Shown here: positions 1-64,000 of the stretch, one piece after another
Position numbering within the stretch: position 1 is the first letter of the stretch
How the letters are laid out: each line of letters opens with the position of its first letter
Assembly: GCA_021851325.1 (NCBI GenBank)
Contig: JAJZDZ010000002.1
Location: 124,001-188,000, forward strand
Length of the DNA stretch: 64,000 bases
Source of the DNA: Pseudomonadota bacterium
Lineage (GTDB): Bacteria > Pseudomonadota > Alphaproteobacteria > Micropepsales > Micropepsaceae
Reading direction: 5' to 3'
The notes under the pieces: model-generated
Told to the model about the DNA's origin: nothing
What the model saw: only the letters and a program-made list of their open reading frames with translations
Databases searched by the model: none
Made by a program: the position numbers and the translations under genes

Positions 1-947
1 ACAAAATCTGGGGTTGGTCGCTGGGTTCGGATCACGATGTGCCGCTCGCTGGAATTCTCCAGAGCCTCGAGGGCATTGCGCATGAGATTGATCATCACCT
101 GCTGCAGCTGGATCCGGTCAATTACGACCGGCGGCAGGTCATCTGCCAGCTCCGTGGTTATCTTGACGTCGCGATCCGAGGCTCCGACCAGTCCGAGGGC
201 TATGGCTTCTTCGACACAGCTATTGAGATTCTCGGGCTGGCGATCCGAATCGCGCTTTTCGATGAAATTACGTAAACGGCGGATGATCTGGCCAGCGCGC
301 TGGGTTTGCGACACGGCCTTGTCCATGAATTCCCGCACCCTCCCGATCGCCTGCTCTCCGCCGGCATCCAGGGTTCTGCGGGCTGCGTTGAGGTAGTTCA
401 TGACGGCCGCGAGTGGCTGATTGAGTTCGTGTGCCAGGGCCGATGTCAGCTGGCCCATCGCCGTCAGACGAAGGGCATGCAGCAATTCGTTCTGGAGTTC
501 CTGAAAGTCGCGCTCACGGCTGGTGCGGTCGGTCAAATCGTGAAGGATGCCGAGGAAGACCCTCACGCCGCCAATGCGGTCCTCGCCAACCGACAGATAC
601 ATCGGAAATGTCGAACCGTCCTTACGCTGGGCGGTAACTTCACGCCCGATCCCGATGATTCGCTTTTCTCCGGTGGCCATATAGCGCTGCATGTAGCCGT
701 CATGGTGAGAACGGTAGGGTTCCGGCATCAACATGGAGATATTGCGGCCCAGCACCTCCTGAGGTGCATAGCCAAAGAGTCCTTCGGCCGCCCTGTTGAA
801 CAGAAGCATGCGCCCGGATTCGTCGATCACGATAATGCCGTCGACCGCCGTATTAATGACGGTATGAAACAGCACCTCGTGATCGGCTCCGCTGAGCGAC
901 CCCGCTACCAGATCTACAGAACGTGTGTTCGCCTCGGTCACAGTCAT
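1..947 (-). CDS. fixL: FixL-like heme-PAS oxygen sensor histidine kinase (3' end cut by window edge)
   Basis: The minus strand is open from an ATG at 947 to the window edge, giving 315 residues without the catalytic ATPase domain end. Residues about 20-140 form a PAS domain. The stretch RSHHDGYMQRY (about 79-89) followed by IIGIGREV (about 97-104) aligns with the heme pocket of FixL: His82 matches the proximal heme ligand and Arg102 the distal arginine that senses oxygen. The H-box SALAHELNQPLAAV carries the phospho-acceptor His at about 173, and the N-box QVMINLMRNALEAL lies near the edge. In the FixL family, deoxygenation activates the kinase, which phosphorylates FixJ; no FixJ is in the window. 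It is divergent from the operon starting at 1256. There is no strong ribosome binding site before the ATG, so the exact start is uncertain. Confidence 0.88.
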   Translation of the reverse strand, partial: MTVTEANTRSVDLVAGSLSGADHEVLFHTVINTAVDGIIVIDESGRMLLFNRAAEGLFGYAPQEVLGRNISMLMPEPYRSHHDGYMQRYMATGEKRIIGIGREVTAQRKDGSTFPMYLSVGEDRIGGVRVFLGILHDLTDRTSRERDFQELQNELLHALRLTAMGQLTSALAHELNQPLAAVMNYLNAARRTLDAGGEQAIGRVREFMDKAVSQTQRAGQIIRRLRNFIEKRDSDRQPENLNSCVEEAIALGLVGASDRDVKITTELADDLPPVVIDRIQLQQVMINLMRNALEALENSSERHIVIRTQRPTPDF

Positions 948-1007
948 CCTGTAGCAAATGCCGATGGAATTGGCGATAAAGTTCCGATGCCGCACCCGTC
1001 GGTGCCA

Positions 1008-1021
1008 TTGAGGCAGATCAG
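1008..1021. promoter_or_regulatory. FNR/FixK-type half-palindromic site
   Basis: TTGAGGCAGATCAG matches the FNR/FixK consensus TTGAT-N4-ATCAA at 8 of 10 defined positions. Its centre is about 67 bases upstream of the fixL start and about 240 upstream of the operon on the other strand, so it is better placed for fixL. It was found by eye and binding is inferred. Confidence 0.45.
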
Positions 1022-1117
1022 GATCTGCCAGGCCCGCCCCATTAGGCTATTCCCTGCGAACCTTGAGGTTTTTCATGGTGCTAGAGCTTGTTAGGCCGCG
1101 CGCCGACAGGGATCTGG

Positions 1118-1141
1118 TGATCATGTCGAGGTCGATGATCA
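1118..1141. promoter_or_regulatory. Inverted repeat TGATCAT-N10-ATGATCA
   Basis: Two perfectly inverted 7-base arms (1118-1124 and 1135-1141) flank a 10-base spacer, 115 bases before the ATG at 1256. The spacing suits a dimeric regulator. No regulator can be named. The whole stretch 948-1255 has no gene and appears to be the divergent control region. Confidence 0.4.
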
Positions 1142-1255
1142 TGGGGTGGGACCAAATGTCCCCCCCAAATCAGCGCATGCGTGCCGGACCAGACCGTCTG
1201 GACAATGCTCTCGCAGGGGGCATTGTTGCGGTGCAGGCGCTCTGAAGGAAGCAGT

Positions 1256-1840
1256 ATGAAGATCGCTTTGATTGTGGCCCACCCCGATCCTGCAAGCTTC
1301 ACGATGTCGGTCGCCCGAACGGTGGGGGAGGCCGCCAGCGCCCGGGGGCATACGGTCGATCTGCGCGATCTTTATGCCATGGATTTTGAGCCGCGCCTGA
1401 AGGCGAGCGAGATCGTTGGTCGCCCTGGCTTCGGCCCCGCCCCCGACGTGATCGCCGAGCGTGCCCGCCTTGCTGAAGCTGGGGCATTCATCTTTGTCTA
1501 TCCGTTCTGGATCAATGCAGCTCCCGCAATTCTCAAGGGATATATCGATCGAGTATTCGGATTTGGCTTCGCCTTCGGGCCAGGTCCCGGAGCCAACACC
1601 CCCCTGTTGACCGGCAAGAAGCTTCTCAGTTTAACCTCATCTGGTGCACCGGCAGACTGGGCGGAAAAAACCGGCGTCCTTAATGCTGAGCGCACCATAT
1701 TCGAGCACCATATAGCAGCCCTCTCAGGTCTCAAGGTGCTCGATCACCTCCACTTCGGTGGCATTGTACCGGGCATCCGCAGTGACGTGGTGATGCGCCA
1801 TTTGCAGGCCGCCCGCGCCACCATTGCCGAACATTTCTGA
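1256..1840 (+). CDS. Flavodoxin-fold NAD(P)H quinone oxidoreductase
   Basis: A 194-residue protein of the NQO1/MdaB/KefG-like flavodoxin-fold family. The N-terminus MKIALIVAHPDPASFT is the usual first strand and FMN phosphate loop, followed by a VYPFWINAAPAILKGYIDRV segment typical of the family around residues 83-102. Such enzymes reduce quinones with two electrons using FMN or FAD in the cytoplasm. The ATG at 1256 was chosen because GAAGGAAG lies just upstream and the family begins here; an in-frame extension to 1181 lacks family similarity. It is the first gene of a likely operon with the three genes that follow (29-base gap to the next). Its physiological substrate cannot be read from the sequence. 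Confidence 0.85.
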   Translation: MKIALIVAHPDPASFTMSVARTVGEAASARGHTVDLRDLYAMDFEPRLKASEIVGRPGFGPAPDVIAERARLAEAGAFIFVYPFWINAAPAILKGYIDRVFGFGFAFGPGPGANTPLLTGKKLLSLTSSGAPADWAEKTGVLNAERTIFEHHIAALSGLKVLDHLHFGGIVPGIRSDVVMRHLQAARATIAEHF

Positions 1841-1869
1841 GCATTCCCACAATATGACAGGCTGGCATC

Positions 1870-3393
1870 ATGACTGATGCGCAGGATGACACGATCAGGT
1901 TCCTGACTGCACCACAGAGCTATGGTGTGAAGCAGGTCGCCACCGTGCACACCCATGGCGCCATCGTTTTTCTAGCTGGCGACCGCGCCTACAAGCTCAA
2001 GCGGGCGGTGCGCTATCCCTATATGGACTATTCGACCGTCGAACGGCGCCGGGCCATGTGCCAACGGGAGATTGAGGTCAACCGCAGGTTAGCGCCCGAG
2101 CTTTACCTGGAGGTCCGGGACATTGTTCGTGGATCGGACGGCAAACTGCACTTCTCTCCTCCGGCCTCCGGGCAGCTCATCGATAGTGTCGTCGTGATGA
2201 CGCGCTTTAGCCAAACTGCGTTGTTGGGCAAACTGTGTGCCCGCCACAGAGCAGATCCGGCGCTGATGAGGCTCCTCGCCGGAGAGATCGCAGCCTTTCA
2301 CAAGAGTGCGGAGCTCGCTCCAACCGTCAACTTTGCAGACGTGACACGAGCTGTCGTCGAGGAAAATATCTCGCTGTTGCGTGCAGCCCGGATCTTTGAT
2401 GGGGCGGCTATCGAAGAGTTCGTAACGGCGCTCAAGGAAGGTTTCGACCACTGCCAAACGCTCCTACTTAAACGCAGCCGTTCCGGAAAAATACGCCGCT
2501 GTCATGGTGATTTACACCTGAACAACATTGTTGTCATGGGTAATAAGCCGGTGCTGTTTGATGCGATCGAATTCAACGATGATTATGTCTTTATCGACCC
2601 GATTTACGACGTCAGCTTTCTGCTCATGGACCTGGAGCGTATTGGCGAACGGAAGCTCGCGCACGTGCTGTTCAACCGCTATTTCGAGCTCGTTCCGGAC
2701 GACGAAGGCATTGCCCTGCTACCTCTTTATCTGTCCTTGCGGGCCGCAATCCGAGCCCATGTGGCTGTCTCGCGAAGTGCCGCGGGCGATAGAACTGCAA
2801 CCGATGAGGCCCACCGCTGCTTCGCCCTCGCCAGAGATTTTCTCATCCCCCGTGCGCCACAACTGATCGCCATTGGCGGCTATTCAGGCAGCGGCAAAAC
2901 CACCCTTGCACGCGCCCTCGCCCCAACCATTGGCGTGGCGCCCGGTGCCCTCATCCTGCGCAGTGATGTCATCCGCAAGACCCTTATGGGTGTGGATGAG
3001 ATGGACCGGCTGCCGCAATCGGCCTATAGCGATGCTGTGAATGCGGAGGTTTTCCTCACCCTTCACGAACGTGCGCGGACATTGCTGGCAGGTGGTCATA
3101 GCGTGGTTATGGACAGCGTCTATGGCCGACCCGAGGAGCGGGCCCGCATCGAAAAAGTGGCACAGTCAACCGGTGCGTCATTTCACGGGTTCTGGCTGGA
3201 GGCGATGCATCAGACGCTTTCCCGTCGTATTACGGCGCGCCGTAACGACGCCTCCGATGCCACACTTGCCGTGCTTGATTTGCAGATGCGAGGGCTCACA
3301 CCACCATCCAACTGGTGTAAGCTGGACGTAGATCGTTCGCCCGAAGCCGTCGCTGCACTCGCCTTAGATCACCTTTCCAAAAACAGGGGCTGA
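1870..3393 (+). CDS. Fused aminoglycoside-phosphotransferase-like kinase and P-loop ATPase
   Basis: 507 residues in two domains. The first (about 1-325) is an APH/choline-kinase-like fold with the catalytic loop CHGDLHLNNIVV and the following LFDAIEFNDDY metal-binding segment. The second (about 330-507) opens with IAIGGYSGSGKTTLARAL, a Walker A motif, as in zeta-toxin or small-molecule kinases. Proteins with this architecture are widespread; mycobacterial Rv2004c, a member of the hypoxic DosR regulon, has the same layout. No substrate is established. The stop codon is one base from the start of the next gene, so the two are almost certainly co-translated. Antibiotic resistance is not implied: the APH name describes the fold only. 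Confidence 0.85.
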   Translation: MTDAQDDTIRFLTAPQSYGVKQVATVHTHGAIVFLAGDRAYKLKRAVRYPYMDYSTVERRRAMCQREIEVNRRLAPELYLEVRDIVRGSDGKLHFSPPASGQLIDSVVVMTRFSQTALLGKLCARHRADPALMRLLAGEIAAFHKSAELAPTVNFADVTRAVVEENISLLRAARIFDGAAIEEFVTALKEGFDHCQTLLLKRSRSGKIRRCHGDLHLNNIVVMGNKPVLFDAIEFNDDYVFIDPIYDVSFLLMDLERIGERKLAHVLFNRYFELVPDDEGIALLPLYLSLRAAIRAHVAVSRSAAGDRTATDEAHRCFALARDFLIPRAPQLIAIGGYSGSGKTTLARALAPTIGVAPGALILRSDVIRKTLMGVDEMDRLPQSAYSDAVNAEVFLTLHERARTLLAGGHSVVMDSVYGRPEERARIEKVAQSTGASFHGFWLEAMHQTLSRRITARRNDASDATLAVLDLQMRGLTPPSNWCKLDVDRSPEAVAALALDHLSKNRG

Positions 3394-3394
3394 C

Positions 3395-6067
3395 ATGTCC
3401 ATCCGCAATCTCGACGCCGTGTTTCGCCCACGTTCGGTCGCACTTATCGGAGCCAGCAACCGGCCAGATTCGGTCGGACATGTCGTTGCCCGCAACCTTT
3501 TGGAGGGCGGATTTGAAGGACCGGTGATGCCGGTGTCGACAACACACAGTTCCGTTGCCGGGATCCTGGCCTATAGTGATGTGGCTCATCTACCAATGAC
3601 GCCAGATCTGGCCATTATCTGTACCCCACCCCAAACCGTTCCGGGCATCGTTGCAGATCTTGCTGCACGTGGCACAAAAGGCGCAGTTGTGATCAGCGCC
3701 GGGTTCAATGAGCTTGGTACCGAGGCCGGAATGGCGCTCGAGCGGGCCATGCTGGATGCCGCCAAATCTTCCTTGCTACGGATTATTGGTCCGAATTGTC
3801 TGGGCATCATCTCGACCGCTGTTCGGCTCAATGCGTCTTTTGCACCGGTTTCCTCACCTTCAGGAGGTGTGGCATTTGTCGCCCAATCCGGAGCGATGCT
3901 GACGACCATTCTGGACTGGGCAGCGGCCCGAGGCATTGGCTTTTCCCATCTGGTCTCGCTCGGCGACATGACTGACGTCGACTTCGGCGACATGCTGGAT
4001 TACCTCGCGCTTGATCCCAACACGCATTCGATCCTGCTCTATATCGAAACCATCACCCAGGCACGCAAATTTCTGTCGGCAGCACGCACCGCAGCTAGAC
4101 TTAAGCCCGTAATCGCCATCAAGGCAGGACGACATGAAGCAGCAGCGAAGGCAGCAAGTTCTCACACCGGCGCCATGGCCGGCGTCGATGCCGTGTACGA
4201 CGCTGCCTTTCGCCGGGCGGGGATTCTCCGCGTCAACGATCTCGATGAGGTATTTGACGCCGTTGAAACCCTCGCCCAACCGATCAAACTTGCAAGCGAC
4301 CGTCTCTTCATACTGACCAATGGTGGAGGCCTTGGCGTTCTGGCTACCGACGCGCTGATCGATCATGGCGGGGCCATGGGCACACTAACACCACAATTGA
4401 GCGCGGAACTGAACAAAGTTCTTCCGGCAACCTGGAGCCACGGCAATCCTGTCGACATCATCGGTGATGCAGGCCCTGAACGTTATGAAGCTGCCTTGCA
4501 TGGTCTTCTGGAGGCGCCAGGACCAGAGGCGATCCTTGTGCTCAACTGTCCGGTCGCAGTGGCCTCAAGCGTGGAGGCTGCGCAGGCGGTCGCGCGCGCA
4601 GCCAAGGGAAGTCGCAAGCCGGTCTTCGCAAGCTGGCTGGGTTCAGCAGAGCGTGATCAGGTCCATGGAATTTTCGCGGAGGCCAAGATTCCGGCCTACG
4701 ACACCCCGGACAAGGCAATCCGCGGTTTCTCCTATCTGGTAAGCTATCAGCGCGGTCAGGAAACACTGATGGAAGTGCCTCCCTCGCTGCCCGAGCACTT
4801 TTCGCCGGATGATGCAGCAGCCAGGAAGATCGTAATGCGTGCCCTCAAGGAGCACGGTGAGGGCTGGCTGCCGGAAAGCGACATTCACGCCATCTTTGAT
4901 TGCTACGGTATTCCGCACGTGCGTTCGCAGGCGGTGGCGGACCCGCAGCAGGCAGGCCAGCTGGCTGCATCATGGGGTGTACCCGTGGCGCTTAAAATTC
5001 TTTCTCCAGATATCACCCACAAGTCCGACGCGGGAGGTGTCGTACTCGGACTGGTTGGCGAGGCTGCGGTCTGTGAGGCCGCCCAATCGATGCAGCGGCG
5101 GATCACCCACGCACTGCCAAAGGCACGCCTTCAGGGCTTTACCGTGCAGGAGATGGTACGCCGTCCCGAAGCGATTGAGCTGATTGTGGGAATGGCAACC
5201 GATCGGCAGTTTGGACCCTTTCTGCTCTTTGGCCGCGGTGGTACGGCCGCGGAAATCATCAACGACCGCGCCATTACGCTCCCACCGCTCAATCTCACGC
5301 TTGCCCGTGAAATGATGAGCCATACAAGGGTTTGGCGGCGTCTGAAGGGGTATCGTGACGTCGCTCCCGCCGACATCGATGCCATCGCGCTATGTCTTGT
5401 TCGTCTGTCACAACTGATTGCAGACGTGCCGCAGATTGCCGAACTCGACATCAATCCGCTGGTCGCCGATGCCAAGGGTGTGCTTGCCCTCGATGCCCGC
5501 GTGCGCGTGGAAAATGCCGCGCAGGACAATACACGCTTTGCCATTCTCCCTTATCCCAAGGAGCTGGAACGCTATGAAACTATTGACGGCCTGGGCCGGC
5601 TTTTGCTGCGTCCCATACGCCCGGAAGACGCGCCAGGTGTCGAAGACCTGTTTTCGCAGCTGACCCCTGAGGATATCCGGTTGCGATTCTTTACGCCGAT
5701 GCGACAGATCCCGCCTGCACTGCTGGCCCGCCTGACCCAAATTGACTATGACCGTGAAATGGCATTTCTGCTGGTGCGACCAACCGACGGTAAAGTCCTC
5801 GGTGCTTCGCGCTACAGTGCTGATCCGGACAATATCAGTTGCGAGTTTGCCATCAGTGTCAGAAGCAGCCTTAAGGGCCTTGGCCTAGGCAAGCTGCTTA
5901 TGGAACGGCTGATCTCATACGCCAAATCTCGCGGAACCCAGCGGATGACCGGCGAAGTGCTCGAAGAGAACGAGCGCATGCTGTCGCTTTGCCGAGAACT
6001 TGGCTTTTCGCTGACACCAAGCGCCGGTGAGCGCGGGGTGATCTGTGCAAATCTGAACCTGGCATAG
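3395..6067 (+). CDS. pat: Acyl-CoA synthetase (NDP-forming)/GNAT fusion, Pat-type protein acetyltransferase
   Basis: 890 residues: CoA-binding Rossmann domain at the N-terminus (SVALIGASNRPDSVG), two succinyl-CoA-synthetase-like domains, an ATP-grasp domain (about 480-700), and a C-terminal GNAT acetyltransferase domain (about 725-890, with LKGLGLGKLLMERLI as the acetyl-CoA pyrophosphate loop). This is the architecture of Salmonella Pat/YfiQ, which acetylates and inactivates AMP-forming acyl-CoA synthetases. Here the motif SSHTGAMAG keeps a His at residue 257, the position phosphorylated in active ADP-forming acetyl-CoA synthetases, so the N-terminal part may still be catalytic. The gene starts one base after the upstream stop codon. 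Whether it is mainly a lysine acetyltransferase or a bifunctional enzyme is open. Confidence 0.88.
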   Translation: MSIRNLDAVFRPRSVALIGASNRPDSVGHVVARNLLEGGFEGPVMPVSTTHSSVAGILAYSDVAHLPMTPDLAIICTPPQTVPGIVADLAARGTKGAVVISAGFNELGTEAGMALERAMLDAAKSSLLRIIGPNCLGIISTAVRLNASFAPVSSPSGGVAFVAQSGAMLTTILDWAAARGIGFSHLVSLGDMTDVDFGDMLDYLALDPNTHSILLYIETITQARKFLSAARTAARLKPVIAIKAGRHEAAAKAASSHTGAMAGVDAVYDAAFRRAGILRVNDLDEVFDAVETLAQPIKLASDRLFILTNGGGLGVLATDALIDHGGAMGTLTPQLSAELNKVLPATWSHGNPVDIIGDAGPERYEAALHGLLEAPGPEAILVLNCPVAVASSVEAAQAVARAAKGSRKPVFASWLGSAERDQVHGIFAEAKIPAYDTPDKAIRGFSYLVSYQRGQETLMEVPPSLPEHFSPDDAAARKIVMRALKEHGEGWLPESDIHAIFDCYGIPHVRSQAVADPQQAGQLAASWGVPVALKILSPDITHKSDAGGVVLGLVGEAAVCEAAQSMQRRITHALPKARLQGFTVQEMVRRPEAIELIVGMATDRQFGPFLLFGRGGTAAEIINDRAITLPPLNLTLAREMMSHTRVWRRLKGYRDVAPADIDAIALCLVRLSQLIADVPQIAELDINPLVADAKGVLALDARVRVENAAQDNTRFAILPYPKELERYETIDGLGRLLLRPIRPEDAPGVEDLFSQLTPEDIRLRFFTPMRQIPPALLARLTQIDYDREMAFLLVRPTDGKVLGASRYSADPDNISCEFAISVRSSLKGLGLGKLLMERLISYAKSRGTQRMTGEVLEENERMLSLCRELGFSLTPSAGERGVICANLNLA

Positions 6068-6146
6068 CGTTTGGGCGTCCTTGTTCCAGGTCAATGACCC
6101 CCGTCGCGCCTGCTTCTAAATGCAGGCTTGATGACGGGAGACCACG

Positions 6147-6566
6147 ATGCCTAAGGGCCCCCCACTGACGATTGCACCAGAGAAAGTTGCCTACATCATA
6201 CTTCTGGCGAAGGCGTTTGACGCCAAGGACGTGCTGACCGATCCGGGAGACTCTTCGGACGGAGCCGACGATCATATGATCCGGGTCCTCGAGGAGCACA
6301 GTGATGACGCGGTCGAGCAGATTCTGGCCAACTATATCGATGAGCTATCGGTAGATGAGCAGATCGATCTCGTGGCACTGGCCTGGCTGGGCCGCCAGGG
6401 CAACGATGTCTCGGATTGGCCGACGCTGCACGCCCAGGCCCGTCGCTCCCATCGGCAGCCGACCTCAACCTATTTGCTCGGATCGCCACTCCTCGGTGAT
6501 GAACTCTCCGAAGGGCTGAGCATTCTTGGATACGAGCCCGAAGAACTCGAGTCCGATCTGCCGTAA
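6147..6566 (+). CDS. DUF3775 family protein
   Basis: A 139-residue acidic protein. LTIAPEKVAYIILLAKAFDAKD followed by a Asp-rich stretch and LSVDEQIDLVALAWLGRQ is the recognisable DUF3775 pattern, a small family of unknown function common in Alphaproteobacteria. The C-terminal half (TYLLGSPLLGDELSEGLSILGY) resembles a segment that binds or folds against helices. It follows pat by 79 bases on the same strand and is probably the last gene of the operon. GACGGGAGACC upstream of the ATG provides a weak ribosome binding site. No biochemical role is known. Confidence 0.75.
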   Translation: MPKGPPLTIAPEKVAYIILLAKAFDAKDVLTDPGDSSDGADDHMIRVLEEHSDDAVEQILANYIDELSVDEQIDLVALAWLGRQGNDVSDWPTLHAQARRSHRQPTSTYLLGSPLLGDELSEGLSILGYEPEELESDLP

Positions 6567-6701
6567 GCCTGCACCCGCCAGACTTGCGAGCCACTCGCTG
6601 CCCCTACCAGCACTTTCACTGCGGTGGGCCGTGCTAGGGACGGTCTTGGAATGCTGCGACCAGTCCGCGATCGCAAGCTCTGCGCGTTTCGCCAAGGCGG
6701 A

Positions 6702-8243
6702 CTAGATCAGTACCTCAATCAACCGTGGGCCGCGGGCCGCCATGGCCGCGGCGAACTGATCGGCGAAGCTCTCCAGCGTACTGGCGCGACTGGCTTCCAC
6801 ACCCATAGCCTGAGCCAGAGCGACAAAGTCGATCTCGGGATTGTGCAGATCGAGCATTGATAGCGCGCGCGGACCGGGATTGCCGGCGCCGACGCGCGCA
6901 AGCTCGATGTTCAGGATTGCATAGGAGCGGTTGGCAAAAAGCACGGTGGTCACGTCGAGCTGCTCACGGGCCTGAGTCCACAGTGCCTGTACCGTGTACA
7001 TGGCGCCGCCGTCGCCGGACAGACAGACAACCTTGCGCTCAGGACAGGCCACGGCGGCACCAGTCGCAAGGGGTAGTCCCTGACCGATCGAGCCCCCGGT
7101 CAATGCCAGCCAGTCATGAGGAGGCGCCGCGGCAGTCGCCATGTAGCTACCCAGGCCATTGGTCGCCCCCTCATCGGATACGATCGCATTCTCGGGAAGG
7201 AACTGGGCAATTACCTGGCCAACACTGAACTGGTTAAGAGGGCCCTGAGGTATGCCCGGACGCTGCAGGGAGGTGCGGGCAGGGTTGGGCGACGCCTTTA
7301 ACGCATCGGCGACCGCCTCAAGTGCGGCGGTTCCATCCTCATGAGGATGGGCAAGGTAGAGGATTCGGCAGTCTTGTGGCGCACACCAGCTTGGCTTGCC
7401 AGGATAGGCGAAAAACGCCACCGGTGGTTTTGCGCCAACCAGAATTAATTGCTCCAGATCAGCCAGAAACTCGACGATCTGTTCAGCAAAATAGGGAATG
7501 CGCTCCACCGTCACACGACCGGCGCCACGCTGCAGCCGCGGCACGAAGGTATCCACGAGGAGCCTTGCCCCCGTGGCCTCGGCGATGCGTCCGGCTGCGT
7601 CAAGGCCAGCCTGCCGACAGCTGGCACCACGCATCAGGATCGCAGTGCGTTTGCCCCGGCGCAGAGCTTCAACGGTGGTGCCAATGTCCGCGTCAGAGAC
7701 GGTTGCCGGCGCCACCGGAGGCAATGGCTGAGCGGGGTTTTGCGCCGTGTTCCAGGCCGTGTCGGCGGGCAGGATCAGGCTCGCAATCTGCCCCGGAGGT
7801 GAGAGCGCAGCTTGTACCGCGCGGGCGCCATCGGCGGCCACGGTATTGGCGCTGACGCTTGCCTGCACCCAGGCCGATACCGTTCGGGCCAGCCCGTTCA
7901 CGTCGGACGCCAGCGGCGCATCATATTGGGCGTGATAAGTGGCATGATCGCCAACGAGATTGAGAATTGGCGTACTGGCGCGGCGCGCATTGTGCAGATT
8001 GGCCCAGCCATTGCCAAAGCCCGGGCCAAGATGGAGCAGCGTCACCGCCGGCTTGTCAGCCATACGTCCATAGCCATCCGCGGCTCCGGTCACCACACCC
8101 TCGAACAACGCCAAAATCGGCCGGATCCGCGGCTCCGTGTCAAAGGCTGACACGAGGTGCATTTCCGAGGTGCCGGGATTAGCAAAACAGACTTCAACCC
8201 CCGCCTCGGCCAGCGTGGCGACCAGCGCCTGAGCACCATTCAT
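6702..8243 (-). CDS. Thiamine-pyrophosphate-dependent enzyme, acetolactate synthase large-subunit-like
   Basis: 513 residues with the full three-domain TPP enzyme layout. The N-terminal Pyr domain has ALFEGVVTGAADGYGRM, whose Glu activates the TPP ring. The C-terminal PP domain has GDGGAMYTVQALWTQA followed about 20 residues later by the Asn of FANRSYAIL, the Mg-TPP binding motif. It is shorter than true IlvB (about 560-590) and has no regulatory-subunit gene nearby, so a 2-keto-acid decarboxylase or benzoylformate-decarboxylase-like activity is as likely as acetolactate synthesis. It lies 54 bases downstream of the DUF983 gene on the same strand. Convergent with the DUF3775 operon; the 135 bases between them (6567-6701) show no clear terminator. 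Confidence 0.85.
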   Translation of the reverse strand: MNGAQALVATLAEAGVEVCFANPGTSEMHLVSAFDTEPRIRPILALFEGVVTGAADGYGRMADKPAVTLLHLGPGFGNGWANLHNARRASTPILNLVGDHATYHAQYDAPLASDVNGLARTVSAWVQASVSANTVAADGARAVQAALSPPGQIASLILPADTAWNTAQNPAQPLPPVAPATVSDADIGTTVEALRRGKRTAILMRGASCRQAGLDAAGRIAEATGARLLVDTFVPRLQRGAGRVTVERIPYFAEQIVEFLADLEQLILVGAKPPVAFFAYPGKPSWCAPQDCRILYLAHPHEDGTAALEAVADALKASPNPARTSLQRPGIPQGPLNQFSVGQVIAQFLPENAIVSDEGATNGLGSYMATAAAPPHDWLALTGGSIGQGLPLATGAAVACPERKVVCLSGDGGAMYTVQALWTQAREQLDVTTVLFANRSYAILNIELARVGAGNPGPRALSMLDLHNPEIDFVALAQAMGVEASRASTLESFADQFAAAMAARGPRLIEVLI

Positions 8244-8297
8244 GAGGACTGGTCCCTTAAGTTCCAGATGTCAGTCGTCCATTGCCGTGTCCTGCTG

Positions 8298-8678
8298 TCA
8301 AGCGGTCGCAGGTTCTCCGGCCCAAATGACACCGATAAAAAGTCCTTTAGCCACAGGCAGAAGAGCCAGAGACAGGACAAGACCGAGGGTGGGGTAGAAA
8401 ACCATCGCTTGCCACAATGGCCAGCCTGCCCAACTGTCCACACCAAGAACCAGGGCCACAACGAGATGGCCAACGACCAGTATGGTGAGCCATGCAGGAC
8501 CGTCGTCAGCGCGAATATGCGAAAGATCTTCGTGGCAAGCGGCGCACGTATCAACAGGCTTCAGATAGCTGCGGAAAAGCCGCCCCTTGCCGCAGGCCGG
8601 GCAGCGGCCCGCCAGTCCACGACGTACCGCCAGACGCAGATCCCGCGCTGGCCCCTGCTGTAGCCGGTCATCAATCAT
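8298..8678 (-). CDS. DUF983 zinc-ribbon membrane protein
   Basis: 126 residues. An N-terminal zinc ribbon (CPACGKG and CAAC, Cys26, 29, 45 and 48) is followed by two hydrophobic segments at about 62-80 and 88-115. This is the DUF983 pattern, found in many Alphaproteobacteria and often near cytochrome oxidase assembly genes, though not here. No function is established. No convincing ribosome binding site precedes the ATG at 8678. It may share a transcript with the TPP enzyme gene that follows. Confidence 0.85.
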   Translation of the reverse strand: MIDDRLQQGPARDLRLAVRRGLAGRCPACGKGRLFRSYLKPVDTCAACHEDLSHIRADDGPAWLTILVVGHLVVALVLGVDSWAGWPLWQAMVFYPTLGLVLSLALLPVAKGLFIGVIWAGEPATA

Positions 8679-8697
8679 GGCTACAATCTAGAAACCA

Positions 8698-8737
8698 GGG
8701 CCCCGCGGCGCAATGGGTATCATCGCCGCGGGGTCCC
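8698..8737 (-). terminator. Strong hairpin after the S10 peptidase gene
   Basis: CCCCGCGGCG (8701-8710) pairs perfectly with CGCCGCGGGG (8724-8733), with three more G-C pairs outside a one-base bulge. It starts 6 bases past the stop codon at 8744. The following T-run is weak, so this may be a terminator or a 3' stabilising hairpin. Confidence 0.55.
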
Positions 8738-8743
8738 GAGCGT

Positions 8744-10315
8744 CTAGTTCACGTTGTCTGTGGAGCGGATGAAGGCCACCACATTCTTGTGCAGATGCTT
8801 CAGCGACGGGACATGGACATAAACCATGTGGCCCGACATGTAGTAGTGGTACTGGATGTTCTTGGTCAGGGACTGGGGGATGGAGAGGTGGTGCATCTCG
8901 TACCAGCCCTGATAGAAGACCGTGGCCAGGTCAAAATAACCGCCATTGACCATCACATGCAGGTCAGGGTTTGCCTTCATGGCGGCGGCAAGGTCCGGCA
9001 TCACATTGAGAGCCTGGGTCTTCTTGAAGGGATATCCCGGAGGCTGATGCAGGAAGTTCCAGTGCCCGATATTATGGGCATCCGGGCGGTAGGCAATTTT
9101 GCCGGTATAGCCTAGATCATCACGGACATAGGAATTGAACGCGGCCACATAGGCTGAACTGATCGCCGCGCTCTGGGGATCATAATAGGCAAATTCGCTC
9201 AGCGGATCCATTGAAGGACCAGAAAAGCGGGCATCGAGACGGCCGGTGGTCAAATCGTCGGCAATCTGCAACTCGTGACGGAACTGGCCGCCATTGACGC
9301 GCAAATCCGCGCGCATCAGATAGTCGACCGGCAAACCCGTGTAGAGGTGAAGCTGCTTGGCGACCGCGAGCTTTTCGGCGGCATCAAGGCTAGTGCCACG
9401 ATTGAGCGCCTCCGCATAGGTCGTCATCGCATAATGGGCGACGCGATGCAGGAATGCTGGCAGATCCTTTTGTGCGATGGGCTGGCCGGGCAGCTTGTGA
9501 TGATACCAGGCTACCGCCGCGTAGCTTGGCAGCGCGAGTTCGAACGGCCGGTCATTGCCCGGATTGCCCTTCGTCAGATCGATACTGTCAGAGTAATCGA
9601 GGATCTGGGAGAGGAGGATCACACCATTGAAATCGATGTTGTCGTCATTTTCCAGGATATTGATCAGCGCCGCAGAGCGTGGCGTACCATAGCTCTCACC
9701 GAACAGATATTTGGGCGAATTCCAGCGGTTGTACTTGCTCAGGAACTGCATGATGAAACGCGAAAAGGCATAGGCGTCAACATCGGTTCCGTAGAAATCC
9801 TTCTTGGCATTCTTGCCCGCGATCCGACCAAAGCCGGTCCCGGGCGCATCGACAAACACCAGATCTGAGGCGTCGAGGAGGCTATACTTATTGTTCACCA
9901 GCCCATAAGGCGCGGCTGGCGTGTGGGTGTGGTCGCCGGTCACTACACGCTTGGGGCCGAAGGCACCCATGTGAAGCCAGATGGTCGCCGAGCCCGGGCC
10001 GCCATTGTACAGGAAGGTGATCGGCCGACGCCCAGGATTGGCGCCCTTCTTGAAGTAGGCGACGTAGGACATCGAGGAAACCGCAGTGGGATTATTGTTT
10101 TTCTTTTCCTGCGGTGCATCGTCATAGCCTTTGGGATGCACGATCAGCGTACCGACCACGGCCTTGTAGTCGATTGTCTTGCCGCCGACGCGAACACTGC
10201 CCGATGAGACATAGTTCATCGGCTTGAGGAGTGCCGGTGCCGTCGCGGACGCACTGAGCATCCCGACACCCGGAACCATTACGGCTGCAAGCGCAGCCAG
10301 GGCCAAACGTTTCAT
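8744..10315 (-). CDS. Secreted S10 family serine carboxypeptidase (copy 1)
   Basis: 523 residues with a signal peptide (MKRLALAALAAVMVPGVG, cleavage near SASA-TAPA). S10 motifs are all present: oxyanion loop NGGPGSAT (about 104-111), nucleophile Ser208 in GESYG, Asp in NGGYFDLAT and the catalytic His in SGHMVYVH near the C-terminus. S10 enzymes remove C-terminal residues from peptides, usually at acidic pH, here presumably in the periplasm or outside. The ATG at 10315 was chosen over an upstream in-frame ATG because GGGGGATTGAT precedes it and it starts the signal peptide. It is a paralogue of the upstream gene and probably shares the cell compartment and substrate class. Confidence 0.92.
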   Translation of the reverse strand: MKRLALAALAAVMVPGVGMLSASATAPALLKPMNYVSSGSVRVGGKTIDYKAVVGTLIVHPKGYDDAPQEKKNNNPTAVSSMSYVAYFKKGANPGRRPITFLYNGGPGSATIWLHMGAFGPKRVVTGDHTHTPAAPYGLVNNKYSLLDASDLVFVDAPGTGFGRIAGKNAKKDFYGTDVDAYAFSRFIMQFLSKYNRWNSPKYLFGESYGTPRSAALINILENDDNIDFNGVILLSQILDYSDSIDLTKGNPGNDRPFELALPSYAAVAWYHHKLPGQPIAQKDLPAFLHRVAHYAMTTYAEALNRGTSLDAAEKLAVAKQLHLYTGLPVDYLMRADLRVNGGQFRHELQIADDLTTGRLDARFSGPSMDPLSEFAYYDPQSAAISSAYVAAFNSYVRDDLGYTGKIAYRPDAHNIGHWNFLHQPPGYPFKKTQALNVMPDLAAAMKANPDLHVMVNGGYFDLATVFYQGWYEMHHLSIPQSLTKNIQYHYYMSGHMVYVHVPSLKHLHKNVVAFIRSTDNVN

Positions 10316-10335
10316 ATCAATCCCCCGTTGAGGTG

Positions 10336-10374
10336 AAAAACCGACGCCGCACCCGTTCATGGATGCGGCGCCGG
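10336..10374 (-). terminator. Intrinsic terminator between the two S10 genes
   Basis: Arms 10341-10351 and 10364-10374 form an 11-base stem with one mismatch, followed on the minus strand by TTTTT. It lies 24 bases after the stop of copy 2 and ends 21 bases before the start of copy 1, so copy 1 needs read-through or its own promoter. Confidence 0.7.
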
Positions 10375-10397
10375 ATGCTATGCGCCAACTGGCGTCA

Positions 10398-12008
10398 CTA
10401 TTTGCTTTCGTTGTCGGTCTCACGAATAAACGCCGCTGCGTCCGCGTGCAGTTTCTCCGCCGCAGGCTCGTGGACGTAAATCATGTGACCGGTCTTGTAG
10501 TAATGGTACTGGATGTTCGCCTGCAGCCTGTTGGGGATCGGCAGGTGATGCATTTCGTACCAGCCTTCATAGAAGGGCGTCGCCAGATCGAAGTAGCCGC
10601 CACCCAGAAACACTTTCATGAGAGGGTCGCGCTTCATGGTGGCCGCCAGATCAGGCATCACATTGGTGGCACCCGGGAAGGAGAAGGCCTCGTAGGGTTG
10701 CTGGTGCTTGAAGGACCACCATTTGAAGACATTGATCATCGGCTTGTAGGTCATGCCTTTGCCGTAATGCAGCACGTTGTGCGCATAGTAGTTAAAGGCC
10801 GAAACATAGGCCGAGCTGATGGCAGCACTCTGCGGATCATATTCGGCGCTCTTGCTGAGCGGATCCATCGAGGGACCGGTGAAACGGGTATCGAGGCGCC
10901 CGGTGGTAAGATCTTCGTTCTGCAAAAGGTGCTTTTCGAAGACACCACCCGAAATGCGCAGGTTCGCGCGCATGATGAGGGACACCGGCAAACCCGTGAA
11001 CTGGTGCAGACGATTGGCGATATTGAGCTTGGCCTGCGGTGACAGGCTCGAGCCCTGATTCAAAGCTACCGCGTAGTCGCCCATGGCAAACTTCTCGGCA
11101 GCCTTGATCACCGGCATCAGATGCTGGGGGTTACCCGGCAGGACATGGTGATACCATGCCGTAGCGGCGAAGCTGGGCAGGGCCACTTCATAAGGCGTGT
11201 CGATGCCAGGATTGTTCTGTGGTCCATCGATGGACAGATCGAAATTGAGGATCTGGGACAGCAGAATGATGCCGTTCAGGTCGATGTTCTTTCTCTGCAG
11301 GTCCCACGACAGCACGGCTGAACGCGGCGTTCCATAGCTTTCGCCACAGAGATATTTGGGCGAATTCCAGCGATTGTATTTGGTCAGGAATTCTTCGATG
11401 AAATTGGCGAAGGCGTGGGCATCCTGGTCGACGCCATAGAACTCCTTCTCCTTGTTCTTTCCGGCAATGCGGGAATAGCCGGTTCCGGGCGCGTCGATGA
11501 ACACCATATCGGTAGCATCGAGCAGGCTGTTGTTATTGTTGACGATCTTATAGGGCGCGGCCGGGGTGTGGGTGTGGTCGTAGGTTACCACGCGCACCGG
11601 ACCGAAGGCTCCCATATGCAGCCAGACGGTCGACGAACCCGGGCCACCATTATAGAAGAAGGTAATGGGCCGCGAGCCCGGCTTCTCCCCCTTCTTGAAG
11701 TAAGCGACATAGAAGATCGAGGCTTCGGCATCCGGGTTTTTCGCCGCCTCAGCCTTGGACTGGGGAGCATCATCATAGCCCTGGGCGTGCACGACGAGCG
11801 TGCCGGCATGCGCGACATAATCGATCGTGTGGCCGTTGATTGTGACCGAACCGTTGGTGGTGGTTTCGGTCGGCTGGAAAAAGCCGTGGTTCTGGGCCGC
11901 GGCTGCTTTGGCTGCCGACGCCTTTGAACCTGAATCCGTGCTTGCCGATGCCGACACGATGGTGCCCGCGACCAGCACTGCCGCGGTAATAAGATAGGCC
12001 CGTTTCAT
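10398..12008 (-). CDS. Secreted S10 family serine carboxypeptidase (copy 2)
   Basis: 536 residues. Signal peptide MKRAYLITAAVLVAGTIVSA, then an Ala/Lys-rich linker (about 25-42). Motifs: NGGPGSST at about 120-127, nucleophile Ser224 in CGESYG, Asp in GGGYFDLATPF, His in TGHMIYVHE. It is clearly homologous to copy 1 along the whole length but differs in the N-terminal linker, suggesting an old rather than recent duplication. The start at 12008 is supported by GAGGGAG upstream; a longer in-frame reading to 12083 would remove the signal peptide from the N-terminus. It faces the Lrp/AsnC regulator across 268 bases that carry a palindrome. Confidence 0.92.
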   Translation of the reverse strand: MKRAYLITAAVLVAGTIVSASASTDSGSKASAAKAAAAQNHGFFQPTETTTNGSVTINGHTIDYVAHAGTLVVHAQGYDDAPQSKAEAAKNPDAEASIFYVAYFKKGEKPGSRPITFFYNGGPGSSTVWLHMGAFGPVRVVTYDHTHTPAAPYKIVNNNNSLLDATDMVFIDAPGTGYSRIAGKNKEKEFYGVDQDAHAFANFIEEFLTKYNRWNSPKYLCGESYGTPRSAVLSWDLQRKNIDLNGIILLSQILNFDLSIDGPQNNPGIDTPYEVALPSFAATAWYHHVLPGNPQHLMPVIKAAEKFAMGDYAVALNQGSSLSPQAKLNIANRLHQFTGLPVSLIMRANLRISGGVFEKHLLQNEDLTTGRLDTRFTGPSMDPLSKSAEYDPQSAAISSAYVSAFNYYAHNVLHYGKGMTYKPMINVFKWWSFKHQQPYEAFSFPGATNVMPDLAATMKRDPLMKVFLGGGYFDLATPFYEGWYEMHHLPIPNRLQANIQYHYYKTGHMIYVHEPAAEKLHADAAAFIRETDNESK

Positions 12009-12144
12009 GGAAGCTCCCTCTAAGGCAGGAAAGACGGCCCCCGGCCCGGCGGGACAAGACGAACGTCCACGAAGGCTTGCCACGGCATATCGGACTGCGG
12101 GAGTAACGCCCCTTGGCTCGGTTTTAGGGGAGGCCTTCTGCCCC

Positions 12145-12162
12145 TGGCAAATGAATTTGCCA
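12145..12162. promoter_or_regulatory. 18-bp palindrome, candidate Lrp/AsnC operator
   Basis: TGGCAAATGAATTTGCCA is a perfect palindrome except for its two central bases (8-base arms). It lies 137 bases upstream of the S10 copy 2 start and 115 upstream of the regulator start. Lrp/AsnC proteins usually bind AT-centred palindromes near their own gene. The link is inferred from position. Confidence 0.5.
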
Positions 12163-12219
12163 CCAATGAAGGGCGGATCGCGCCCGCCTCACGGTATCGT
12201 GACGCTGGAATTTGTTCAC

Positions 12220-12244
12220 CCTGGCCGCCACAATGGCGGCCAGG
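12220..12244 (+). promoter_or_regulatory. Perfect 11-bp hairpin in the Lrp/AsnC gene leader
   Basis: CCTGGCCGCCA, a CAA loop, then its exact complement, ending 32 bases before the regulator start. There is no T-run, so it is not a standard terminator; it may shape the leader RNA or be a DNA target. Confidence 0.45.
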
Positions 12245-12276
12245 AGCCTTCCCAGCCCCAAAGGCCGTGCCGTCCC

Positions 12277-12693
12277 ATGGATGACAAGGATCGTCAGCTC
12301 ATTTCGCTACTGCGGGATAATGCGCGGCGCCCGATTTCGGCTCTGGCCACCGCTCTCGGCGTGTCCCGCGGAACCGTACAGAATCGGATCGACCGGCTGC
12401 TCGCAGACGGAACTATTCTCGGCTTTACCCTCAGACTGCGTCGGGATGTCCCGCGGGCCGCGATCCGCGCCATTACCCTGGTGGAGGTCGAGGGCGAGCG
12501 CACGGATCGCATCATCAAGGCTTTGCGCGGCTATCCGGAGGTGCACGCGGTCCACACCACCAATGGACGCTGGGATCTTGTTCTCGAATTGGAGACCGAC
12601 ACGCTTGAGGCCTTTGATCTGGCGCTCCGGCGGATCCGCGAGGTCAAAGGTATTGCCAATTCGGAGACCAGCCTCCTCTTGTCCAGCTTTTAA
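12277..12693 (+). CDS. Lrp/AsnC family transcriptional regulator
   Basis: 138 residues, the usual size for a one-helix-turn-helix Lrp/AsnC protein. The N-terminal DNA-binding part (DDKDRQLISLLRDNARRPIS, then ALGVSRGTVQNRIDRL) is followed by an RAM ligand-binding domain (about 65-138) with HAVHTTNGRWDLVLELE. These proteins bind DNA as octamers or dimers and respond to amino acids. The ATG at 12277 gives the family's canonical beginning. The divergent secreted S10 peptidase gene and the palindrome between them suggest it controls peptide breakdown, which is an inference from context. Confidence 0.9.
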   Translation: MDDKDRQLISLLRDNARRPISALATALGVSRGTVQNRIDRLLADGTILGFTLRLRRDVPRAAIRAITLVEVEGERTDRIIKALRGYPEVHAVHTTNGRWDLVLELETDTLEAFDLALRRIREVKGIANSETSLLLSSF

Positions 12694-12786
12694 GAGCGCG
12701 GGTTGCGGCTTTGCGGCTATGGCCCTTGCGCCCCCGCAAACCCCACCCCACACTCTGACGCGAAGGCTATTCAAGGAGAAGCGGTC

Positions 12787-13593
12787 ATGAGCGATCGCGT
12801 CGTGGTAAATCTGAAGGACGGCGTTGCGGATGTGCGCATGGTGCGCGCCGATAAGATGAACGCGCTCGATACGGCAATGTTTGACGCCCTGATTGAAACC
12901 GGGGAACGCCTGAAACACGAGACCGCGGTGCGCGCGGTGGTTCTTTCTGGCGAGGGTCGGGCATTTTGTGCCGGACTCGATATGGGCAATTTTGCCAAGA
13001 TGGCCAGTGGTGACCGCAAGGGCACGGAAGGCCTCGTTGACCTGCCACGCACGGGGGCCGGTGCCAATCGTGCCCAGCAGGCGTGCTATGTCTGGCGCGA
13101 GGTTCCCGTTCCCGTCATTGCTGCCGTTCACGGCGTTGCCTTCGGCGGCGGGCTCCAGGTGGCGCTCGGGGCCGATCTGCGGTTCGTAGCTGCCGATGCC
13201 AAGCTGTCGGTGATGGAGATCAAATGGGGTCTCGTCCCGGATATGGCAGGAATGGTGCTGCTACGCGGGCTCCTCCGCGATGATGTCGTGCGCGAGCTCA
13301 CCTTCAGTGGACGGACCGTGCTGGGAGAAGAGGCTGTAAAAATCGGGCTCGCCACCCGCGTGTGCGCCGACCCGCGGGCCGAGGCACTCGCCTTTGCCAG
13401 TCTGATCGCCAACCAGAATCCCGATGCGATCCGGGCCGGCAAGCGACTGCTCAATCTGGCCGTTGAGGCCGATGCAAAGGAGATTTTCAGGGCCGAGACC
13501 ATAGAGCAGGTAGCCCTGATTGGTTCGCCCAACCAGGTCGAAGCGGTGATGGCCAATATGCAAAAGCGCGCACCGCGCTTTGTTGACGGCTGA
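12787..13593 (+). CDS. Enoyl-CoA hydratase/isomerase (crotonase family)
   Basis: 268 residues. The crotonase oxyanion-hole segments are GEGRAFCAGLDMGNF (about 56-70) and HGVAFGGGLQVALGADLRF (about 115-133). The residues at the usual hydratase Glu positions are not clearly both present (IKWGLVPDMAGMVLL follows), so an isomerase or other crotonase activity is possible. The ATG at 12787 follows the strong ribosome binding site AAGGAGAA. It lies 93 bases after the Lrp/AsnC gene and may be co-transcribed with it. Confidence 0.87.
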   Translation: MSDRVVVNLKDGVADVRMVRADKMNALDTAMFDALIETGERLKHETAVRAVVLSGEGRAFCAGLDMGNFAKMASGDRKGTEGLVDLPRTGAGANRAQQACYVWREVPVPVIAAVHGVAFGGGLQVALGADLRFVAADAKLSVMEIKWGLVPDMAGMVLLRGLLRDDVVRELTFSGRTVLGEEAVKIGLATRVCADPRAEALAFASLIANQNPDAIRAGKRLLNLAVEADAKEIFRAETIEQVALIGSPNQVEAVMANMQKRAPRFVDG

Positions 13594-13632
13594 CCCCAAT
13601 CCTTGTCCGGTTGGCCGCCGATGGGATGTTTA

Positions 13633-13675
13633 CCCGGAACGTAGAGCGCTTCGCGGATTGCTCTACGCCCGGGCG
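13633..13675. repeat. Inverted repeat downstream of the enoyl-CoA hydratase gene
   Basis: CGTAGAGC pairs with GCTCTACG around a 12-base loop, and flanking CCCGG/CCGGG extend the stem across a small internal loop. It lies 40 bases after the stop codon. It lacks a T-run, so termination would need to be factor-dependent. Confidence 0.4.
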
Positions 13676-13821
13676 ATCTGCCCCGGTGCAGCACCTTGGA
13701 CCTATTGGGCTGACCATGGCGCCGACCTTGCGGCGTGACGTGAACGGTCCCGCCGCGACTTTACGGACGCAACATTTGCCCTTAAGTTGCCCCGGACTCT
13801 TTCCATGCACGGGACGAAACG

Positions 13822-14103
13822 ATGAAGTACGGGATCGACTATCGCTATCTTAAAAAGGGTTCCACCAAGGCCGTGGACAACACCTCCATGGCACGGCCGG
13901 TGGACGTCGAGATCGATGAGGCGCAGTTCGCCCTGATCCCGAATGTCGGCGATTATGTCGACCTGCCGGGCGAAAATGATTTTCGTAACATCCCGTGCCG
14001 CGGCAAGGTTTTACGCCGCTTGTTCCAGTACAAGCTGGGATATTGCTACGTCCAGATCCTGGTCCAGGAGATCGATGAGGATTGGTCCAGCCTTTGGGGA
14101 TGA
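13822..14103 (+). CDS. Small hypothetical protein
   Basis: 93 residues, with a mixed basic/acidic composition and no signal peptide or membrane segment. The central part, FALIPNVGDYVDLPGENDFRNIPCRGKVLRRLF, reads like a small beta-barrel (SH3-like or DUF-type) with the C-terminal YVQILVQEIDEDW strand. I do not recognise a family. Coding is supported by the length, the plausible composition and the absence of a competing gene, but the ribosome binding site is weak (CGGGACGAAACG). It stands alone between the enoyl-CoA hydratase gene and the convergent acyl-CoA dehydrogenases. Confidence 0.6.
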   Translation: MKYGIDYRYLKKGSTKAVDNTSMARPVDVEIDEAQFALIPNVGDYVDLPGENDFRNIPCRGKVLRRLFQYKLGYCYVQILVQEIDEDWSSLWG

Positions 14104-14125
14104 ATCTCCCCGAAGACGGCTGAAA

Positions 14126-15262
14126 CTAATATCCCATCAACCGGGCATACCGATCACGGTGAAACGCGGGGCTGCCATAGGTTGCCTCGCTGACCCGTGC
14201 GCGTTTGAGGTAGAGACCGGCGTCATGGGCATCGGTCATGCCAATACCGCCATGCATCTGCACCATTTCATTGGAAACGAGGTGCACGAGATCTCCGGCG
14301 CGGGCCTTCGCGAGCGAGCACAGCGCCGGCACCTCGGCGCTGCCGCGGTCACAGGCACTCAGGGCCGCTTCAATACAGGATCGGGTCAGTTCCAACTCGG
14401 TATACATGCGGGCGGCGCGGTGCTGCAGCGCCTGGAAGGAGCCGATCAGCTGCCCGAACTGGTTACGCGTCTTGAGGTAATCGAGCGTAACCTCAAAGCT
14501 CTGGGCCGCATGACCGAGCATCTCCGCAGCAAGGCCGGCGCGGGCACGGTCCAAGATGGCGTCGAGTACGCCAAAGCCTTTATCCACGGTGCCCAGAACG
14601 GCATCGGACATCACTTCAACATCACGAAACTGAAGGCGCGCGGCAGCACGGCTGTCGGCCATATGCAGGGGTGAGCGGACTAGACCAGGATGAGTCCCTG
14701 GTACAAGAAACAGCGTGATCCCGTTCTCATCGCCTGGCGCTGCGGAGGAACGGGCGGCCACAATCAGAAGGTCCGCGGTCGCACCGTCGACGACAAAACT
14801 CTTGCTTCCGTTGAGCACAAAGGCTGCGCCTTTCTGGCGCGCCGTGAGCTCCACGCGCTGCGGAGCGTGATGTGCACCTTCATCGACGGCAAGGGCGCCG
14901 AGCGCCTCGCCCGTTGCGAATTTCGGCAGCCATTCGGTCTTTTGTCGGTCATTGCCGGCCAAAAGCAGCGCCGCCGTGGCGACAAGAGCGGTCGACAAAA
15001 GAGGCGAGGCCGTGAGCGTGCGCCCGGTCTCCTCGAGCACCAGCCCGATGCTGAGATAATCCAGTCCGCTGCCACCATAGCTTTCGGGAATTAGGATACC
15101 GGCCCAGCCCATTTCGCACATCTGGCGCCACAAGGCCCGATCGAACCCCTCGCGATTGGCACTGTCGCGCAGGGCCCTGAAGGCCGTGACCGGCGCAACT
15201 TCGCGGGTCCAATTTTTTGCTGCTTCTTGCAGCATCACCTGTTCTTCACTGAGCACGGCCAT
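14126..15262 (-). CDS. Acyl-CoA dehydrogenase, smaller subunit-like member of a pair
   Basis: 378 residues with the acyl-CoA dehydrogenase N-terminal helical, middle beta and C-terminal helical domains. VQMHGGIGMTDAHDAGLYLKR near the C-terminus (about 338-358) is the FAD/CoA-contact segment of this subclass. The adjacent upstream gene encodes a second dehydrogenase, separated by 11 bases. Gene pairs of this shape encode alpha2-beta2 heterotetramers in actinobacterial steroid side-chain catabolism (FadE28/FadE29 type) and occur widely in Alphaproteobacteria. Substrate cannot be told from sequence. The electron acceptor would be ETF. Confidence 0.88.
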   Translation of the reverse strand: MAVLSEEQVMLQEAAKNWTREVAPVTAFRALRDSANREGFDRALWRQMCEMGWAGILIPESYGGSGLDYLSIGLVLEETGRTLTASPLLSTALVATAALLLAGNDRQKTEWLPKFATGEALGALAVDEGAHHAPQRVELTARQKGAAFVLNGSKSFVVDGATADLLIVAARSSAAPGDENGITLFLVPGTHPGLVRSPLHMADSRAAARLQFRDVEVMSDAVLGTVDKGFGVLDAILDRARAGLAAEMLGHAAQSFEVTLDYLKTRNQFGQLIGSFQALQHRAARMYTELELTRSCIEAALSACDRGSAEVPALCSLAKARAGDLVHLVSNEMVQMHGGIGMTDAHDAGLYLKRARVSEATYGSPAFHRDRYARLMGY

Positions 15263-15273
15263 GATGCCACCCG

Positions 15274-16476
15274 CTATTGATGATCCATGAGCCCAAGCAC
15301 GCGCTTGGCCACGACATTGAGATTGATCTCGCTGGTACCGCCTTCGATCGAATTGCCCTTGGACCGCAGCATGTCACGCATCGCCTGGACTTCGGCCGCA
15401 CTGAACCCGTCACCGTCCCAGCCCAGTCCTTGATATCCCATGGCCTCTACGAGCAGTTCGCAGCGTTCCTGGTTGAGCCGCGCGGCCGCGTATTTGAGGA
15501 TCGAGACAGCCGGGCTCGGCCCATTCGCCGACTTGGCCTCATCAGCCAGCCGCCGCACCGTCAGGGCGAAGGCACGGGCCTGCATGCGATGCTCGGCGAC
15601 CCGCGCGCGCAGATCACCGTCGGCAATGCGCCCGTCCACTTCGCCAACATATTTCTTGGCTATATCTTCGAGTTCGAGACCGCCACCAAAGCCGCTGCCA
15701 AAGCCGCCGGCGGAGATATTCTGACGTTCATACTGGAGCAGCCGCTTGGCGATTTCCCAACCGCCATTAAGACGGCCAACCAGGTTTTCCTTGGGAACCT
15801 TGACGTCGGTGAAAAAGGTTTCGCAGAACGGCGAGGAGCCGCTGATCAGCCGGATCGGACGGGCCTCCACACCGGGCGTTGCCATGTCAAACAGGATGAA
15901 CGAGATGCCCTCATGCTTTTTGCTGGTATCGGTGCGCACCAGACAAAAGATCCAGTCCGCCTGATCGGCATAGGAGGTCCAGATCTTCTGGCCGTTGATC
16001 AGATAATGGTCACCACGATCCTCGCAGCGCGTACGCAGCCCCGCCAGGTCCGAGCCGGCACCAGGCTCCGAATAGCCCTGACACCAGCGGATTTCACCGC
16101 GCACGATCTTGGGCAGATGCTCGCGCTTCTGCTGTTCATTGCCATATTCAAGCAGAACCGGTCCCAGCATCCACAGACCGAAGGAGAGCAGGGGTGCAGC
16201 CGCTCCGATGCGGCGCATTTCGCTGTCGAGCACTTTGGCCTCATCGCGCGACAGGCCACCGCCGCCATAAGCCTTGGGCCAGGTCGGCGCTGTCCAGCCT
16301 TTCGCCGCCATGCGCTCGAGCCAGAGCTTGGCTTCGGGGTTCCGGTAGGTCTGCCGACGCCCGCCCCAGACCTCTTCACCCTGGGCGGGGCGGCCCGAGG
16401 TACCGCGCAGGGACGGGGGGCAATTGGCCTCAAGCCAGCTCCGCGCCTCGCTGCGAAAACTTTCCAGATCGCTCAT
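15274..16476 (-). CDS. Acyl-CoA dehydrogenase, larger subunit-like member of a pair
   Basis: 400 residues, first gene of the dehydrogenase pair. Typical motifs are WCQGYSEPGAGSDLAGLRT (about 130-148) for FAD binding and SKGNSIEGGTSEINLNVVAKRVLG at the C-terminus, the signature of the larger partner in paired acyl-CoA dehydrogenases. A Gly-rich insertion GGFGSGFGGGLELEDIAKKYVG (about 240-260) is characteristic. The ATG at 16476 follows GGAGGTCAGGG; the alternative at 16497 is unlikely. Divergent from the threonine aldolase gene across 133 bases. Confidence 0.88.
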   Translation of the reverse strand: MSDLESFRSEARSWLEANCPPSLRGTSGRPAQGEEVWGGRRQTYRNPEAKLWLERMAAKGWTAPTWPKAYGGGGLSRDEAKVLDSEMRRIGAAAPLLSFGLWMLGPVLLEYGNEQQKREHLPKIVRGEIRWCQGYSEPGAGSDLAGLRTRCEDRGDHYLINGQKIWTSYADQADWIFCLVRTDTSKKHEGISFILFDMATPGVEARPIRLISGSSPFCETFFTDVKVPKENLVGRLNGGWEIAKRLLQYERQNISAGGFGSGFGGGLELEDIAKKYVGEVDGRIADGDLRARVAEHRMQARAFALTVRRLADEAKSANGPSPAVSILKYAAARLNQERCELLVEAMGYQGLGWDGDGFSAAEVQAMRDMLRSKGNSIEGGTSEINLNVVAKRVLGLMDHQ

Positions 16477-16609
16477 CCCTGACCTCCGGCCGACCATACC
16501 GCTTCTTCGACGTGGGCTGATTGTGCATCTTGGCGCAGCTTTGGGAAGAGGGCTGGCCGCAGGAATTGCCAGCCATTAGGTTGGCGCCGCAGTATTTTGA
16601 TGAGCAGCG

Positions 16610-17641
16610 ATGAACTTTGCCAGCGACAACGCCTATGGCGCCTGCCCGGAAATCCTTGAGGCCGTAGTCCGCAGTGCGGAAGGCAGCCAGCCCTCCTACG
16701 GCGAGGACGCAAGCAGCATCCGGTTGCGCGCCCGCTTGAGCGAAATTTTCGAACGGGAGGTCGATGTCTTCCCTGTCATCACCGGTACAGCCGCTAACAG
16801 CCTGGCGCTGGCAACGCTGTGCCCGCCGCATGGCGCGATCTTCTGCCATGAGGAGGCCCATATCGCGACCGACGAGTGTGCTGCCCCGGAGTTCTTCACC
16901 CATGGCGCCAAGGTGGTCGGCATCCCCGGTGCGGACGGCAAGCTGACACAAGCTGACCTTGCGTCAGTTCTGCCGCATTTTTCCCGCGGGGTGCACAGTT
17001 CAAAACCCAGTGTGGTTTCGATCACCCAGCTGAGTGAGTTGGGCACCGCCTATAGTGCCGGGCAGGTCGCGCAGATCAGTGCGTTCTGCCGGAAGCATGG
17101 CCTCTTCCTGCACATGGACGGAGCCCGCTTTGCCAACGCCCTGGTGGGACAGAAGGTGAGCCCGGCCGCTCTTTCCTGGCGCTCCGGCGTCGACGTTCTG
17201 TCATTTGGCGCCACCAAGAATGGTGCCCTCAGTGCCGAGTGCGTCATTTTCTTCGATCGTGCGCTGGCCCGAGATTTCGAATTTCGCCGTAAGAAAAGCG
17301 GACACCTGATTTCGAAGATGCGCTTTGTCTCCGCCCAGCTGGAAGCCTATCTCGCCGATGATCTATGGCTGAAGTCGGCGGCGCGCGCCAACCAGCTTGC
17401 CGCGAACATGGCCCGCGCGCTGGTGCAGGTTCAAGGTGCGCGTCTTGCCCACCCGGTTGAGGGTAACCAGATCTTCCTCTTTCTGCCGGATCGAACCGTG
17501 GCACATCTGCGCGCCAACGGTGCCAAATTCTACGACTGGCAGACGAGCCGGGACGGACACACGCTGATCCGCCTGGTCACGAGTTTCGCTACGCCCGAAA
17601 GCGCAGTGCAGCAATTTGTCGAACTGGCCCGCAGTGCCTGA
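16610..17641 (+). CDS. Low-specificity threonine aldolase / beta-eliminating lyase family
   Basis: 343 residues of the PLP fold type I aldolase family. The start MNFASDNAYGACPEILEAV is the canonical N-terminus. The PLP-binding Lys lies in SFGATKNGA (about residue 205), and HMDGARFANALV (about 166-177) supplies the Asp and Arg that hold the cofactor and substrate. The enzyme splits threonine or allo-threonine to glycine and acetaldehyde; other beta-hydroxy amino acids may be used. It is shorter than average only at the C-terminus. It is convergent with the RND pump operon, 23 bases away. Confidence 0.9.
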   Translation: MNFASDNAYGACPEILEAVVRSAEGSQPSYGEDASSIRLRARLSEIFEREVDVFPVITGTAANSLALATLCPPHGAIFCHEEAHIATDECAAPEFFTHGAKVVGIPGADGKLTQADLASVLPHFSRGVHSSKPSVVSITQLSELGTAYSAGQVAQISAFCRKHGLFLHMDGARFANALVGQKVSPAALSWRSGVDVLSFGATKNGALSAECVIFFDRALARDFEFRRKKSGHLISKMRFVSAQLEAYLADDLWLKSAARANQLAANMARALVQVQGARLAHPVEGNQIFLFLPDRTVAHLRANGAKFYDWQTSRDGHTLIRLVTSFATPESAVQQFVELARSA

Positions 17642-17664
17642 GTTCAGGGCAAGGCACCGCTCTC

Positions 17665-20600
17665 CTACTCAGCAGGTTGGACCGCCTGAGCCGGCCTTAG
17701 CAGCTGCGCCAGACGGTCGAGCTGCACATAGATCACCGGAGTGATGTAAAGCGTCAGGAGCTGGCTGAGGACAAGTCCCCCGACCACCGCAAGACCGAGC
17801 GGGCGGCGGGAATTTGAGCCTTCACCGAACCCGATTGCAATCGGCAGGGTTCCCATCAGCGCCGCCATTGTCGTCATCATGATTGGCCGAAAGCGCACCA
17901 GACTGGCTTCGAAGATCGCCGCAGAGGCAGAGATCTGGGCGCTGCGCTGACGTTCCAGGGCGAAATCGATCATCATGATTGCATTCTTCTTCACGATTCC
18001 GATGAGCATGATCATGCCGACAAAGGCATAAAGGCTGAGTGGGGTATGGAACAGCCACAGCGTGATCAGTGCGCCGACCGCGGCAGCCGGCAAGCCTGAA
18101 AGAATGGTCAGGGGATGGATGAAGCTTTCGTAGAGAATGCCGAGTACGATGTAGACCACGATGATGGCGATCAGGAGCAGCAGCCCGCTTGATCCCATCG
18201 ACTGTTCAAAGGCTTTCGCCGTGCCCTGAAAGGAGCCCGAGATCGTCGGGGGCATGTGCATATGCCGGCTGATCTGATCGATCTTTGCGACCGCATAGGA
18301 TAGCGCCCTGCCCTGTGCGAGATTGAAGGACACGGTGACCGCCGGCAGTTCGCCAAGATGATTGATGGCCAGCGGCATGGAGCTCTGCGTGATCCGGGTC
18401 ACGGCGGAAAGAGGCACCAAGGTGCCGCTGCTGGAGGTGACATAGAGACGTTGCAGGGCCGAGGGATCGGTCTGGTATTTGGGCAAGAGTTCGAGAATGA
18501 CCTCGTACTCGTCGGTGGGTGCATAAATCTGCGAAATCTGTTCGCCACCGAAGGCTGCGCCAAGCGCGGTCTGGATTTGCGCCGGGGTCACGCCCAGTGC
18601 CGCCGCGCGGTCGCGCTGGATCTTGACCATCACGGTGGGATTGGACATGTCCAGATCGCTGTTGACATCGGCAAAGCCGGGGGTGCGCGAAAGGATGTCT
18701 ACCAGCCGATTGGCGTATTTGGCGAGTTGACCGAGGTTAAGACCCTCGAGCGTGTACTGATAGGTCGAGTTGGTTGCGTGTCCGCCGATGTTCAGGCTCG
18801 GCGGATTGGCGGTAAATACCTCGATGCCCGGAATCTTCGCGAACAGGGGACGCCACTGGGAAATGATATCGTCAACCGATCGCCGGCGCTGGCTGCGCGG
18901 GACGAGGTGGACAAAGATCCGACCGGTGTTAACTCCGGCACTGGACCCGCCCGAGCCCACCGCCGACATCGCGGCCATCACGGCCGGATCAGCGTTGACG
19001 ATAGCTGCCACCTTTTTCTGGTACCGGAGCATCTGATCAAAGGAGGTACCGGTCCGTGCCTTGGTAAAGATCGCGATGGCGCCGTTATCGGAGGCGGGGA
19101 TGAAATCCATCGGGATGATCCGGAACATGAAGACGGTTGCACCGATGCTCAGCAGGAAAAGCCCGAGAACCGTGCGCTGATGGCCCATGGCCCAATGGAG
19201 CGATTGGCGATAGGCGTCATGCAGGCGACTGAAGGCCGCCTCGCTGTAACGATAGAACCGGCTGGCATGCAGGCGCTCGTCCGCGCGCAGAAGGCGGCTG
19301 CAGAGCATCGGCGTCAGCGTCACCGACACGACGCCGGAAAACACGATGGCGAGGACGATCGTCACCGCAAACTCATGCAGCAGCCGACCGACAATGCCAC
19401 CCATGAACATCAATGGAATGAACACCGCCACGAGGGAGGCTGTCATGGACAGGATGGTGAAGGCGATTTCGCGCGAGCCATGGAGCGAGGCGGTATAGGG
19501 ATCTTCCCCCATCTCGATATGGCGCACGATATTTTCAAGCATGACAATGGCATCGTCGACAACAAAGCCGACCGATAGCGTCAACGCCATCAAGGACAGA
19601 TTGTCGAGGCTGAAGCCGAGATAGGACATGCCCGCGAACGTCCCGATCACGGCAATCGGCAAGGCCAGTGAGGGGATGAATGTCGCCGAGACCGAGCGCA
19701 GAAAGACGAAGATGACGAGGACAACGAGCACCGCGGCGATGCCAAGCGTCATCTGGACGTCGCGGACCGAAGCACGAATGGCCTGGCTGCGGTCAAAATG
19801 GACCATCACATGCAGTCCGGGCGGCACCTGCTTTTCGAAGCGGGGAAGAATTTTTCGGATCTCGTTGACAACCTTTATGGTGTTGGATCCGGGCTGGCGC
19901 TGGATCGCCAGCAGGATGGCAGGCTTGCCATTCTCGAAGCTCGCCTGACGGGTGTCCTGGACACTGTTGAGAACGCGGGCGACGTCTTCAATACGCACCG
20001 GCGCTCCATTGCGGTAGGCGATGATCTGGCGTGCGAATTGCCGGGCGTCGGTGAGTTGGCCATTGGCGTGGATCACGTCCGCCTGATGCGGTCCGTTAAG
20101 CGAGCCGGTCGCGGCATTGGAATTGGCATTGGCAGCGGCAGTTGCAACTTCGTTGATGCCAATGCCGCGGGCCGCCAGCTCGTCGGGATCGGCCTGAATG
20201 CGCACAGCATATTTCTGCTGGCCGTAAATATTGACCTGTGCGACGCCGTTCAGGGTTGAGAGCTGGCGGCCAAGCAGCGTCTCGGCATAGTAGTCAACCT
20301 GCGACAGGGGCATCGTCTCGGAGGAAACGGCCAGATACATGATGGCAGCGTCGGCCGGATTTTCCTTATGGATGGTCGGTGGATTGGGCATGTTATGCGG
20401 CAGGCGACCCAGCGTCGCCGATACGGCCGATTGCACGTCCTGGGCGGCCGCGTCGATGTTACGGCTTAGATCGAACTGGATGACGATCTCGGTCTGGCTC
20501 TGCGTGCTCGTCGAGGTCATCGACGAGATACCGGCGATGGTCGACAGTTCGCCTTCAAGCGGGGTCGCGACCGCACTGGCCATGGTGTCAGGATCCGCGC

Positions 20601-20757
20601 CGGGCAGGCTGGCACTGACCACGACGGTCGGGAAATCAACGTTCGGCAGGTCACTGACCGGTAGCTGGAAATAACCAAACAAACCGAAGATCACCAGCGC
20701 GACCATAAGAAGCGTGGTCATCACCGTGCGCCGGATGAATGGCTCCGAAATATTCAT
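17665..20757 (-). CDS. RND efflux permease (HAE1, MdtB/MdtC-like)
   Basis: 1030 residues, the normal length for a hydrophobe/amphiphile RND pump with 12 membrane helices and two large periplasmic loops. TM4 has VGFVVDDAIVMLENI with the proton-relay Asp pair, and TM10 has IGIVKKNAIMMIDFALERQ with the relay Lys. Similarity is highest to MdtB/MdtC/MuxB. Those pumps use two different permeases; only one is present here. The start overlaps the adaptor's stop by 4 bases (ATGA), so translation is coupled. No outer membrane factor gene is in the window; the pump must use one encoded elsewhere. Substrates are unknown. Confidence 0.93.
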   Translation of the reverse strand: MNISEPFIRRTVMTTLLMVALVIFGLFGYFQLPVSDLPNVDFPTVVVSASLPGADPDTMASAVATPLEGELSTIAGISSMTSTSTQSQTEIVIQFDLSRNIDAAAQDVQSAVSATLGRLPHNMPNPPTIHKENPADAAIMYLAVSSETMPLSQVDYYAETLLGRQLSTLNGVAQVNIYGQQKYAVRIQADPDELAARGIGINEVATAAANANSNAATGSLNGPHQADVIHANGQLTDARQFARQIIAYRNGAPVRIEDVARVLNSVQDTRQASFENGKPAILLAIQRQPGSNTIKVVNEIRKILPRFEKQVPPGLHVMVHFDRSQAIRASVRDVQMTLGIAAVLVVLVIFVFLRSVSATFIPSLALPIAVIGTFAGMSYLGFSLDNLSLMALTLSVGFVVDDAIVMLENIVRHIEMGEDPYTASLHGSREIAFTILSMTASLVAVFIPLMFMGGIVGRLLHEFAVTIVLAIVFSGVVSVTLTPMLCSRLLRADERLHASRFYRYSEAAFSRLHDAYRQSLHWAMGHQRTVLGLFLLSIGATVFMFRIIPMDFIPASDNGAIAIFTKARTGTSFDQMLRYQKKVAAIVNADPAVMAAMSAVGSGGSSAGVNTGRIFVHLVPRSQRRRSVDDIISQWRPLFAKIPGIEVFTANPPSLNIGGHATNSTYQYTLEGLNLGQLAKYANRLVDILSRTPGFADVNSDLDMSNPTVMVKIQRDRAAALGVTPAQIQTALGAAFGGEQISQIYAPTDEYEVILELLPKYQTDPSALQRLYVTSSSGTLVPLSAVTRITQSSMPLAINHLGELPAVTVSFNLAQGRALSYAVAKIDQISRHMHMPPTISGSFQGTAKAFEQSMGSSGLLLLIAIIVVYIVLGILYESFIHPLTILSGLPAAAVGALITLWLFHTPLSLYAFVGMIMLIGIVKKNAIMMIDFALERQRSAQISASAAIFEASLVRFRPIMMTTMAALMGTLPIAIGFGEGSNSRRPLGLAVVGGLVLSQLLTLYITPVIYVQLDRLAQLLRPAQAVQPAE

Positions 20758-22016
20758 GGTGCAGGCTGGCGCTTCGCCAGGCTGGTTGTTCTGACCGGAT
20801 GATGGCGGCTTGTCGCGGCCGCAACGCTGGCAGGCCGCCAGACCTCGACCTTCTGGAGCGGAACCACCCGTAATTGTCCAACCGTGATCACCCGCATACC
20901 CGGGGGCAGCCCGCCCCGAACCGCTGCCAGGGTGCCGTTGTCATAACGGAGCCGCACCGCAATCTTGTGGGCGATGTGGGCGCGATCAAGCGCATAGACG
21001 TAATGGCCGTCAGGACCGATGTTGATGGCCGCGCTCGGCACCACCGTGGCGTCTTTGAGCTGGCGTAACACGACACGCACATCAACCAGTTCGCCGGGCA
21101 CGAGCGCTCCGTCGCGATTGGCAAATGTGGCTCTGAGCTCGATCGTGCCCGTCTGACCACTGACCTGGTTGCCGATAAAATCGACGGGCGCCGATCTTAC
21201 CCGCTTGCTGCCATGTGGGCTGATTTCGGCCACCAGACGGTGTCGGGCCATCTGCTGCTCGATGCGGGGCAGATCGGACTGCGGCAGAAAAAATGACACC
21301 TTGATCGGCTTGATCTGGGTCACCACCACGAGCGGGTTGGTGTCGTTGGCCTTCACGAGATTACCGGGCTGGATCAGGATGGGACCGGTCCGGCCGGTGA
21401 TCGGCGAGCGGATCGTGGCATAGTCGAGATTGAGCCTGGCGATGGCGACTGCCGCCCGATCGGCATCGACCGTCCCTGCGAGGGCCCCGGCCTGAGCGAC
21501 ATACTGGTCACGCTGCTGGGCCGAAATCGCGTTCTGGGCAAAAAGCAGGTCATAGCGGCGGGCATCGCGTCTGGCTGCGACAAGCTGGGCCTGGTCTCGC
21601 GCCAGATCGGCCTGAGCCTGCTGGAGCGCGGCCTCAAAGGGGCGTTTGTCCAGTTCGAAGAGTATGTGGCCCTTGCGGACAACCTGGCCCTCCTTGAAGT
21701 CGGCCCGCAGCAGCTGCCCGGCAACCTGGGAGGTCACATTGACGGTGGCAGCGGCAAGGACGGTCCCAATGGTGTGCGCCCGCACCTTGAGGCTTCGGGT
21801 CTTGACCCGTCCGACTTCAACCGGCGGCGGTCTCGTCACACCGCCCTTTCCCTGGGATGCGGTCAGTGTGTGCACCAGCAGACCGACCGTGATCGCGGCC
21901 AGCACGCCCAGAATCACCCGTGGCCGGCGATAAGACGGCCGGACCGCGGGCTCCACGGTGCGGGGGCGGGCAGCTGGAAGGGCCTCAAGGTGAGGTAATT
22001 TAAGTGGGTCCGACAT
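20754..22016 (-). CDS. RND membrane fusion protein (MdtA-like adaptor)
   Basis: 420 residues. An N-terminal cytoplasmic tail of about 30 residues is followed by one membrane helix (VILGVLAAITVGLLVHTLT, about 33-51), then lipoyl, alpha-hairpin (LQQAQADLARDQAQLVAARRD) and beta-barrel domains. It bridges the RND permease and an outer membrane channel across the periplasm. The ATG at 22016 was chosen because the 54-residue in-frame extension upstream is Cys/Arg-rich and unlike the family. First gene of the pump operon, divergent from typA. Confidence 0.9.
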   Translation of the reverse strand: MSDPLKLPHLEALPAARPRTVEPAVRPSYRRPRVILGVLAAITVGLLVHTLTASQGKGGVTRPPPVEVGRVKTRSLKVRAHTIGTVLAAATVNVTSQVAGQLLRADFKEGQVVRKGHILFELDKRPFEAALQQAQADLARDQAQLVAARRDARRYDLLFAQNAISAQQRDQYVAQAGALAGTVDADRAAVAIARLNLDYATIRSPITGRTGPILIQPGNLVKANDTNPLVVVTQIKPIKVSFFLPQSDLPRIEQQMARHRLVAEISPHGSKRVRSAPVDFIGNQVSGQTGTIELRATFANRDGALVPGELVDVRVVLRQLKDATVVPSAAINIGPDGHYVYALDRAHIAHKIAVRLRYDNGTLAAVRGGLPPGMRVITVGQLRVVPLQKVEVWRPASVAAATSRHHPVRTTSLAKRQPAP

Positions 22017-22365
22017 TGCTGTTACGGTTCGAGGGCTGGGCCGTCCGGGTGAAGACGGGGCATGGCAACAGCACCAAGCGGTCCTCCTCGTCGTCCTAAC
22101 CAGAGCTGGGCGGGGTTGCCAGCACGCCTGGCGCGTTACGGACAGATTGAGACAGAAATTGCCTCGTTTGTGACTCATTCATGATAACGCTCACCGGAAG
22201 GTGATCGGACGCATCCAGGCCACAGGATCTAGGCAGCCGTGGCTGCACGCCTCCGGCTCCGCCACCCAGGTCGGACGAAGGATGTTCGGAGGCGGGCTGA
22301 TTGCGGTAGCGGGGCCAGCCGTCTATAAGCGCCGCCGATTGCAAGCGCGAAAGCACGCTCTACCG
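22017..22365. other. Divergent intergenic region between the RND operon and typA
   Basis: No gene is supported in these 349 bases. A short hairpin (TCACC-GGAA-GGTGA) lies at about 22190-22203. The region presumably holds the promoters of both flanking transcription units, but no clear consensus promoter could be picked by eye. Confidence 0.5.
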
Positions 22366-24198
22366 ATGGAACTGCGCAACATTGCCATTATCGCCCATGT
22401 TGATCATGGCAAAACCACGCTCGTGGACCAGCTGCTGAAACAGTCGGGGTCAGTGCGCGAGAACCAGCACATGGCGGAGCGCGCGATGGATTCCAACGAT
22501 CTGGAGCGTGAGCGCGGCATCACCATCCTCGCCAAGTGTACCTCGGTGGAATGGAGCGGCGTGCGCATCAACATCGTCGACACGCCCGGCCATGCCGATT
22601 TCGGTGGCGAGGTGGAACGCATCCTTTCGATGGTGGACGGTGTGGTACTGCTGGTCGATGCCGCCGAAAGCGTCATGCCGCAGACCAAATTTGTCCTCTC
22701 CAAGGCCCTCAAGCTTGGCCTCAAACCGATCGTGGTCATCAACAAGGTGGATCGCCAGGATGCCCAGCCCGAGGAAACCCTTGAGAATATCTTCGACCTC
22801 TTCCTCGCGCTTGAAGCCAATGACGACCAGCTTGACTTTCATGTCCTTTACGCATCTGGACGTTCCGGCTGGGCAGTCGATGAGCTGTCACAGCCTCGCG
22901 AGGACCTGACCCCCCTCTTCCGCCGCATTGTCGCCGATGTTCCTCCGCCCAAACCGGTTGTGCTGGCCGGGCCGGAGCATCCGTTTCAGATGCTGGTGAC
23001 CACCATTGAATCGGATCCTTATCTCGGACGCATTCTGACCGGGCGCATTGAATCCGGCGAGATCAATGTCAACCGGGTCATCAAGGTGCTCAGTCGCGCC
23101 GGCGAGGAGCTTGAGCGGGCCCGCGCCACCAAGCTGCTGGCGTTTCGCGGCCTGGCGAGGGTACCGGTGGTTCATGCCAGTGCCGGCGACATCATCGCGA
23201 TCGCCGGCCTGCAGATCGCCACCGTGGCGGACACGCTGTGCGATGTTCAGGTCAGCACGCCCATTGCCGCTACCCCCATCGATCCACCGACGCTGGCCAT
23301 TACCCTCGCAGTCAATGATTCACCGCTGGCCGGACGTGAAGGCGACAAGGTGCAGAGCCGTGTCATCCGCGAGCGCCTGCTGCGCGAGGCCGAGGGCAAT
23401 GTTGCCATTCATCTGCGTGAAACCGGTGAGGGCACCTTCGAAGTTGCTGGTCGTGGCGAATTGCAGTTGGGCGTGCTCGTGGAAACCATGCGCCGCGAAG
23501 GTTTTGAGCTGTCGATTTCGCGACCACGGGTTCTGTTTCAGCGTGACGAGACCACCTCAGAACGGCTGGAGCCGATCGAAGAAGTCACCGTCGACGTTGA
23601 TGACCCCTATACCGGTGTCGTCATCGAGAAGGTCAGCATGCGCAAGGGCGAACTGCAGGACATGCGCCCCATGGGCGCCGGCAAGACCCGTCTGACCTTT
23701 CTGGCACCGGCGCGTGGCCTGATCGGATATCATGGGGAATTCCTGACCGATACCCGCGGCACCGGTGTGATGAACCGCATGTTCCATTCCTATGCCCCGC
23801 ACAAAGGGCCGATCGAGGGGCGCCGCAATGGCGTCCTGGTCTCCACCGGCGACGGCGAAGCGGTAGCCTATGCCCTGTGGTATCTCGAGGAACGCGGACG
23901 GCTTTTCATCGGCCCGGGCACCAAGGTCTATCAGGGCATGATCATTGGCGAGAACGCCAAAGACAATGACCTCGATGTCAATCCGCTGAAGGCCAAGCAG
24001 CTGACCAATATTCGTACCACCTCGAAGGACGAAGCGGTGCGTCTGACCCCGATCGTGCCGCTCACCCTGGAGCAGGCGATCGCCTATATCGAGGATGATG
24101 AACTGGTCGAGGTAACCCCCCAGTCTATCCGCCTGCGCAAGCGGGAACTCTTGCCGCATCTGCGCCGGCGGGCGCGTCTGGACAGCGATCAGGTCTAG
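22366..24198 (+). CDS. typA: Ribosome-associated GTPase TypA/BipA
   Basis: 610 residues, the standard TypA length. G1 is AHVDHGKTTLVDQLL, G2 the RGITI region, G3 DTPGHADFGG and G4 NKVDRQDA, followed by EF-G-like domains II, III and V and the TypA-specific C-terminal domain (from about 480; PLKAKQLTNIRTTSKDEAVRLTP is diagnostic). TypA assists 50S ribosome assembly under cold or other stress. The ATG at 22366 was chosen because MELRNIAIIAHVDHGKTT is the conserved start; the 55-residue upstream extension is not conserved. Its stop codon shares a CTAG with that of the convergent SDR gene. Confidence 0.97.
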   Translation: MELRNIAIIAHVDHGKTTLVDQLLKQSGSVRENQHMAERAMDSNDLERERGITILAKCTSVEWSGVRINIVDTPGHADFGGEVERILSMVDGVVLLVDAAESVMPQTKFVLSKALKLGLKPIVVINKVDRQDAQPEETLENIFDLFLALEANDDQLDFHVLYASGRSGWAVDELSQPREDLTPLFRRIVADVPPPKPVVLAGPEHPFQMLVTTIESDPYLGRILTGRIESGEINVNRVIKVLSRAGEELERARATKLLAFRGLARVPVVHASAGDIIAIAGLQIATVADTLCDVQVSTPIAATPIDPPTLAITLAVNDSPLAGREGDKVQSRVIRERLLREAEGNVAIHLRETGEGTFEVAGRGELQLGVLVETMRREGFELSISRPRVLFQRDETTSERLEPIEEVTVDVDDPYTGVVIEKVSMRKGELQDMRPMGAGKTRLTFLAPARGLIGYHGEFLTDTRGTGVMNRMFHSYAPHKGPIEGRRNGVLVSTGDGEAVAYALWYLEERGRLFIGPGTKVYQGMIIGENAKDNDLDVNPLKAKQLTNIRTTSKDEAVRLTPIVPLTLEQAIAYIEDDELVEVTPQSIRLRKRELLPHLRRRARLDSDQV

Positions 24199-25046
24199 AC
24201 TTTACCTGCAAGTCCCAATTGCCGGGCGATGATGCGGTCGACCAGGCGGCGGGGCAGGGTGTTGACGACGAGGTTCTGCACCGGATCAGGTGTCACCACA
24301 TAGCGCGCCTTTGGTGCGCGGACCGTCAGCGCCCGGTGCACGGCCTCACCGATGGCTTCGGCAGATAGTCCCTTTTGCCCCATGGCAAGCATGAGCGCAC
24401 GCACCTTGCGCAAGGCAGGTCCGTACGCCGTGCTTTCGTATTGCGACACATCGATGGCTTCAGCCTTATCCCAGATCGGGGTGCGCACGGCGCCGGGGGC
24501 CACCGTAATGACGTCCACACCAAAGAGCATCAGTTCGCGGCGCAGCGCCTCGCTCAGGCCCTCGAAGGCGAATTTCGAGCTGTTATAGGCTCCGACAAAC
24601 GGCGAGGCACTGGTGCCGCCAACCGAGGTGATATTGACGATGCGGCCCTTGGGGGCGGGAGCTCCAGGGGCGGCTCCGCACAGGGGCGCAAAGGCCTGGG
24701 TGACAATCAGCTGTCCAACCACGTTGACCTCGAACTGCTGGCGAAAGGCGGCAATCGGCAGATGCAGGAGTGGGCCTGGCACCGCGATCCCGGCATTGTT
24801 GACCAGCCCGAACAAAGGCGTCCCCGACAGGGCCGCCCTGACCTGCCGGGCTGCTCCTGACACTGCGGCCTCATCGGTGACATCAAAAAGCAGGGGCTCG
24901 AAGTTCGCGCCCCATTGCTCCCGCAACCGCGCCGCGTCGGCCTCTTTGCGAACGCTGCCAAAGACGCGAAAGCCTTTGCTTAGCAATACCTTGGCGCACC
25001 CCCATCCAATTCCAGTGGTCACGCCTGTCACCACGACGCTGTTCAT
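24195..25046 (-). CDS. Short-chain dehydrogenase/reductase
   Basis: 283 residues of the classical SDR family. Cofactor loop TGVTTGIGWGCA (about 7-18), NNAGIAVPG, catalytic Ser in VNITSVGG and YxxxK in YNSSKFAFEG. The arrangement resembles 17-beta-hydroxysteroid or retinol dehydrogenase-like SDRs with a C-terminal extension. The substrate is unknown. The ATG at 25046 is preceded by AGAAGG. It is convergent with typA, with the two stop codons overlapping in the palindrome CTAG at 24195-24198. It is divergent from the phosphatase gene with only 50 bases between starts. Confidence 0.88.
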   Translation of the reverse strand: MNSVVVTGVTTGIGWGCAKVLLSKGFRVFGSVRKEADAARLREQWGANFEPLLFDVTDEAAVSGAARQVRAALSGTPLFGLVNNAGIAVPGPLLHLPIAAFRQQFEVNVVGQLIVTQAFAPLCGAAPGAPAPKGRIVNITSVGGTSASPFVGAYNSSKFAFEGLSEALRRELMLFGVDVITVAPGAVRTPIWDKAEAIDVSQYESTAYGPALRKVRALMLAMGQKGLSAEAIGEAVHRALTVRAPKARYVVTPDPVQNLVVNTLPRRLVDRIIARQLGLAGKV

Positions 25047-25096
25047 GCGCCTTCTGCCCTGTTGTGTTGCTGCGGTGGCCATCCTACACCGGAGCG

Positions 25097-25897
25097 ATGG
25101 CCGTACTCGATCCTCATACGATAGAATTTGCCCAACGGCTCGCCGACCGCGCCGGCGAAGTCATCCGCCCGCTGTTTGACCGCCCGCTCGAGGTTGAAGA
25201 CAAGGCCAAGGTCGGCGCCTTTGATCCGGTGACTGCGGCTGATCGCGGTGCCGAGACCGCGCTGCGGGCACTCATCAGCGCCGAATTCCCCTCAGACGGA
25301 ATCCTCGGTGAGGAATTTGGCGAGACCCGGGGCAGCAGTGGTCGGCGCTGGGTTCTTGACCCCTTGGACGGAACACGGGCCTTCATCACCGGCCAGCTTT
25401 TGTGGGGAACGCTGATCGCACTCGAAGCGGAGGGACAGCGGGTCCTTGGCCTCATTGACCAACCTGTCCTGCGCGAACGCTTTCTGGCGGTACCTGGCCT
25501 GGCGCTGCGCATGAGCCCGGCCGGTCAAAGACCTCTGAGGGTACGCAGCTGTAACCGCCTCGCCGACGCTATCGTCACCACGACCCATCCCTTCAGCTAT
25601 TTCGATGCCGACGAGGCCAGCCGCTTCGAGCGTGTGGCGCGGGCCGCCCGCATGAGCCGCTACGGGGGTGACTGTTACGGCTATGCCCTCCTCGCAGGCG
25701 GCTACACGGATCTTGTCATCGAGGCGGCACTGCGGCCGTGGGATGTGGCTGCGCTCATTCCGGTGATCGAGCAGTCAGGGGGGGTCATCACCGACTGGCA
25801 AGGCCGGGCTCTGAGCCTGAACGGTGACTATTTTGCCGTGGTCGCGGCGGGCGACAGGCGGGTGCATGAGGAGGCACTTCGTCTATTGGCGGCCTGA
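25097..25897 (+). CDS. hisN: Histidinol-phosphatase, inositol monophosphatase family
   Basis: 266 residues. Metal-binding motifs of the lithium-sensitive phosphatase family are GILGEEFG (Glu ligands), WVLDPLDGTRAFITG, and the C-terminal LRPWDVAALIPVIEQSGG. The pattern DPLDGTRAFITG and the length are those of HisN-type histidinol-phosphate phosphatases, which complete histidine synthesis in many Alphaproteobacteria; other IMPase activities are possible. The ATG at 25097 has GGAG immediately before it. It overlaps the convergent hydrolase gene by 15 bases at the 3' end. Confidence 0.85.
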   Translation: MAVLDPHTIEFAQRLADRAGEVIRPLFDRPLEVEDKAKVGAFDPVTAADRGAETALRALISAEFPSDGILGEEFGETRGSSGRRWVLDPLDGTRAFITGQLLWGTLIALEAEGQRVLGLIDQPVLRERFLAVPGLALRMSPAGQRPLRVRSCNRLADAIVTTTHPFSYFDADEASRFERVARAARMSRYGGDCYGYALLAGGYTDLVIEAALRPWDVAALIPVIEQSGGVITDWQGRALSLNGDYFAVVAAGDRRVHEEALRLLAA

Positions 25898-26809
25898 GAG
25901 CTGCTCTGCCACGAAGGCGTCAAATGCTGCCCAGAACTGGGCGCGGATGCCGTCGCGCTCCATCAAAATTTCATGTTCGGCGTCGCTGAGCGGAATGTAG
26001 CGGGCCCTGGGCAGGCGCGCCATCAGCCTCTGGCAATCGGCACTGACCACGACCCGGTCGCTCTGAGCCCCGAAAGTCAGGAGCGGTGTGGTGAGGCCTG
26101 TGCCAAAGCCGGCCTGACGCAGGCTTGCAATCGAACGGAAGGAGGCGTCAAGCCAGCCCCAGCTGGGGCCCTTGGTCCTCAGATCAGGCGCGGCGCGGAG
26201 CAGCGCCTGGGTGCGGGCAAAACGTTGTCGATCGCGGGTCACCCTCTGGACGGCAAAGTCCATGGTGAGCGGATCCAGCGTGTCCGCGCCCCAGACCCAG
26301 TCTTGCCGGCGGCCAAGAACAGTCTGAAGCTTGCAGATGCTGCGGGCGATGACGGGGGGATAGCCTTCTGTCTGCATGCCGATCATGGGTGCAGAGAGCA
26401 CCGCAGCCTCTACCAGTGCAGGCTTGGCCTTCAGTGCACGCAGCAGGATATGACCACCCATGGAATGCGCGAGGGCAATGATGGGACCCTGACCGAGGGG
26501 GGACACCACCTGGTCCATGAACGCGGCAAGATCCGCGTCATATTGCGCAAAGTCCTCGACGTGGATCTTGAACGGATCGGCCAGAGCGCGCTGCGAGCCG
26601 CCCTGGCTGCGCCAGTCGAAGGTCGCAACCATGAAGCCGCGAGCCCGCAACTCATCGATCACCTCGGTATATTTTTCGATGAACTCTGAGAGGCCATGCA
26701 GGAGAAGGCAAAGGCCGCGGGGACGGATGGCGGGAGCGACGCCGAAGACGGCGGTACGCAACCGGCATCCGTCGCCACCCGAGATGACGCGGGTTGGAAG
26801 CGGGTCCAA
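25883..26809 (-). CDS. Alpha/beta hydrolase, S33 lysophospholipase-like
   Basis: 308 residues. LLLHGLSEFIEKYTEVIDELRARGF and FDWRSQGGS are the typical start of the serine aminopeptidase S33/monoacylglycerol lipase fold. The nucleophile is in AHSMGGHILLR (about 117), the Asp in FGAQSDRVV and the His in SDAEHEILME. No signal peptide. It likely hydrolyses lysophospholipids or monoacylglycerols. The apparent start is a TTG at 26809 without a good ribosome binding site, 8 bases after the SCP2 gene, so the start may differ. Same operon as the SCP2-domain gene. Confidence 0.82.
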   Translation of the reverse strand: MDPLPTRVISGGDGCRLRTAVFGVAPAIRPRGLCLLLHGLSEFIEKYTEVIDELRARGFMVATFDWRSQGGSQRALADPFKIHVEDFAQYDADLAAFMDQVVSPLGQGPIIALAHSMGGHILLRALKAKPALVEAAVLSAPMIGMQTEGYPPVIARSICKLQTVLGRRQDWVWGADTLDPLTMDFAVQRVTRDRQRFARTQALLRAAPDLRTKGPSWGWLDASFRSIASLRQAGFGTGLTTPLLTFGAQSDRVVVSADCQRLMARLPRARYIPLSDAEHEILMERDGIRAQFWAAFDAFVAEQLSGRQ

Positions 26810-26817
26810 TGCCTGGC

Positions 26818-27141
26818 TTAGCCGCGGGCCTTTGCCAGGACCGGTCCGAGCTTCATGGCAAGGCCCATGTCGCCGGCAACACGCAGCTTGCCCTGCATGA
26901 ACGCCGAGGTCCCGTCGAGCTCGCCCTTGACCATCTTTTCGAAGGTCTCAAGGGTCAGAGTGATGGTGCAGTCAGCCGTCTTGCCGGCGCCGTCACTGAC
27001 CGTATTGGGCGTCGACTTGCCATCGATATAGACACTGCCCGGCTCTCCAAAATCGAACTTCAAGGTACCGCCCAGGCCGGAATTGGCCCCGATGGCTCCA
27101 CCCATCTGCTGCACGATCTGCTGCACCTGCTCCGAGCTCAT
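26818..27141 (-). CDS. SCP2 sterol-binding domain protein
   Basis: 107 residues forming a single SCP2 domain: LKFDFGEPGSVYIDG, then CTITLTLETFEKMVKGELDGTSAFMQGKLRVAGDMGLAMKL, the pattern of the SCP2 lipid-binding pocket. Such free-standing domains carry acyl-CoAs or other lipids in the cytoplasm. The ATG at 27141 follows AGGAAGG. The co-oriented S33-type hydrolase 8 bases downstream suggests a shared lipid-related task. The precise ligand is not predictable. Confidence 0.87.
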   Translation of the reverse strand: MSSEQVQQIVQQMGGAIGANSGLGGTLKFDFGEPGSVYIDGKSTPNTVSDGAGKTADCTITLTLETFEKMVKGELDGTSAFMQGKLRVAGDMGLAMKLGPVLAKARG

Positions 27142-27379
27142 TAGACATCCTTCCTCAAGATGATGAGGCGCGCACGCCTCGCTGGTTAGCCTTCCCAAAC
27201 ACGGTACGCCCGAACGGCCGGCGAAGCTGTGGCCCTGGAGCCAGTTTCACCGTCAAAGATGTTCCCTTCGAACGTGCGACGGGTCGAGATATGAGCATTT
27301 GTCGCGGCGCGGCACAACTCGCTTGGCCCGACTTGGCGGGGCTATCTTGTCTCACCACGAACCCTGGCCCACCCGCACC

Positions 27380-27408
27380 CTTGAAAGCTGCCCTAGGGGT
27401 GCCTACCT
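27380..27408 (+). promoter_or_regulatory. Candidate heat-shock (RpoH) promoter of hsp20
   Basis: CTTGAAA (27380-27386), 14 bases, then GCCTACCT (27401-27408) resembles the sigma-32 consensus CTTGAAA-N14-CCCCATNT: a perfect -35 and a partial -10. It lies 115 bases before the Hsp20 start. The rest of 27142-27522 shows no gene. Confidence 0.4.
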
Positions 27409-27522
27409 CATTTGGCGTCGGCAGGTCCGAAGGGCCAATGGCCTTCGTTCACTGCCTGCATTGATGAAAGGGATCCGGCCATTTGGCGGACCCGTGCACA
27501 AGGCTTTGAGGAGGTTGTGACC

Positions 27523-27990
27523 ATGCGTGCATTCGATCTTTCCCCCCTTTTCCGCTCCACCGTCGGCTTTGACCGCCTGTTCGACATGCTGGACCAGGCG
27601 CCCCAGTTCGATTCGGGCCAGGGCTATCCGCCCTACAACATCGAGCGGACCGGCGAGACCCACTACCGTATCACTCTGGCGGTCGCCGGCTTTGCCGAGA
27701 ATGACCTGGATGTGGAAGTCCGCGAAGGCGTGCTCACCGTGCAGGGCAAGCGTGCCGAGGACGACGAAAGCCAGACCAATTATCTGCATCGCGGCATTGC
27801 CGGACGGGCCTTTGAGCGCCGCTTCCAGCTTGCTGAAAATGTCGAGGTGCGCGGCGCCCGCCTTGAGAACGGGCTGCTCCACATCGAACTTGAGCGGATT
27901 GTTCCGGAAGAGAAGAAGCCGCGCCGCATTCCGATCGGTGGCGCCGATGTCAAGACGCTTGAGACCAAGGCGGCCAGCAAGGCGGCCTGA
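27523..27990 (+). CDS. Small heat-shock protein Hsp20
   Basis: 155 residues. The alpha-crystallin domain (about 30-130) begins YPPYNIERTGETHYRITLAVAGF, includes the conserved GVLTVQGKR, and ends with ENGLLHIELERIVPEEKKPRRIPI. The opening MRAFDLSPLFRSTVGFDRLF matches IbpA-type Hsp20s. These ATP-independent chaperones hold unfolded proteins. The ATG at 27523 follows GAGGAGG, an unusually strong ribosome binding site. A long in-frame extension to 27412 would run through the putative promoter and is rejected. No ROSE-type thermosensor could be recognised. Confidence 0.93.
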   Translation: MRAFDLSPLFRSTVGFDRLFDMLDQAPQFDSGQGYPPYNIERTGETHYRITLAVAGFAENDLDVEVREGVLTVQGKRAEDDESQTNYLHRGIAGRAFERRFQLAENVEVRGARLENGLLHIELERIVPEEKKPRRIPIGGADVKTLETKAASKAA

Positions 27991-28041
27991 CCGCGATCCC
28001 GTCGCAAGTCATTCGGGCGCCCGTACGGGCGCCCGTCTGGC

Positions 28042-29352
28042 TCAGGCGGAGCTGCGCAGGGCCTGGCCGTTGAGGCCCTCGGCCACCATCGCCGGCAGTT
28101 TGGTACCTGACAGAATGGCCCCTTGCAGCATCGCGTCGCGCAGATCCGCATCGACGAGGGTGGAGTAGCTGAGATCGGCGTTGTCGAGGCGGGCCCGACG
28201 AAGATCCGCCCCGCGCAGGTCGCAGTAGCGCAGTTGTGCGCCTTCCAGACGTACCGGCAGAAGCCGGTCATCGGCGATCAGGAGCGGGCCCAGCTTGGCA
28301 TCCCTGAGGTCGGCATTGTTGAAGCGTGCTCCGGCCAGATTGGCGCCGCGCAAATCTGCCCCGGAAAGTCGGGTGGCACGCAGGTCGGCGCCACTCAGAT
28401 TTGAGCCCTGCAGCGAACAGCCTTCCAGATTGAGACCGTAAAAGACGGCACGGGGCGCGATCAACGCTGTCAGGCTCCGAAATGACAGCGTTGTCAGTCC
28501 CCGCAGGTCAGCATCCGTCAGATCGGCCGGACTTCCCTCCCGACCGTCGGTTTCCGCCCAGCGTGTATGGGCATCCAGCTGCTCGCGCGCCGCAGTCATG
28601 GCGGCATCGAGGACCGCAGGCTTGAGGTCGGTGAGCACATTGGAAAGGTCAGCGCCATCAAACACGGTCATGGTCATGCGGGCGCCAACGAGCACGGCTC
28701 CCGACAGATCGGCCCCGGCCATGTTGCAGCCGGAGAGGTCTGCACCCTCCAGATTGGCGCCGCAAAGCCGTGCCTGGCGCAGATTGGCGCGGGTAAGCGT
28801 ACAGCCACGCATCACCGCATCGGTAAAGTCCGCCTGTAGTGCTACCACCCCGGTCATTTTGGCCCGCTCGAGATTGGCGGCATGAAGCATGGCCGCCGGC
28901 AGCTGGGACGGACCAATGTCGTGCTGCATCAGGCGCAGATTGCCGAAACGGTCCTTTTCGGCAATGGAGCCCTCGCGCAGATCACATTCATAAAGGTCGG
29001 CGCCAATCAGGTTGGCGCCGCGCAATGAGGCGCCGCGCAGGTCAGCGCGCCTGAGGCTTGCCCCTTCCAGGTTGGCCCGGCGCAGATCGGCGCCGAAAAA
29101 CGAACTCGAATCGAGGCGGGCTCCAGCCAGATTGACCTCCTCGAGAATCGCACCGGTGAAATCGGCATCGGCAAGATTGCGGCCTGACAGGTCAAGCCCG
29201 GAAAGATCACAGAAGGCAAAGACCGCGCGCGCCCCGCCCATCCGCCCGGCATAAAGCATCTCATGACGGGCAACAGCGGCCGTCGCAGTCTTCTGCGTCA
29301 GCTTTGAAAAGCGGATCTTGGTTTCGGGCACCATGGCTAACCGTAAGGGCAC
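28042..29352 (-). CDS. Pentapeptide-repeat protein
   Basis: 436 residues, most of them A(D/N)LxX repeats in two blocks (about 45-225 and 275-430), which fold as a right-handed quadrilateral beta-helix. A non-repeat segment of about 40 residues (around 235-275, with TAAREQLDAHTRWAETDG) splits the two blocks. Pentapeptide-repeat proteins include DNA gyrase protectors of the Qnr type and many proteins of unknown role; nothing here identifies the target. GTG at 29352 with AGGGGG five bases upstream is the best start; the alternative ATG at 29334 lacks a good site. No signal peptide. Confidence 0.88.
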   Translation of the reverse strand: MPLRLAMVPETKIRFSKLTQKTATAAVARHEMLYAGRMGGARAVFAFCDLSGLDLSGRNLADADFTGAILEEVNLAGARLDSSSFFGADLRRANLEGASLRRADLRGASLRGANLIGADLYECDLREGSIAEKDRFGNLRLMQHDIGPSQLPAAMLHAANLERAKMTGVVALQADFTDAVMRGCTLTRANLRQARLCGANLEGADLSGCNMAGADLSGAVLVGARMTMTVFDGADLSNVLTDLKPAVLDAAMTAAREQLDAHTRWAETDGREGSPADLTDADLRGLTTLSFRSLTALIAPRAVFYGLNLEGCSLQGSNLSGADLRATRLSGADLRGANLAGARFNNADLRDAKLGPLLIADDRLLPVRLEGAQLRYCDLRGADLRRARLDNADLSYSTLVDADLRDAMLQGAILSGTKLPAMVAEGLNGQALRSSA

Positions 29353-29558
29353 GCGACCCCCTATTCTTGCTAGAACCCTCTAACGGCTCATTAAAATGCG
29401 CGCGAATGGGCCCCCTTGAATGACGATCGCGCTAGCCTTAAGCCCTTGGGATTGGCTATGGTGCGCGCCGCTGCGCCCCTGGGCTGAGATTAGGGCGCGA
29501 AGGGGCCCCCCCCTGCCCACCCGCATCATGCCGCATCTCGTTTCAGAAGAGGTCCGCC

Positions 29559-32500
29559 TTGTATAAGCATGCATTAATGCTGACGGCAGCTACAGTCGCG
29601 CTTTCCCTGGGCACGACCGCTTATGCCGACACCACCATCTCCACGACGGTTAACAAGGCGCAAACGACGAGCACCGCCGGAAACATTCTGGTTGGCGACA
29701 CCACCTCATCCCCGGTCAAGAACGGCACGGTATCGGTCTCGATCGCCAACCCCGCGATCGAGATCAATTCGGCAAACTATGTCCAGATCACGACCGCCTC
29801 CAGCGCGGTCAGCAATAACGGGATCAGCGGGGCCATTGGCGTCCAGATGGATGCGGCCACAACCCCCAATGGCCCGGGCGTGGGCACCGATGCGCTCTAC
29901 AGCATCGGCCAGATCAACCTGACCGGCACTGGCACATCAAAATACGGCATTCTGGTCACTCCGGTTTCTGGCAGCACCAATCCGCAATTCAACGGCAATA
30001 TCGACCTTGGCGCCGGTTCAACCACGACGGTCACCGGCGACAGCTCGGTCGGCGTTGAAGTGGCCACCGGCTCCCAGCTCAATGGCGACATCAAGATTCT
30101 GGGCACCCTGATCGGAAACCCCAGTTCGACCGTTGCCTCGACCGGCGGCAATGTCACCGGCATCCGCCTCAACGGCATACTGAACGGCAACGTTCTTATT
30201 AATTCCGGTGGATCGGTTCAGGCCTATGGCCAGGGCGCCCAGGGACTTGTGGTTGCGAACACGGTAACCGGCAACATCACCAACAATGGCGCGCTCGACG
30301 CACTTGGCATTCAGAACGCCCTCATCAACTCGGTCAATCCTGAAGCCAGCTCGGCCCTCATTGTGGCGGGCTCGGTTCAGGGCGGTATCTATAACGCCGG
30401 GCCGCTGTCGAGCGGCAGTTCGACGGTGCGGGCAGCGATCACCACTTATGGAAACGCGCCTGCAGTCCTGATTTCTTCCAGTGGTGCCGGCGCCGTGAGC
30501 CCGACGCCGATGACGATCGGCACTTATACCACCATCACCAGTTCAGCTGTTCCGCAGGTCAATGGCAGCTACAGCTTCGTCAACCGTGGCGCCATCAGTT
30601 CCCATCCCTACAATGCCGATCTGAACGGCACGATCGGCGTCAATCTGCAGGGTGATGCCATCGGTACGGTCACCTTCAGCGGCGGGCTGTACAATCCTGG
30701 TACCATCAGTGCATCGGCGACCACCGATGCCAAGGCGACCTCGGTGGTGACCGCGAGCGGCATCATCGTCGGCAATTACGTCAACCTGCCCTCGATCGTT
30801 GTCGATAATGCCGAATCAGGTGGCGGTAGCGTCACCTCATCGGTCAGCGGAGCCTATGCCGCATCCACCGCCGCAATTGCCATCAACCAGTACGGCAACA
30901 TGCCGCTTTTGGTGAACAATGGCGGCTCCATCACCGCCACGGCATCAAGCACGAGCACCACCATCACCAATCCCGGCAACACGAGTTCGACCACCTTGCC
31001 GGGGCTTTCCGCGTACGCTGTGGAAGATCTGTCCGGCACCCTGACCACGATCGACAATTATGGCGGGCTCATCAGTGCTTCGGCAACGCAGCTTGCGGAT
31101 AACAGCCAGGTGGCCGTGGCGCTTGGCCTCAGCGCCGCCAAGGGCAACGTCACCATCAACAATACCGGCAACATCCTTGGCGAAGTCCTGCTGGGTTCGC
31201 ATAACGACACCATCAATGTCAGTGGCACCAGCAGTACGCCGGCCTCGATCATTGGCAACATCTCGCTCGGCGGCGGTCTGGACACGCTCAACATCGGCGA
31301 TTTTGGCACCGTCAAGGGTTCGGTCACGGAGTTCGGTGGCGGCAGCGCAACGGTAACCGTCGGCAGTGGCGCCGGCACTGGCACGCTCATCCTGACCAAT
31401 ACGACCCAAGGGCTCACCGTCAACACGCTGCACGTCAAGAGCGGTGGCACGCTGGGGATGTCGATTTCGCAGGCGTTTAATTCGACCGCCGCCGGCTACG
31501 TTGGACCGGTGATCCAGGCTGTCACCGTCACCTCCAATAACGTGACCACGCCCGGCGCGATCACCCTGGATCCAAATTCCAAGTTCACCCTCAATTATCA
31601 GAGCTTCATTTCGACGCCCAATCCTGGCCAGCCGGCGCAGTTCGTTCTTCTGGATGCGCCCGCAGGTCAGCTGTCACTCGGTAATTTTGCCAGCATCCAG
31701 ACGACGATCGTGGGCAATTCGACCAACAAGATTGCCGGCCAGATCCCCTATCTCTTCACCGGCAATGTCTGCACCTTCAACGTATCGGCGGTCAGCGACT
31801 GCGCCGGCCCGTCGCCCACTCTCGATTCCCAGCTCGTCCTCAATCTGCAGCCCAAGAGCGCCGCCCAGCTCGGACTTACGGGCAATACCGCCAAGATCTT
31901 TCCCTATGCCAATGCGGCCCTGGCGACCGACAGCACCCTTGGCGGCAATTTTGTCTCTGACATTACCAATGCGGCCCAGGCACAGGCGGCCTATAATGCC
32001 TTCCTGCCCGATCTTTCCGGTTCATCGCGGGCGGTACTCGTCTCCATCACGGATCAGGCGAGCGGACCCGTGGCGCAGCGTCAGCGCGATCTACGCATGT
32101 ATGCCGACAAACAGGGTGGCACCACCCTGTGGGGCCAGGAGTTTTTCCAGCGTATGGATACGGGCCGCAATATCGAGGGTTACAAGGGAAGCGGCTTTGG
32201 CTTTGCGATCGGTGCCGACAAGGGCACGCCGGAATCGGGACGTTACGGCGCGGCGATTACCTTCTTCTCCGGCGATCAGACCAACAAGGCGCCTGATTTC
32301 GCCAAGACTACCAATCAATGGTACCTGCTGACCGGTTACACCGACTGGCGCAACAAGGGAATATTCCTCGATACCCAGGGTTCGTTCGGGTATGGCGCGC
32401 TCAAAGGCCGCCGTTACATGCAGCTGACCAACCCGACGACCGGTTCCATCATCTATACGCGGGCAGCGGCAAACAAGCACGCTGCGCTGGCGCTGGCGGG

Positions 32501-32987
32501 CGGATTCTCAACCGGAGCCATCCTGACCTATGGTGGCACGGTGATCACGCCGCAGTTCAGTCTTGATGCCCTGACCATGCGCGAGGAAGGCTACACCGAA
32601 ACCGGCGGTGGCTCCGGTACCACGGGGGCTGATGGCTTCGACCTCATTGTCGCGCCTTATTATGCCTCGTCGGCGCGCGCCTATCTTGGCAGTTCCATCC
32701 GCCAGGATATCGACCTCGGCGGCTTCTACCTGCAGCCGGAACTGCACGCCGGTTACCGTTACGACTTCCTGGCAAGCCCGGTAAAGCTTCACGCCGCCTT
32801 CGCGAGCCTGCCGACCAGCAAGTTCGCACTCACCGGTCCCAATCCCACGCGCGGCAATATTGTCGCCGGCGGCACACTCTCGGTGGCAACGGGAACCTGG
32901 TCGTTAGGCGTCAATTACGACTATCTGCGCAGCACCAGTGGCGGTGTCGACCAGATGGGAACGCTGACGCTGCTGGGACGCTTCTGA
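29559..32987 (+). CDS. Type V autotransporter with beta-helical passenger
   Basis: 1142 residues. A signal peptide (MYKHALMLTAATVALSLGTTAYA) precedes a Gly/Ser/Thr/Asn-rich passenger (about 25-800) with many NxGxI turns, for example NNTGNILGEVLLGSHNDTINV, expected to form a beta-helix. The last 280 residues or so form the autotransporter barrel (TTLWGQEFFQRMD ... TLTLLGRF, ending in the Phe needed for outer membrane insertion). The start is a TTG at 29559, with AGAGGT upstream; an ATG at 29577 is also possible. Autotransporters export their own passenger to the cell surface, often for adhesion. No protease or esterase motif was seen in the passenger. Confidence 0.9.
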   Translation: MYKHALMLTAATVALSLGTTAYADTTISTTVNKAQTTSTAGNILVGDTTSSPVKNGTVSVSIANPAIEINSANYVQITTASSAVSNNGISGAIGVQMDAATTPNGPGVGTDALYSIGQINLTGTGTSKYGILVTPVSGSTNPQFNGNIDLGAGSTTTVTGDSSVGVEVATGSQLNGDIKILGTLIGNPSSTVASTGGNVTGIRLNGILNGNVLINSGGSVQAYGQGAQGLVVANTVTGNITNNGALDALGIQNALINSVNPEASSALIVAGSVQGGIYNAGPLSSGSSTVRAAITTYGNAPAVLISSSGAGAVSPTPMTIGTYTTITSSAVPQVNGSYSFVNRGAISSHPYNADLNGTIGVNLQGDAIGTVTFSGGLYNPGTISASATTDAKATSVVTASGIIVGNYVNLPSIVVDNAESGGGSVTSSVSGAYAASTAAIAINQYGNMPLLVNNGGSITATASSTSTTITNPGNTSSTTLPGLSAYAVEDLSGTLTTIDNYGGLISASATQLADNSQVAVALGLSAAKGNVTINNTGNILGEVLLGSHNDTINVSGTSSTPASIIGNISLGGGLDTLNIGDFGTVKGSVTEFGGGSATVTVGSGAGTGTLILTNTTQGLTVNTLHVKSGGTLGMSISQAFNSTAAGYVGPVIQAVTVTSNNVTTPGAITLDPNSKFTLNYQSFISTPNPGQPAQFVLLDAPAGQLSLGNFASIQTTIVGNSTNKIAGQIPYLFTGNVCTFNVSAVSDCAGPSPTLDSQLVLNLQPKSAAQLGLTGNTAKIFPYANAALATDSTLGGNFVSDITNAAQAQAAYNAFLPDLSGSSRAVLVSITDQASGPVAQRQRDLRMYADKQGGTTLWGQEFFQRMDTGRNIEGYKGSGFGFAIGADKGTPESGRYGAAITFFSGDQTNKAPDFAKTTNQWYLLTGYTDWRNKGIFLDTQGSFGYGALKGRRYMQLTNPTTGSIIYTRAAANKHAALALAGGFSTGAILTYGGTVITPQFSLDALTMREEGYTETGGGSGTTGADGFDLIVAPYYASSARAYLGSSIRQDIDLGGFYLQPELHAGYRYDFLASPVKLHAAFASLPTSKFALTGPNPTRGNIVAGGTLSVATGTWSLGVNYDYLRSTSGGVDQMGTLTLLGRF

Positions 32988-33000
32988 TCCCCTCAAGCAT

Positions 33001-33045
33001 ACCCTTTCGGGGCGAGGGAACGCTTTGGCGCTCCCTCAAAAGGGT
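33001..33045 (+). terminator. Nested hairpin after the autotransporter gene
   Basis: An inner stem (33014-33023 with 33028-33037, one mismatch, loop TTTG) sits inside an outer ACCCTTT/AAAGGGT pair. It starts 14 bases past the stop codon. No T-run follows, so termination is plausible but unproven. Confidence 0.5.
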
Positions 33046-33160
33046 GCTCGGCACGCCTCATTGCGCAATCGTGTAGGAATAGTGGTCGTGGCGGGTAAGG
33101 CCAGCCTGTGTGCTCGGACCTGTCGCAGCAAGCAACACCCGCTCCTTTCAGAAGCGCCAT

Positions 33161-33388
33161 TCACGTGTCTTCCGAAGTAAGCGGTCCGGGGACATATTCG
33201 AGCAGGTCAGCGGGCTGGCACTGCAGATAATCGCAGATCCGTTCGAGCGTACTGAAGCGAACACCGCGCACCTTGCCGGATTTCAGCAGGGACAGGTTCT
33301 GCTCGGTGATGCCGACATGCAGGGCCAATTCCCTGGAAGTAACCTTGCGGCGTGCCAGCATCACGTCCAGATGTACGAGGATGGGCAT
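33161..33388 (-). CDS. Small XRE-family transcriptional regulator
   Basis: 75 residues, almost entirely a Cro/CI helix-turn-helix: VMLARRKVTSRELALHVGITEQNLSLLKSGKVRGVRFSTL, followed by CDYLQCQPADLLEY. This is a well-defined YozG-like subfamily that is usually found next to a DUF2975 membrane protein, as here. The start at 33388 gives the family's MPIxVxLD beginning and sits two bases after the upstream gene's stop codon. The pair probably forms a membrane-linked regulatory unit, an idea inferred from its frequent co-occurrence. Confidence 0.9.
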   Translation of the reverse strand: MPILVHLDVMLARRKVTSRELALHVGITEQNLSLLKSGKVRGVRFSTLERICDYLQCQPADLLEYVPGPLTSEDT

Positions 33389-33390
33389 GG

Positions 33391-33939
33391 CTAGACGATC
33401 TGCGCGCTGTCTTCGGCGGCACGACGGGCTTCGGTGAGGATCCACGCAATCAGGTAGAAGATCCCGCCCACCAGGAAAAACCAGACGTCGCTGCCATCGA
33501 CTTCAGCGCTCATGCTGCTGATACCGGCTATCCCGCCAAGGTGAGCGCCGAGTTCTATCAGCGGTGGCAGCAGCACATCGAGCGCCGGTACCACCACCAA
33601 AGTCAGCGCGAAGGCGCGCAGATGCAACACCGGAGCAAGACCAAAAAAGTCCCCGCTCTCGAAGCAGCGCAGCAGGCTGCGCAAGCGCCACAGCCCATAG
33701 AGCAAAGCAAGGAGCACCACGCTCTCGGCGAGTTGATCCAGATAGATATGGCCAGCCAGGGCCTTTGGGCCAGTGACGTTGATCTTCAATAAACCGAGAT
33801 GGTGGGCCCCCAGGGGCGCGCTCCAGAGTCCGATCAGGGTTGCCCCACCGAGGATCAGCCCGAGCTCGCTCAGCCAGCGCAGGCGGCGCGCAGCGCGCCT
33901 CGCATGACCACTCTCATGATTTGTTGTTTCATGTGTCAT
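33391..33939 (-). CDS. DUF2975 membrane protein
   Basis: 182 residues with four predicted membrane segments (about 22-43, 68-88, 107-128, 148-168), the DUF2975 layout. The short motif SGDFFGLAPVLHLRAFALTL between helices two and three is typical. No enzymatic role is known; its partner is the adjacent XRE regulator. No Shine-Dalgarno sequence precedes the ATG, but a promoter-like sequence lies immediately upstream. Confidence 0.85.
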   Translation of the reverse strand: MTHETTNHESGHARRAARRLRWLSELGLILGGATLIGLWSAPLGAHHLGLLKINVTGPKALAGHIYLDQLAESVVLLALLYGLWRLRSLLRCFESGDFFGLAPVLHLRAFALTLVVVPALDVLLPPLIELGAHLGGIAGISSMSAEVDGSDVWFFLVGGIFYLIAWILTEARRAAEDSAQIV

Positions 33940-33946
33940 GTTTATT

Positions 33947-33976
33947 GTTTTACATTAATTGTATCTCGTTTTGCAA
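33947..33976 (-). promoter_or_regulatory. Candidate promoter for a leaderless DUF2975-XRE transcript
   Basis: On the minus strand, TTGCAA (33976-33971), an 18-base spacer and TAAAAC (33952-33947) lie in a local AT-rich stretch. The -10-like element ends 7 bases before the ATG at 33939, so transcription would start at or next to the start codon. Both hexamers match sigma-70 at four of six positions. Confidence 0.35.
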
Positions 33977-34111
33977 GAGGGAAATCGCATACACCCCTGC
34001 CGGGCTCGCCGCGTCAACGCCCGCCACGAAATCTACTCGCAATGGGGTTCGCTGCCCGCAACATCCGGTTTGTATCGTGCGCGTCAGTCCGCCGCGTGCG
34101 GCCACAGGCAG

Positions 34112-34141
34112 AAAAAAAGGGCGGGACAGGTCCCGCCCTTT
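34112..34141 (-). terminator. Terminator of TonB receptor 1
   Basis: GGGCGGGAC, a two-base loop and GTCCCGCCC form a perfect stem, followed on the minus strand by a run of seven T. The receptor stop is 52 bases upstream in the transcript. Confidence 0.85.
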
Positions 34142-34156
34142 GAAGGCTATGCGCAG

Positions 34157-34179
34157 GTGGCACGACAGATGCGTGCCAC
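34157..34179 (-). repeat. Second hairpin in the 3' end of TonB receptor 1
   Basis: GTGGCACG and CGTGCCAC flank a 7-base loop, between the stop codon at 34193 and the terminator. The same element is found after receptor 2. Confidence 0.65.
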
Positions 34180-34192
34180 TTTTCACGCCGGC

Positions 34193-37100
34193 CTAGAAGT
34201 TAAGCCCGAAGGTCACGCCGAAGGTCCGCGGGTCACCGTAGAACGCATTGGTGTAATTGCCCGAGGTAGCCGCGGTCAGATATTCGCCCGTGATATAATT
34301 GTTATCTAGGACGTTCTTGGCCCAGAGGCGCAGATACCAGGTGCCATCCGGAGAGTTCAGCTGGGATTGCAGGTTCATGACGTCATACGATGCAATCTTG
34401 TTGACCGCGCCATTGAAGACGCTGCCATACATGTCAGTCTGCCAGTAATAGTCGACCCGACTGACGAGATGATAATCGTTGGGCAGAGGCAGGGTGTACT
34501 GCGCACCGATGCTGATGGTGACGGGCGGCGTATTCTGCAGTTCATTACCCTTGAGGCTCTGCGGGACGCCGCCATAGGTGCCATTTACGGCTGGCGCGGT
34601 GGTCGAGAAGCCCTGGGCTGCCAATGCCTGCGCATAGGTTACGCCCGGCGCAATCAGCTTGTTGGGATTCATGCAGCTGCCGTATGCCGCATAAGGAATG
34701 CCCGAAGACGCCAGAGCGCCGACGCCTCCCGGAGGCGCGAAGAACAGGCCGCCGACGTTGGGCAGAGTGCCCGGCTTGGCGCCATTGTAGTAGAGGACGC
34801 AGTTCTCGCCGCCGGTTCCACTGATCGTCGCATCCTTGACGAGGAGGGCGTTGGCGTAGCCGTTTGTCGGGTTGCGCGGATTGATCGAAGACGAGTTGCC
34901 AATGCTGGTATTGGTGCTGGAGAAACCAAGGTTGAACTGCCAGCGGTTGGTCGGCGCCCACAATACCGTGCTTTCAACACCCCAGAGCTTGGCGTTGATG
35001 TTTTCGTTGACCGAGGTGTTGTTGACGATCTTCGAAACCTGCAGCCCGGTGTAGTTGTAGTACCAGATGTCACCATTGGCCTGCAGGTCACCACCCAGTG
35101 CGGTGTTCTTGGTACCGACTTCGAAGGCGTCGATGCTTTCCGGATTGTAGGAGGCCGGAACGCCGAGGCCCGGCTGAACGCCCGGATTGAACCCACCGGC
35201 CTTATAGCCACGGGCATAAGAGGCATAGAACAGGCTCTGGTCGGTGAAGGAGAGTTTCGGCGTGTAGTCGACCACCGCCCGACCGGTCCACTTGTCATAG
35301 GTGACCTGGTTAAACTGCCAGGCATCGTTCGGACCTACCGGCTGGTTGACACCGCAGCCCGCCGACGCGGCAGTTCCGGGCACCGAACCGTTGGCGCAGT
35401 TGAAGTCAATCTGACCCTGCGAGGCCAACGCCGCCATCGCCGCGTCCTCATTGGTGGACCCGATCGGGACCAGACCGGAGAGGAGTTCGATGCGGCCCTG
35501 CTGGTACTTCTGGTCCTCGGTCCAGCGCGCGCCGACCGTGAACTTCAACAGATGCGGGATCGCGGTGTAGTAGGCTTCCGCGTAAATGCCCTTGGACCTC
35601 AGGCGGTTAAGCTTGCCGTAGTTGTTGTAGTAACCCGGCCCGTAGATGCAGCCCGTGGTGCCGCAGAGCTGCGGTGCCGCCAGGCCCGCCAGACCACCGA
35701 GGATAATCGAAGGGTAATCAAGGGTATCGGTATTGACGAAATAATTGCCGTTGAGGTTCTGCTGCAAATAGTAGAAGCCCAGCATGCCATTGAGCGGACC
35801 GCTGAAGTGGGTGTTGAAGCGCCACTCCCCAGACCACTGCGTCGCCGCCCCGTTCGACTGGTCATAGGCCGCCAGCGAGTTCGAGAAGGTGTAATTGCCG
35901 CCGATCACGCCAAGATTGGTCGTGCCCGATATCGGCAGCTCATTGGGATGCGAGAAATAAGGCGCATAAATCGCGGCATACGCAGGCCCAGCGACATGGG
36001 CAAGTGTACCGAGGAAGACCGCCTTGGCTGTCGCCCAGGCGACCGGGTTGATCGTTACGCCGGGATTGTTGTTGTAGCTTTCCTGCGAGAAGACGCTGTT
36101 CTGGTCGTAGCCAAGGACCGCATCGGAATCGAGCCAGCTGGCCCAGGACTGATGCCAGGACAGGGCCAGGAAATTGTCCTGCGCGCGATAGGTCGGATCG
36201 AAGGTGGTGTAGATCTGGCGAGGATTGGCCGGGCTCGAGATACCTGAAGTCGGGGTCGTCGCCAGGTTGGTAAGGCCGAGCAGCGGCGCTAGGGCGCCAA
36301 GCGTGCCACCGAACGTCGTCGTCATCGCCTGGACCGATGAGGCGATGTATCCGAGGGTGGCGTTGCCGTTCACAGCACCGGTAGCGGATAGCGAATTCGG
36401 CAGACAGCCGAGGATGCCTGAGGGGTCGGTCGCGCACAGCTGCTTCTGCGAGCGCATGTGATTGTCGGATTCGCTCGAGAACTGTCCGGTGAAGTCGACC
36501 CGGGTTCTGGAGGTCGGCTCCCAGCGCAACTCGGTACGGATGGAGTACTGGTTACGGTTGTCCGGGTGGCTGTTATTGTAGAGGTTGTGGGTGTAGCCCG
36601 AGTGACGGACATAATCGCCGGCAATGCGCAGTCCGAGCTGGTCGGTGACCAAGGGAACGTTGACGAAGCCCTTGAACTGCATCAGGTCATAATTGCCGTA
36701 GGTGGCCTGCAGGTTGCTCGAGAAGCCCGTGAGGTCAGGCTTCGCCGCCACCACATTGACCACACCGCCGGTGGCACCGCGGCCATAAAGGGTCGACTGC
36801 GGTCCGCGCAGCACCTCGATGCGCTGCAGGTCGTAGAACGAGCCGTCGGCCAGGTTCGGGGCGGCCAGATAGACGTTGTTGAAGTTGATGGCGACGCCGG
36901 ATTCGGCGTCATAGCCCACGGCGGTGATGCCGATGCCGCGGATCTGGAAGTCGGAACCCGTGAAATTGCCCTTGGTGTAGCTGACACTGGGGGTGGCAAA
37001 CTGCAGATCGTTAAAGCGGGTGATCTGATGGGCCGAGAGATCGTGGGCGGTGAAGGCCGAGATGGCGATGGGAACGCTTTGAACGTTCTGACTGGTCTTC

Positions 37101-37219
37101 TGGGCGGTAACCACCACGGTTTCGATCTGGGCGAAGGCCGGTGCGGCCAGCATGGTGGTAAGAAGCAAGGCTGAGACAAACGCGGCGGACTGGGAGGTCC
37201 GAGTACCAAATCCCGACAT
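34193..37219 (-). CDS. TonB-dependent receptor 1 (duplicated copy)
   Basis: 1008 residues. Signal peptide (ALLLTTMLAAPAFA), TonB box IETVVVTAQK, plug domain with the conserved VLRGPQSTLYGRGATGGVVNVV, then a 22-strand barrel ending PRTFGVTFGLNF with C-terminal Phe. At 1008 residues it is much larger than classical siderophore receptors (700-800) and resembles the large receptors of Caulobacter and sphingomonads used for plant-derived or aromatic compounds. The substrate is unknown. The first 257 residues are identical to receptor 2, and identity falls in the barrel. AGGGGAC precedes the start. Confidence 0.93.
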   Translation of the reverse strand: MSGFGTRTSQSAAFVSALLLTTMLAAPAFAQIETVVVTAQKTSQNVQSVPIAISAFTAHDLSAHQITRFNDLQFATPSVSYTKGNFTGSDFQIRGIGITAVGYDAESGVAINFNNVYLAAPNLADGSFYDLQRIEVLRGPQSTLYGRGATGGVVNVVAAKPDLTGFSSNLQATYGNYDLMQFKGFVNVPLVTDQLGLRIAGDYVRHSGYTHNLYNNSHPDNRNQYSIRTELRWEPTSRTRVDFTGQFSSESDNHMRSQKQLCATDPSGILGCLPNSLSATGAVNGNATLGYIASSVQAMTTTFGGTLGALAPLLGLTNLATTPTSGISSPANPRQIYTTFDPTYRAQDNFLALSWHQSWASWLDSDAVLGYDQNSVFSQESYNNNPGVTINPVAWATAKAVFLGTLAHVAGPAYAAIYAPYFSHPNELPISGTTNLGVIGGNYTFSNSLAAYDQSNGAATQWSGEWRFNTHFSGPLNGMLGFYYLQQNLNGNYFVNTDTLDYPSIILGGLAGLAAPQLCGTTGCIYGPGYYNNYGKLNRLRSKGIYAEAYYTAIPHLLKFTVGARWTEDQKYQQGRIELLSGLVPIGSTNEDAAMAALASQGQIDFNCANGSVPGTAASAGCGVNQPVGPNDAWQFNQVTYDKWTGRAVVDYTPKLSFTDQSLFYASYARGYKAGGFNPGVQPGLGVPASYNPESIDAFEVGTKNTALGGDLQANGDIWYYNYTGLQVSKIVNNTSVNENINAKLWGVESTVLWAPTNRWQFNLGFSSTNTSIGNSSSINPRNPTNGYANALLVKDATISGTGGENCVLYYNGAKPGTLPNVGGLFFAPPGGVGALASSGIPYAAYGSCMNPNKLIAPGVTYAQALAAQGFSTTAPAVNGTYGGVPQSLKGNELQNTPPVTISIGAQYTLPLPNDYHLVSRVDYYWQTDMYGSVFNGAVNKIASYDVMNLQSQLNSPDGTWYLRLWAKNVLDNNYITGEYLTAATSGNYTNAFYGDPRTFGVTFGLNF

Positions 37220-37389
37220 GGAATGCGTCCCCTGTGTTTCGTAATTTTGGTATTTTTATTCCCGTGATACTTGGGGCCCCGCCAAATCTCAGCGGCCGCC
37301 CGTAAGCCTATGGAAGTCATGAAAGACTGGGCAAAGGAGGGGGGCACCGCAAGAGTGCGCAGCCGAAACCGGTTCGTATCTTCGGTCAG

Positions 37390-37407
37390 TGTTGCAGGAA
37401 TGTTGCG
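37390..37407. promoter_or_regulatory. Shared TGTTGC direct repeat upstream of TonB receptor 1
   Basis: TGTTGCAGGAATGTTGCG, two TGTTGC units with 11-base periodicity, lies 171 bases before the receptor start. The identical sequence lies 173 bases before receptor 2, although the surrounding DNA has diverged, which suggests selection. Confidence 0.45.
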
Positions 37408-37957
37408 CTGGGCGGCACGGCCCTAAAACGAGAAATTGCAACATAAATAACACATAGTGGCATGTGGTATACTACTTAAAATTGTCGATAAGAGCCGATC
37501 GCTTCCGGCACCCCAGGTGCACGACAAAAGCCGGTAACGAGCCCCGGTGGCGCGGCCTATGCCCAAAGGCGCACTTTGGGGCACGTTGGTGTAGAGCCAC
37601 TGCTGGGAAACATGTCACATCCCTGTTTGCTGTGCTGTTGGCATCGATCAGCTCGTTCAGACCCCGCGCGCATTCGAGGTCTCGCCTGGCACGTTCCGCT
37701 GCACCTGCCCGTCCCAAAGTCCCAGGGTCGGACGCAAGCGGCCGGATTGGTTCAGGCCTGTGGGCGTGCTGCGATCTGTGAAGAGCGAGACGAGCGCCGT
37801 TAGCGACGCGCCATGCGTCCGACGGTAAATCCGTACCGATCAACCCAGTCAAACTGCAATCCGGTTCTACCCTCGTCGCTGCAGCTTCGCTCTCAATACA
37901 CGGCGCTTCATTGCGCCGTTCGTTTCGGACCAGACGACACAGTGCGGCCACAGGCAG

Positions 37958-37986
37958 AAAAAAGGGCGGGACAAGTCCCGCCCTTT
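37958..37986 (-). terminator. Terminator of TonB receptor 2
   Basis: The same GGGCGGGAC stem as after receptor 1, with an AA loop and a run of six T on the minus strand. Confidence 0.85.
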
Positions 37987-37999
37987 GAAGCCTTCTCAA

Positions 38000-38022
38000 G
38001 TGGCACGACAGATGCGTGCCAC
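38000..38022 (-). repeat. Second hairpin in the 3' end of TonB receptor 2
   Basis: GTGGCACG and CGTGCCAC with the loop ACAGATG, identical to the element after receptor 1. Confidence 0.65.
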
Positions 38023-38035
38023 TTTTCACGCTGGC

Positions 38036-41000
38036 TTAGAAGTTAACCCCGAAGGTCACGCCAAAGGTCCGCGGATCGCCATAGAACCCGTTGGTATAGA
38101 GACCGGAGGTCGGGCTCGTGAGGTATTCGCCCGTCAGGTAATTATTGTCCATGACGTTCTTGGCCCAGATACGCAGATACCAGGTGCCATCCGGAGAGTT
38201 CAGCTGGGACTGCAGGTTCATGACATCGAACGCTGCGATCTTGTTGACCGCGCCATTGAAGACACTGCCATACATGTCAGTCTGCCAGTAATAGTCGACC
38301 CGACTGACGAGATGATACTCGTTGGGCAGAGGCAGGGTGTACTGCGCACCGATGCTGATGGTGACGGGCGGCGTATTCTGCAGTTCATTGCCCTTGAGGC
38401 TCTGCGGGACGCCGCCATAGGTACCGTTCACGCCTGGCGCGGTGGTCGAGAACCCTTGTGCGGCAAGAGCCTGCCCATAGGTTTCGCCAGGTGCGATCAG
38501 GGTATTGGGATTCATGCAGCTGCCGTATGCCGCATAAGGAATGCCCGAAGACGCCAGAGCACCGATGCCTCCCGGAGGCGCGAAGAACGTACTGCCAATA
38601 TTGGGCAAAGTACCCGGCGTGGCGCCATTGTAGTAGAGGACGCAGTTCTCGCCAGCGGTAGCACTGATCGTCGCATCCTTGACGAGGAGGGCGTTGGCAT
38701 AGCCGTTGGTCGGATTACGCGGATTGATCGAGGACGAATTGCCGATGCTGGTATTGGTGCTGGAGAAGGCAAGGTTGAACTGCCAGCGGTTGGTCGGCGC
38801 CCACAATACCGTGCTTTCAACACCCCAGAGCTTGGCGTTGATGTTTTCGTTGACCGAGGTGTTGTTCTCGATCTTCGAAACCTGCAGCCCGGTGTAGTTG
38901 TAGTACCAGATGTCGCCGTCGGCTTCTAAGGTTCCGCCCATCGCCATATTTTTGGTACCGACTTCGAAGGCGTCGATGCTTTCCGGATTGTAGGAGGCCG
39001 GAACGCCGAGGCCCGGCTGAATGCCCGGATTGAACCCACCGGCCTTATAGCCACGGGCATAAGAGGCATAGAACAGGCTCTGGTCGGTGAAGGAGAGTTT
39101 CGGCGTGTAATCGACCACCGCCCGACCGGTCCACTTGTCATAGGTGACCTGGTTAAACTGCCAGGCATCGTTCGGACCGGCCGGCTGGTTGACACCGCAA
39201 CTTGCGGCCGCCGGCGTGCCTGGCACCGAGCCGTTGGCGCAGTTGAAGTCTCTCTGGCCCTGCGCGGCCAACGCCGCCATCGCCGCGTCCTCGTTGGTGG
39301 TCCCGATCGGGATCAGACCGGAAAGGAGTTCGATACGGCCCTGCTGGTACTTCTGGTCCTCGGTCCAGCGTGCGCCGACCGTGAACTTCAACAGGTGGGG
39401 GATCGCGGTGTAGTAGGCTTCCGCGTAAATGCCCTTGGACCTCAGGCGGTTAAGCTTGCCGTAATTGTTGTAGTAACCCGGCCCGTAGATACAGCCACTG
39501 GTTGCACAGAGCGCGGGTGCGCCCAATCCGGCCAGGCCACCCAGCATGATCGCCGGGTAATCGAGGGTATCGGCGTTGACAAAATAATTGCCGTCGAGGT
39601 TCTGCTGCAAATAGTAGAAACCCAGCATGCCATTGAGCGGACCGCTGAAGTGGGTGTTGAAGCGCCATTCCCCAGACCACTGCGTCGCCGACCCGTTCGA
39701 CTGGTCGAAGGCCGCCAGCGAGTTCGAGAAGGTGTAATTGCCACCGACGATGCCAAGATTGGTCGTGCCCGATACTGGCAGCTCATTGGGCTGCGAGAAA
39801 TAGGGCGCGAAGAAGCCAGCATAAGTGGGACCAGCCACAGCATTGAGGGTGCCGAGGAAGACCGCCTTGGCCGTCGCCCAGTTGACCGGGTTAATCGTTG
39901 AGCCCGGTATGTTGTTGTAGCTTTCCTGGGAAAAGACGCTGTTCTGGTCGTAGCCGACGACCGCATCGGAATCGAGCCAGCTGGCCCAGGACTGATGCCA
40001 GGAGAGCGAGAGGAAGTTATCCTGAGCGTGGTAGGTGGGATTGAAGGTGGTGTAGATCTGCCACGGATTTGAGGGCAGCACCACGCCGGGCGGCAGGGTC
40101 GGGGTCGTCGACAGGTCCGTGATCCCCAGCAGTGAGGCTAGAGGCCCGAGGGTCGCGCCAAACGTGCTTTGCATCGCCTGTTTGGATGAGGCGATGAGGC
40201 CGAGCGTGGCATTGCCATTGACCGCCTGATTGGCCGACAGGGAGCCCGGCAGACAGCCGAGGATGCCTGAGGGATCGGTCGTACACAGCTGCTTCGTCGA
40301 GCGCATGTGATTGTCGGATTCGCTCGAGAACTGTCCGGTGAAGTCGACCCGGGTTCTGGAGGTCGGCTCCCAGCGCAACTCGGTACGGATGGAGTACTGG
40401 TTACGGTTGTCCGGGTGGCTGTTATTGTAGAGGTTGTGGGTGTAGCCCGAGTGACGGACATAATCGCCGGCAATGCGCAGTCCGAGCTGGTCGGTGACCA
40501 AGGGAACGTTGACGAAGCCCTTGAACTGCATCAGGTCATAATTGCCGTAGGTGGCCTGCAGGTTGCTCGAGAAGCCCGTGAGGTCAGGCTTCGCCGCCAC
40601 CACATTGACCACACCGCCGGTGGCACCGCGGCCATAAAGGGTCGACTGCGGTCCGCGCAGCACCTCGATGCGCTGCAGGTCGTAGAACGAGCCGTCGGCC
40701 AGGTTCGGGGCGGCCAGATAGACGTTGTTGAAGTTGATGGCGACGCCGGATTCGGCGTCATAGCCCACGGCGGTGATGCCGATGCCGCGGATCTGGAAGT
40801 CGGAACCCGTGAAATTGCCCTTGGTGTAGCTGACACTGGGGGTGGCAAACTGCAGATCGTTAAAGCGGGTGATCTGATGGGCCGAGAGATCGTGGGCGGT
40901 GAAGGCCGAGATGGCGATGGGAACGCTTTGAACGTTCTGACTGGTCTTCTGGGCGGTAACCACCACGGTTTCGATCTGGGCGAAGGCCGGTGCGGCCAGC

Positions 41001-41068
41001 ATGGTGGTAAGAAGCAAGGCTGAGACAAACGCGGCGGACTGGGAGGTCCGAGTACCAAATCCCGACAT
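38036..41068 (-). CDS. TonB-dependent receptor 2 (duplicated copy)
   Basis: 1010 residues with the same signal peptide, TonB box (IETVVVTAQK) and plug as receptor 1. Coding DNA at 40298-41068 appears base-for-base identical to 36449-37219. After that the proteins remain very similar but differ in patches, first at CLPGSLSANQAVNGNATLGL against CLPNSLSATGAVNGNATLGY and then in several barrel loops. Patchy differences in outer loops suggest that the two copies bind different ligands. The gene has its own leader (AGGGGGAG before the ATG) and its own terminator, so it is not simply co-transcribed with receptor 1. Confidence 0.93.
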   Translation of the reverse strand: MSGFGTRTSQSAAFVSALLLTTMLAAPAFAQIETVVVTAQKTSQNVQSVPIAISAFTAHDLSAHQITRFNDLQFATPSVSYTKGNFTGSDFQIRGIGITAVGYDAESGVAINFNNVYLAAPNLADGSFYDLQRIEVLRGPQSTLYGRGATGGVVNVVAAKPDLTGFSSNLQATYGNYDLMQFKGFVNVPLVTDQLGLRIAGDYVRHSGYTHNLYNNSHPDNRNQYSIRTELRWEPTSRTRVDFTGQFSSESDNHMRSTKQLCTTDPSGILGCLPGSLSANQAVNGNATLGLIASSKQAMQSTFGATLGPLASLLGITDLSTTPTLPPGVVLPSNPWQIYTTFNPTYHAQDNFLSLSWHQSWASWLDSDAVVGYDQNSVFSQESYNNIPGSTINPVNWATAKAVFLGTLNAVAGPTYAGFFAPYFSQPNELPVSGTTNLGIVGGNYTFSNSLAAFDQSNGSATQWSGEWRFNTHFSGPLNGMLGFYYLQQNLDGNYFVNADTLDYPAIMLGGLAGLGAPALCATSGCIYGPGYYNNYGKLNRLRSKGIYAEAYYTAIPHLLKFTVGARWTEDQKYQQGRIELLSGLIPIGTTNEDAAMAALAAQGQRDFNCANGSVPGTPAAASCGVNQPAGPNDAWQFNQVTYDKWTGRAVVDYTPKLSFTDQSLFYASYARGYKAGGFNPGIQPGLGVPASYNPESIDAFEVGTKNMAMGGTLEADGDIWYYNYTGLQVSKIENNTSVNENINAKLWGVESTVLWAPTNRWQFNLAFSSTNTSIGNSSSINPRNPTNGYANALLVKDATISATAGENCVLYYNGATPGTLPNIGSTFFAPPGGIGALASSGIPYAAYGSCMNPNTLIAPGETYGQALAAQGFSTTAPGVNGTYGGVPQSLKGNELQNTPPVTISIGAQYTLPLPNEYHLVSRVDYYWQTDMYGSVFNGAVNKIAAFDVMNLQSQLNSPDGTWYLRIWAKNVMDNNYLTGEYLTSPTSGLYTNGFYGDPRTFGVTFGVNF

Positions 41069-41240
41069 GGAATGCTCCCCCTGTGTTTCGTTATTTTGGT
41101 GTTTCTATTCCTCTGAATACTTGGGGCCCCGCCCAATCTCAGCGGACGCCCGTAAAGCCATGTAAGCAGTGGAAGAGTGAGCAAAGGCTCGTGACCCCGC
41201 AAGAGCGCTAGACCGAGACCAGTTCGCAATCTTCGGCCAC

Positions 41241-41258
41241 TGTTGCAGGAATGTTGCG
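41241..41258. promoter_or_regulatory. Shared TGTTGC direct repeat upstream of TonB receptor 2
   Basis: TGTTGCAGGAATGTTGCG, identical to the element upstream of receptor 1 and at nearly the same distance from the start codon (173 bases). Confidence 0.45.
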
Positions 41259-41346
41259 CCAGTTCACTCCGGCGCGAAACAGGAAATGCGTCCTAAAGAA
41301 CACCATTAAAGCTGTTAATATTGCCGATATTGGGCCCTGAAAGTAC

Positions 41347-41379
41347 AAAAAAGGGGACGCCGGCAGCGCGGCGCCCCCT
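41347..41379 (-). terminator. Terminator of TonB receptor 3
   Basis: GGGG-CGCCG pairs with CGGCG-CCCC across a one-base bulge, with a run of six T following on the minus strand, 25-50 bases after the stop codon. Confidence 0.75.
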
Positions 41380-41399
41380 GACGGCCGGATCGGGCAAAA

Positions 41400-44387
41400 T
41401 CAGAAATTGGTGCCGATAGCGATACCGAAGGTACGCGGCGCGCCATAGAACACGTTGGTGTAGAGCCCGGAAGACGGGCTGGTCACATACATGCCGGTCA
41501 TGTTGTTGGCATCGAGCAGGTTTTTGACGAACCCGCGTACGTACCAGGTGTCGTCAGGCGAGTTCAGCTGCACCTGTGCGTCCATCTGCCCCCAGGCCGG
41601 AATACGATCCGCGGGATCATTGAAGACCGTCCCGTACATCGATGTCTGCCAGTAATAATCGACGCGACTGACGAGACGGTAGTCGTTCTTCAGAGGCATT
41701 GTGTACTGTCCTCCAACACTGAGCGTGAAGGAGGGCGTGTTCTGCAGCCTGTTGCCCTTCAGGTTTGTCGGTACGCCTTCATAGGTGCCATGCACGCTCG
41801 GGTCAGAAGTTGCGAAGCCCTGCGCGGCCAAGGCCTGACCATACGTCACACCCGGGGCGACCAGAGTGTTGGGATTCATGCAGCTGCCAAAGGTGGCATA
41901 CGGGATGCCCTGACTGGCAAGGCCACCAACGCCACCGGCCGGCGCAAAGAACAGTCCCCCGATATTGGGCAGGCTGCCCGGCGTCGCACCATTATAATAA
42001 AGTACGCAATTGGAGCCACCGGTGGCCGAAGGCGTCGCATCCTTGACGAGCAGCGCGTTCTGAAAGCCGTTGGTTGGATTGCGCGGATCAACGATGCCGG
42101 TATTGCCGATGCTGGTATTGGTCTGCGACAGGTTCAGGTTGAACTGCCAGGCACTGGTCGGAGCCCAGATGAACTGCCCTTCGACACCGTAAAGCTGCGA
42201 ATTGATGTTCTCGTTGACCGAGGTGTTGTCGACGATCTTCGAAACCTGCAGTCCAGTATAGTTATAGTACCAGATATCTGCATTGGCCTGCAGGTGGCCA
42301 TCCAGCGCCGTATTTTTGGTTCCAAGCTCATAGGCGTCGATGCTTTCTGGCTTGTAGCTCGCCTGCACGCCAAAGACGCCGGCCGGAATGCCCGGATTGA
42401 AGCCGCCCGCCTTGTAGCCACGCGCATAGGAGGCATAGAGGAGCGTCGCATCGGTGAAGTTGAGTTTGGGCGTATAGTTGACGACGAACCGACCCGTCCA
42501 CTTGCTGTAGGTCTGGTTCTGGATCTCAACCGGCTGGCTGCCCGGGCGCAACGGATCGTAATCGACCTTGCCGGCACTGGCGAGCTCGTCGATCGCGGAG
42601 TTCTCGCTTGTGGTCCCGATCGGAATGAGGCCGCTGTAAAGAGCAACACGCACCTGCTGCGCCTTGACATCCTGCGTCCAGCGCAGGCCGGCGGTGAATT
42701 TCAGCAGGTCAGGAATAGCGGTGTAGTAGACTTCGCCAAAGATCGCCTTGGACGTCAACGTGTCCGACATGCCATTTGAATGGTAGTAGCTCGGCCCATA
42801 GATGCAGCCGCTGACATGGCAGGCCGGATTGGCAAGGCCGCTCAAGCCACCCAGAATGATGCCGGGATAATCAAGCGTATTGGCATTCACGTAATAGTCG
42901 CCGGTGGTGTGGGTGTGCAGATAGTAGCCTGCCAGCATACCGTTGACCGGTCCGCTGAAATGCGTGTTGAAGCGCAGCTCTGCGGAATATTGCGAGGCTG
43001 CGCCGTCGGACTGGTCGAAGGCAAACACATTGGGTGAGTAGCCCGCGATGTTACCACCAGTGATACCAAGATTGCCGACGCCAGAGGTCGGAAGCATGCC
43101 GGGGTGACTGAAGAACGGCGTATAGAAGGAGGCGTAGGTGGGGCTACCTCCAAACAGGGGATTGCTGATGATCCCGAGAAAAGTCTGTTCCGCGGTCGCA
43201 AGCCTTGCCTGGTTAAGCGGCAGACCGGGAATGTTGTTGTAGCTCTCTTGGCTCCAGACTGAGTTGTGATCGGTGCCCAGCACCAGGGTCGAATCGAGCC
43301 AGCTGGACCAAGACTGCTTCCACTGGCCCGACAGGAACATGTCCTGCGCACGATAAAGAGGATTGAACGGCGCCGAGACCTGGCGCGCTCCAGCTGGATC
43401 AACGTAGCCAGCGGGCAGAACCGGTGCGCTGGCAAGATCAAAGAGGCCGAGCGCATTGCCAATTCCAGCCAGCGGCGTCCCTGCGAAAGCGGCGTTAAGA
43501 CCCTGGATCGAAGAAGTAATCGTGGACAGGTTGGAATTGAGATTGACCGGCTGGTTGGTCAGGTAATCGGGAAGGCAGCCCAGAACGCCGGTGGGATCGG
43601 TGTGGCAGAGCTGCTTCTGCGACCGCATCCGGTTGTCGTTTTCATTGGTGATTTGGCCCACCAGATCAATCGTGGTCCGGGAGGTCGGGGTCCAGCGCAA
43701 GGAGCTGCGCAGCGAATAGACATCCTGATTGTCGATGTGGCTGTGGTTCAGGACGTTGGTGGTATAGCCCCCATGGCGAGTCCAGTCGCCTGCAATTCGC
43801 AGCGCCAGCTTGTCGGTAACGATCGGAACGTTGAGGAAGCCTTTGAGTTCGGTCGCATCATAATTGCCATAAGACGCCTGGAGATGCCCATAAAAGGCCG
43901 ACGGATCTGCCTTGGAGCTGATCACATTGACGACGCCGCCCGTGGCACCGCGTCCATAGAGTGTCGACTGGGGTCCGCGCAGAACCTCGATCCGCTGCAG
44001 GTCGTAGAAGGTCGATTCAGCCAGCAGCGGCGTGGCCAGATAGACATTGTCCATATTGATGGCCACGCCGGATTCGGCGTCATAACCGACCGAAGAGACG
44101 CCGATACCGCGGATCTGAAAGTCCGATCCGGTGAAATTGCCCTTGGTGTAGGTCACGTCGGGGGTGGAAAACTGCAGATCCTGGAATTGGGTGATCTGAT
44201 GGGCGGCAAGATCCTTGGCCGACAGGGCGGTCATGGCGATCGGAACGCTCTGCGCGTTTTGGGTCCGCTTTTGGGCCGTCACCACGATCTGCTCAATCTG
44301 GGCGAAAGCTGGCGCGGCAATGGCCGTGGTCAGAAGCAATGCACTCACAAAGGTCAGAGGCCGAACCGGCCGACGCAACGCTGACAT
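41400..44387 (-). CDS. TonB-dependent receptor 3
   Basis: 995 residues. Signal peptide (FVSALLLTTAIAAPAFA), TonB box IEQIVVTAQKRTQN, plug with VLRGPQSTLYGRGATGGVVNVI, barrel ending PRTFGIAIGTNF. It is homologous to receptors 1 and 2 throughout but clearly more diverged, so it is probably the older member of the array. GGGGGATTATTGA precedes the ATG. Its promoter region is the very AT-rich stretch at 44500-44640. No TonB-ExbBD, sigma/anti-sigma regulator or substrate catabolic gene is adjacent. Confidence 0.93.
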   Translation of the reverse strand: MSALRRPVRPLTFVSALLLTTAIAAPAFAQIEQIVVTAQKRTQNAQSVPIAMTALSAKDLAAHQITQFQDLQFSTPDVTYTKGNFTGSDFQIRGIGVSSVGYDAESGVAINMDNVYLATPLLAESTFYDLQRIEVLRGPQSTLYGRGATGGVVNVISSKADPSAFYGHLQASYGNYDATELKGFLNVPIVTDKLALRIAGDWTRHGGYTTNVLNHSHIDNQDVYSLRSSLRWTPTSRTTIDLVGQITNENDNRMRSQKQLCHTDPTGVLGCLPDYLTNQPVNLNSNLSTITSSIQGLNAAFAGTPLAGIGNALGLFDLASAPVLPAGYVDPAGARQVSAPFNPLYRAQDMFLSGQWKQSWSSWLDSTLVLGTDHNSVWSQESYNNIPGLPLNQARLATAEQTFLGIISNPLFGGSPTYASFYTPFFSHPGMLPTSGVGNLGITGGNIAGYSPNVFAFDQSDGAASQYSAELRFNTHFSGPVNGMLAGYYLHTHTTGDYYVNANTLDYPGIILGGLSGLANPACHVSGCIYGPSYYHSNGMSDTLTSKAIFGEVYYTAIPDLLKFTAGLRWTQDVKAQQVRVALYSGLIPIGTTSENSAIDELASAGKVDYDPLRPGSQPVEIQNQTYSKWTGRFVVNYTPKLNFTDATLLYASYARGYKAGGFNPGIPAGVFGVQASYKPESIDAYELGTKNTALDGHLQANADIWYYNYTGLQVSKIVDNTSVNENINSQLYGVEGQFIWAPTSAWQFNLNLSQTNTSIGNTGIVDPRNPTNGFQNALLVKDATPSATGGSNCVLYYNGATPGSLPNIGGLFFAPAGGVGGLASQGIPYATFGSCMNPNTLVAPGVTYGQALAAQGFATSDPSVHGTYEGVPTNLKGNRLQNTPSFTLSVGGQYTMPLKNDYRLVSRVDYYWQTSMYGTVFNDPADRIPAWGQMDAQVQLNSPDDTWYVRGFVKNLLDANNMTGMYVTSPSSGLYTNVFYGAPRTFGIAIGTNF

Positions 44388-44710
44388 TCAATAATCCCCC
44401 TGTGCGCCCGCCACGGCCTGGCCGCGGGGGACGATGGTGTGGGCGCCCAACGCAAGCAGGCGCCTCGGAGCGTTTTCGGCGCGAAATTACGAACGGGGGG
44501 GAGGGTCGGCAACCAGAAGTGGATATCGAATGATATTTCTAATTAAATTGTGATACTTATGCAACATACTGATTTTGCTATATAATTATCTAATTATGAT
44601 GCAAACCAGATATTCTAATTAGAATATAATTTCTTAATGCAGCAAGCTTGCCCCACCGCCGAGCTGGCGCTCGCGGAGCGTCTGCCTGTCCGATCAGCGG
44701 GCAAATCTCG
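44388..44710. other. AT-rich control region upstream of TonB receptor 3
   Basis: 323 bases with no gene. Bases 44520-44640 are sharply AT-rich compared with the GC-rich surroundings and contain repeated TCTAATTA-like words and a perfect 18-base palindrome. Confidence 0.55.
44610..44627. promoter_or_regulatory. Perfect 18-bp AT-rich palindrome
   Basis: ATATTCTAATTAGAATAT reads the same on both strands. It lies 223 bases upstream of receptor 3 and 84 bases past the DUF4389 stop codon. It could be an operator for receptor 3; the binding protein is unknown. Confidence 0.5.
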
Positions 44711-45049
44711 CTATTGGCGCGGCTGGAGGGGGCCCACAGGGAAGGGACCGACGGGGAAGGGCTTCTCGTCACGCACAAAAGTGACGTAGGCCACCAGTTC
44801 CCAGAGGTACTGCACAAGATTGACGGAGAAGCTGCGCAGTTCCTCGTTCACCCGTCCCTGGATCGCCATCATCACGAACTGGACGACGCCGATGATCATC
44901 GCGATCCAGAACACAAACCAGGCAATTATTCCGAAGCCGATTGCATAGAGCAGGCGGGCGGCATGAAAGCCTGACGGTGCCGTACCGTCCTGGCTGCCAT
45001 AACCATAATGTCCTGCCTGCCCGGGATTGGATCCGCCGCTGTCGCTCAT
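44711..45049 (-). CDS. DUF4389 membrane protein
   Basis: 112 residues. A Gly/Tyr/Ser-rich N-terminus (about 1-28) is followed by two hydrophobic segments (about 31-65) in the DUF4389 pattern LLYAIGFGIIAWFVFWIAM, then NEELRSFSVNLVQYLWELVAYVTF and EEKPFP-like RDEKPFPVGPFPVGP at the end. The function is unknown. The ATG at 45049 follows GGAGGTAAGAG. It is 54 bases downstream of the rhomboid gene, probably in the same operon. Confidence 0.83.
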   Translation of the reverse strand: MSDSGGSNPGQAGHYGYGSQDGTAPSGFHAARLLYAIGFGIIAWFVFWIAMIIGVVQFVMMAIQGRVNEELRSFSVNLVQYLWELVAYVTFVRDEKPFPVGPFPVGPLQPRQ

Positions 45050-45103
45050 GGCTCTTACCTCCACGGCCCGCGTTCAGATGTATCTGCACGGTCCGGCCAG
45101 TAT

Positions 45104-45826
45104 TTATTTGGGGGGCCGGCCTACGGCGTTCAAGTCCGCCAACCACGCAAAAGGCCCAGCCAGCAAAAGACCGGCAAAGTAGCCGCCAATGTGTACCTGC
45201 CAGGCAATCAGCTGCACACCAGGTCCGGCGCCCATCCCGGTCACGCCGGCAAAGATATTGATCCCGAGCCACAACACCGACCACAAGAGGATCTGGCGCG
45301 AGTAAATTGGCAGCAAGCCGCGCTCATCGCGCCGTGCGTCCAGCATTGGCAGGATCGGATCCATCATCCGGAACGCCGCCCCCATGAGCCCCGAAATCGC
45401 CCCGGAGGCGCCGATCACCGCTTCAAGAGAGCCCCAGTTGGCGGCGAGGTGCACCACCGCCCCCAGAGCCCCGCATAGGAGGAAAAAAATAAAGAATAGG
45501 CTCGCCCCGTAGCGCCGCGCCACCACACTGCCGAACGGCAGGAGCCAGACGCAATTGATGCCCAGATGCTCGAGCCCGCCATGCATGAACTGGTAGCTGA
45601 AAAAGGGGACCACGAGCCACAGCCCGCTCAGATGAACGCCATAGGCGCCGCCCGCATACACCGCCGGTATCAGTGCATAATGCAGAATCAGCTGCTGCTG
45701 GAGCGTGACCGGAGCCAGCGCGTATCCGGCATAGGCCGTGCACAGCAGACCGATGAGGACGAGTACCGGCCAGGGCACCAGAAAAATCGGCTGACGCTGT
45801 TCAAAACGCTGCACGGGTCCGTTCAT
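45104..45826 (-). CDS. Rhomboid family intramembrane serine protease
   Basis: 240 residues with six membrane helices. Catalytic Ser141 is in GASGAISG (TM4) and catalytic His212 in VHIGGYFAG (TM6). The TM2 motif HGGLEHLGIN (His82, His87, Asn91) is intact, so an active protease is expected. The substrate is unknown. The ATG at 45826 is the most family-like start, but its ribosome binding site is weak, and the reading frame is open upstream to 45976. The 292 bases before it (45827-46118) hold no other gene and include the palindrome TCCGTATACGGA at 46001. Confidence 0.88.
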   Translation of the reverse strand: MNGPVQRFEQRQPIFLVPWPVLVLIGLLCTAYAGYALAPVTLQQQLILHYALIPAVYAGGAYGVHLSGLWLVVPFFSYQFMHGGLEHLGINCVWLLPFGSVVARRYGASLFFIFFLLCGALGAVVHLAANWGSLEAVIGASGAISGLMGAAFRMMDPILPMLDARRDERGLLPIYSRQILLWSVLWLGINIFAGVTGMGAGPGVQLIAWQVHIGGYFAGLLLAGPFAWLADLNAVGRPPK

Positions 45827-46118
45827 GGGCGCACTCTTGGATGAAGACCTTGAACCCGTCCAGTTCTTTGCCGATCGCCTGAGAAATTCATGGGCTCTCC
45901 GCTTTGCCGCTACGGCCGCAGATGCCGGCCTTGCCCCGGTGACTGGGCCGAGGCTGGGCAAGCACGGCTTGCGCAAACCTTCCGCATAGCCGCTTCATAG
46001 TCCGTATACGGATCAAATCCCAGGCAGACACCAACGCGATAAGAGGGCAGGCCAATGCCGGCAGATTAGCCGTGACGCGGGCTCATGAAAACTGTCCCCG
46101 GCGATGGGTCTCACTCCA

Positions 46119-47282
46119 CTAGAAGCGACCCAGCCCGAACACCGTAAAACTCTCCGGCAGACGTCCCGTTATACCCCACCGAGAGAAAACTTCACCCAGT
46201 GCGGCGGAATGCTTGAAGCCGTGGCCCGAGCACGCCGAAACAATCAGGACCTCAGGACAGGACGGATGGGTGTCCACGATGAACCCAAAATCTGCAGTCT
46301 GGGTATAAAGACAGCTTTTAGCCTTGAGACAGTGGGCTGACAGATAGCGCAGGTTCTGGCGCACATAGTCGCGGAAAAATTCATCACTTTCCCTTTGCTC
46401 TACCTCGCGCCGGACACTGTCAGCCGTCGTGGTGCGCTCATCCTGTTCAGTGGCAATCTTGACCCCGCCTGACGGACCATCGAGCGCCGGAAAGCCATAG
46501 AGCATGCGTCTACCCTCTGGCAGCTGCCAGATATACACGGGGCAACGTTCCGGAGTGAACAGATCCGGATTTTCGGCCACGGCAAACCAGGTGAGAACCT
46601 GCCGGGTCACGCGGAAGGCCGGCGCAAAAGAGGCACCAAGAAGCTCCGGTATCCACGCTCCAGTGGCAAGTACGAGGCGCCTGGCGCGATAGGAGCGCCG
46701 CTCCGTTATGACCCGTACACCCGCGCCATCAGGCTCAAACCCCAAAAGCGGTTCGCTGCGCTGAACATGGGCGCCAAGGCGTTCTGCCAGTGTGAGCTGT
46801 GCACGGACGCAGGCCTCGGGGCGGACAAAGCCGGCCTCCGGCTCATAATAGCCATACTCTTGATCCTGCACGCAGAACTGCGGAAAGCGGCTGCGGATTG
46901 CTGTCGCATCCAGCATCGTATGCGCGACCCGATGATGGCTGGCAGCCTCCAGGGTGGTCGCAAAAAAGCTTGCGCCATGCACCTGAGCCCTCGACAGGTC
47001 GCTGGAAATCATCAGCGCCCCGCACTGGGTGAGCAGCGGCTGTCCACAGTCCTGTTCCATCTGACGCCAGAGTTCTTGGCTACGCCGGGCGAAGCGCGTC
47101 AGATGTTTGCCTTCCCCGATGGCCAGACGGGTGATGCGGCTGTCGCCGTGACTGGAGCCCAATTCGTGCGGGGGACTGAACCGGTCCAGACCAAGCGCAC
47201 TGATCCCCATGCGCGCGAGCTGGTAGAGGGTGGCACTGCCCATGGCACCCAGCCCAGCCACGATGACCTCGTAATCCTGCAT
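46119..47282 (-). CDS. solA: N-methyltryptophan/sarcosine oxidase-like flavoenzyme
   Basis: 387 residues, the usual size of monomeric sarcosine oxidase family proteins. FAD-binding VIVAGLGAMGSATLYQLARMG at the N-terminus, and KSCLYTQTADFGFIVDTHP near the C-terminus with the Cys that carries covalent FAD in the family. The enzyme oxidises N-methyl amino acids, giving formaldehyde and hydrogen peroxide. The precise substrate cannot be set. The ATG at 47282 follows GGAAGGACAAGG. It is divergent from the OPT transporter gene, 75 bases apart. Confidence 0.85.
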   Translation of the reverse strand: MQDYEVIVAGLGAMGSATLYQLARMGISALGLDRFSPPHELGSSHGDSRITRLAIGEGKHLTRFARRSQELWRQMEQDCGQPLLTQCGALMISSDLSRAQVHGASFFATTLEAASHHRVAHTMLDATAIRSRFPQFCVQDQEYGYYEPEAGFVRPEACVRAQLTLAERLGAHVQRSEPLLGFEPDGAGVRVITERRSYRARRLVLATGAWIPELLGASFAPAFRVTRQVLTWFAVAENPDLFTPERCPVYIWQLPEGRRMLYGFPALDGPSGGVKIATEQDERTTTADSVRREVEQRESDEFFRDYVRQNLRYLSAHCLKAKSCLYTQTADFGFIVDTHPSCPEVLIVSACSGHGFKHSAALGEVFSRWGITGRLPESFTVFGLGRF

Positions 47283-47357
47283 CCTTGTCCTTCCCCATCG
47301 TGACAGGTCCTGCCCGAACATGACACTCTGCTCCCGCTGTCATGTCAGGGGGTGTTC

Positions 47358-49322
47358 GTGACCGGATCCAAGAAACCTGCGCCACTCGAATTCACGCTGC
47401 GCGGGGTGATTCTGGGCGTGCTGATCACGCTTGTCTTTACCGCGGCCAATGTCTATCTCGGCCTCAAGGTTGGCATGACATTTGCCACCTCGATCCCGGC
47501 CGCCGTGATCTCGATGGCGGCGCTGTCGGCATTTAGAGACTCAACGATCCTTGAAAACAATATCGTGCAGACGGTTGCCTCCGCCGCCGGCACCCTGTCA
47601 GCAATCATTTTTGTCCTCCCCGGTCTTGTCATCGTCGGCTGGTGGAGCGGCTTCAGTTTCTGGCAGAGTTTCCTGGTCTGTGCCGCCGGTGGCATCCTTG
47701 GCGTGCTCTTCACCATCCCTCTGCGACGGGCGATGGTGACCACGAGCGATCTTCCCTATCCGGAAGGCGTGGCAGCCGCCGAAGTACTCGAGGTCGGGGC
47801 GCGTGCCCGCGAGGCTGCTGGCGCGGAAGCCCGTGAAGGATTGATTGCTGTCATTTATGGCGCCGTTGCCTCGGCGGGACTGGCTCTACTGGCTGCCACA
47901 CGCGTAGCTGCCGGTGAATTCACTCTGTATTTCCCGCTTGGCGGCGGCGCGGAAAGCGGTATCGACATGGGCTGGTCTCTCGCGCTCGCAGGGGCAGGTT
48001 ATCTTGTTGGACTTTCCGTGGGCCTGGCCATGCTCCTGGGGCTCATCATCGCCTGGGGCGGCGCGGTTCCCCTACTCACCCTCAGCATGGCTGCGCCAGC
48101 AGGAATGTCCGCTGCCGCCCATGCCGCGGACATCTGGACCAATCAGGTACGCTTTATCGGCGCCGGTACCATCGCCATCGCCGCCATCTGGACCCTGCTC
48201 AAACTGGGACGCCCGGTCATCACCGGGGTGATGTCGACGCTGGGCGCAGCCAGAGCCCGCAAGCAGGGCATTCAGGACCGCCGGGACATCGACATGAGCA
48301 TTGGCTGGATCACGCTGCTGGCCGTGGCCTGTCTCATCGTGATCGGCATCATCATGGCGCGGTTTCTCGCGCCCACGGCCCTTTCTCACCATAGCCTTGC
48401 ACTCATCGCCGCAGCTCTGCCCTTTGTATTCCTGGGCGGATTTCTCATCGCTGCCATCTGCGGCTACATGGCCGGTCTTATCGGTGCCTCAAACAGTCCG
48501 ATCTCCGGTGTCGGCATTCTGGCGATCGTGATCTGCGCGGCGCTCTTTCTAGCCATTGCCCATCCCCAAGGCGCGGCCAAGGCTGCCCTCGTCGCCTTTT
48601 CCCTCTTTGCAACGGCGATCGTGTTTGCCATCGCCACGATCTCCAATAACAATCTCCAGGACCTCAAGACCGGCCAGCTTGTCGGCGCGACGCCAGCGGC
48701 ACAGCAATGGGCGCTGATCGTCGGCGTCATCGCCGGAGCTGCCATCATCCCCCCGGTTCTCAATCTCCTGGCTCAGGCCTTCGGCTTTGCCGGCGCCGCC
48801 AACCTTCATACCGTAACCGCACAGCCACTTGCCGCGCCGCAGGCCACCCTGATCGCTGCGCTGGCACAGGGCGTAATCGAACAGAAGCTCAACATCACCA
48901 TGATCGGCATTGGTCTTGGCGTTGGCGTTGGTGTCATCATCCTTGACGAGCTGCTCGGGTTGGCGCGGTTGGTTCGCCTGCCGCCGCTGGCGGTCGGTAT
49001 CGGTATCTATCTGCCGATGTCCGCAACACTGCCGATCGTGATCGGCGCCATCATCGGCCATCTCTATACGCGGTGGGCCCGCCGGCAGGAAAAAGCTGCC
49101 CAGGCCGAACAGCTGGGCGTCCTCGTCGCGTCCGGAATGATCGTGGGCGAAAGCCTGTTCGGAGTGATCCTGGCAGGCCTTATCGTGGCGTTTTCCTCAC
49201 AGGCACCTCTTGCACTCGTTGGCGCCCATTTTGCACCTGCGGATTTCATCGGCTTTGCTGCCTTCGGACTGCTGCTTGCCGTTCTCTATGGCTGGATGAT
49301 GAAACGGTCACGCCGGCGCTGA
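47358..49322 (+). CDS. OPT family oligopeptide transporter
   Basis: About 654 residues with roughly 15-16 membrane helices. TLRGVILGVLITLVFTAANVYLGLKVGMTFATSIPAAVI is the family's recognisable first helix pair. OPT proteins import small peptides or metal-chelate complexes with protons. The start is uncertain: GTG at 47358 has AGGGGG five bases upstream and is preferred over GTG at 47352, which overlaps that site. The 3' end overlaps the convergent CitE-like gene by 15 bases. With the secreted S10 peptidases it could contribute to peptide use, by inference. Confidence 0.9.
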   Translation: MTGSKKPAPLEFTLRGVILGVLITLVFTAANVYLGLKVGMTFATSIPAAVISMAALSAFRDSTILENNIVQTVASAAGTLSAIIFVLPGLVIVGWWSGFSFWQSFLVCAAGGILGVLFTIPLRRAMVTTSDLPYPEGVAAAEVLEVGARAREAAGAEAREGLIAVIYGAVASAGLALLAATRVAAGEFTLYFPLGGGAESGIDMGWSLALAGAGYLVGLSVGLAMLLGLIIAWGGAVPLLTLSMAAPAGMSAAAHAADIWTNQVRFIGAGTIAIAAIWTLLKLGRPVITGVMSTLGAARARKQGIQDRRDIDMSIGWITLLAVACLIVIGIIMARFLAPTALSHHSLALIAAALPFVFLGGFLIAAICGYMAGLIGASNSPISGVGILAIVICAALFLAIAHPQGAAKAALVAFSLFATAIVFAIATISNNNLQDLKTGQLVGATPAAQQWALIVGVIAGAAIIPPVLNLLAQAFGFAGAANLHTVTAQPLAAPQATLIAALAQGVIEQKLNITMIGIGLGVGVGVIILDELLGLARLVRLPPLAVGIGIYLPMSATLPIVIGAIIGHLYTRWARRQEKAAQAEQLGVLVASGMIVGESLFGVILAGLIVAFSSQAPLALVGAHFAPADFIGFAAFGLLLAVLYGWMMKRSRRR

Positions 49323-50183
49323 GGCCAATCGTTCCGCCCGCGCGAGGATGGCCTTTGCCTGCTTCAGGTGCGGCATATCGAGCATCTTGCCATCCAGGGC
49401 GGCAACACCTTCGCCCTGGGCAAAGGCCGCAACAACCCGGCGGGCGTGGGCAATCTCTGGCTCGCTGGGAGAGAACGCGGCATTGATCGCCTCAACCTGG
49501 CCCGGATGGATCGCCAGCATACCGTCAAAGCCTTCCCGTGCCGCGTTGCGCGCACTGCGCAAAAGTCCTGCCTGATCGCGAAAGTCCGCGTGCAGCGTCT
49601 CGATGGCGCCCACCTGCGCAGCCTTGGCGGCAATCAGCGCAAGGCTGCGCACGACCTGATAGGTGAACAGAAACTCCCCCGTGGACCCGCGATTGGTACT
49701 GGCACCCAGGGCTGCGGCAAGATCTTCGGCGCCCCAAGTCAGGGCCATGAGACGTGGCGGTGCCTTCTGATAGGCGAGCAGGTTCAAGACTGCGCGCGGG
49801 GTTTCGGTGGCCACAGGCAAGAGCTTGATTTGCCCGCGGGTGAGACCGGCTTGTACTTCACGCTCGGCTATCAGCCTGTCGAGCTGAAAGAGATCCTCTG
49901 CGCTCTCAACCTTGGGTACCACAAGTGCAGCGGGCGCAGCCGACACCACAGCGTCCAGGTCGTGCAACAGATCTGCACTACCCGGCGCATTGACGCGCAC
50001 ATAAAGTTGCATGGGGGCGCCATGTCTCAAAAAGGCGCAGACATTATGTCGTGCTGCAGCGCGGCTCTGAGCCGCGACTGAATCCTCCAGATCGAGGATC
50101 AGCGCATCGGCCGCAACAGTCAGCGCCTTGGCAAGCTTCTTCTCACTGTCAGCGGGAACAAAAAGCAGGGAACGTGGAATCAC
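49308..50183 (-). CDS. CitE-like CoA ester lyase (HpcH/HpaI family)
   Basis: 291 residues. PRSLLFVPADSEKKLAKAL at the N-terminus and DALILDLEDSVA (about 26-37) are the family markers; Mg-binding acidic residues are in DLED and GAEDLAAALGA. HPGQVEAINAAFSPSEPEI near the C-terminus is also typical. Family members cleave or form malyl-CoA, citramalyl-CoA or similar thioesters. No citrate lyase alpha or gamma genes are near, so citrate lyase is unlikely. The MaoC dehydratase gene just upstream suggests a shared acyl-CoA pathway. Confidence 0.87.
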   Translation of the reverse strand: MIPRSLLFVPADSEKKLAKALTVAADALILDLEDSVAAQSRAAARHNVCAFLRHGAPMQLYVRVNAPGSADLLHDLDAVVSAAPAALVVPKVESAEDLFQLDRLIAEREVQAGLTRGQIKLLPVATETPRAVLNLLAYQKAPPRLMALTWGAEDLAAALGASTNRGSTGEFLFTYQVVRSLALIAAKAAQVGAIETLHADFRDQAGLLRSARNAAREGFDGMLAIHPGQVEAINAAFSPSEPEIAHARRVVAAFAQGEGVAALDGKMLDMPHLKQAKAILARAERLASAPA

Positions 50184-50224
50184 CGATGCATCCTCTTGAA
50201 CGGGTGGACGTGCTGGGAATCTGC

Positions 50225-50674
50225 TTAAGGCTTACGCAGCATCAGCGCCGAACGCTTGCAGCTGGCAACCAGTTCCGCGCGCTGGTTATAGGCGCGGTGG
50301 GCAAAGATGACGAGACCATTGGCCGGACGCGACCTGCTGGCGCGCAATTCTAGAACTTCACTTTCCACCCGCAGTGTATCCCCATGAAATACCGGTTTGG
50401 GAAACCGCACTTCGTCCATGCCAAGATTGGCAACCGTTGTACCCAGGGTGGTTTCGCCTACGGAAATCCCGATCATCAATCCCAGAGTAAAAAGCGAGTT
50501 GACGATACGGGTGCCAAACTCGGTTTGCTTGGCGTATTCCTCGTCAAGATGCAGCTGCGCCGGATTGTGGGTTATCGCGGTGAAGAACACATTGTCAGCC
50601 TCCGTCACCGTCCGCCGGATGGGATGGTTAAAGATCTGACCGACGACAAACTCTTCAAAATAAAGTCCCGCCAT
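50225..50674 (-). CDS. MaoC family dehydratase
   Basis: 149 residues of the hot-dog fold. [43 protein letters not shown] contains the hydratase motif (Asp-Asn and His residues of ITHNPAQLH). MaoC hydratases add water to 2-enoyl-CoA, mesaconyl-CoA or related thioesters. The ATG at 50674 follows CAGGAG. It shares direction with the CitE-like gene 41 bases downstream, giving a likely two-gene unit for hydrating and then cleaving an acyl-CoA. Confidence 0.88.
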
Positions 50675-50758
50675 GAACGCTCCTGGATGACTACCTCTAC
50701 CGGCTTGCCGAGCCAATCTAGCCCAGCCATGCCAGCTGCCAAAGCACCATCGGCGCCG

Positions 50759-51772
50759 TCAGGCTCGGGGCGGATAGAGGTGCCAGTTACCGGTCTGATC
50801 GCGCAGGCGCCAGCGGCCGTCCCCGAGAGCTTCGGCATCTTGCGAAAGGAGCGAAACCTTGGCATGGCCCCCGGGCAAATCAAGCACATAATCGGGTATT
50901 CCGATGCCAGTCAGACGCGCCTGCAAGGCACGCATCAGAGCGATGCCCGCGTCGATGCTGAGCCGAAAATGTCCAGTTCCAGGCGCAAGGTCAGGGTGGT
51001 GCAGGTAGTAGGGCTTGATGCGGTTGACAAGAAAGCTCCGCATCAGGGCTTCGAGCGTGTCGACATCATCATTTACCCCGCGCAGCAACACCGTTTGGGA
51101 CAGCATCGGCATCCCGGCATCAATCAGGCGGGCGATGGCCTGACGGGCCGCCGGGGTAAATTCACGCGGGTGATTGGCATGGAGACTGACAAAGCTCGTT
51201 GCCCCCTCAACTTTGAGAGCCTCTATCAGCTCAGGGGTGATCCGCTCGGGCGCCACGCAGGGAACGCGCGTATGCCAGCGCAGGAGTTCGACATGCGCGA
51301 CCTGTCCAAAACGCAGGGCGAGTTCTCGGAGGCGGCGCGGACTTAATATAAACGGGTCACCTCCGGTCATGATGACCTCCCGCACGGTCGGCTGCGCCGA
51401 GACATAGGCTACCGCGCGATCCAGTTCGGCGGGCGTGAGCGTCCCGTCAGCGTGCCCCACCTGTTCACGACGGAAACAGAAGCGGCAATAAACCGGGCAG
51501 CTGAGCACGGGCTTGAGGAGAACCCGATCACGATGGCGATGCACGATACCCTTTACGGGCGAGTGCGTGTGATCACCAATCGGATCATCGGCTTCTTCGC
51601 TGTGGCGCAGACTTTCCTCGTGTCGCGGAAGAAACTGGCGAGCGATGGGATCGTGCGGATCCGATGGATCAATCAGCCGGGCCATTTCCGTGGTAAGGGC
51701 ATAGGGATACCGCGCCGTGATTTCCTTCAGCTTCTCGTCGGGCAGAGGTGTTCCTGCAAGATCCAGGGTCAT
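50759..51772 (-). CDS. epmB: EF-P lysine 2,3-aminomutase
   Basis: 337 residues, about the length of EpmB (around 340) and shorter than classical KamA. The radical-SAM cluster Cys92, Cys96 and Cys99 lies in SCPVYCRFCFR. PLP-binding LPGGHAKVSLL is near the C-terminus. EpmB converts (S)-alpha-lysine to (R)-beta-lysine, which EpmA ligates to EF-P. The start overlaps the epmA stop by 4 bases, and efp is 137 bases beyond epmA, which settles the assignment. Confidence 0.93.
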   Translation of the reverse strand: MTLDLAGTPLPDEKLKEITARYPYALTTEMARLIDPSDPHDPIARQFLPRHEESLRHSEEADDPIGDHTHSPVKGIVHRHRDRVLLKPVLSCPVYCRFCFRREQVGHADGTLTPAELDRAVAYVSAQPTVREVIMTGGDPFILSPRRLRELALRFGQVAHVELLRWHTRVPCVAPERITPELIEALKVEGATSFVSLHANHPREFTPAARQAIARLIDAGMPMLSQTVLLRGVNDDVDTLEALMRSFLVNRIKPYYLHHPDLAPGTGHFRLSIDAGIALMRALQARLTGIGIPDYVLDLPGGHAKVSLLSQDAEALGDGRWRLRDQTGNWHLYPPRA

Positions 51773-52806
51773 GGCGCAGGCGTCCAGATCACGTCATCGA
51801 TACTGCGTGCCCGGGTTGCCAGCATGCACAGCCGATCAAATCCGAGTGCCACGCCGCTGGCCGGCGGCATGCAGGCCAGCGCAGCGAGGAAATCTTCATC
51901 GAGAGGGTAGCGTTCGCCATAGATCCGACTCTTCTCAGCCATCTCCATCTCAAAACGCTGGCGCTGTTCGGTCGCATCCGTGAGTTCGCCAAAACCATTG
52001 GCCAGCTCGACGCCACAGGCGTAAAGCTCGAAGCGCTCCGCCACCCGTGGATCATTCGGACTTGGGCGGGCGAGAGCCGCCTCACAGCGTGGATACTCGC
52101 AGAGCAAGGTGAGGCAGTCCTCGCCAAGATGCGGCTCGATAAAGCCTACAAGCAGCTTGGAGAAGATGTCCGCCCAGGTGTCATCGTCGGCCACTATATG
52201 GCCGGCGGAGATCGCTGCCTGCGCCAGGAGAGACCTGTTACCTTCTCCCCGAGGACCGAGACTCGCCAGCAGATCGATACCGGCAAAGCGGGAAAATGCC
52301 TCAGCAACGGTCATGATCTGAGCGGCAGCAAACGGGTCGCAGACATGTCCGCGGAAGACAAATTCCTTGGTTCCAAGCGTCCTCGCCGCCAGGCGGACGA
52401 GCGTGAGGGTGTCAGCCATGGCCTGCGCGCAGGACGCTCCTGCCTGGTACCACTCCAGCATCGTGAATTCCGGCGCGTGCAGCGCCGAACGCTCCCGATT
52501 ACGGAAGACCCGTGCAAATTCAAAAATGCGTTGCTCCCCCGCCGCGAGCAGCTTCTTGGCGGCAAACTCCGGGGATGTATGCAGATAGACGGTGCGTCCT
52601 TCTCCCGCCGTCGTGCGAAGCTCGGTTGTAAAGGCATGGAGATGGGCTTCGTTGCCCGGAGAGGTGCAGAGCGCGCCGCACTCGACCTCGACATAGCCCT
52701 GCTCATCAAACCAGGCGCGCAGCGCGCGTTTGATACGCCCCCGCGCCAGGAGCGCGGGTCGGCGATCGCTGTGGCGGTCGGCGGACCAGAACGGGCGTGT
52801 CGTCAT
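51769..52806 (-). CDS. epmA: EF-P--(R)-beta-lysine ligase
   Basis: 345 residues, a class II lysyl-tRNA-synthetase paralogue without the anticodon domain. Motif 2 is [29 protein letters not shown] (a class II Arg loop), and motif 3 includes [19 protein letters not shown] at the C-terminus. It attaches beta-lysine to Lys34 of EF-P. The ATG at 52806 has GGGACGG nearby; an in-frame GTG at 52821 is less likely. Divergent from efp. Confidence 0.94.
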
Positions 52807-52909
52807 GGCCGTCCCATGCACGAGGATGCGCCGGCAGACAAGAGTGCACTTGGAAAAGCGGGGCCGGAACTGCTATAGCCGCGCGCTCAATACTTCCGGG
52901 AGATGGAAT

Positions 52910-53479
52910 GTGGTTGCCGTAATTGCCAGCAATATCCGCAAGGGCAATGTGATCGAGAAGGACGGAAAGCTCTATGTCGTGCTGACCGCCGAGAACATTC
53001 ACCCCGGCAAGGGTACGCCTGTAACCCAGCTTGAAATGCGCCGCATTTCTGACGGGGTAAAGGTCAATGAGCGCTACAAGACGACTGACAGCCTGGAAAA
53101 GGCGTTTATCGATGAGCGCACCTATTCCTACCTTTACCAAGATGGCGACAGCTACGTGTTCATGGATCCCGAGAGCTTTGACCAGGTCCCGGTTCCGGCC
53201 GGGGTCATCGGGGATATGGCACCGTATCTGATTGAAAACATGGAGGTTCGGCTCTCGCTTTACAACAATGTGCCGATCTCGCTCGAGTTGCCGGCCCGGG
53301 CGTCCTTCGAGGTCGTCGAGACCGAACCAGTGGTCAAGGGGCAGACCGCGTCGGGTTCATTCAAGCCGGCCGTGCTCGCCAATGGGGTGCGGACCATGGT
53401 GCCCACCCATATCACCGTTGGTACGCGCATCACGGTGCTGACCGCTGATGGTTCCTACGTCGAGCGGGCAAAGGATTAG
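52910..53479 (+). CDS. efp: Translation elongation factor P
   Basis: 189 residues. KOW-like domain I, OB domains II and III. The loop HPGKG carries Lys34, the residue modified by beta-lysine in EpmA/EpmB bacteria; epmA and epmB are adjacent. EF-P relieves ribosome stalling at polyproline. The start is a GTG at 52910, chosen because [13 protein letters not shown] is the family start and GGGAG lies seven bases before it. No ATG is available. Expression should be high, so a GTG start is notable. Confidence 0.96.
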
Positions 53480-53873
53480 AAAGATCCCGGAAGGGATGGG
53501 TGAGCGCGGCCCTGCCCAAAGCCAAACCCAAAGTGCCAAAGGCCAGGCGGAAGATAGGGGACCGAAGACCGCGTTTGGGCTTAAGCGCTCTCGCGCCGGT
53601 CAATCTCTGCCAGAGGGCGCTGCCTTGTACCTTCCCGTGTCTTCTCTGGAACCATTCAGCGAGGGGGGCTGAGCCTCGGGGCTCAAGGCCTTTACGTCAC
53701 AGCCTCGCAGGGCAACCCGCCCTCGACCGTTTGGCCGACAGCGCTGGGGGAGTGAGCGGACACCCGATGCGGGGTGTCGAAGGGGCTGGGGCGTACCGGA
53801 TCGGACATCCGCTCGCCTCAATAACCCGCAGCCAGTGTACAGGTTGCAGAGCTTGTGGAAAAAATTTGCGGCG
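53480..53873. other. Structured gene-free region between efp and phyR
   Basis: 394 bases between the convergent 3' ends of efp and phyR, with no supported gene. Several short hairpins line up: TGAGCC-TCGG-GGCTCA (53670-53685), AGGGC/GCCCT (53709-53723), GACACCC/GGGTGTC (53759-53778) and CGGAT/ATCCG (53797-53811). It may encode a small RNA or simply hold 3' ends. Confidence 0.35.
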
Positions 53874-54665
53874 TCAGGCCGCCCGCCGCTTCAGGGGATG
53901 AAAGAACAGAGCCTGTCCGACCGTCGCCTGGACTGTCTCCGGCAAAAATGGCTTTGCGATCAGGTAAGTAGGTTCTGGCCGCTCGCCGGTCAGAAGCTTC
54001 TCCGGATAGGCGGTGATGAAGATGACGGGGACCTCGAAACTTGCGAGGATGTCATTTACGGCATCGATGCCTGAACCACCTTCCCCCAGATTGATGTCGG
54101 CCAGGATGAGGCCGGGCTTGTGGGCCAGGGCGGCACGGACCGCCTGCTCCCGCGTGGCTGCTGCGGCAACAACGGTGTGCCCGAGTTCGGTGACCAGACT
54201 TTCAAGGTCGAGGGCGATGATGGGTTCATCCTCGATGATAAGGACCCGGCTGACCAGATCGCGCTCAATGGTCCGCTGGGCTTCAAGGACACTGGCCTCA
54301 ACCTCGCCGGGGTGGGCTCCAACAATGGCGCCGGTCTCCTCCAAGCTGAATCCTTCGACCGCCGTCAGGAGCAGGGCAGCCCGCGCCCCAGCCGAAAGCA
54401 CCCGCAGACGCTGATCCGGACTTTGCAGTTCGCCAGCGCTCTGGGGGCTACGGCGACAGTCGGCCGCGGCAGTCCAGATACGATGAAAGAGCTTGTAGAG
54501 ACCCTGGCGCGGCGGCAGGCTTTCATCGAGCGTTTCCTCCTGGGACACCAGCGCCGTAAGTGCAGCGCGCACAAGGGCATCGCCATTGTCCTGCGATCCG
54601 GTCAGCGCCCGTGCGTAGCGGCGCAGATAGGGCAGATGGGGTGCGATGGCCTGCGATGACAGCAT
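53874..54665 (-). CDS. phyR: PhyR general stress response regulator
   Basis: 263 residues: an N-terminal sigma-factor-like domain (about 1-135) and a C-terminal receiver (about 138-263) with phospho-acceptor Asp190 in LILADINLG, acidic pocket EDEP at 145-148, FITAYPE and Lys238 in LIAKPF. In the unphosphorylated state the receiver hides the sigma-like domain. After phosphorylation it binds NepR and frees EcfG. This partner-switch is unique to Alphaproteobacteria. It is transcribed away from nepR-ecfG and separated from it by 252 bases. No EcfG promoter was seen on its own strand. Confidence 0.97.
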   Translation of the reverse strand: MLSSQAIAPHLPYLRRYARALTGSQDNGDALVRAALTALVSQEETLDESLPPRQGLYKLFHRIWTAAADCRRSPQSAGELQSPDQRLRVLSAGARAALLLTAVEGFSLEETGAIVGAHPGEVEASVLEAQRTIERDLVSRVLIIEDEPIIALDLESLVTELGHTVVAAAATREQAVRAALAHKPGLILADINLGEGGSGIDAVNDILASFEVPVIFITAYPEKLLTGERPEPTYLIAKPFLPETVQATVGQALFFHPLKRRAA

Positions 54666-54776
54666 GGGGAAGCCAGCTCCTTCTTCTAATTGATCACCAG
54701 CCGGAGGCTCAGACAGGACCTCGACGATACGCCTGTTTTCGGGAACGCAGATCAGGGGGAAAGTATCCAGGCGCCA

Positions 54777-54801
54777 GGAACTTTTCCGGGAGGGCCGCGT
54801 T
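54777..54801 (+). promoter_or_regulatory. EcfG-dependent promoter of nepR-ecfG
   Basis: GGAAC (54777-54781), exactly 16 bases, then CGTT (54798-54801), an exact match to the EcfG consensus GGAAC-N16-CGTT. Transcription would start near 54808, giving a leader of about 110 bases before nepR. It predicts positive autoregulation of the locus. No second match was found in the window by eye. Confidence 0.75.
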
Positions 54802-54917
54802 CGCTACCCAACCCCGGGCAAGAGGTAGCACGTGGCGATCGCTGCTTCGGGAAGCAGGCCCCCTGGAGACTATGCCTTTCAGGTGGCGGGGCTCTCAGGA
54901 TACCTGAGGGCAAACGC

Positions 54918-55172
54918 ATGGGACGGGAAACTCAATTGCAGGACTGCGACGCCGTGAAGAATTCGCCCGAAACCAAAGACACCAAGGTCGAAATGCCGGC
55001 AGCACAGGAAGGCCGGCGCGTCATACGCGCCCGTCAGCGCGCCATCGGCCGCGAACTGCGCCGGTTCTTTGACGGGGTGGCAAAGGAACCGATCCCCGAA
55101 GAGTTCCTCGACCTGTTGCGGCAGATGGATCACGAAACGGAGGATTCCCTTTCCTCGAGACAGGGGGGCTGA
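54918..55172 (+). CDS. nepR: NepR anti-sigma factor
   Basis: 84 residues. The family core is IGRELRRFFDGVAKEPIPEEFLDLLRQMD (about 47-75), two helices that bind EcfG or PhyR, with flexible ends. NepR holds EcfG inactive until PhyR-P displaces it. ATG at 54918 has GAGGG eight bases upstream; the frame is open further upstream but through the promoter. It is 4 bases from the ecfG start, so coupled translation would keep the two proteins balanced. Confidence 0.93.
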   Translation: MGRETQLQDCDAVKNSPETKDTKVEMPAAQEGRRVIRARQRAIGRELRRFFDGVAKEPIPEEFLDLLRQMDHETEDSLSSRQGG

Positions 55173-55176
55173 CTCC

Positions 55177-55839
55177 ATGCGCGAGGTGCACCCCCACACC
55201 CCAACAGCACGTAGCGTGCGCCCGGAGGCGGATGCCAAATTCAAGGCCGACCTTCTCGAACTGATTCCATTTTTGCGGGCCTTTGCCCGCTCCCTGTGCG
55301 GCAATCCCGACACCGCCGATGATCTGGCACAGGAAACCTTGGTCAAGGCATGGCAGGCGCGCGCGACGTTTGCCGCGGGAACCAACTTGAAAGCCTGGCT
55401 ATTTACCATCCTGCGCAACCAGTTTTACTCGGACCGGCGGCGTGCCTGGCGCCAGGCGCCCTGGGATCAGGATGCGGCAGAGCGGATCCCCGGCACGAGC
55501 GGCCAGCAATCCTGGGCCGCCGAGTTGTCTGACACGACCCGTGCGCTGCGGGCCTTGTCGGATGAACAGCGTGAAGCGCTGATCCTTGTTGGGGCTGGCG
55601 GATTTTCCTACGAGGATGCAGCCCGTATCTGCAATTGCGCGGTTGGCACCGTAAAGAGCCGCGTTGCCCGCGCCCGACGGGCGCTGATATCTATTCTCGA
55701 AGGACAGGAGCCTCTGCCGCCAAGCGAGCGCGCGGCCCAAGGAGATGCGGCCAATGAGATCATGGCGCAGCTGGATCGCCTGGCCCCGTCCGACGGCTCA
55801 GAGTCGGCACGTCGACGCAAGGATGCCGCCTCCAAGTAG
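55177..55839 (+). CDS. ecfG: EcfG-type extracytoplasmic sigma factor
   Basis: 220 residues. Region 2 (about 25-95) includes NPDTADDLAQETLVKAWQARATF and NLKAWLFTILRNQFYSDRRR; region 4 (about 125-180) includes LSDEQREALILVGAGGFSYEDAARICNCAVGTVKSRVARAR. The insert between them and the C-terminal tail of about 40 residues are typical EcfG features. It drives the general stress response. It overlaps the following kinase gene by 17 bases. Confidence 0.96.
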   Translation: MREVHPHTPTARSVRPEADAKFKADLLELIPFLRAFARSLCGNPDTADDLAQETLVKAWQARATFAAGTNLKAWLFTILRNQFYSDRRRAWRQAPWDQDAAERIPGTSGQQSWAAELSDTTRALRALSDEQREALILVGAGGFSYEDAARICNCAVGTVKSRVARARRALISILEGQEPLPPSERAAQGDAANEIMAQLDRLAPSDGSESARRRKDAASK

Positions 55840-57625
55840 GAAGGCTTACCACACCCTCAGCTCAGGTTCGCCCTCGGTGGGCAAGGGCTGGTCGCTGCGC
55901 ACCCGCCTCCTGCTCGCCGTCACGGTCGCGCTGTTACCGATTGCGATTGCAAGCTTCCTGCAGGGCCTTGATCGGGTCGAACGCGACACCAGGGACATCC
56001 GCGCCCAGTTGGTTCAGATCACCCGGGCGTCCGCCTCCAGGGAGGAAAATCTTCTGGCCAGCGCCGAGCAGATCACCCGCGCCCTGGCCAACATGCCAGC
56101 GGTACGCCATGGCGGACAGGGCTGTAGTCTTGCGCTGTCCGACGCATTAAGGAATCTGAATTTCTTTACCAATCTGGCGCGCGTCGACGCCCATGGACAC
56201 ATCGTCTGCTCGGCCCGTCCCGTGGCATTGGGCGGCAGCGGCGCGGCACGTGCCGTATTCCAGCGCGCACGGAGGGCACGGAAATTCGTACTCAGTGACC
56301 AGATCATCAACCCTAGCAATCATCAGCCGGTCATACTCGGAATGCTGCCCTTAATCAGCCATGATCATTTCACAGGGGTGGTGGCGATTTCGATTGATAC
56401 CCACTGGCTTGAATACATGGTCCGCGCCAAACATCTCCCACGCAACGCAGTGGTGGCGATCTTCGACACAAGGCGCAACATCATCGCCGCCAATAATCCC
56501 GCCGTCGCACAGGCACTCTTCACCCCTGCTGTGGCACGCCATTCAACCGGAGCCGATCTCTTCACTGCCCATGACAGGAGAGGGCAGACCTGGCTTTATT
56601 CAACCGCAGCACTGCTCGGAAGCCGGGTCTATGTCGGCTTTGCCATGCCACAGTCGCAGCTGTTCGGTGCAACCTATGTCCATGTAGGGACGGATTTTGT
56701 GCTGCCCTTCATCATGATAGCCCTGACCTGGATTGCGATCTGGATGGTAACCGAGCAACAGGTGACGCGCTGGATCATCTATCTGCGGCGTGTGGCCGCC
56801 GCCTATCGCAGCGGTCATTATGCCCTTCGTCCCTCTCTTCGAGACGCCCCATCGGAATTTCACATGCTGGGAGACGCGATGGCCGAAATGGCCGATGCCA
56901 TTCAGGATCGGGATCACCGTCTGCGTGATGCGCTTCAGCAAAAGTCCCTGCTCGTCCGTGAAATCCATCATCGCGTCAAGAACAACCTGCAGATTGTCAT
57001 GAGCCTCCTGTCTCTTCAGGCCGGGCGGGTTGAAAACGACGCCGCTCGGGACGCACTCATGCAGGCCCGCGCCCGTATCAACGCTCTGGCCCTGGTCCAT
57101 CGCATCCTGCATGACATTGAAGAACTCGCGACGGTTGAATTGCGCACACTGCTGACCGATCTTGCCGCGCAGATCCATGAAGGCTTTGCGCTGGATAGCT
57201 CGACACTGAGGCTAGAGATCGAGTCTATATCCTGCCAGGTCTCCGGCGATCTTGCCGTACCCTTGGCGTTGTTCACTGTCGAAGCTCTGACAAACGTCTT
57301 CAAGCATGCTTATCCTGATCGCACCCGTAATGGCATCATCCGTGTCTCGCTGAGATCAACTGGCGCCGGCGAGTTGTCCCTCGCAATTATGGACAATGGT
57401 TGCGGTTACAATCCGGACGGCAGCGGAGCCAGCGTCGGCGCCAGACTCATGCGCACATTTGCGCTTCAGGTGGGTGGCAGGATTTACATGCGCTCGAACA
57501 GGGGATTGGGGACCACCGTCGAACTGGTTTTTCCTGACCCCAATCAGCCTGAAAGGAACGGCCGGGGAGATGGAATTCCTCCAGCCGAGACAGCGCAGCA
57601 AGACCTCAGCCTGGCGCCAAGCTGA
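55823..57625 (+). CDS. Sensor histidine kinase (HWE/HisKA_2), probable PhyR kinase
   Basis: 600 residues. Two membrane helices (about 25-45 and 290-315) enclose a periplasmic sensor domain of about 240 residues with a double-PAS (dCACHE-like) look: ILGMLPLISHDHFTGVVAISIDT is characteristic. A HAMP-like linker is followed by HisKA_2 (LVREIHHRVKNNLQIVMSLLSLQAGR, phospho-His about 382-383) and the ATPase domain (EALTNVFKHAYPD, DNGCGYNPDGSG). This kinase class phosphorylates PhyR. Being next to ecfG makes it the likely input for this locus. The start at 55823 is uncertain because it overlaps ecfG. Confidence 0.9.
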   Translation: MPPPSRKAYHTLSSGSPSVGKGWSLRTRLLLAVTVALLPIAIASFLQGLDRVERDTRDIRAQLVQITRASASREENLLASAEQITRALANMPAVRHGGQGCSLALSDALRNLNFFTNLARVDAHGHIVCSARPVALGGSGAARAVFQRARRARKFVLSDQIINPSNHQPVILGMLPLISHDHFTGVVAISIDTHWLEYMVRAKHLPRNAVVAIFDTRRNIIAANNPAVAQALFTPAVARHSTGADLFTAHDRRGQTWLYSTAALLGSRVYVGFAMPQSQLFGATYVHVGTDFVLPFIMIALTWIAIWMVTEQQVTRWIIYLRRVAAAYRSGHYALRPSLRDAPSEFHMLGDAMAEMADAIQDRDHRLRDALQQKSLLVREIHHRVKNNLQIVMSLLSLQAGRVENDAARDALMQARARINALALVHRILHDIEELATVELRTLLTDLAAQIHEGFALDSSTLRLEIESISCQVSGDLAVPLALFTVEALTNVFKHAYPDRTRNGIIRVSLRSTGAGELSLAIMDNGCGYNPDGSGASVGARLMRTFALQVGGRIYMRSNRGLGTTVELVFPDPNQPERNGRGDGIPPAETAQQDLSLAPS

Positions 57626-57680
57626 TTCAGGCGCTCCGGGCGCGCAGCACATAGCGTCACTCCAGTCAGCGCGTAAGGCA

Positions 57681-58517
57681 CTACTGCGCCTTCAGCTGTG
57701 CACGCATTGCCGTTGCGCCAGAAGAAGCTTCAACCCAAAGTCCGAGATGATCCTCTTCAGGCGCAAGGCATAGGGTGAAAGGACCGGTATCGAAGACCGG
57801 GAGCTGGGCGCGGAAAGAAAAGTTCAGTGGCCGCATGGCCGGATCAAAGCGCAGGGCATGATCCAGTAGGAGAGTTGCCAGCAGCGGGCCATGAACCACG
57901 AGTCCTGGATAGGCTTCGACCTGGCGGCAGTAATCGCGATCATAATGGATGCGGTGGGCATTGAACGTCAGGGCAGAATAGCGGAACAGCAGACGCGAGT
58001 CGGCCGTCATCTGACGGCGTAGCACGCTGTTGCGGGGTGGGACATCCTCTGCGCGCGGGCTGCTGGTGCCCTGAACCTCACGGTAGACAATATCCTGCCA
58101 CTCGCGCAGCGCCAGGCCGTCAGAAACCTCGATCTCATGACAGAGCCGAACAAAGATCAAATGGCCACTACGGCCGATTTTCTCGCTGATTTCTTCAATA
58201 CGCGAGCGTCGGCGCATAGCCATGCCAAACACAATCGGCCGGTGAAAAGCGATGGTGCTACCCGCCCACATCCGACGCGGCAAGGTGATGGGGGGCAGGA
58301 AGCCTCCGCGCACGGGATGACCGTCTTCGCCCAACTCCGACTGACGGGCATGTTCCGGGAAATAAAGCCAGTGTGCAAGAGGCGGCAATGTGCTGGCGAC
58401 CCAGGGTGGCGCGGCATGGTCCAGAAGCGCCGCAAGTCCGTCTACCGGGCCGCGATGGGCGACGTCCTCGCGTACCTCTTCGCGGCCAATCCAATCTGAA
58501 AAAGATCGCGTGTTCAT
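57681..58517 (-). CDS. HTD2/MaoC-like acyl-CoA dehydratase
   Basis: 278 residues. Two hot-dog domains: FAS1-like N-terminal dehydratase half (LPPLAHWLYFPE, ITLPRRMWAGSTIAFHRPI) and a C-terminal half with RYSALTFNAHRIHYDRDYC and GLVVHGPLLATLLLDHA, which holds the catalytic His/Asp residues. The family includes fungal HTD2 and mesaconyl-C4-CoA hydratase. The substrate is probably a beta-hydroxyacyl- or mesaconyl-CoA. The ATG at 58517 and a GTG at 58520 are both possible. It lies 112 bases downstream of the acyl-CoA synthetase on the same strand. Confidence 0.85.
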   Translation of the reverse strand: MNTRSFSDWIGREEVREDVAHRGPVDGLAALLDHAAPPWVASTLPPLAHWLYFPEHARQSELGEDGHPVRGGFLPPITLPRRMWAGSTIAFHRPIVFGMAMRRRSRIEEISEKIGRSGHLIFVRLCHEIEVSDGLALREWQDIVYREVQGTSSPRAEDVPPRNSVLRRQMTADSRLLFRYSALTFNAHRIHYDRDYCRQVEAYPGLVVHGPLLATLLLDHALRFDPAMRPLNFSFRAQLPVFDTGPFTLCLAPEEDHLGLWVEASSGATAMRAQLKAQ

Positions 58518-58629
58518 CACTCAGCGTTCCTGGAGAAGTTCTGAGCCTGGCGGGTAGCGTAACACAGCACAAGACCGGAAGCGTGCGTCCTCCTCCGGGG
58601 ACGACAAAACCACACTCTTGCATTACTGG

Positions 58630-60396
58630 TCACAAGCGTATCCGCCCCGCACAGATATCGGCATAGTACTGGGCATCGAGCGGTACGTATCGATCTTCCT
58701 TTAGGACATAAAGCGGATCATCGATCCTGGCTGGATCAGCACCTTCCTGCACCAGATCAACTTTGCGCAGCTTGAAGGTGCCGGTGATTTCGAGCTCTGG
58801 CCGCAGCCGTATGAATAGCGGCTGGGCGTAGGCCGGCAGGGTGCCCGCGAGCTGAGCGGCAAGCCCGTCAAGACGAAACCCAGGCGCAACCGAAAGTGCA
58901 GCCATCCCTACGCGTCCGTCCATGCCTGGAATGGAAATACCGTAGACATTGGCCTCCTTGATCCCTTCGATCACGCCCAGAGCTTCAGCAACTTCGTTGG
59001 TTGAAACATTTTCACCCTTGAACCTGAAAGTATCGCCGATGCGATCGACAAAATAGAAATAGCCATAGGCGTCACGTTTCAGCAGATCGCCGGTGCGAAA
59101 CCAGGCATCCCCTTTTTCAAACACATCGCGAAGGATTTTTTTCTGCGTGTCTTCCTCGCGGCTATAGCCTTCGAAGCGCTGACGGGGATCACTGCTGATG
59201 CGCCCGATGGCCTCGCCAGCTTCATCACTCTCACACTCGATGCAGAAACCATCTGCGTTACGGATGGGCATTTCGCGCTCCACGTCGAAACGCACGATGC
59301 GCACTGGCATAAGCGATCGCATATAAGAGGGTATGCGCCCAACCGCGCCAAGCCGGCCATCATAATTAAGCATCGAGACGTTGCCTTCGGTTGCTCCGTA
59401 AAACTCGACAATCTTTGGAATCCTGAAGCGCGACTGGAAGGTCTGCCAGATTTCCGGCCGCAAGCCGTTGCCGGTAATGGCGCGTAGACTGTGGTCCTGC
59501 TCATGCGCCGACGTTGGTGCATTGAGCAGATAGCGACAGAGTTCACCGATATACTGGAAGAAGGTGGGACGGTAGCGATGAACATCGCTCCAGAACTCAT
59601 GAACGGAAAACTTGCGACGGATAACTACCGAACCACCGGTGGTCAGGGCCGGACCCAGGGCGCAGATCCCTCCGGCACTGTGGTAAAGGGGAAGAACGTT
59701 GTACATGCGATCGGAGGGCTTGGCGTTGAGCGCTCCGGCGAAGCCATACATCATGAAGAGCAGGCGCAGATGACTGATCTTCGCCGCCTTGGGCATTCCA
59801 GTAGTTCCGGAGGTGAATATATAAAGTGCGAGGTCCTTCGCGCGTAAGGCCCCGTCGATCCCGTCACCCGTCCCGGCCGCTGACAGCGCCGTGCCGAGAT
59901 CCTCGCCGCCCTGGGTACCGTCGAGCACCCAGGGGACTGGCGGCTGGTCGAGATCCTGGCGCACCTCAGCAAAGGCCTCAATCAGTTCGGAGCCCACAAT
60001 CAGGTGACGCGCATTTGCCACGCGCAGCGAGTGCGCGAGGGCTGGGCCGCGAAGATTTGTATTGAACAGCGAGCAGACCGCGCCCAGTTTGGTCAACCCG
60101 ATCCAGGCAGCGATATAATCGGGGCGGTTTTCCATCAGGAGCCCGATCATGTCACCGCGGCTGACCCCAAGACCACGCGCCCAGTTGGCAAAGCGGTTGG
60201 ACCGCTGGTTCAGGGCACGATAGTCAAGGGTATCTTCCTCATAAAGGATGGCGGGATTATGGGGCATGCGCCGCGCCAGATCCTCGATCAGCCTGCCGAT
60301 GGTGATAGGACTATCGGGCTTGACATGGCGCATGCGCCAGAGCGTCCGCCCTACACTGCGTATGTAGGTCGCCTCACGCGCGATCTCATTGAGCAT
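58630..60396 (-). CDS. Long-chain/very-long-chain acyl-CoA synthetase (FATP-like)
   Basis: 588 residues of the ANL superfamily. AMP-binding motif IFTSGTTGMPKAAKISH (about 191-207), FYGATEGNVS (about 339-348), and WFRTGDLLKRDAYGYFYFVDRIGDTFRFKGENVS (about 440-472) with the C-terminal Lys in LEITGTFKLRKVDL. The FYGATEGN and DRIGDTFRFKGENVST pattern is that of fatty acid transport proteins/VLACS. It activates fatty acids to acyl-CoAs at the expense of ATP. Divergent from the TusA-like gene. Confidence 0.92.
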   Translation of the reverse strand: MLNEIAREATYIRSVGRTLWRMRHVKPDSPITIGRLIEDLARRMPHNPAILYEEDTLDYRALNQRSNRFANWARGLGVSRGDMIGLLMENRPDYIAAWIGLTKLGAVCSLFNTNLRGPALAHSLRVANARHLIVGSELIEAFAEVRQDLDQPPVPWVLDGTQGGEDLGTALSAAGTGDGIDGALRAKDLALYIFTSGTTGMPKAAKISHLRLLFMMYGFAGALNAKPSDRMYNVLPLYHSAGGICALGPALTTGGSVVIRRKFSVHEFWSDVHRYRPTFFQYIGELCRYLLNAPTSAHEQDHSLRAITGNGLRPEIWQTFQSRFRIPKIVEFYGATEGNVSMLNYDGRLGAVGRIPSYMRSLMPVRIVRFDVEREMPIRNADGFCIECESDEAGEAIGRISSDPRQRFEGYSREEDTQKKILRDVFEKGDAWFRTGDLLKRDAYGYFYFVDRIGDTFRFKGENVSTNEVAEALGVIEGIKEANVYGISIPGMDGRVGMAALSVAPGFRLDGLAAQLAGTLPAYAQPLFIRLRPELEITGTFKLRKVDLVQEGADPARIDDPLYVLKEDRYVPLDAQYYADICAGRIRL

Positions 60397-60471
60397 ACTT
60401 CGATATCCGTCCCAGCTGGCCGATTTGGGGTTACACTAGGCGAAAGCTGCTCCACCGCAAAAGGCGAATAA

Positions 60472-60726
60472 ATGGACCAGGAGTCCGAAATCCTCGACCT
60501 CACCGGTCTCAAATGTCCGTTGCCTGCGCTTTATGCACGCCGCTGGCTGGAGCGCGCAGCTCCGGGCCAGCGCGTGGTCGTACTCACCGACGATCCAATG
60601 GCGGCCATAGATGTACCGCATATGTGCCACCAGGAGGGCTTCTGCGTGGAGGCGGTCAGCCGGAACGGCGTTCACGCACGCATGGTGCTCCTGCGTCCCG
60701 AACTCACCCCCCCGGCTTCGGCTTAG
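60472..60726 (+). CDS. TusA-family sulfur carrier
   Basis: 84 residues. LDLTGLKCPLPALYARRWL (about 8-26) contains the CPxP motif with the sulfur-carrying Cys15. TusA-like proteins relay sulfur for tRNA thiolation or sulfur metabolism; in this small alphaproteobacterial subclass the exact route is not known. The last 23 bases overlap the end of the convergent lipoprotein gene. Confidence 0.9.
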   Translation: MDQESEILDLTGLKCPLPALYARRWLERAAPGQRVVVLTDDPMAAIDVPHMCHQEGFCVEAVSRNGVHARMVLLRPELTPPASA

Positions 60727-61264
60727 GGCGGTGAATCAGCGGCGACAGGTGGGCGACCAGCTGGTGGGCATTGATCGCGCGCGGCTCTTTGCGCGCCTGT
60801 GCATCGGTGAGAAATACGATTTCTGCATAGGCCTTGAAGCGGGTGATCGGCTGCGATTCGGCATAACCGGCTCCCGCGCCCCAGCCTGGACCCATGCCCC
60901 AGCCTGGACCCCACCAATTATGCCAGTACCAGCCATAGCCATCCCAGCCCGGCCAGCCTTCAAAAGAGGACATATAAGTTGTTTTGGCACGCGTGGTCCT
61001 GGTATCGAACATGAACCAGCTGTAGCCAGCCCGTAGTGTCACCTTGGCGGCATGATACAGCAGATAGTTTTCCACCGTCTGGCGGCTGGTGGCCTCATTG
61101 CCCGAGAAGGTGATGCGATAGCGGTTGGCGGTCAGCTGCAGATCGCTGTAGCCGTCGGGATTTTTCGCGGTCTGTGGCCTATAGGGTGTCGGGCTGACAC
61201 AGGCAGTCAAAGACAGAAGTGCGCTGGCAGCGACCACAGCGCCAAGACGCGAAGTTCTGGACAT
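60704..61264 (-). CDS. CC0125/CC1285 family lipoprotein
   Basis: 186 residues. Lipobox LTAC at about 19-22 marks the lipidated Cys. The family pattern GYSDLQLTANRYRITFSGNEATSRQTVENYLLYHAAKVTLRAGYSWF is plain, followed by a Gly/Trp/Pro-rich centre (YGWYWHNWWGPGWGMGPGWG) and FKAYAEIVFL. The function is unknown; the family is named for Caulobacter proteins. The start at 61264 is chosen for GGAGAG upstream and for keeping the lipobox at the proper distance. Confidence 0.87.
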   Translation of the reverse strand: MSRTSRLGAVVAASALLSLTACVSPTPYRPQTAKNPDGYSDLQLTANRYRITFSGNEATSRQTVENYLLYHAAKVTLRAGYSWFMFDTRTTRAKTTYMSSFEGWPGWDGYGWYWHNWWGPGWGMGPGWGAGAGYAESQPITRFKAYAEIVFLTDAQARKEPRAINAHQLVAHLSPLIHRPKPKPGG

Positions 61265-61624
61265 GGATGCTCTCCACAAGGTTCTCAAAGATGCAAACGC
61301 GGACCGGTCCCTTTCTACGCCATGCTGCGACGATTGGGAGAGGCTAGGTGAAAAATGATAGCCGGCAAGCCAGTCCTCTGACCAGTTGCAACCACCTGCG
61401 TGCGACAGAGCGAGACGAATTTCCAGGATCGGGTGCTAAGCTGGACCGGTGCCGGCAAAAGTGATTGCGCGCCCTCGCCAACATGACCAAATGGAAAGCT
61501 TTGGCGTCGAATTGCCCTGGCCGCCGGTGAGACTGGCACAAAATTAATTTGGGAGCTTGCCCGCCTGCTTTAGAAGCAGGTCACGCCCGAGCCGGCCCCC
61601 GGGAACGAGAAGGATGCACAGGTC

Positions 61625-62395
61625 GTGAAGCGCAGGCATCAATGGCTGGCATTGATGATAGGCCTTCTGCTCTGCAGCTGTGGACGTGGGCCGCAGCAGC
61701 CCTGGTTCGGCTACGCCGAGGGAAAGGACATTTTTGTCTCGCCCACAAAGCCCGGGTGGCTGTCATCCTTGAGCGTACGCCGCGGCGATTATGTCAAAAA
61801 GGGGCAAGTACTCTTCTCGCTCGACGATACCCACCTGCTGGCGGCGCGCGATCAGACTGAAATCGCCCTCGCCGAGGCCAAGCAGCAGCTCGCCAGCCTC
61901 AGGACGCAGATTGCCACCGCCCGCTCCGCGACTGCCAGCGGCGCGGACAGCCTTCAGCTCAGCCAGTTGTTGCGCCAGGAAAAGGCGGCGGAGGCCAATC
62001 TGGCTGCAACCCGGTTCCAGCTCTCGCGGCGTCAGGTCGTGGCCCCGATGTCCGGAAAGGTTGAGGACATTTATTTTCGCGTCGGTCAGTTCGTGCCCGC
62101 AACTACCCCGGTTATGTCAGTCCTTCCGGCCAAGAATGTGTTCGTGCGCTTTTTCGTTCCGCAGGCGCAGTTTTCCAACGTCAGGCTGGGTGAACGCGTG
62201 CATGTGCGCTGCGATGTCTGTTCCAGGGCAATCACTGCCCGCATCACCTTCATCGCCCGCCAGCAGCAAATCCCACCCCCCATGGCGCTTTTGGCTGCCA
62301 GCCGTCAGCGGCTCGTGTTCCAGCTGGAAGCCCGCGCGCGTGAGGGCATGCCCCTCAATCCCGGGCAGTCCGTTGATGTGACACCCGACCGCTAA
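61625..62395 (+). CDS. Solitary HlyD-like periplasmic adaptor lipoprotein
   Basis: 256 residues. A lipobox-like sequence LLLCSC at about 15-20, then a lipoyl half-motif (PGWLSSLSVRRGDYVKKGQVLFSLD), a coiled-coil hairpin (about 75-135), the returning lipoyl half (VVAPMSGKVEDIYFRVGQFVPATTP) and a short beta-barrel domain. It resembles adaptors of YbhG/YhiI-type ABC exporters. No ABC transporter or membrane partner lies nearby. The start is a GTG at 61625 with only a weak ribosome binding site. Confidence 0.82.
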   Translation: MKRRHQWLALMIGLLLCSCGRGPQQPWFGYAEGKDIFVSPTKPGWLSSLSVRRGDYVKKGQVLFSLDDTHLLAARDQTEIALAEAKQQLASLRTQIATARSATASGADSLQLSQLLRQEKAAEANLAATRFQLSRRQVVAPMSGKVEDIYFRVGQFVPATTPVMSVLPAKNVFVRFFVPQAQFSNVRLGERVHVRCDVCSRAITARITFIARQQQIPPPMALLAASRQRLVFQLEARAREGMPLNPGQSVDVTPDR

Positions 62396-62710
62396 GCCGT
62401 CACCCAGACGCGCAGCGTCACCTTCCGGTTCGCCCGGCCTCACAAATCTGATCGGCGAGGCCCCTGTGAGGCGCAACCGCCCCATATGTTCTCATAAAGT
62501 TCCAAAAAGGGCCCCTCCCGGACAGGATTTTTCTTAGACGGCCGCAGGACGCGGTAAACAACTTACGGGGCTTGCGAAATTTCGCGCCGCAACGCACATT
62601 CGCCAAAGTTTAATCCCGGCTGCGTGCGGGTTGCCGCCGTGCGGGCTTATTCCTCAGGTACCGCCGCTGCTGGCGGTACCTATCGGAAGAGGGGGGCCGA
62701 ACGCTCCGCC
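62396..62710. other. Leader region of the glycosyltransferase gene
   Basis: 315 bases without a gene. It includes a hairpin GCCTCACA/TGTGAGGC (62437-62472) after the adaptor and a stronger hairpin directly before the glycosyltransferase. Confidence 0.5.
62656..62681 (+). promoter_or_regulatory. Perfect 10-bp hairpin before the glycosyltransferase
   Basis: AGGTACCGCC, loop GCTGCT, then GGCGGTACCT, ending 29 bases before the ATG and just ahead of the purine-rich ribosome binding site. It lacks a T-run. It may affect translation or be an operator. Confidence 0.5.
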
Positions 62711-64000
62711 ATGGCCGGCCTGTCATTTATGCTTCAAATCGTGCTCGCCTGCGTGTTGGTGTTGCTGGCATTATTGTCTGCGCAGCTCTGCATGTTGGCA
62801 CTGATCCGCTGGTTTGCGCGGCCGCGCAAGCTCGCTGTGGCCACTGTCGCGCCGGCAGAGCTACCGCACGTCCTGGTACAATTGCCGGTCTGTGACGAAG
62901 GCTTCCTCGCCGTACGGGTTGCCGCTGCGGCGGCACGCCTGGACTGGCCACGCGAGCGTCTGCATATTCAGGTTCTCGACGATGGACGCGCCGAACACCA
63001 CGCCCAGCTGGCCGATGCAATTGCCCAGGTAGTGCCTGAAGGTGTGGACTGCGTCATATTGCGCCGGGGTGAACGCGTTGGCTTCAAGGCCGGCAATCTC
63101 GCCTTCGGTCTTAAGCACTCCGACGCTCCTTTTGTCGCCATTTTCGATGCCGATTTCGTTCCGCCTGCCGACTTCCTGCGCCGCACCATCCCCGTGCTGA
63201 TGGCGGATCCGGGACTGAGTTACGTGCAGGCACGCTGGGCTCATGCCAACCGCGAGCGCAACTGGCTGACTCGGGTTCAGGGTATTCTGCTCGACAGTCA
63301 TTTTGCCGTTGAACAGGAAGCACGCTTCCGGGTTGGTCTGCCCATGTCCTTCAACGGTACCGCCGGAGTGTGGGCCCGCGCCGCGATTGATGCGGGCGGC
63401 GGCTGGACTGGCGATACCTTGACCGAAGATCTCGATCTGTCGATGCGTTGCGCCATGAAGGGGTGGCGCTCGGCTCTGCTTTCTGATCTGGAAGTTCCGG
63501 GAGAATTGCCCGAAACGGCCTCGGCCTGGCGCGCCCAGCAGGCAAGATGGACCAAAGGTCATGCCCAATGCGCCCGCAAATTGATCCCGGAGATCTGGAC
63601 CAGCGCCCTATCACTGCGGCTTAAGCTGTTGATGACCGCCCAGATCCTGCAATTTGCCTTCTACCTTCTGGCCGGTGCCAGCGTCATCGTCAGCCTTGCG
63701 CTGATGGCCATGGGCGTCGTCTATCTCAAGACCGTCGCGGCACTCGGTCTGGCCGTGACGGCCCTCGGCATCCTGGCCACGGTCTCCTACCTGTACACCG
63801 GGCAGATCAAACTCGGGCGTGACGGTCAGCCCGGACTGATCCGATCCCTGATCCTTGCGATCATTTTCCCCAGCGGTCTGGTTCTGGCCAATACCTGGGC
63901 CACCGTTGAGGCTGTCTTTAATGTTCGGGTAGATTTTGTGCGGACCCCCAAGGCCGGAGCTCGGGCCACCGGGGGCTGGCGGGGTGGCGCGGAAATCGCG
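62711..64000 (+). CDS. Membrane family 2 glycosyltransferase (3' end cut by window edge)
   Basis: 430 codons are in the window and the frame continues past the edge. An N-terminal membrane helix (about 5-32) precedes a processive GT2 catalytic domain: VLDDGR, IFDADFVP, TEDLDL and QQARWTKGHAQ supply the D, DxD, TED and Q(Q/R)xRW motifs. Several further helices follow from about residue 300. The profile resembles cellulose/mannan-synthase-like (CslA-type) enzymes, which polymerise and export a sugar chain. The strong GAAGAGGGGGG sits just before the ATG. Sugar specificity is not predictable. Confidence 0.9.
   Translation, partial: MAGLSFMLQIVLACVLVLLALLSAQLCMLALIRWFARPRKLAVATVAPAELPHVLVQLPVCDEGFLAVRVAAAAARLDWPRERLHIQVLDDGRAEHHAQLADAIAQVVPEGVDCVILRRGERVGFKAGNLAFGLKHSDAPFVAIFDADFVPPADFLRRTIPVLMADPGLSYVQARWAHANRERNWLTRVQGILLDSHFAVEQEARFRVGLPMSFNGTAGVWARAAIDAGGGWTGDTLTEDLDLSMRCAMKGWRSALLSDLEVPGELPETASAWRAQQARWTKGHAQCARKLIPEIWTSALSLRLKLLMTAQILQFAFYLLAGASVIVSLALMAMGVVYLKTVAALGLAVTALGILATVSYLYTGQIKLGRDGQPGLIRSLILAIIFPSGLVLANTWATVEAVFNVRVDFVRTPKAGARATGGWRGGAEIA

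Follow-up and report, generated by a model that had tools for sequence, protein, structure and literature searches.

Segmental homogenization between outer-membrane paralogues has been described in Helicobacter pylori. The homA and homB genes of this species are 90% identical and, according to the excerpted text of PMC2795765, one of their segments shows concerted evolution within a strain and another is diverging, a pattern assigned to gene conversion; babA and babB are cited alongside them as a demonstrated case. For the pyoverdine receptor FpvA, the excerpted text of PMC11444679 places the regions that best discriminate between groups in or near the plug. Among the listed titles and abstract openings of the matching literature, we found no report of conversion between paralogues of TonB receptors.

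Within the window, the 64,000-nucleotide stretch of DNA analysed here, the minus strand carries three TonB-dependent receptors arranged head to tail: R3 (41400..44387, 995 aa), then R2 (38036..41068, 1010 aa), then R1 (34193..37219, 1008 aa). Each contains a Pfam plug domain (PF07715) above the cut-off, with E-values of 3e-16, 5.8e-16 and 1.9e-15, respectively. The plug is the sole domain reported by Pfam for these proteins, the barrel domain not being among the matches, and the best stretches of 20 PDB sequence matches all fall within residues 30-252. Close to the N-terminus lies the motif IETVVVTAQ, which we take to be TonB box-like. R1 and R2 share 90% of their DNA sequence overall and 91% of their amino acids. 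R3, which is absent from the initial annotation, is a more distant tandem copy, with 65% amino acid identity to R1. In the whole genome, 25 plug-domain matches were counted, two of them located on overlapping contig ends and maybe representing one gene.

A pattern scan placed terminator-like hairpins past R1 (34116..34141, minus strand) and R3 (41352-41379) and a shorter one past R2 (37969-37983). The scan returned 23 sites, compared with a shuffle mean of 10.9, and any single site is weak evidence. Given that a hairpin follows each receptor gene, R1, R2 and R3 may be separately transcribed. The small ORFs between the receptor genes (n=7) had no Pfam match. Genes for an autotransporter and a pentapeptide-repeat protein are among those on one flank of the array; those on the opposite flank include a rhomboid protease, an FAD-dependent oxidase and an OPT transporter. 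None of these neighbour genes names a substrate, and a search of the window for a riboswitch as a clue gave no Rfam match at the gathering threshold.

The initial annotation had described the first 771 coding bases of R1 and R2 as apparently identical, silent positions included, and the base-by-base comparison bears this out. Positions 36449-37219 of R1 and 40298-41068 of R2 match at 771 of 771 bases, with 0 of 188 silent sites and 0 of 583 replacement sites changed. The exact match extends over 778 bp (36449..37226 in R1 and 40298..41075 in R2, both on the minus strand), starting 7 bp before the ATG and ending at codon 257. This block spans the N-terminus, the plug and the stretch immediately past the plug. 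In the remainder of the gene, 170.3 of 545 silent sites (31%) and 111.7 of 1708 replacement sites (6.5%) have changed. The silent sites of the block differ from those of the remainder at a Fisher p of about 4e-26, and the 95% upper bound for the silent difference within the block is 1.6%. In a GENECONV-like permutation test on the 474 sites variable among R1, R2 and their closest relative, Q (see below), the longest run shared by R1 and R2 comprised 70 variable sites, while the maximum in 10,000 shuffles was 20. When the block DNA was searched against its own genome, R3 ranked directly behind R1 and R2, at 74%, and a search with the full gene agreed with this picture.

A sharp drop in identity had been claimed for both ends of the block. 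It holds downstream, where an ungapped comparison counts 24 differences in the first 100 bases and 53 in the first 200. Upstream, the divergence is real yet graded, without a sharp drop: in a gapped alignment, the 76 columns adjoining the block contain nine mismatches and one gap (about 13%), and the next 50 columns farther out contain 16 mismatches. R1 and R2 hence display near-identity, including at silent sites, enclosed by diverged homologous DNA on either side, graded on the upstream one, which is the pattern expected of gene conversion.

The interpretation of the block turns on an orthologue from a sister species. The search for it covered 69 genomes of the genus, counting that of the window itself, and 27 of them contained a match at E<=1e-100. 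A close relative, Q, was present in one other genome (G005), with 89% amino acid identity to R2, the next matches reaching at most 65%. Q also corresponds to record JAGWRJ010000091.1, from a metagenome-assembled genome (Alphaproteobacteria bacterium isolate REEB323), and a scan of the named contig collection yielded one genuine relative (L038) and a trivial 30% match (L039). Q occupies the syntenic place of R1 and is followed by a 7.9 kb collinear flank with 80% identity. The 5' part of an R3 orthologue, together with the genes beyond it, is located on a separate G005 contig (C925). Since the G005 contigs end 42 bp upstream of the Q start codon and inside R3, the R2 orthologue is unassembled.

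Compared with R1 and R2, Q is changed at 27.9% of silent and 3% of replacement sites of the block. The silent difference between R1 and Q is equal across the gene (0.279 in the block and 0.280 in the remainder), which indicates that the silent sites of the block are free to change and, therefore, that the identity of R1 and R2 within it is recent. This comparison bears directly on a different explanation, in which strong purifying selection, acting even on silent sites, keeps the plugs identical without copying. Across the family, the plug is better conserved than the remainder of the protein (mean column conservation of 0.70 and 0.59, respectively). However, Q departs from the block at those 28% of silent and 3% of replacement sites, and the R3 plug does so at 58% of silent sites. 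Silent-site constraint on the block is ruled out by the Q comparison, and selection as the cause of the identity is scarcely credible. Antisense open frames lying over the block (36458-37174 and 40307-41023) were also considered as a cause and dismissed, given the free silent change seen in Q.

Outside the block, silent differences amount to 28.0% between R1 and Q, 31.3% between R1 and R2 and 36.2% between R2 and Q. A DNA tree of this part (10 rows) recovered the topology (R1,Q),R2 with support values of 92/94, and the protein tree joined R1 and Q weakly (83/56). Forcing an R1+R2 clade cost 21.1 lnL units and was rejected (AU p=0.003), while a forced R2+Q clade cost 12.4 lnL units and stays compatible with the data (AU p=0.108). 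Site counts polarised with R3 gave 62 sites for R1+Q, 31 for R1+R2 and 31 for R2+Q; because R3 is near silent saturation, we lean on the DNA tree rather than on these counts. The grouping of R1 with Q and the rejection of R1+R2 argue that R2 branched off before R1 and Q separated, the block apparently having been copied afterwards. That the paralogues are older than the copied tract is thus indicated by an outside orthologue, taken from one outside genome.

The initial annotation had preferred a recent segment copy between older paralogues to a single recent duplication, and the barrel tree sides with it. A recent simple tandem duplication followed by fast barrel divergence would fit the tandem arrangement and the 90% overall DNA identity, but 31% of the silent sites in the barrel have changed and the R1+R2 clade is rejected there (p=0.003). 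These two observations rule it out, and we assign it a negligible probability.

We consider it highly probable that a segment of at least 778 bp was copied between older tandem paralogues, most likely from R1 onto R2, whose barrels are probably mosaic. The tandem paralogues R1 and R2 would have separated before the R1/Q split. Later, in the lineage of the window, homologous recombination, either gene conversion or an equivalent double exchange, would have transferred a stretch of 778 bp or more, beginning immediately ahead of the start codon and reaching codon 257, from one gene to the other. The proposed route is a RecA-type exchange between direct repeats, and shorter or earlier exchanges of the same kind would probably have made the barrels mosaic. 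Any advantage to the recipient would be putative.

Two properties of the block are R1-like and favour R1 as the probable donor and R2 as the probable recipient. Its silent distance to Q (0.279) equals that of R1 in the remainder of the gene and is smaller than that of R2 (0.362; p=0.047). Likewise, the effective number of codons (ENC) is 37.3 in the block, 37.6 in the R1 barrel and 43.7 in the R2 barrel.

The proximity of R1 and Q is itself unusual. Their dS is 0.35, compared with 0.88-2.17 for seven neighbouring genes and 0.76 for the 5' part of R3 in the same genome pair, and conversion within the array does not explain this low value. R1 has the lowest ENC of the 29 window genes examined, and such strong codon bias may be a partial cause; exchange between lineages is another possibility. 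The latter makes thinkable a mirror image of the segmental copy, in which a recent whole-gene duplication was followed by the replacement of one barrel by the allele of another lineage, so that the identity is old and the difference imported. This scenario, too, would leave one part of the genes identical and another anciently diverged. However, a single replacement is not enough for it. Upstream of position -7 the DNA has diverged too, which calls for two or more, and a recent tandem duplication should give identical flanks. The imported barrel would further have to come from an R2-like gene that predates the separation of R1 and Q. An R2-like tract in Q (codons 325-337; P=0.0004 for all positions, P=0.46 in a third-position scan) hints that R2 was already present in the Q lineage. 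We regard the mirror image as improbable.

Among the further points that weigh against the segmental copy are that a single outside genome contains a close relative and that the window belongs to a draft assembly of 103 contigs. The latter raises the question of whether short-read consensus, gap filling or polishing could have placed one plug in both genes. Elsewhere in the assembly, a 544-bp overlap with 98% identity is shared by the ends of two contigs, an indication that near-identical sequence troubles it. Against such an artefact, an orphan R2-type plug was not found elsewhere in the assembly, the window contains no N, and gene order at both ends of the array agrees with that of G005. By reasoning, moreover, only one linear path through a two-copy direct repeat takes in both barrels. 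Bubble smoothing may remove a few differences, yet at the observed rates 50-60 silent ones would be expected, too many to be lost in this way. Assembly smoothing of a few differences within the block is possible, while an artefactual origin of the entire block is unlikely; taken as a whole, we give the artefact explanation very little weight.

Copying between R1 and R2 does not seem to have been limited to the plug. Silent divergence in windows, whose uniformity along the genes would have told against a segmental copy, was not uniform. The downstream coding DNA differs in patches, as had been noted from the sequence: across 25 windows of 30 codons, the silent difference between R1 and R2 ranges from 0 to 0.75 (chi-square 124.5, 24 df). 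The same annotation had seen in the variable barrel loops a sign of diverging ligand-binding regions, a view that the silent sites do not support as a full account, as they are as uneven as the replacement sites. Along the barrel, the variance of silent differences is 5.2 times the expectation, and silent and replacement differences correlate across windows (rho 0.77). If selection on loops were the only cause, silent sites should differ evenly, so their unevenness points to a recombination mosaic. The R1-Q windows are more even, though not entirely so (chi-square 43.1, p=0.01; rho 0.58).

A two-state HMM applied outside the block gained 88.8 lnL units over a single state, while none of 60 codon shuffles gained more than 22.5. 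Part of the observed gain may reflect constraint that varies along the gene, a feature lost in such shuffles. The model output 28 tracts, most of them small and with few informative sites, and we do not claim them as separate events. The clearest signal lies in R1 at 35108..35335 on the minus strand (R1 codons 629-704, alignment codons 636-712), where 15 sites are shared only by R1 and R2, compared with one shared by R1 and Q and one by R2 and Q. This is a second probable conversion tract, older or shorter than the block. A scan for sites shared only by R1 and R2 likewise picked out alignment codons 630-699 as a tract (P=0.0018; P=0.0022 for third positions), while runs of R1=Q sites outside the block were not clustered beyond chance (P=0.27). 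The copies have, thus, probably exchanged sequence more than once, and the barrel is probably a recombination mosaic, as judged from these site patterns. As a stand-in for loop positions, family-wide measures were compared with R1-R2 silent divergence, which correlates modestly with family gap fraction (rho 0.41, p=0.04) and weakly with family conservation (rho -0.34, p=0.10), so that an assignment of the divergent patches to extracellular loops is conjectural. An AlphaFold2 model built on four sequences had a pLDDT of 24 and was unusable for loop placement.

It had also been suggested that the energy-coupling part is held uniform while the ligand-binding regions diverge; as a standing process, this finds no support in the third receptor of the array or in the other arrays of the genus examined. 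The R3 plug is not homogenised with those of R1 and R2, sharing 158 of 227 residues. Of the 26 other genomes that matched at E<=1e-100, 17 supplied receptor regions for the analysis; five of these (G029, G033, G063, G072 and G080) carry at least two copies on one contig, providing seven within-genome pairs. In six of the seven (G063_2/G063_3 being left out), no recent plug copying was detected, the longest exact run being 32 bp, in G029. Plug identity exceeded the barrel expectation with z values of 1.7-2.7 in five of the seven pairs, the two others having z values of 0.17 and -0.77. A plug excess equal to that found within genomes was also seen when G033, G072 and G080 were paired with one another, indicating that the excess is old or merely a trait of this clade; the G029 excess (z 2.67) has no close comparator. 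For R1/R2 themselves, the protein-level excess is only 1.81, because identity cannot exceed 100%. A standing concerted evolution of plugs in the genus is, therefore, unsupported by the R3 plug and by the five other arrays. A broader conjecture, which we hold to be rather unlikely, is that the array acts as a recombination workshop, in which repeated exchange between neighbours homogenises the plug and strand segments and a few ligand-facing islands escape. If it were true, new specificities would arise as mosaic receptors on a common energy-coupling chassis.

R1 and R2 are a new, well-supported instance of a known process, segmental copying in bacteria. The case is clean, the copying between these nutrient receptors of an alphaproteobacterial genus being recent and an orthologue separating conversion from duplication. 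Such receptors would be misplaced by trees or specificity predictions that use only the plug and, if the barrel mosaic proves general, it would represent a diversification route for TonB receptors. As far as the excerpted reports allow a comparison, R1 and R2 resemble homA and homB in being outer-membrane paralogues with 90% identity, homogenised in one part and diverged in another. They differ in that the homogenised segment of homA/homB is the 3' one and was seen across 24 strains, whereas that of R1/R2 is the 5' plug segment, with one main event in one genome. FpvA belongs to the same plug-then-barrel receptor family, and its segments are also unequal in telling groups apart (PMC11444679). 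Its variation, however, lies between strains or species rather than in exchange between tandem copies, and its discriminating regions lie in or near the plug, precisely the part that R1 and R2 have in common. Given this position of the discriminating regions in FpvA, the copying of a plug may affect more than energy coupling.

The first of the two tandem TonB-dependent receptors that carry an identical plug segment (R1, 34193-37219 on the reverse strand of the window) has an orthologue, Q, in the sister-species genome G005 (L038:43-3075), from which it is separated by a dS of 0.35. The values for seven neighbouring genes, compared between the same two genomes, were far higher, ranging from 0.88 to 2.17. 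This low silent divergence between R1 and Q may be due to codon bias or to transfer between lineages. Within Q, a short variable stretch (codons 325-337, alignment numbering) is closer to the second receptor of the tandem, R2 (38036-41068, reverse strand), than to R1 (P=0.0004, all positions), a sequence resemblance hinting that exchange may have taken place in the sister lineage as well.

The plug of another receptor, distinct from the R1/R2 array, is spanned by a 544-bp overlap at 98% identity between two contigs of the window's own genome, namely the start of C98 (L090:1-544) and the end of C63 (L091:2244-2787). Overlaps of this kind occur when a draft or metagenome assembly contains strain variation or another repeated plug.

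In four other genomes of the genus (G022, G029, G033 and G011; loci L042, L043, L044 and L045), approximately 0.1-1.5 kb separates the receptor from DNA matching an AcrB-type efflux gene, whereas in the window that gene (17665-20757) lies approximately 13 kb from R1, indicating that the intervening stretch was inserted or rearranged in one lineage. Elsewhere in the window, two tandem serine-carboxypeptidase-like (Peptidase_S10) genes (8744-12083) share about 75% DNA identity over their best segment and, as called, their ORFs have 26 bases in common. Near the receptor array, a large pentapeptide-repeat protein is encoded at 28042-29352; in Caulobacter, according to the abstract of a published report (PMC12864828), a secreted pentapeptide protein is linked to outer-membrane traits.
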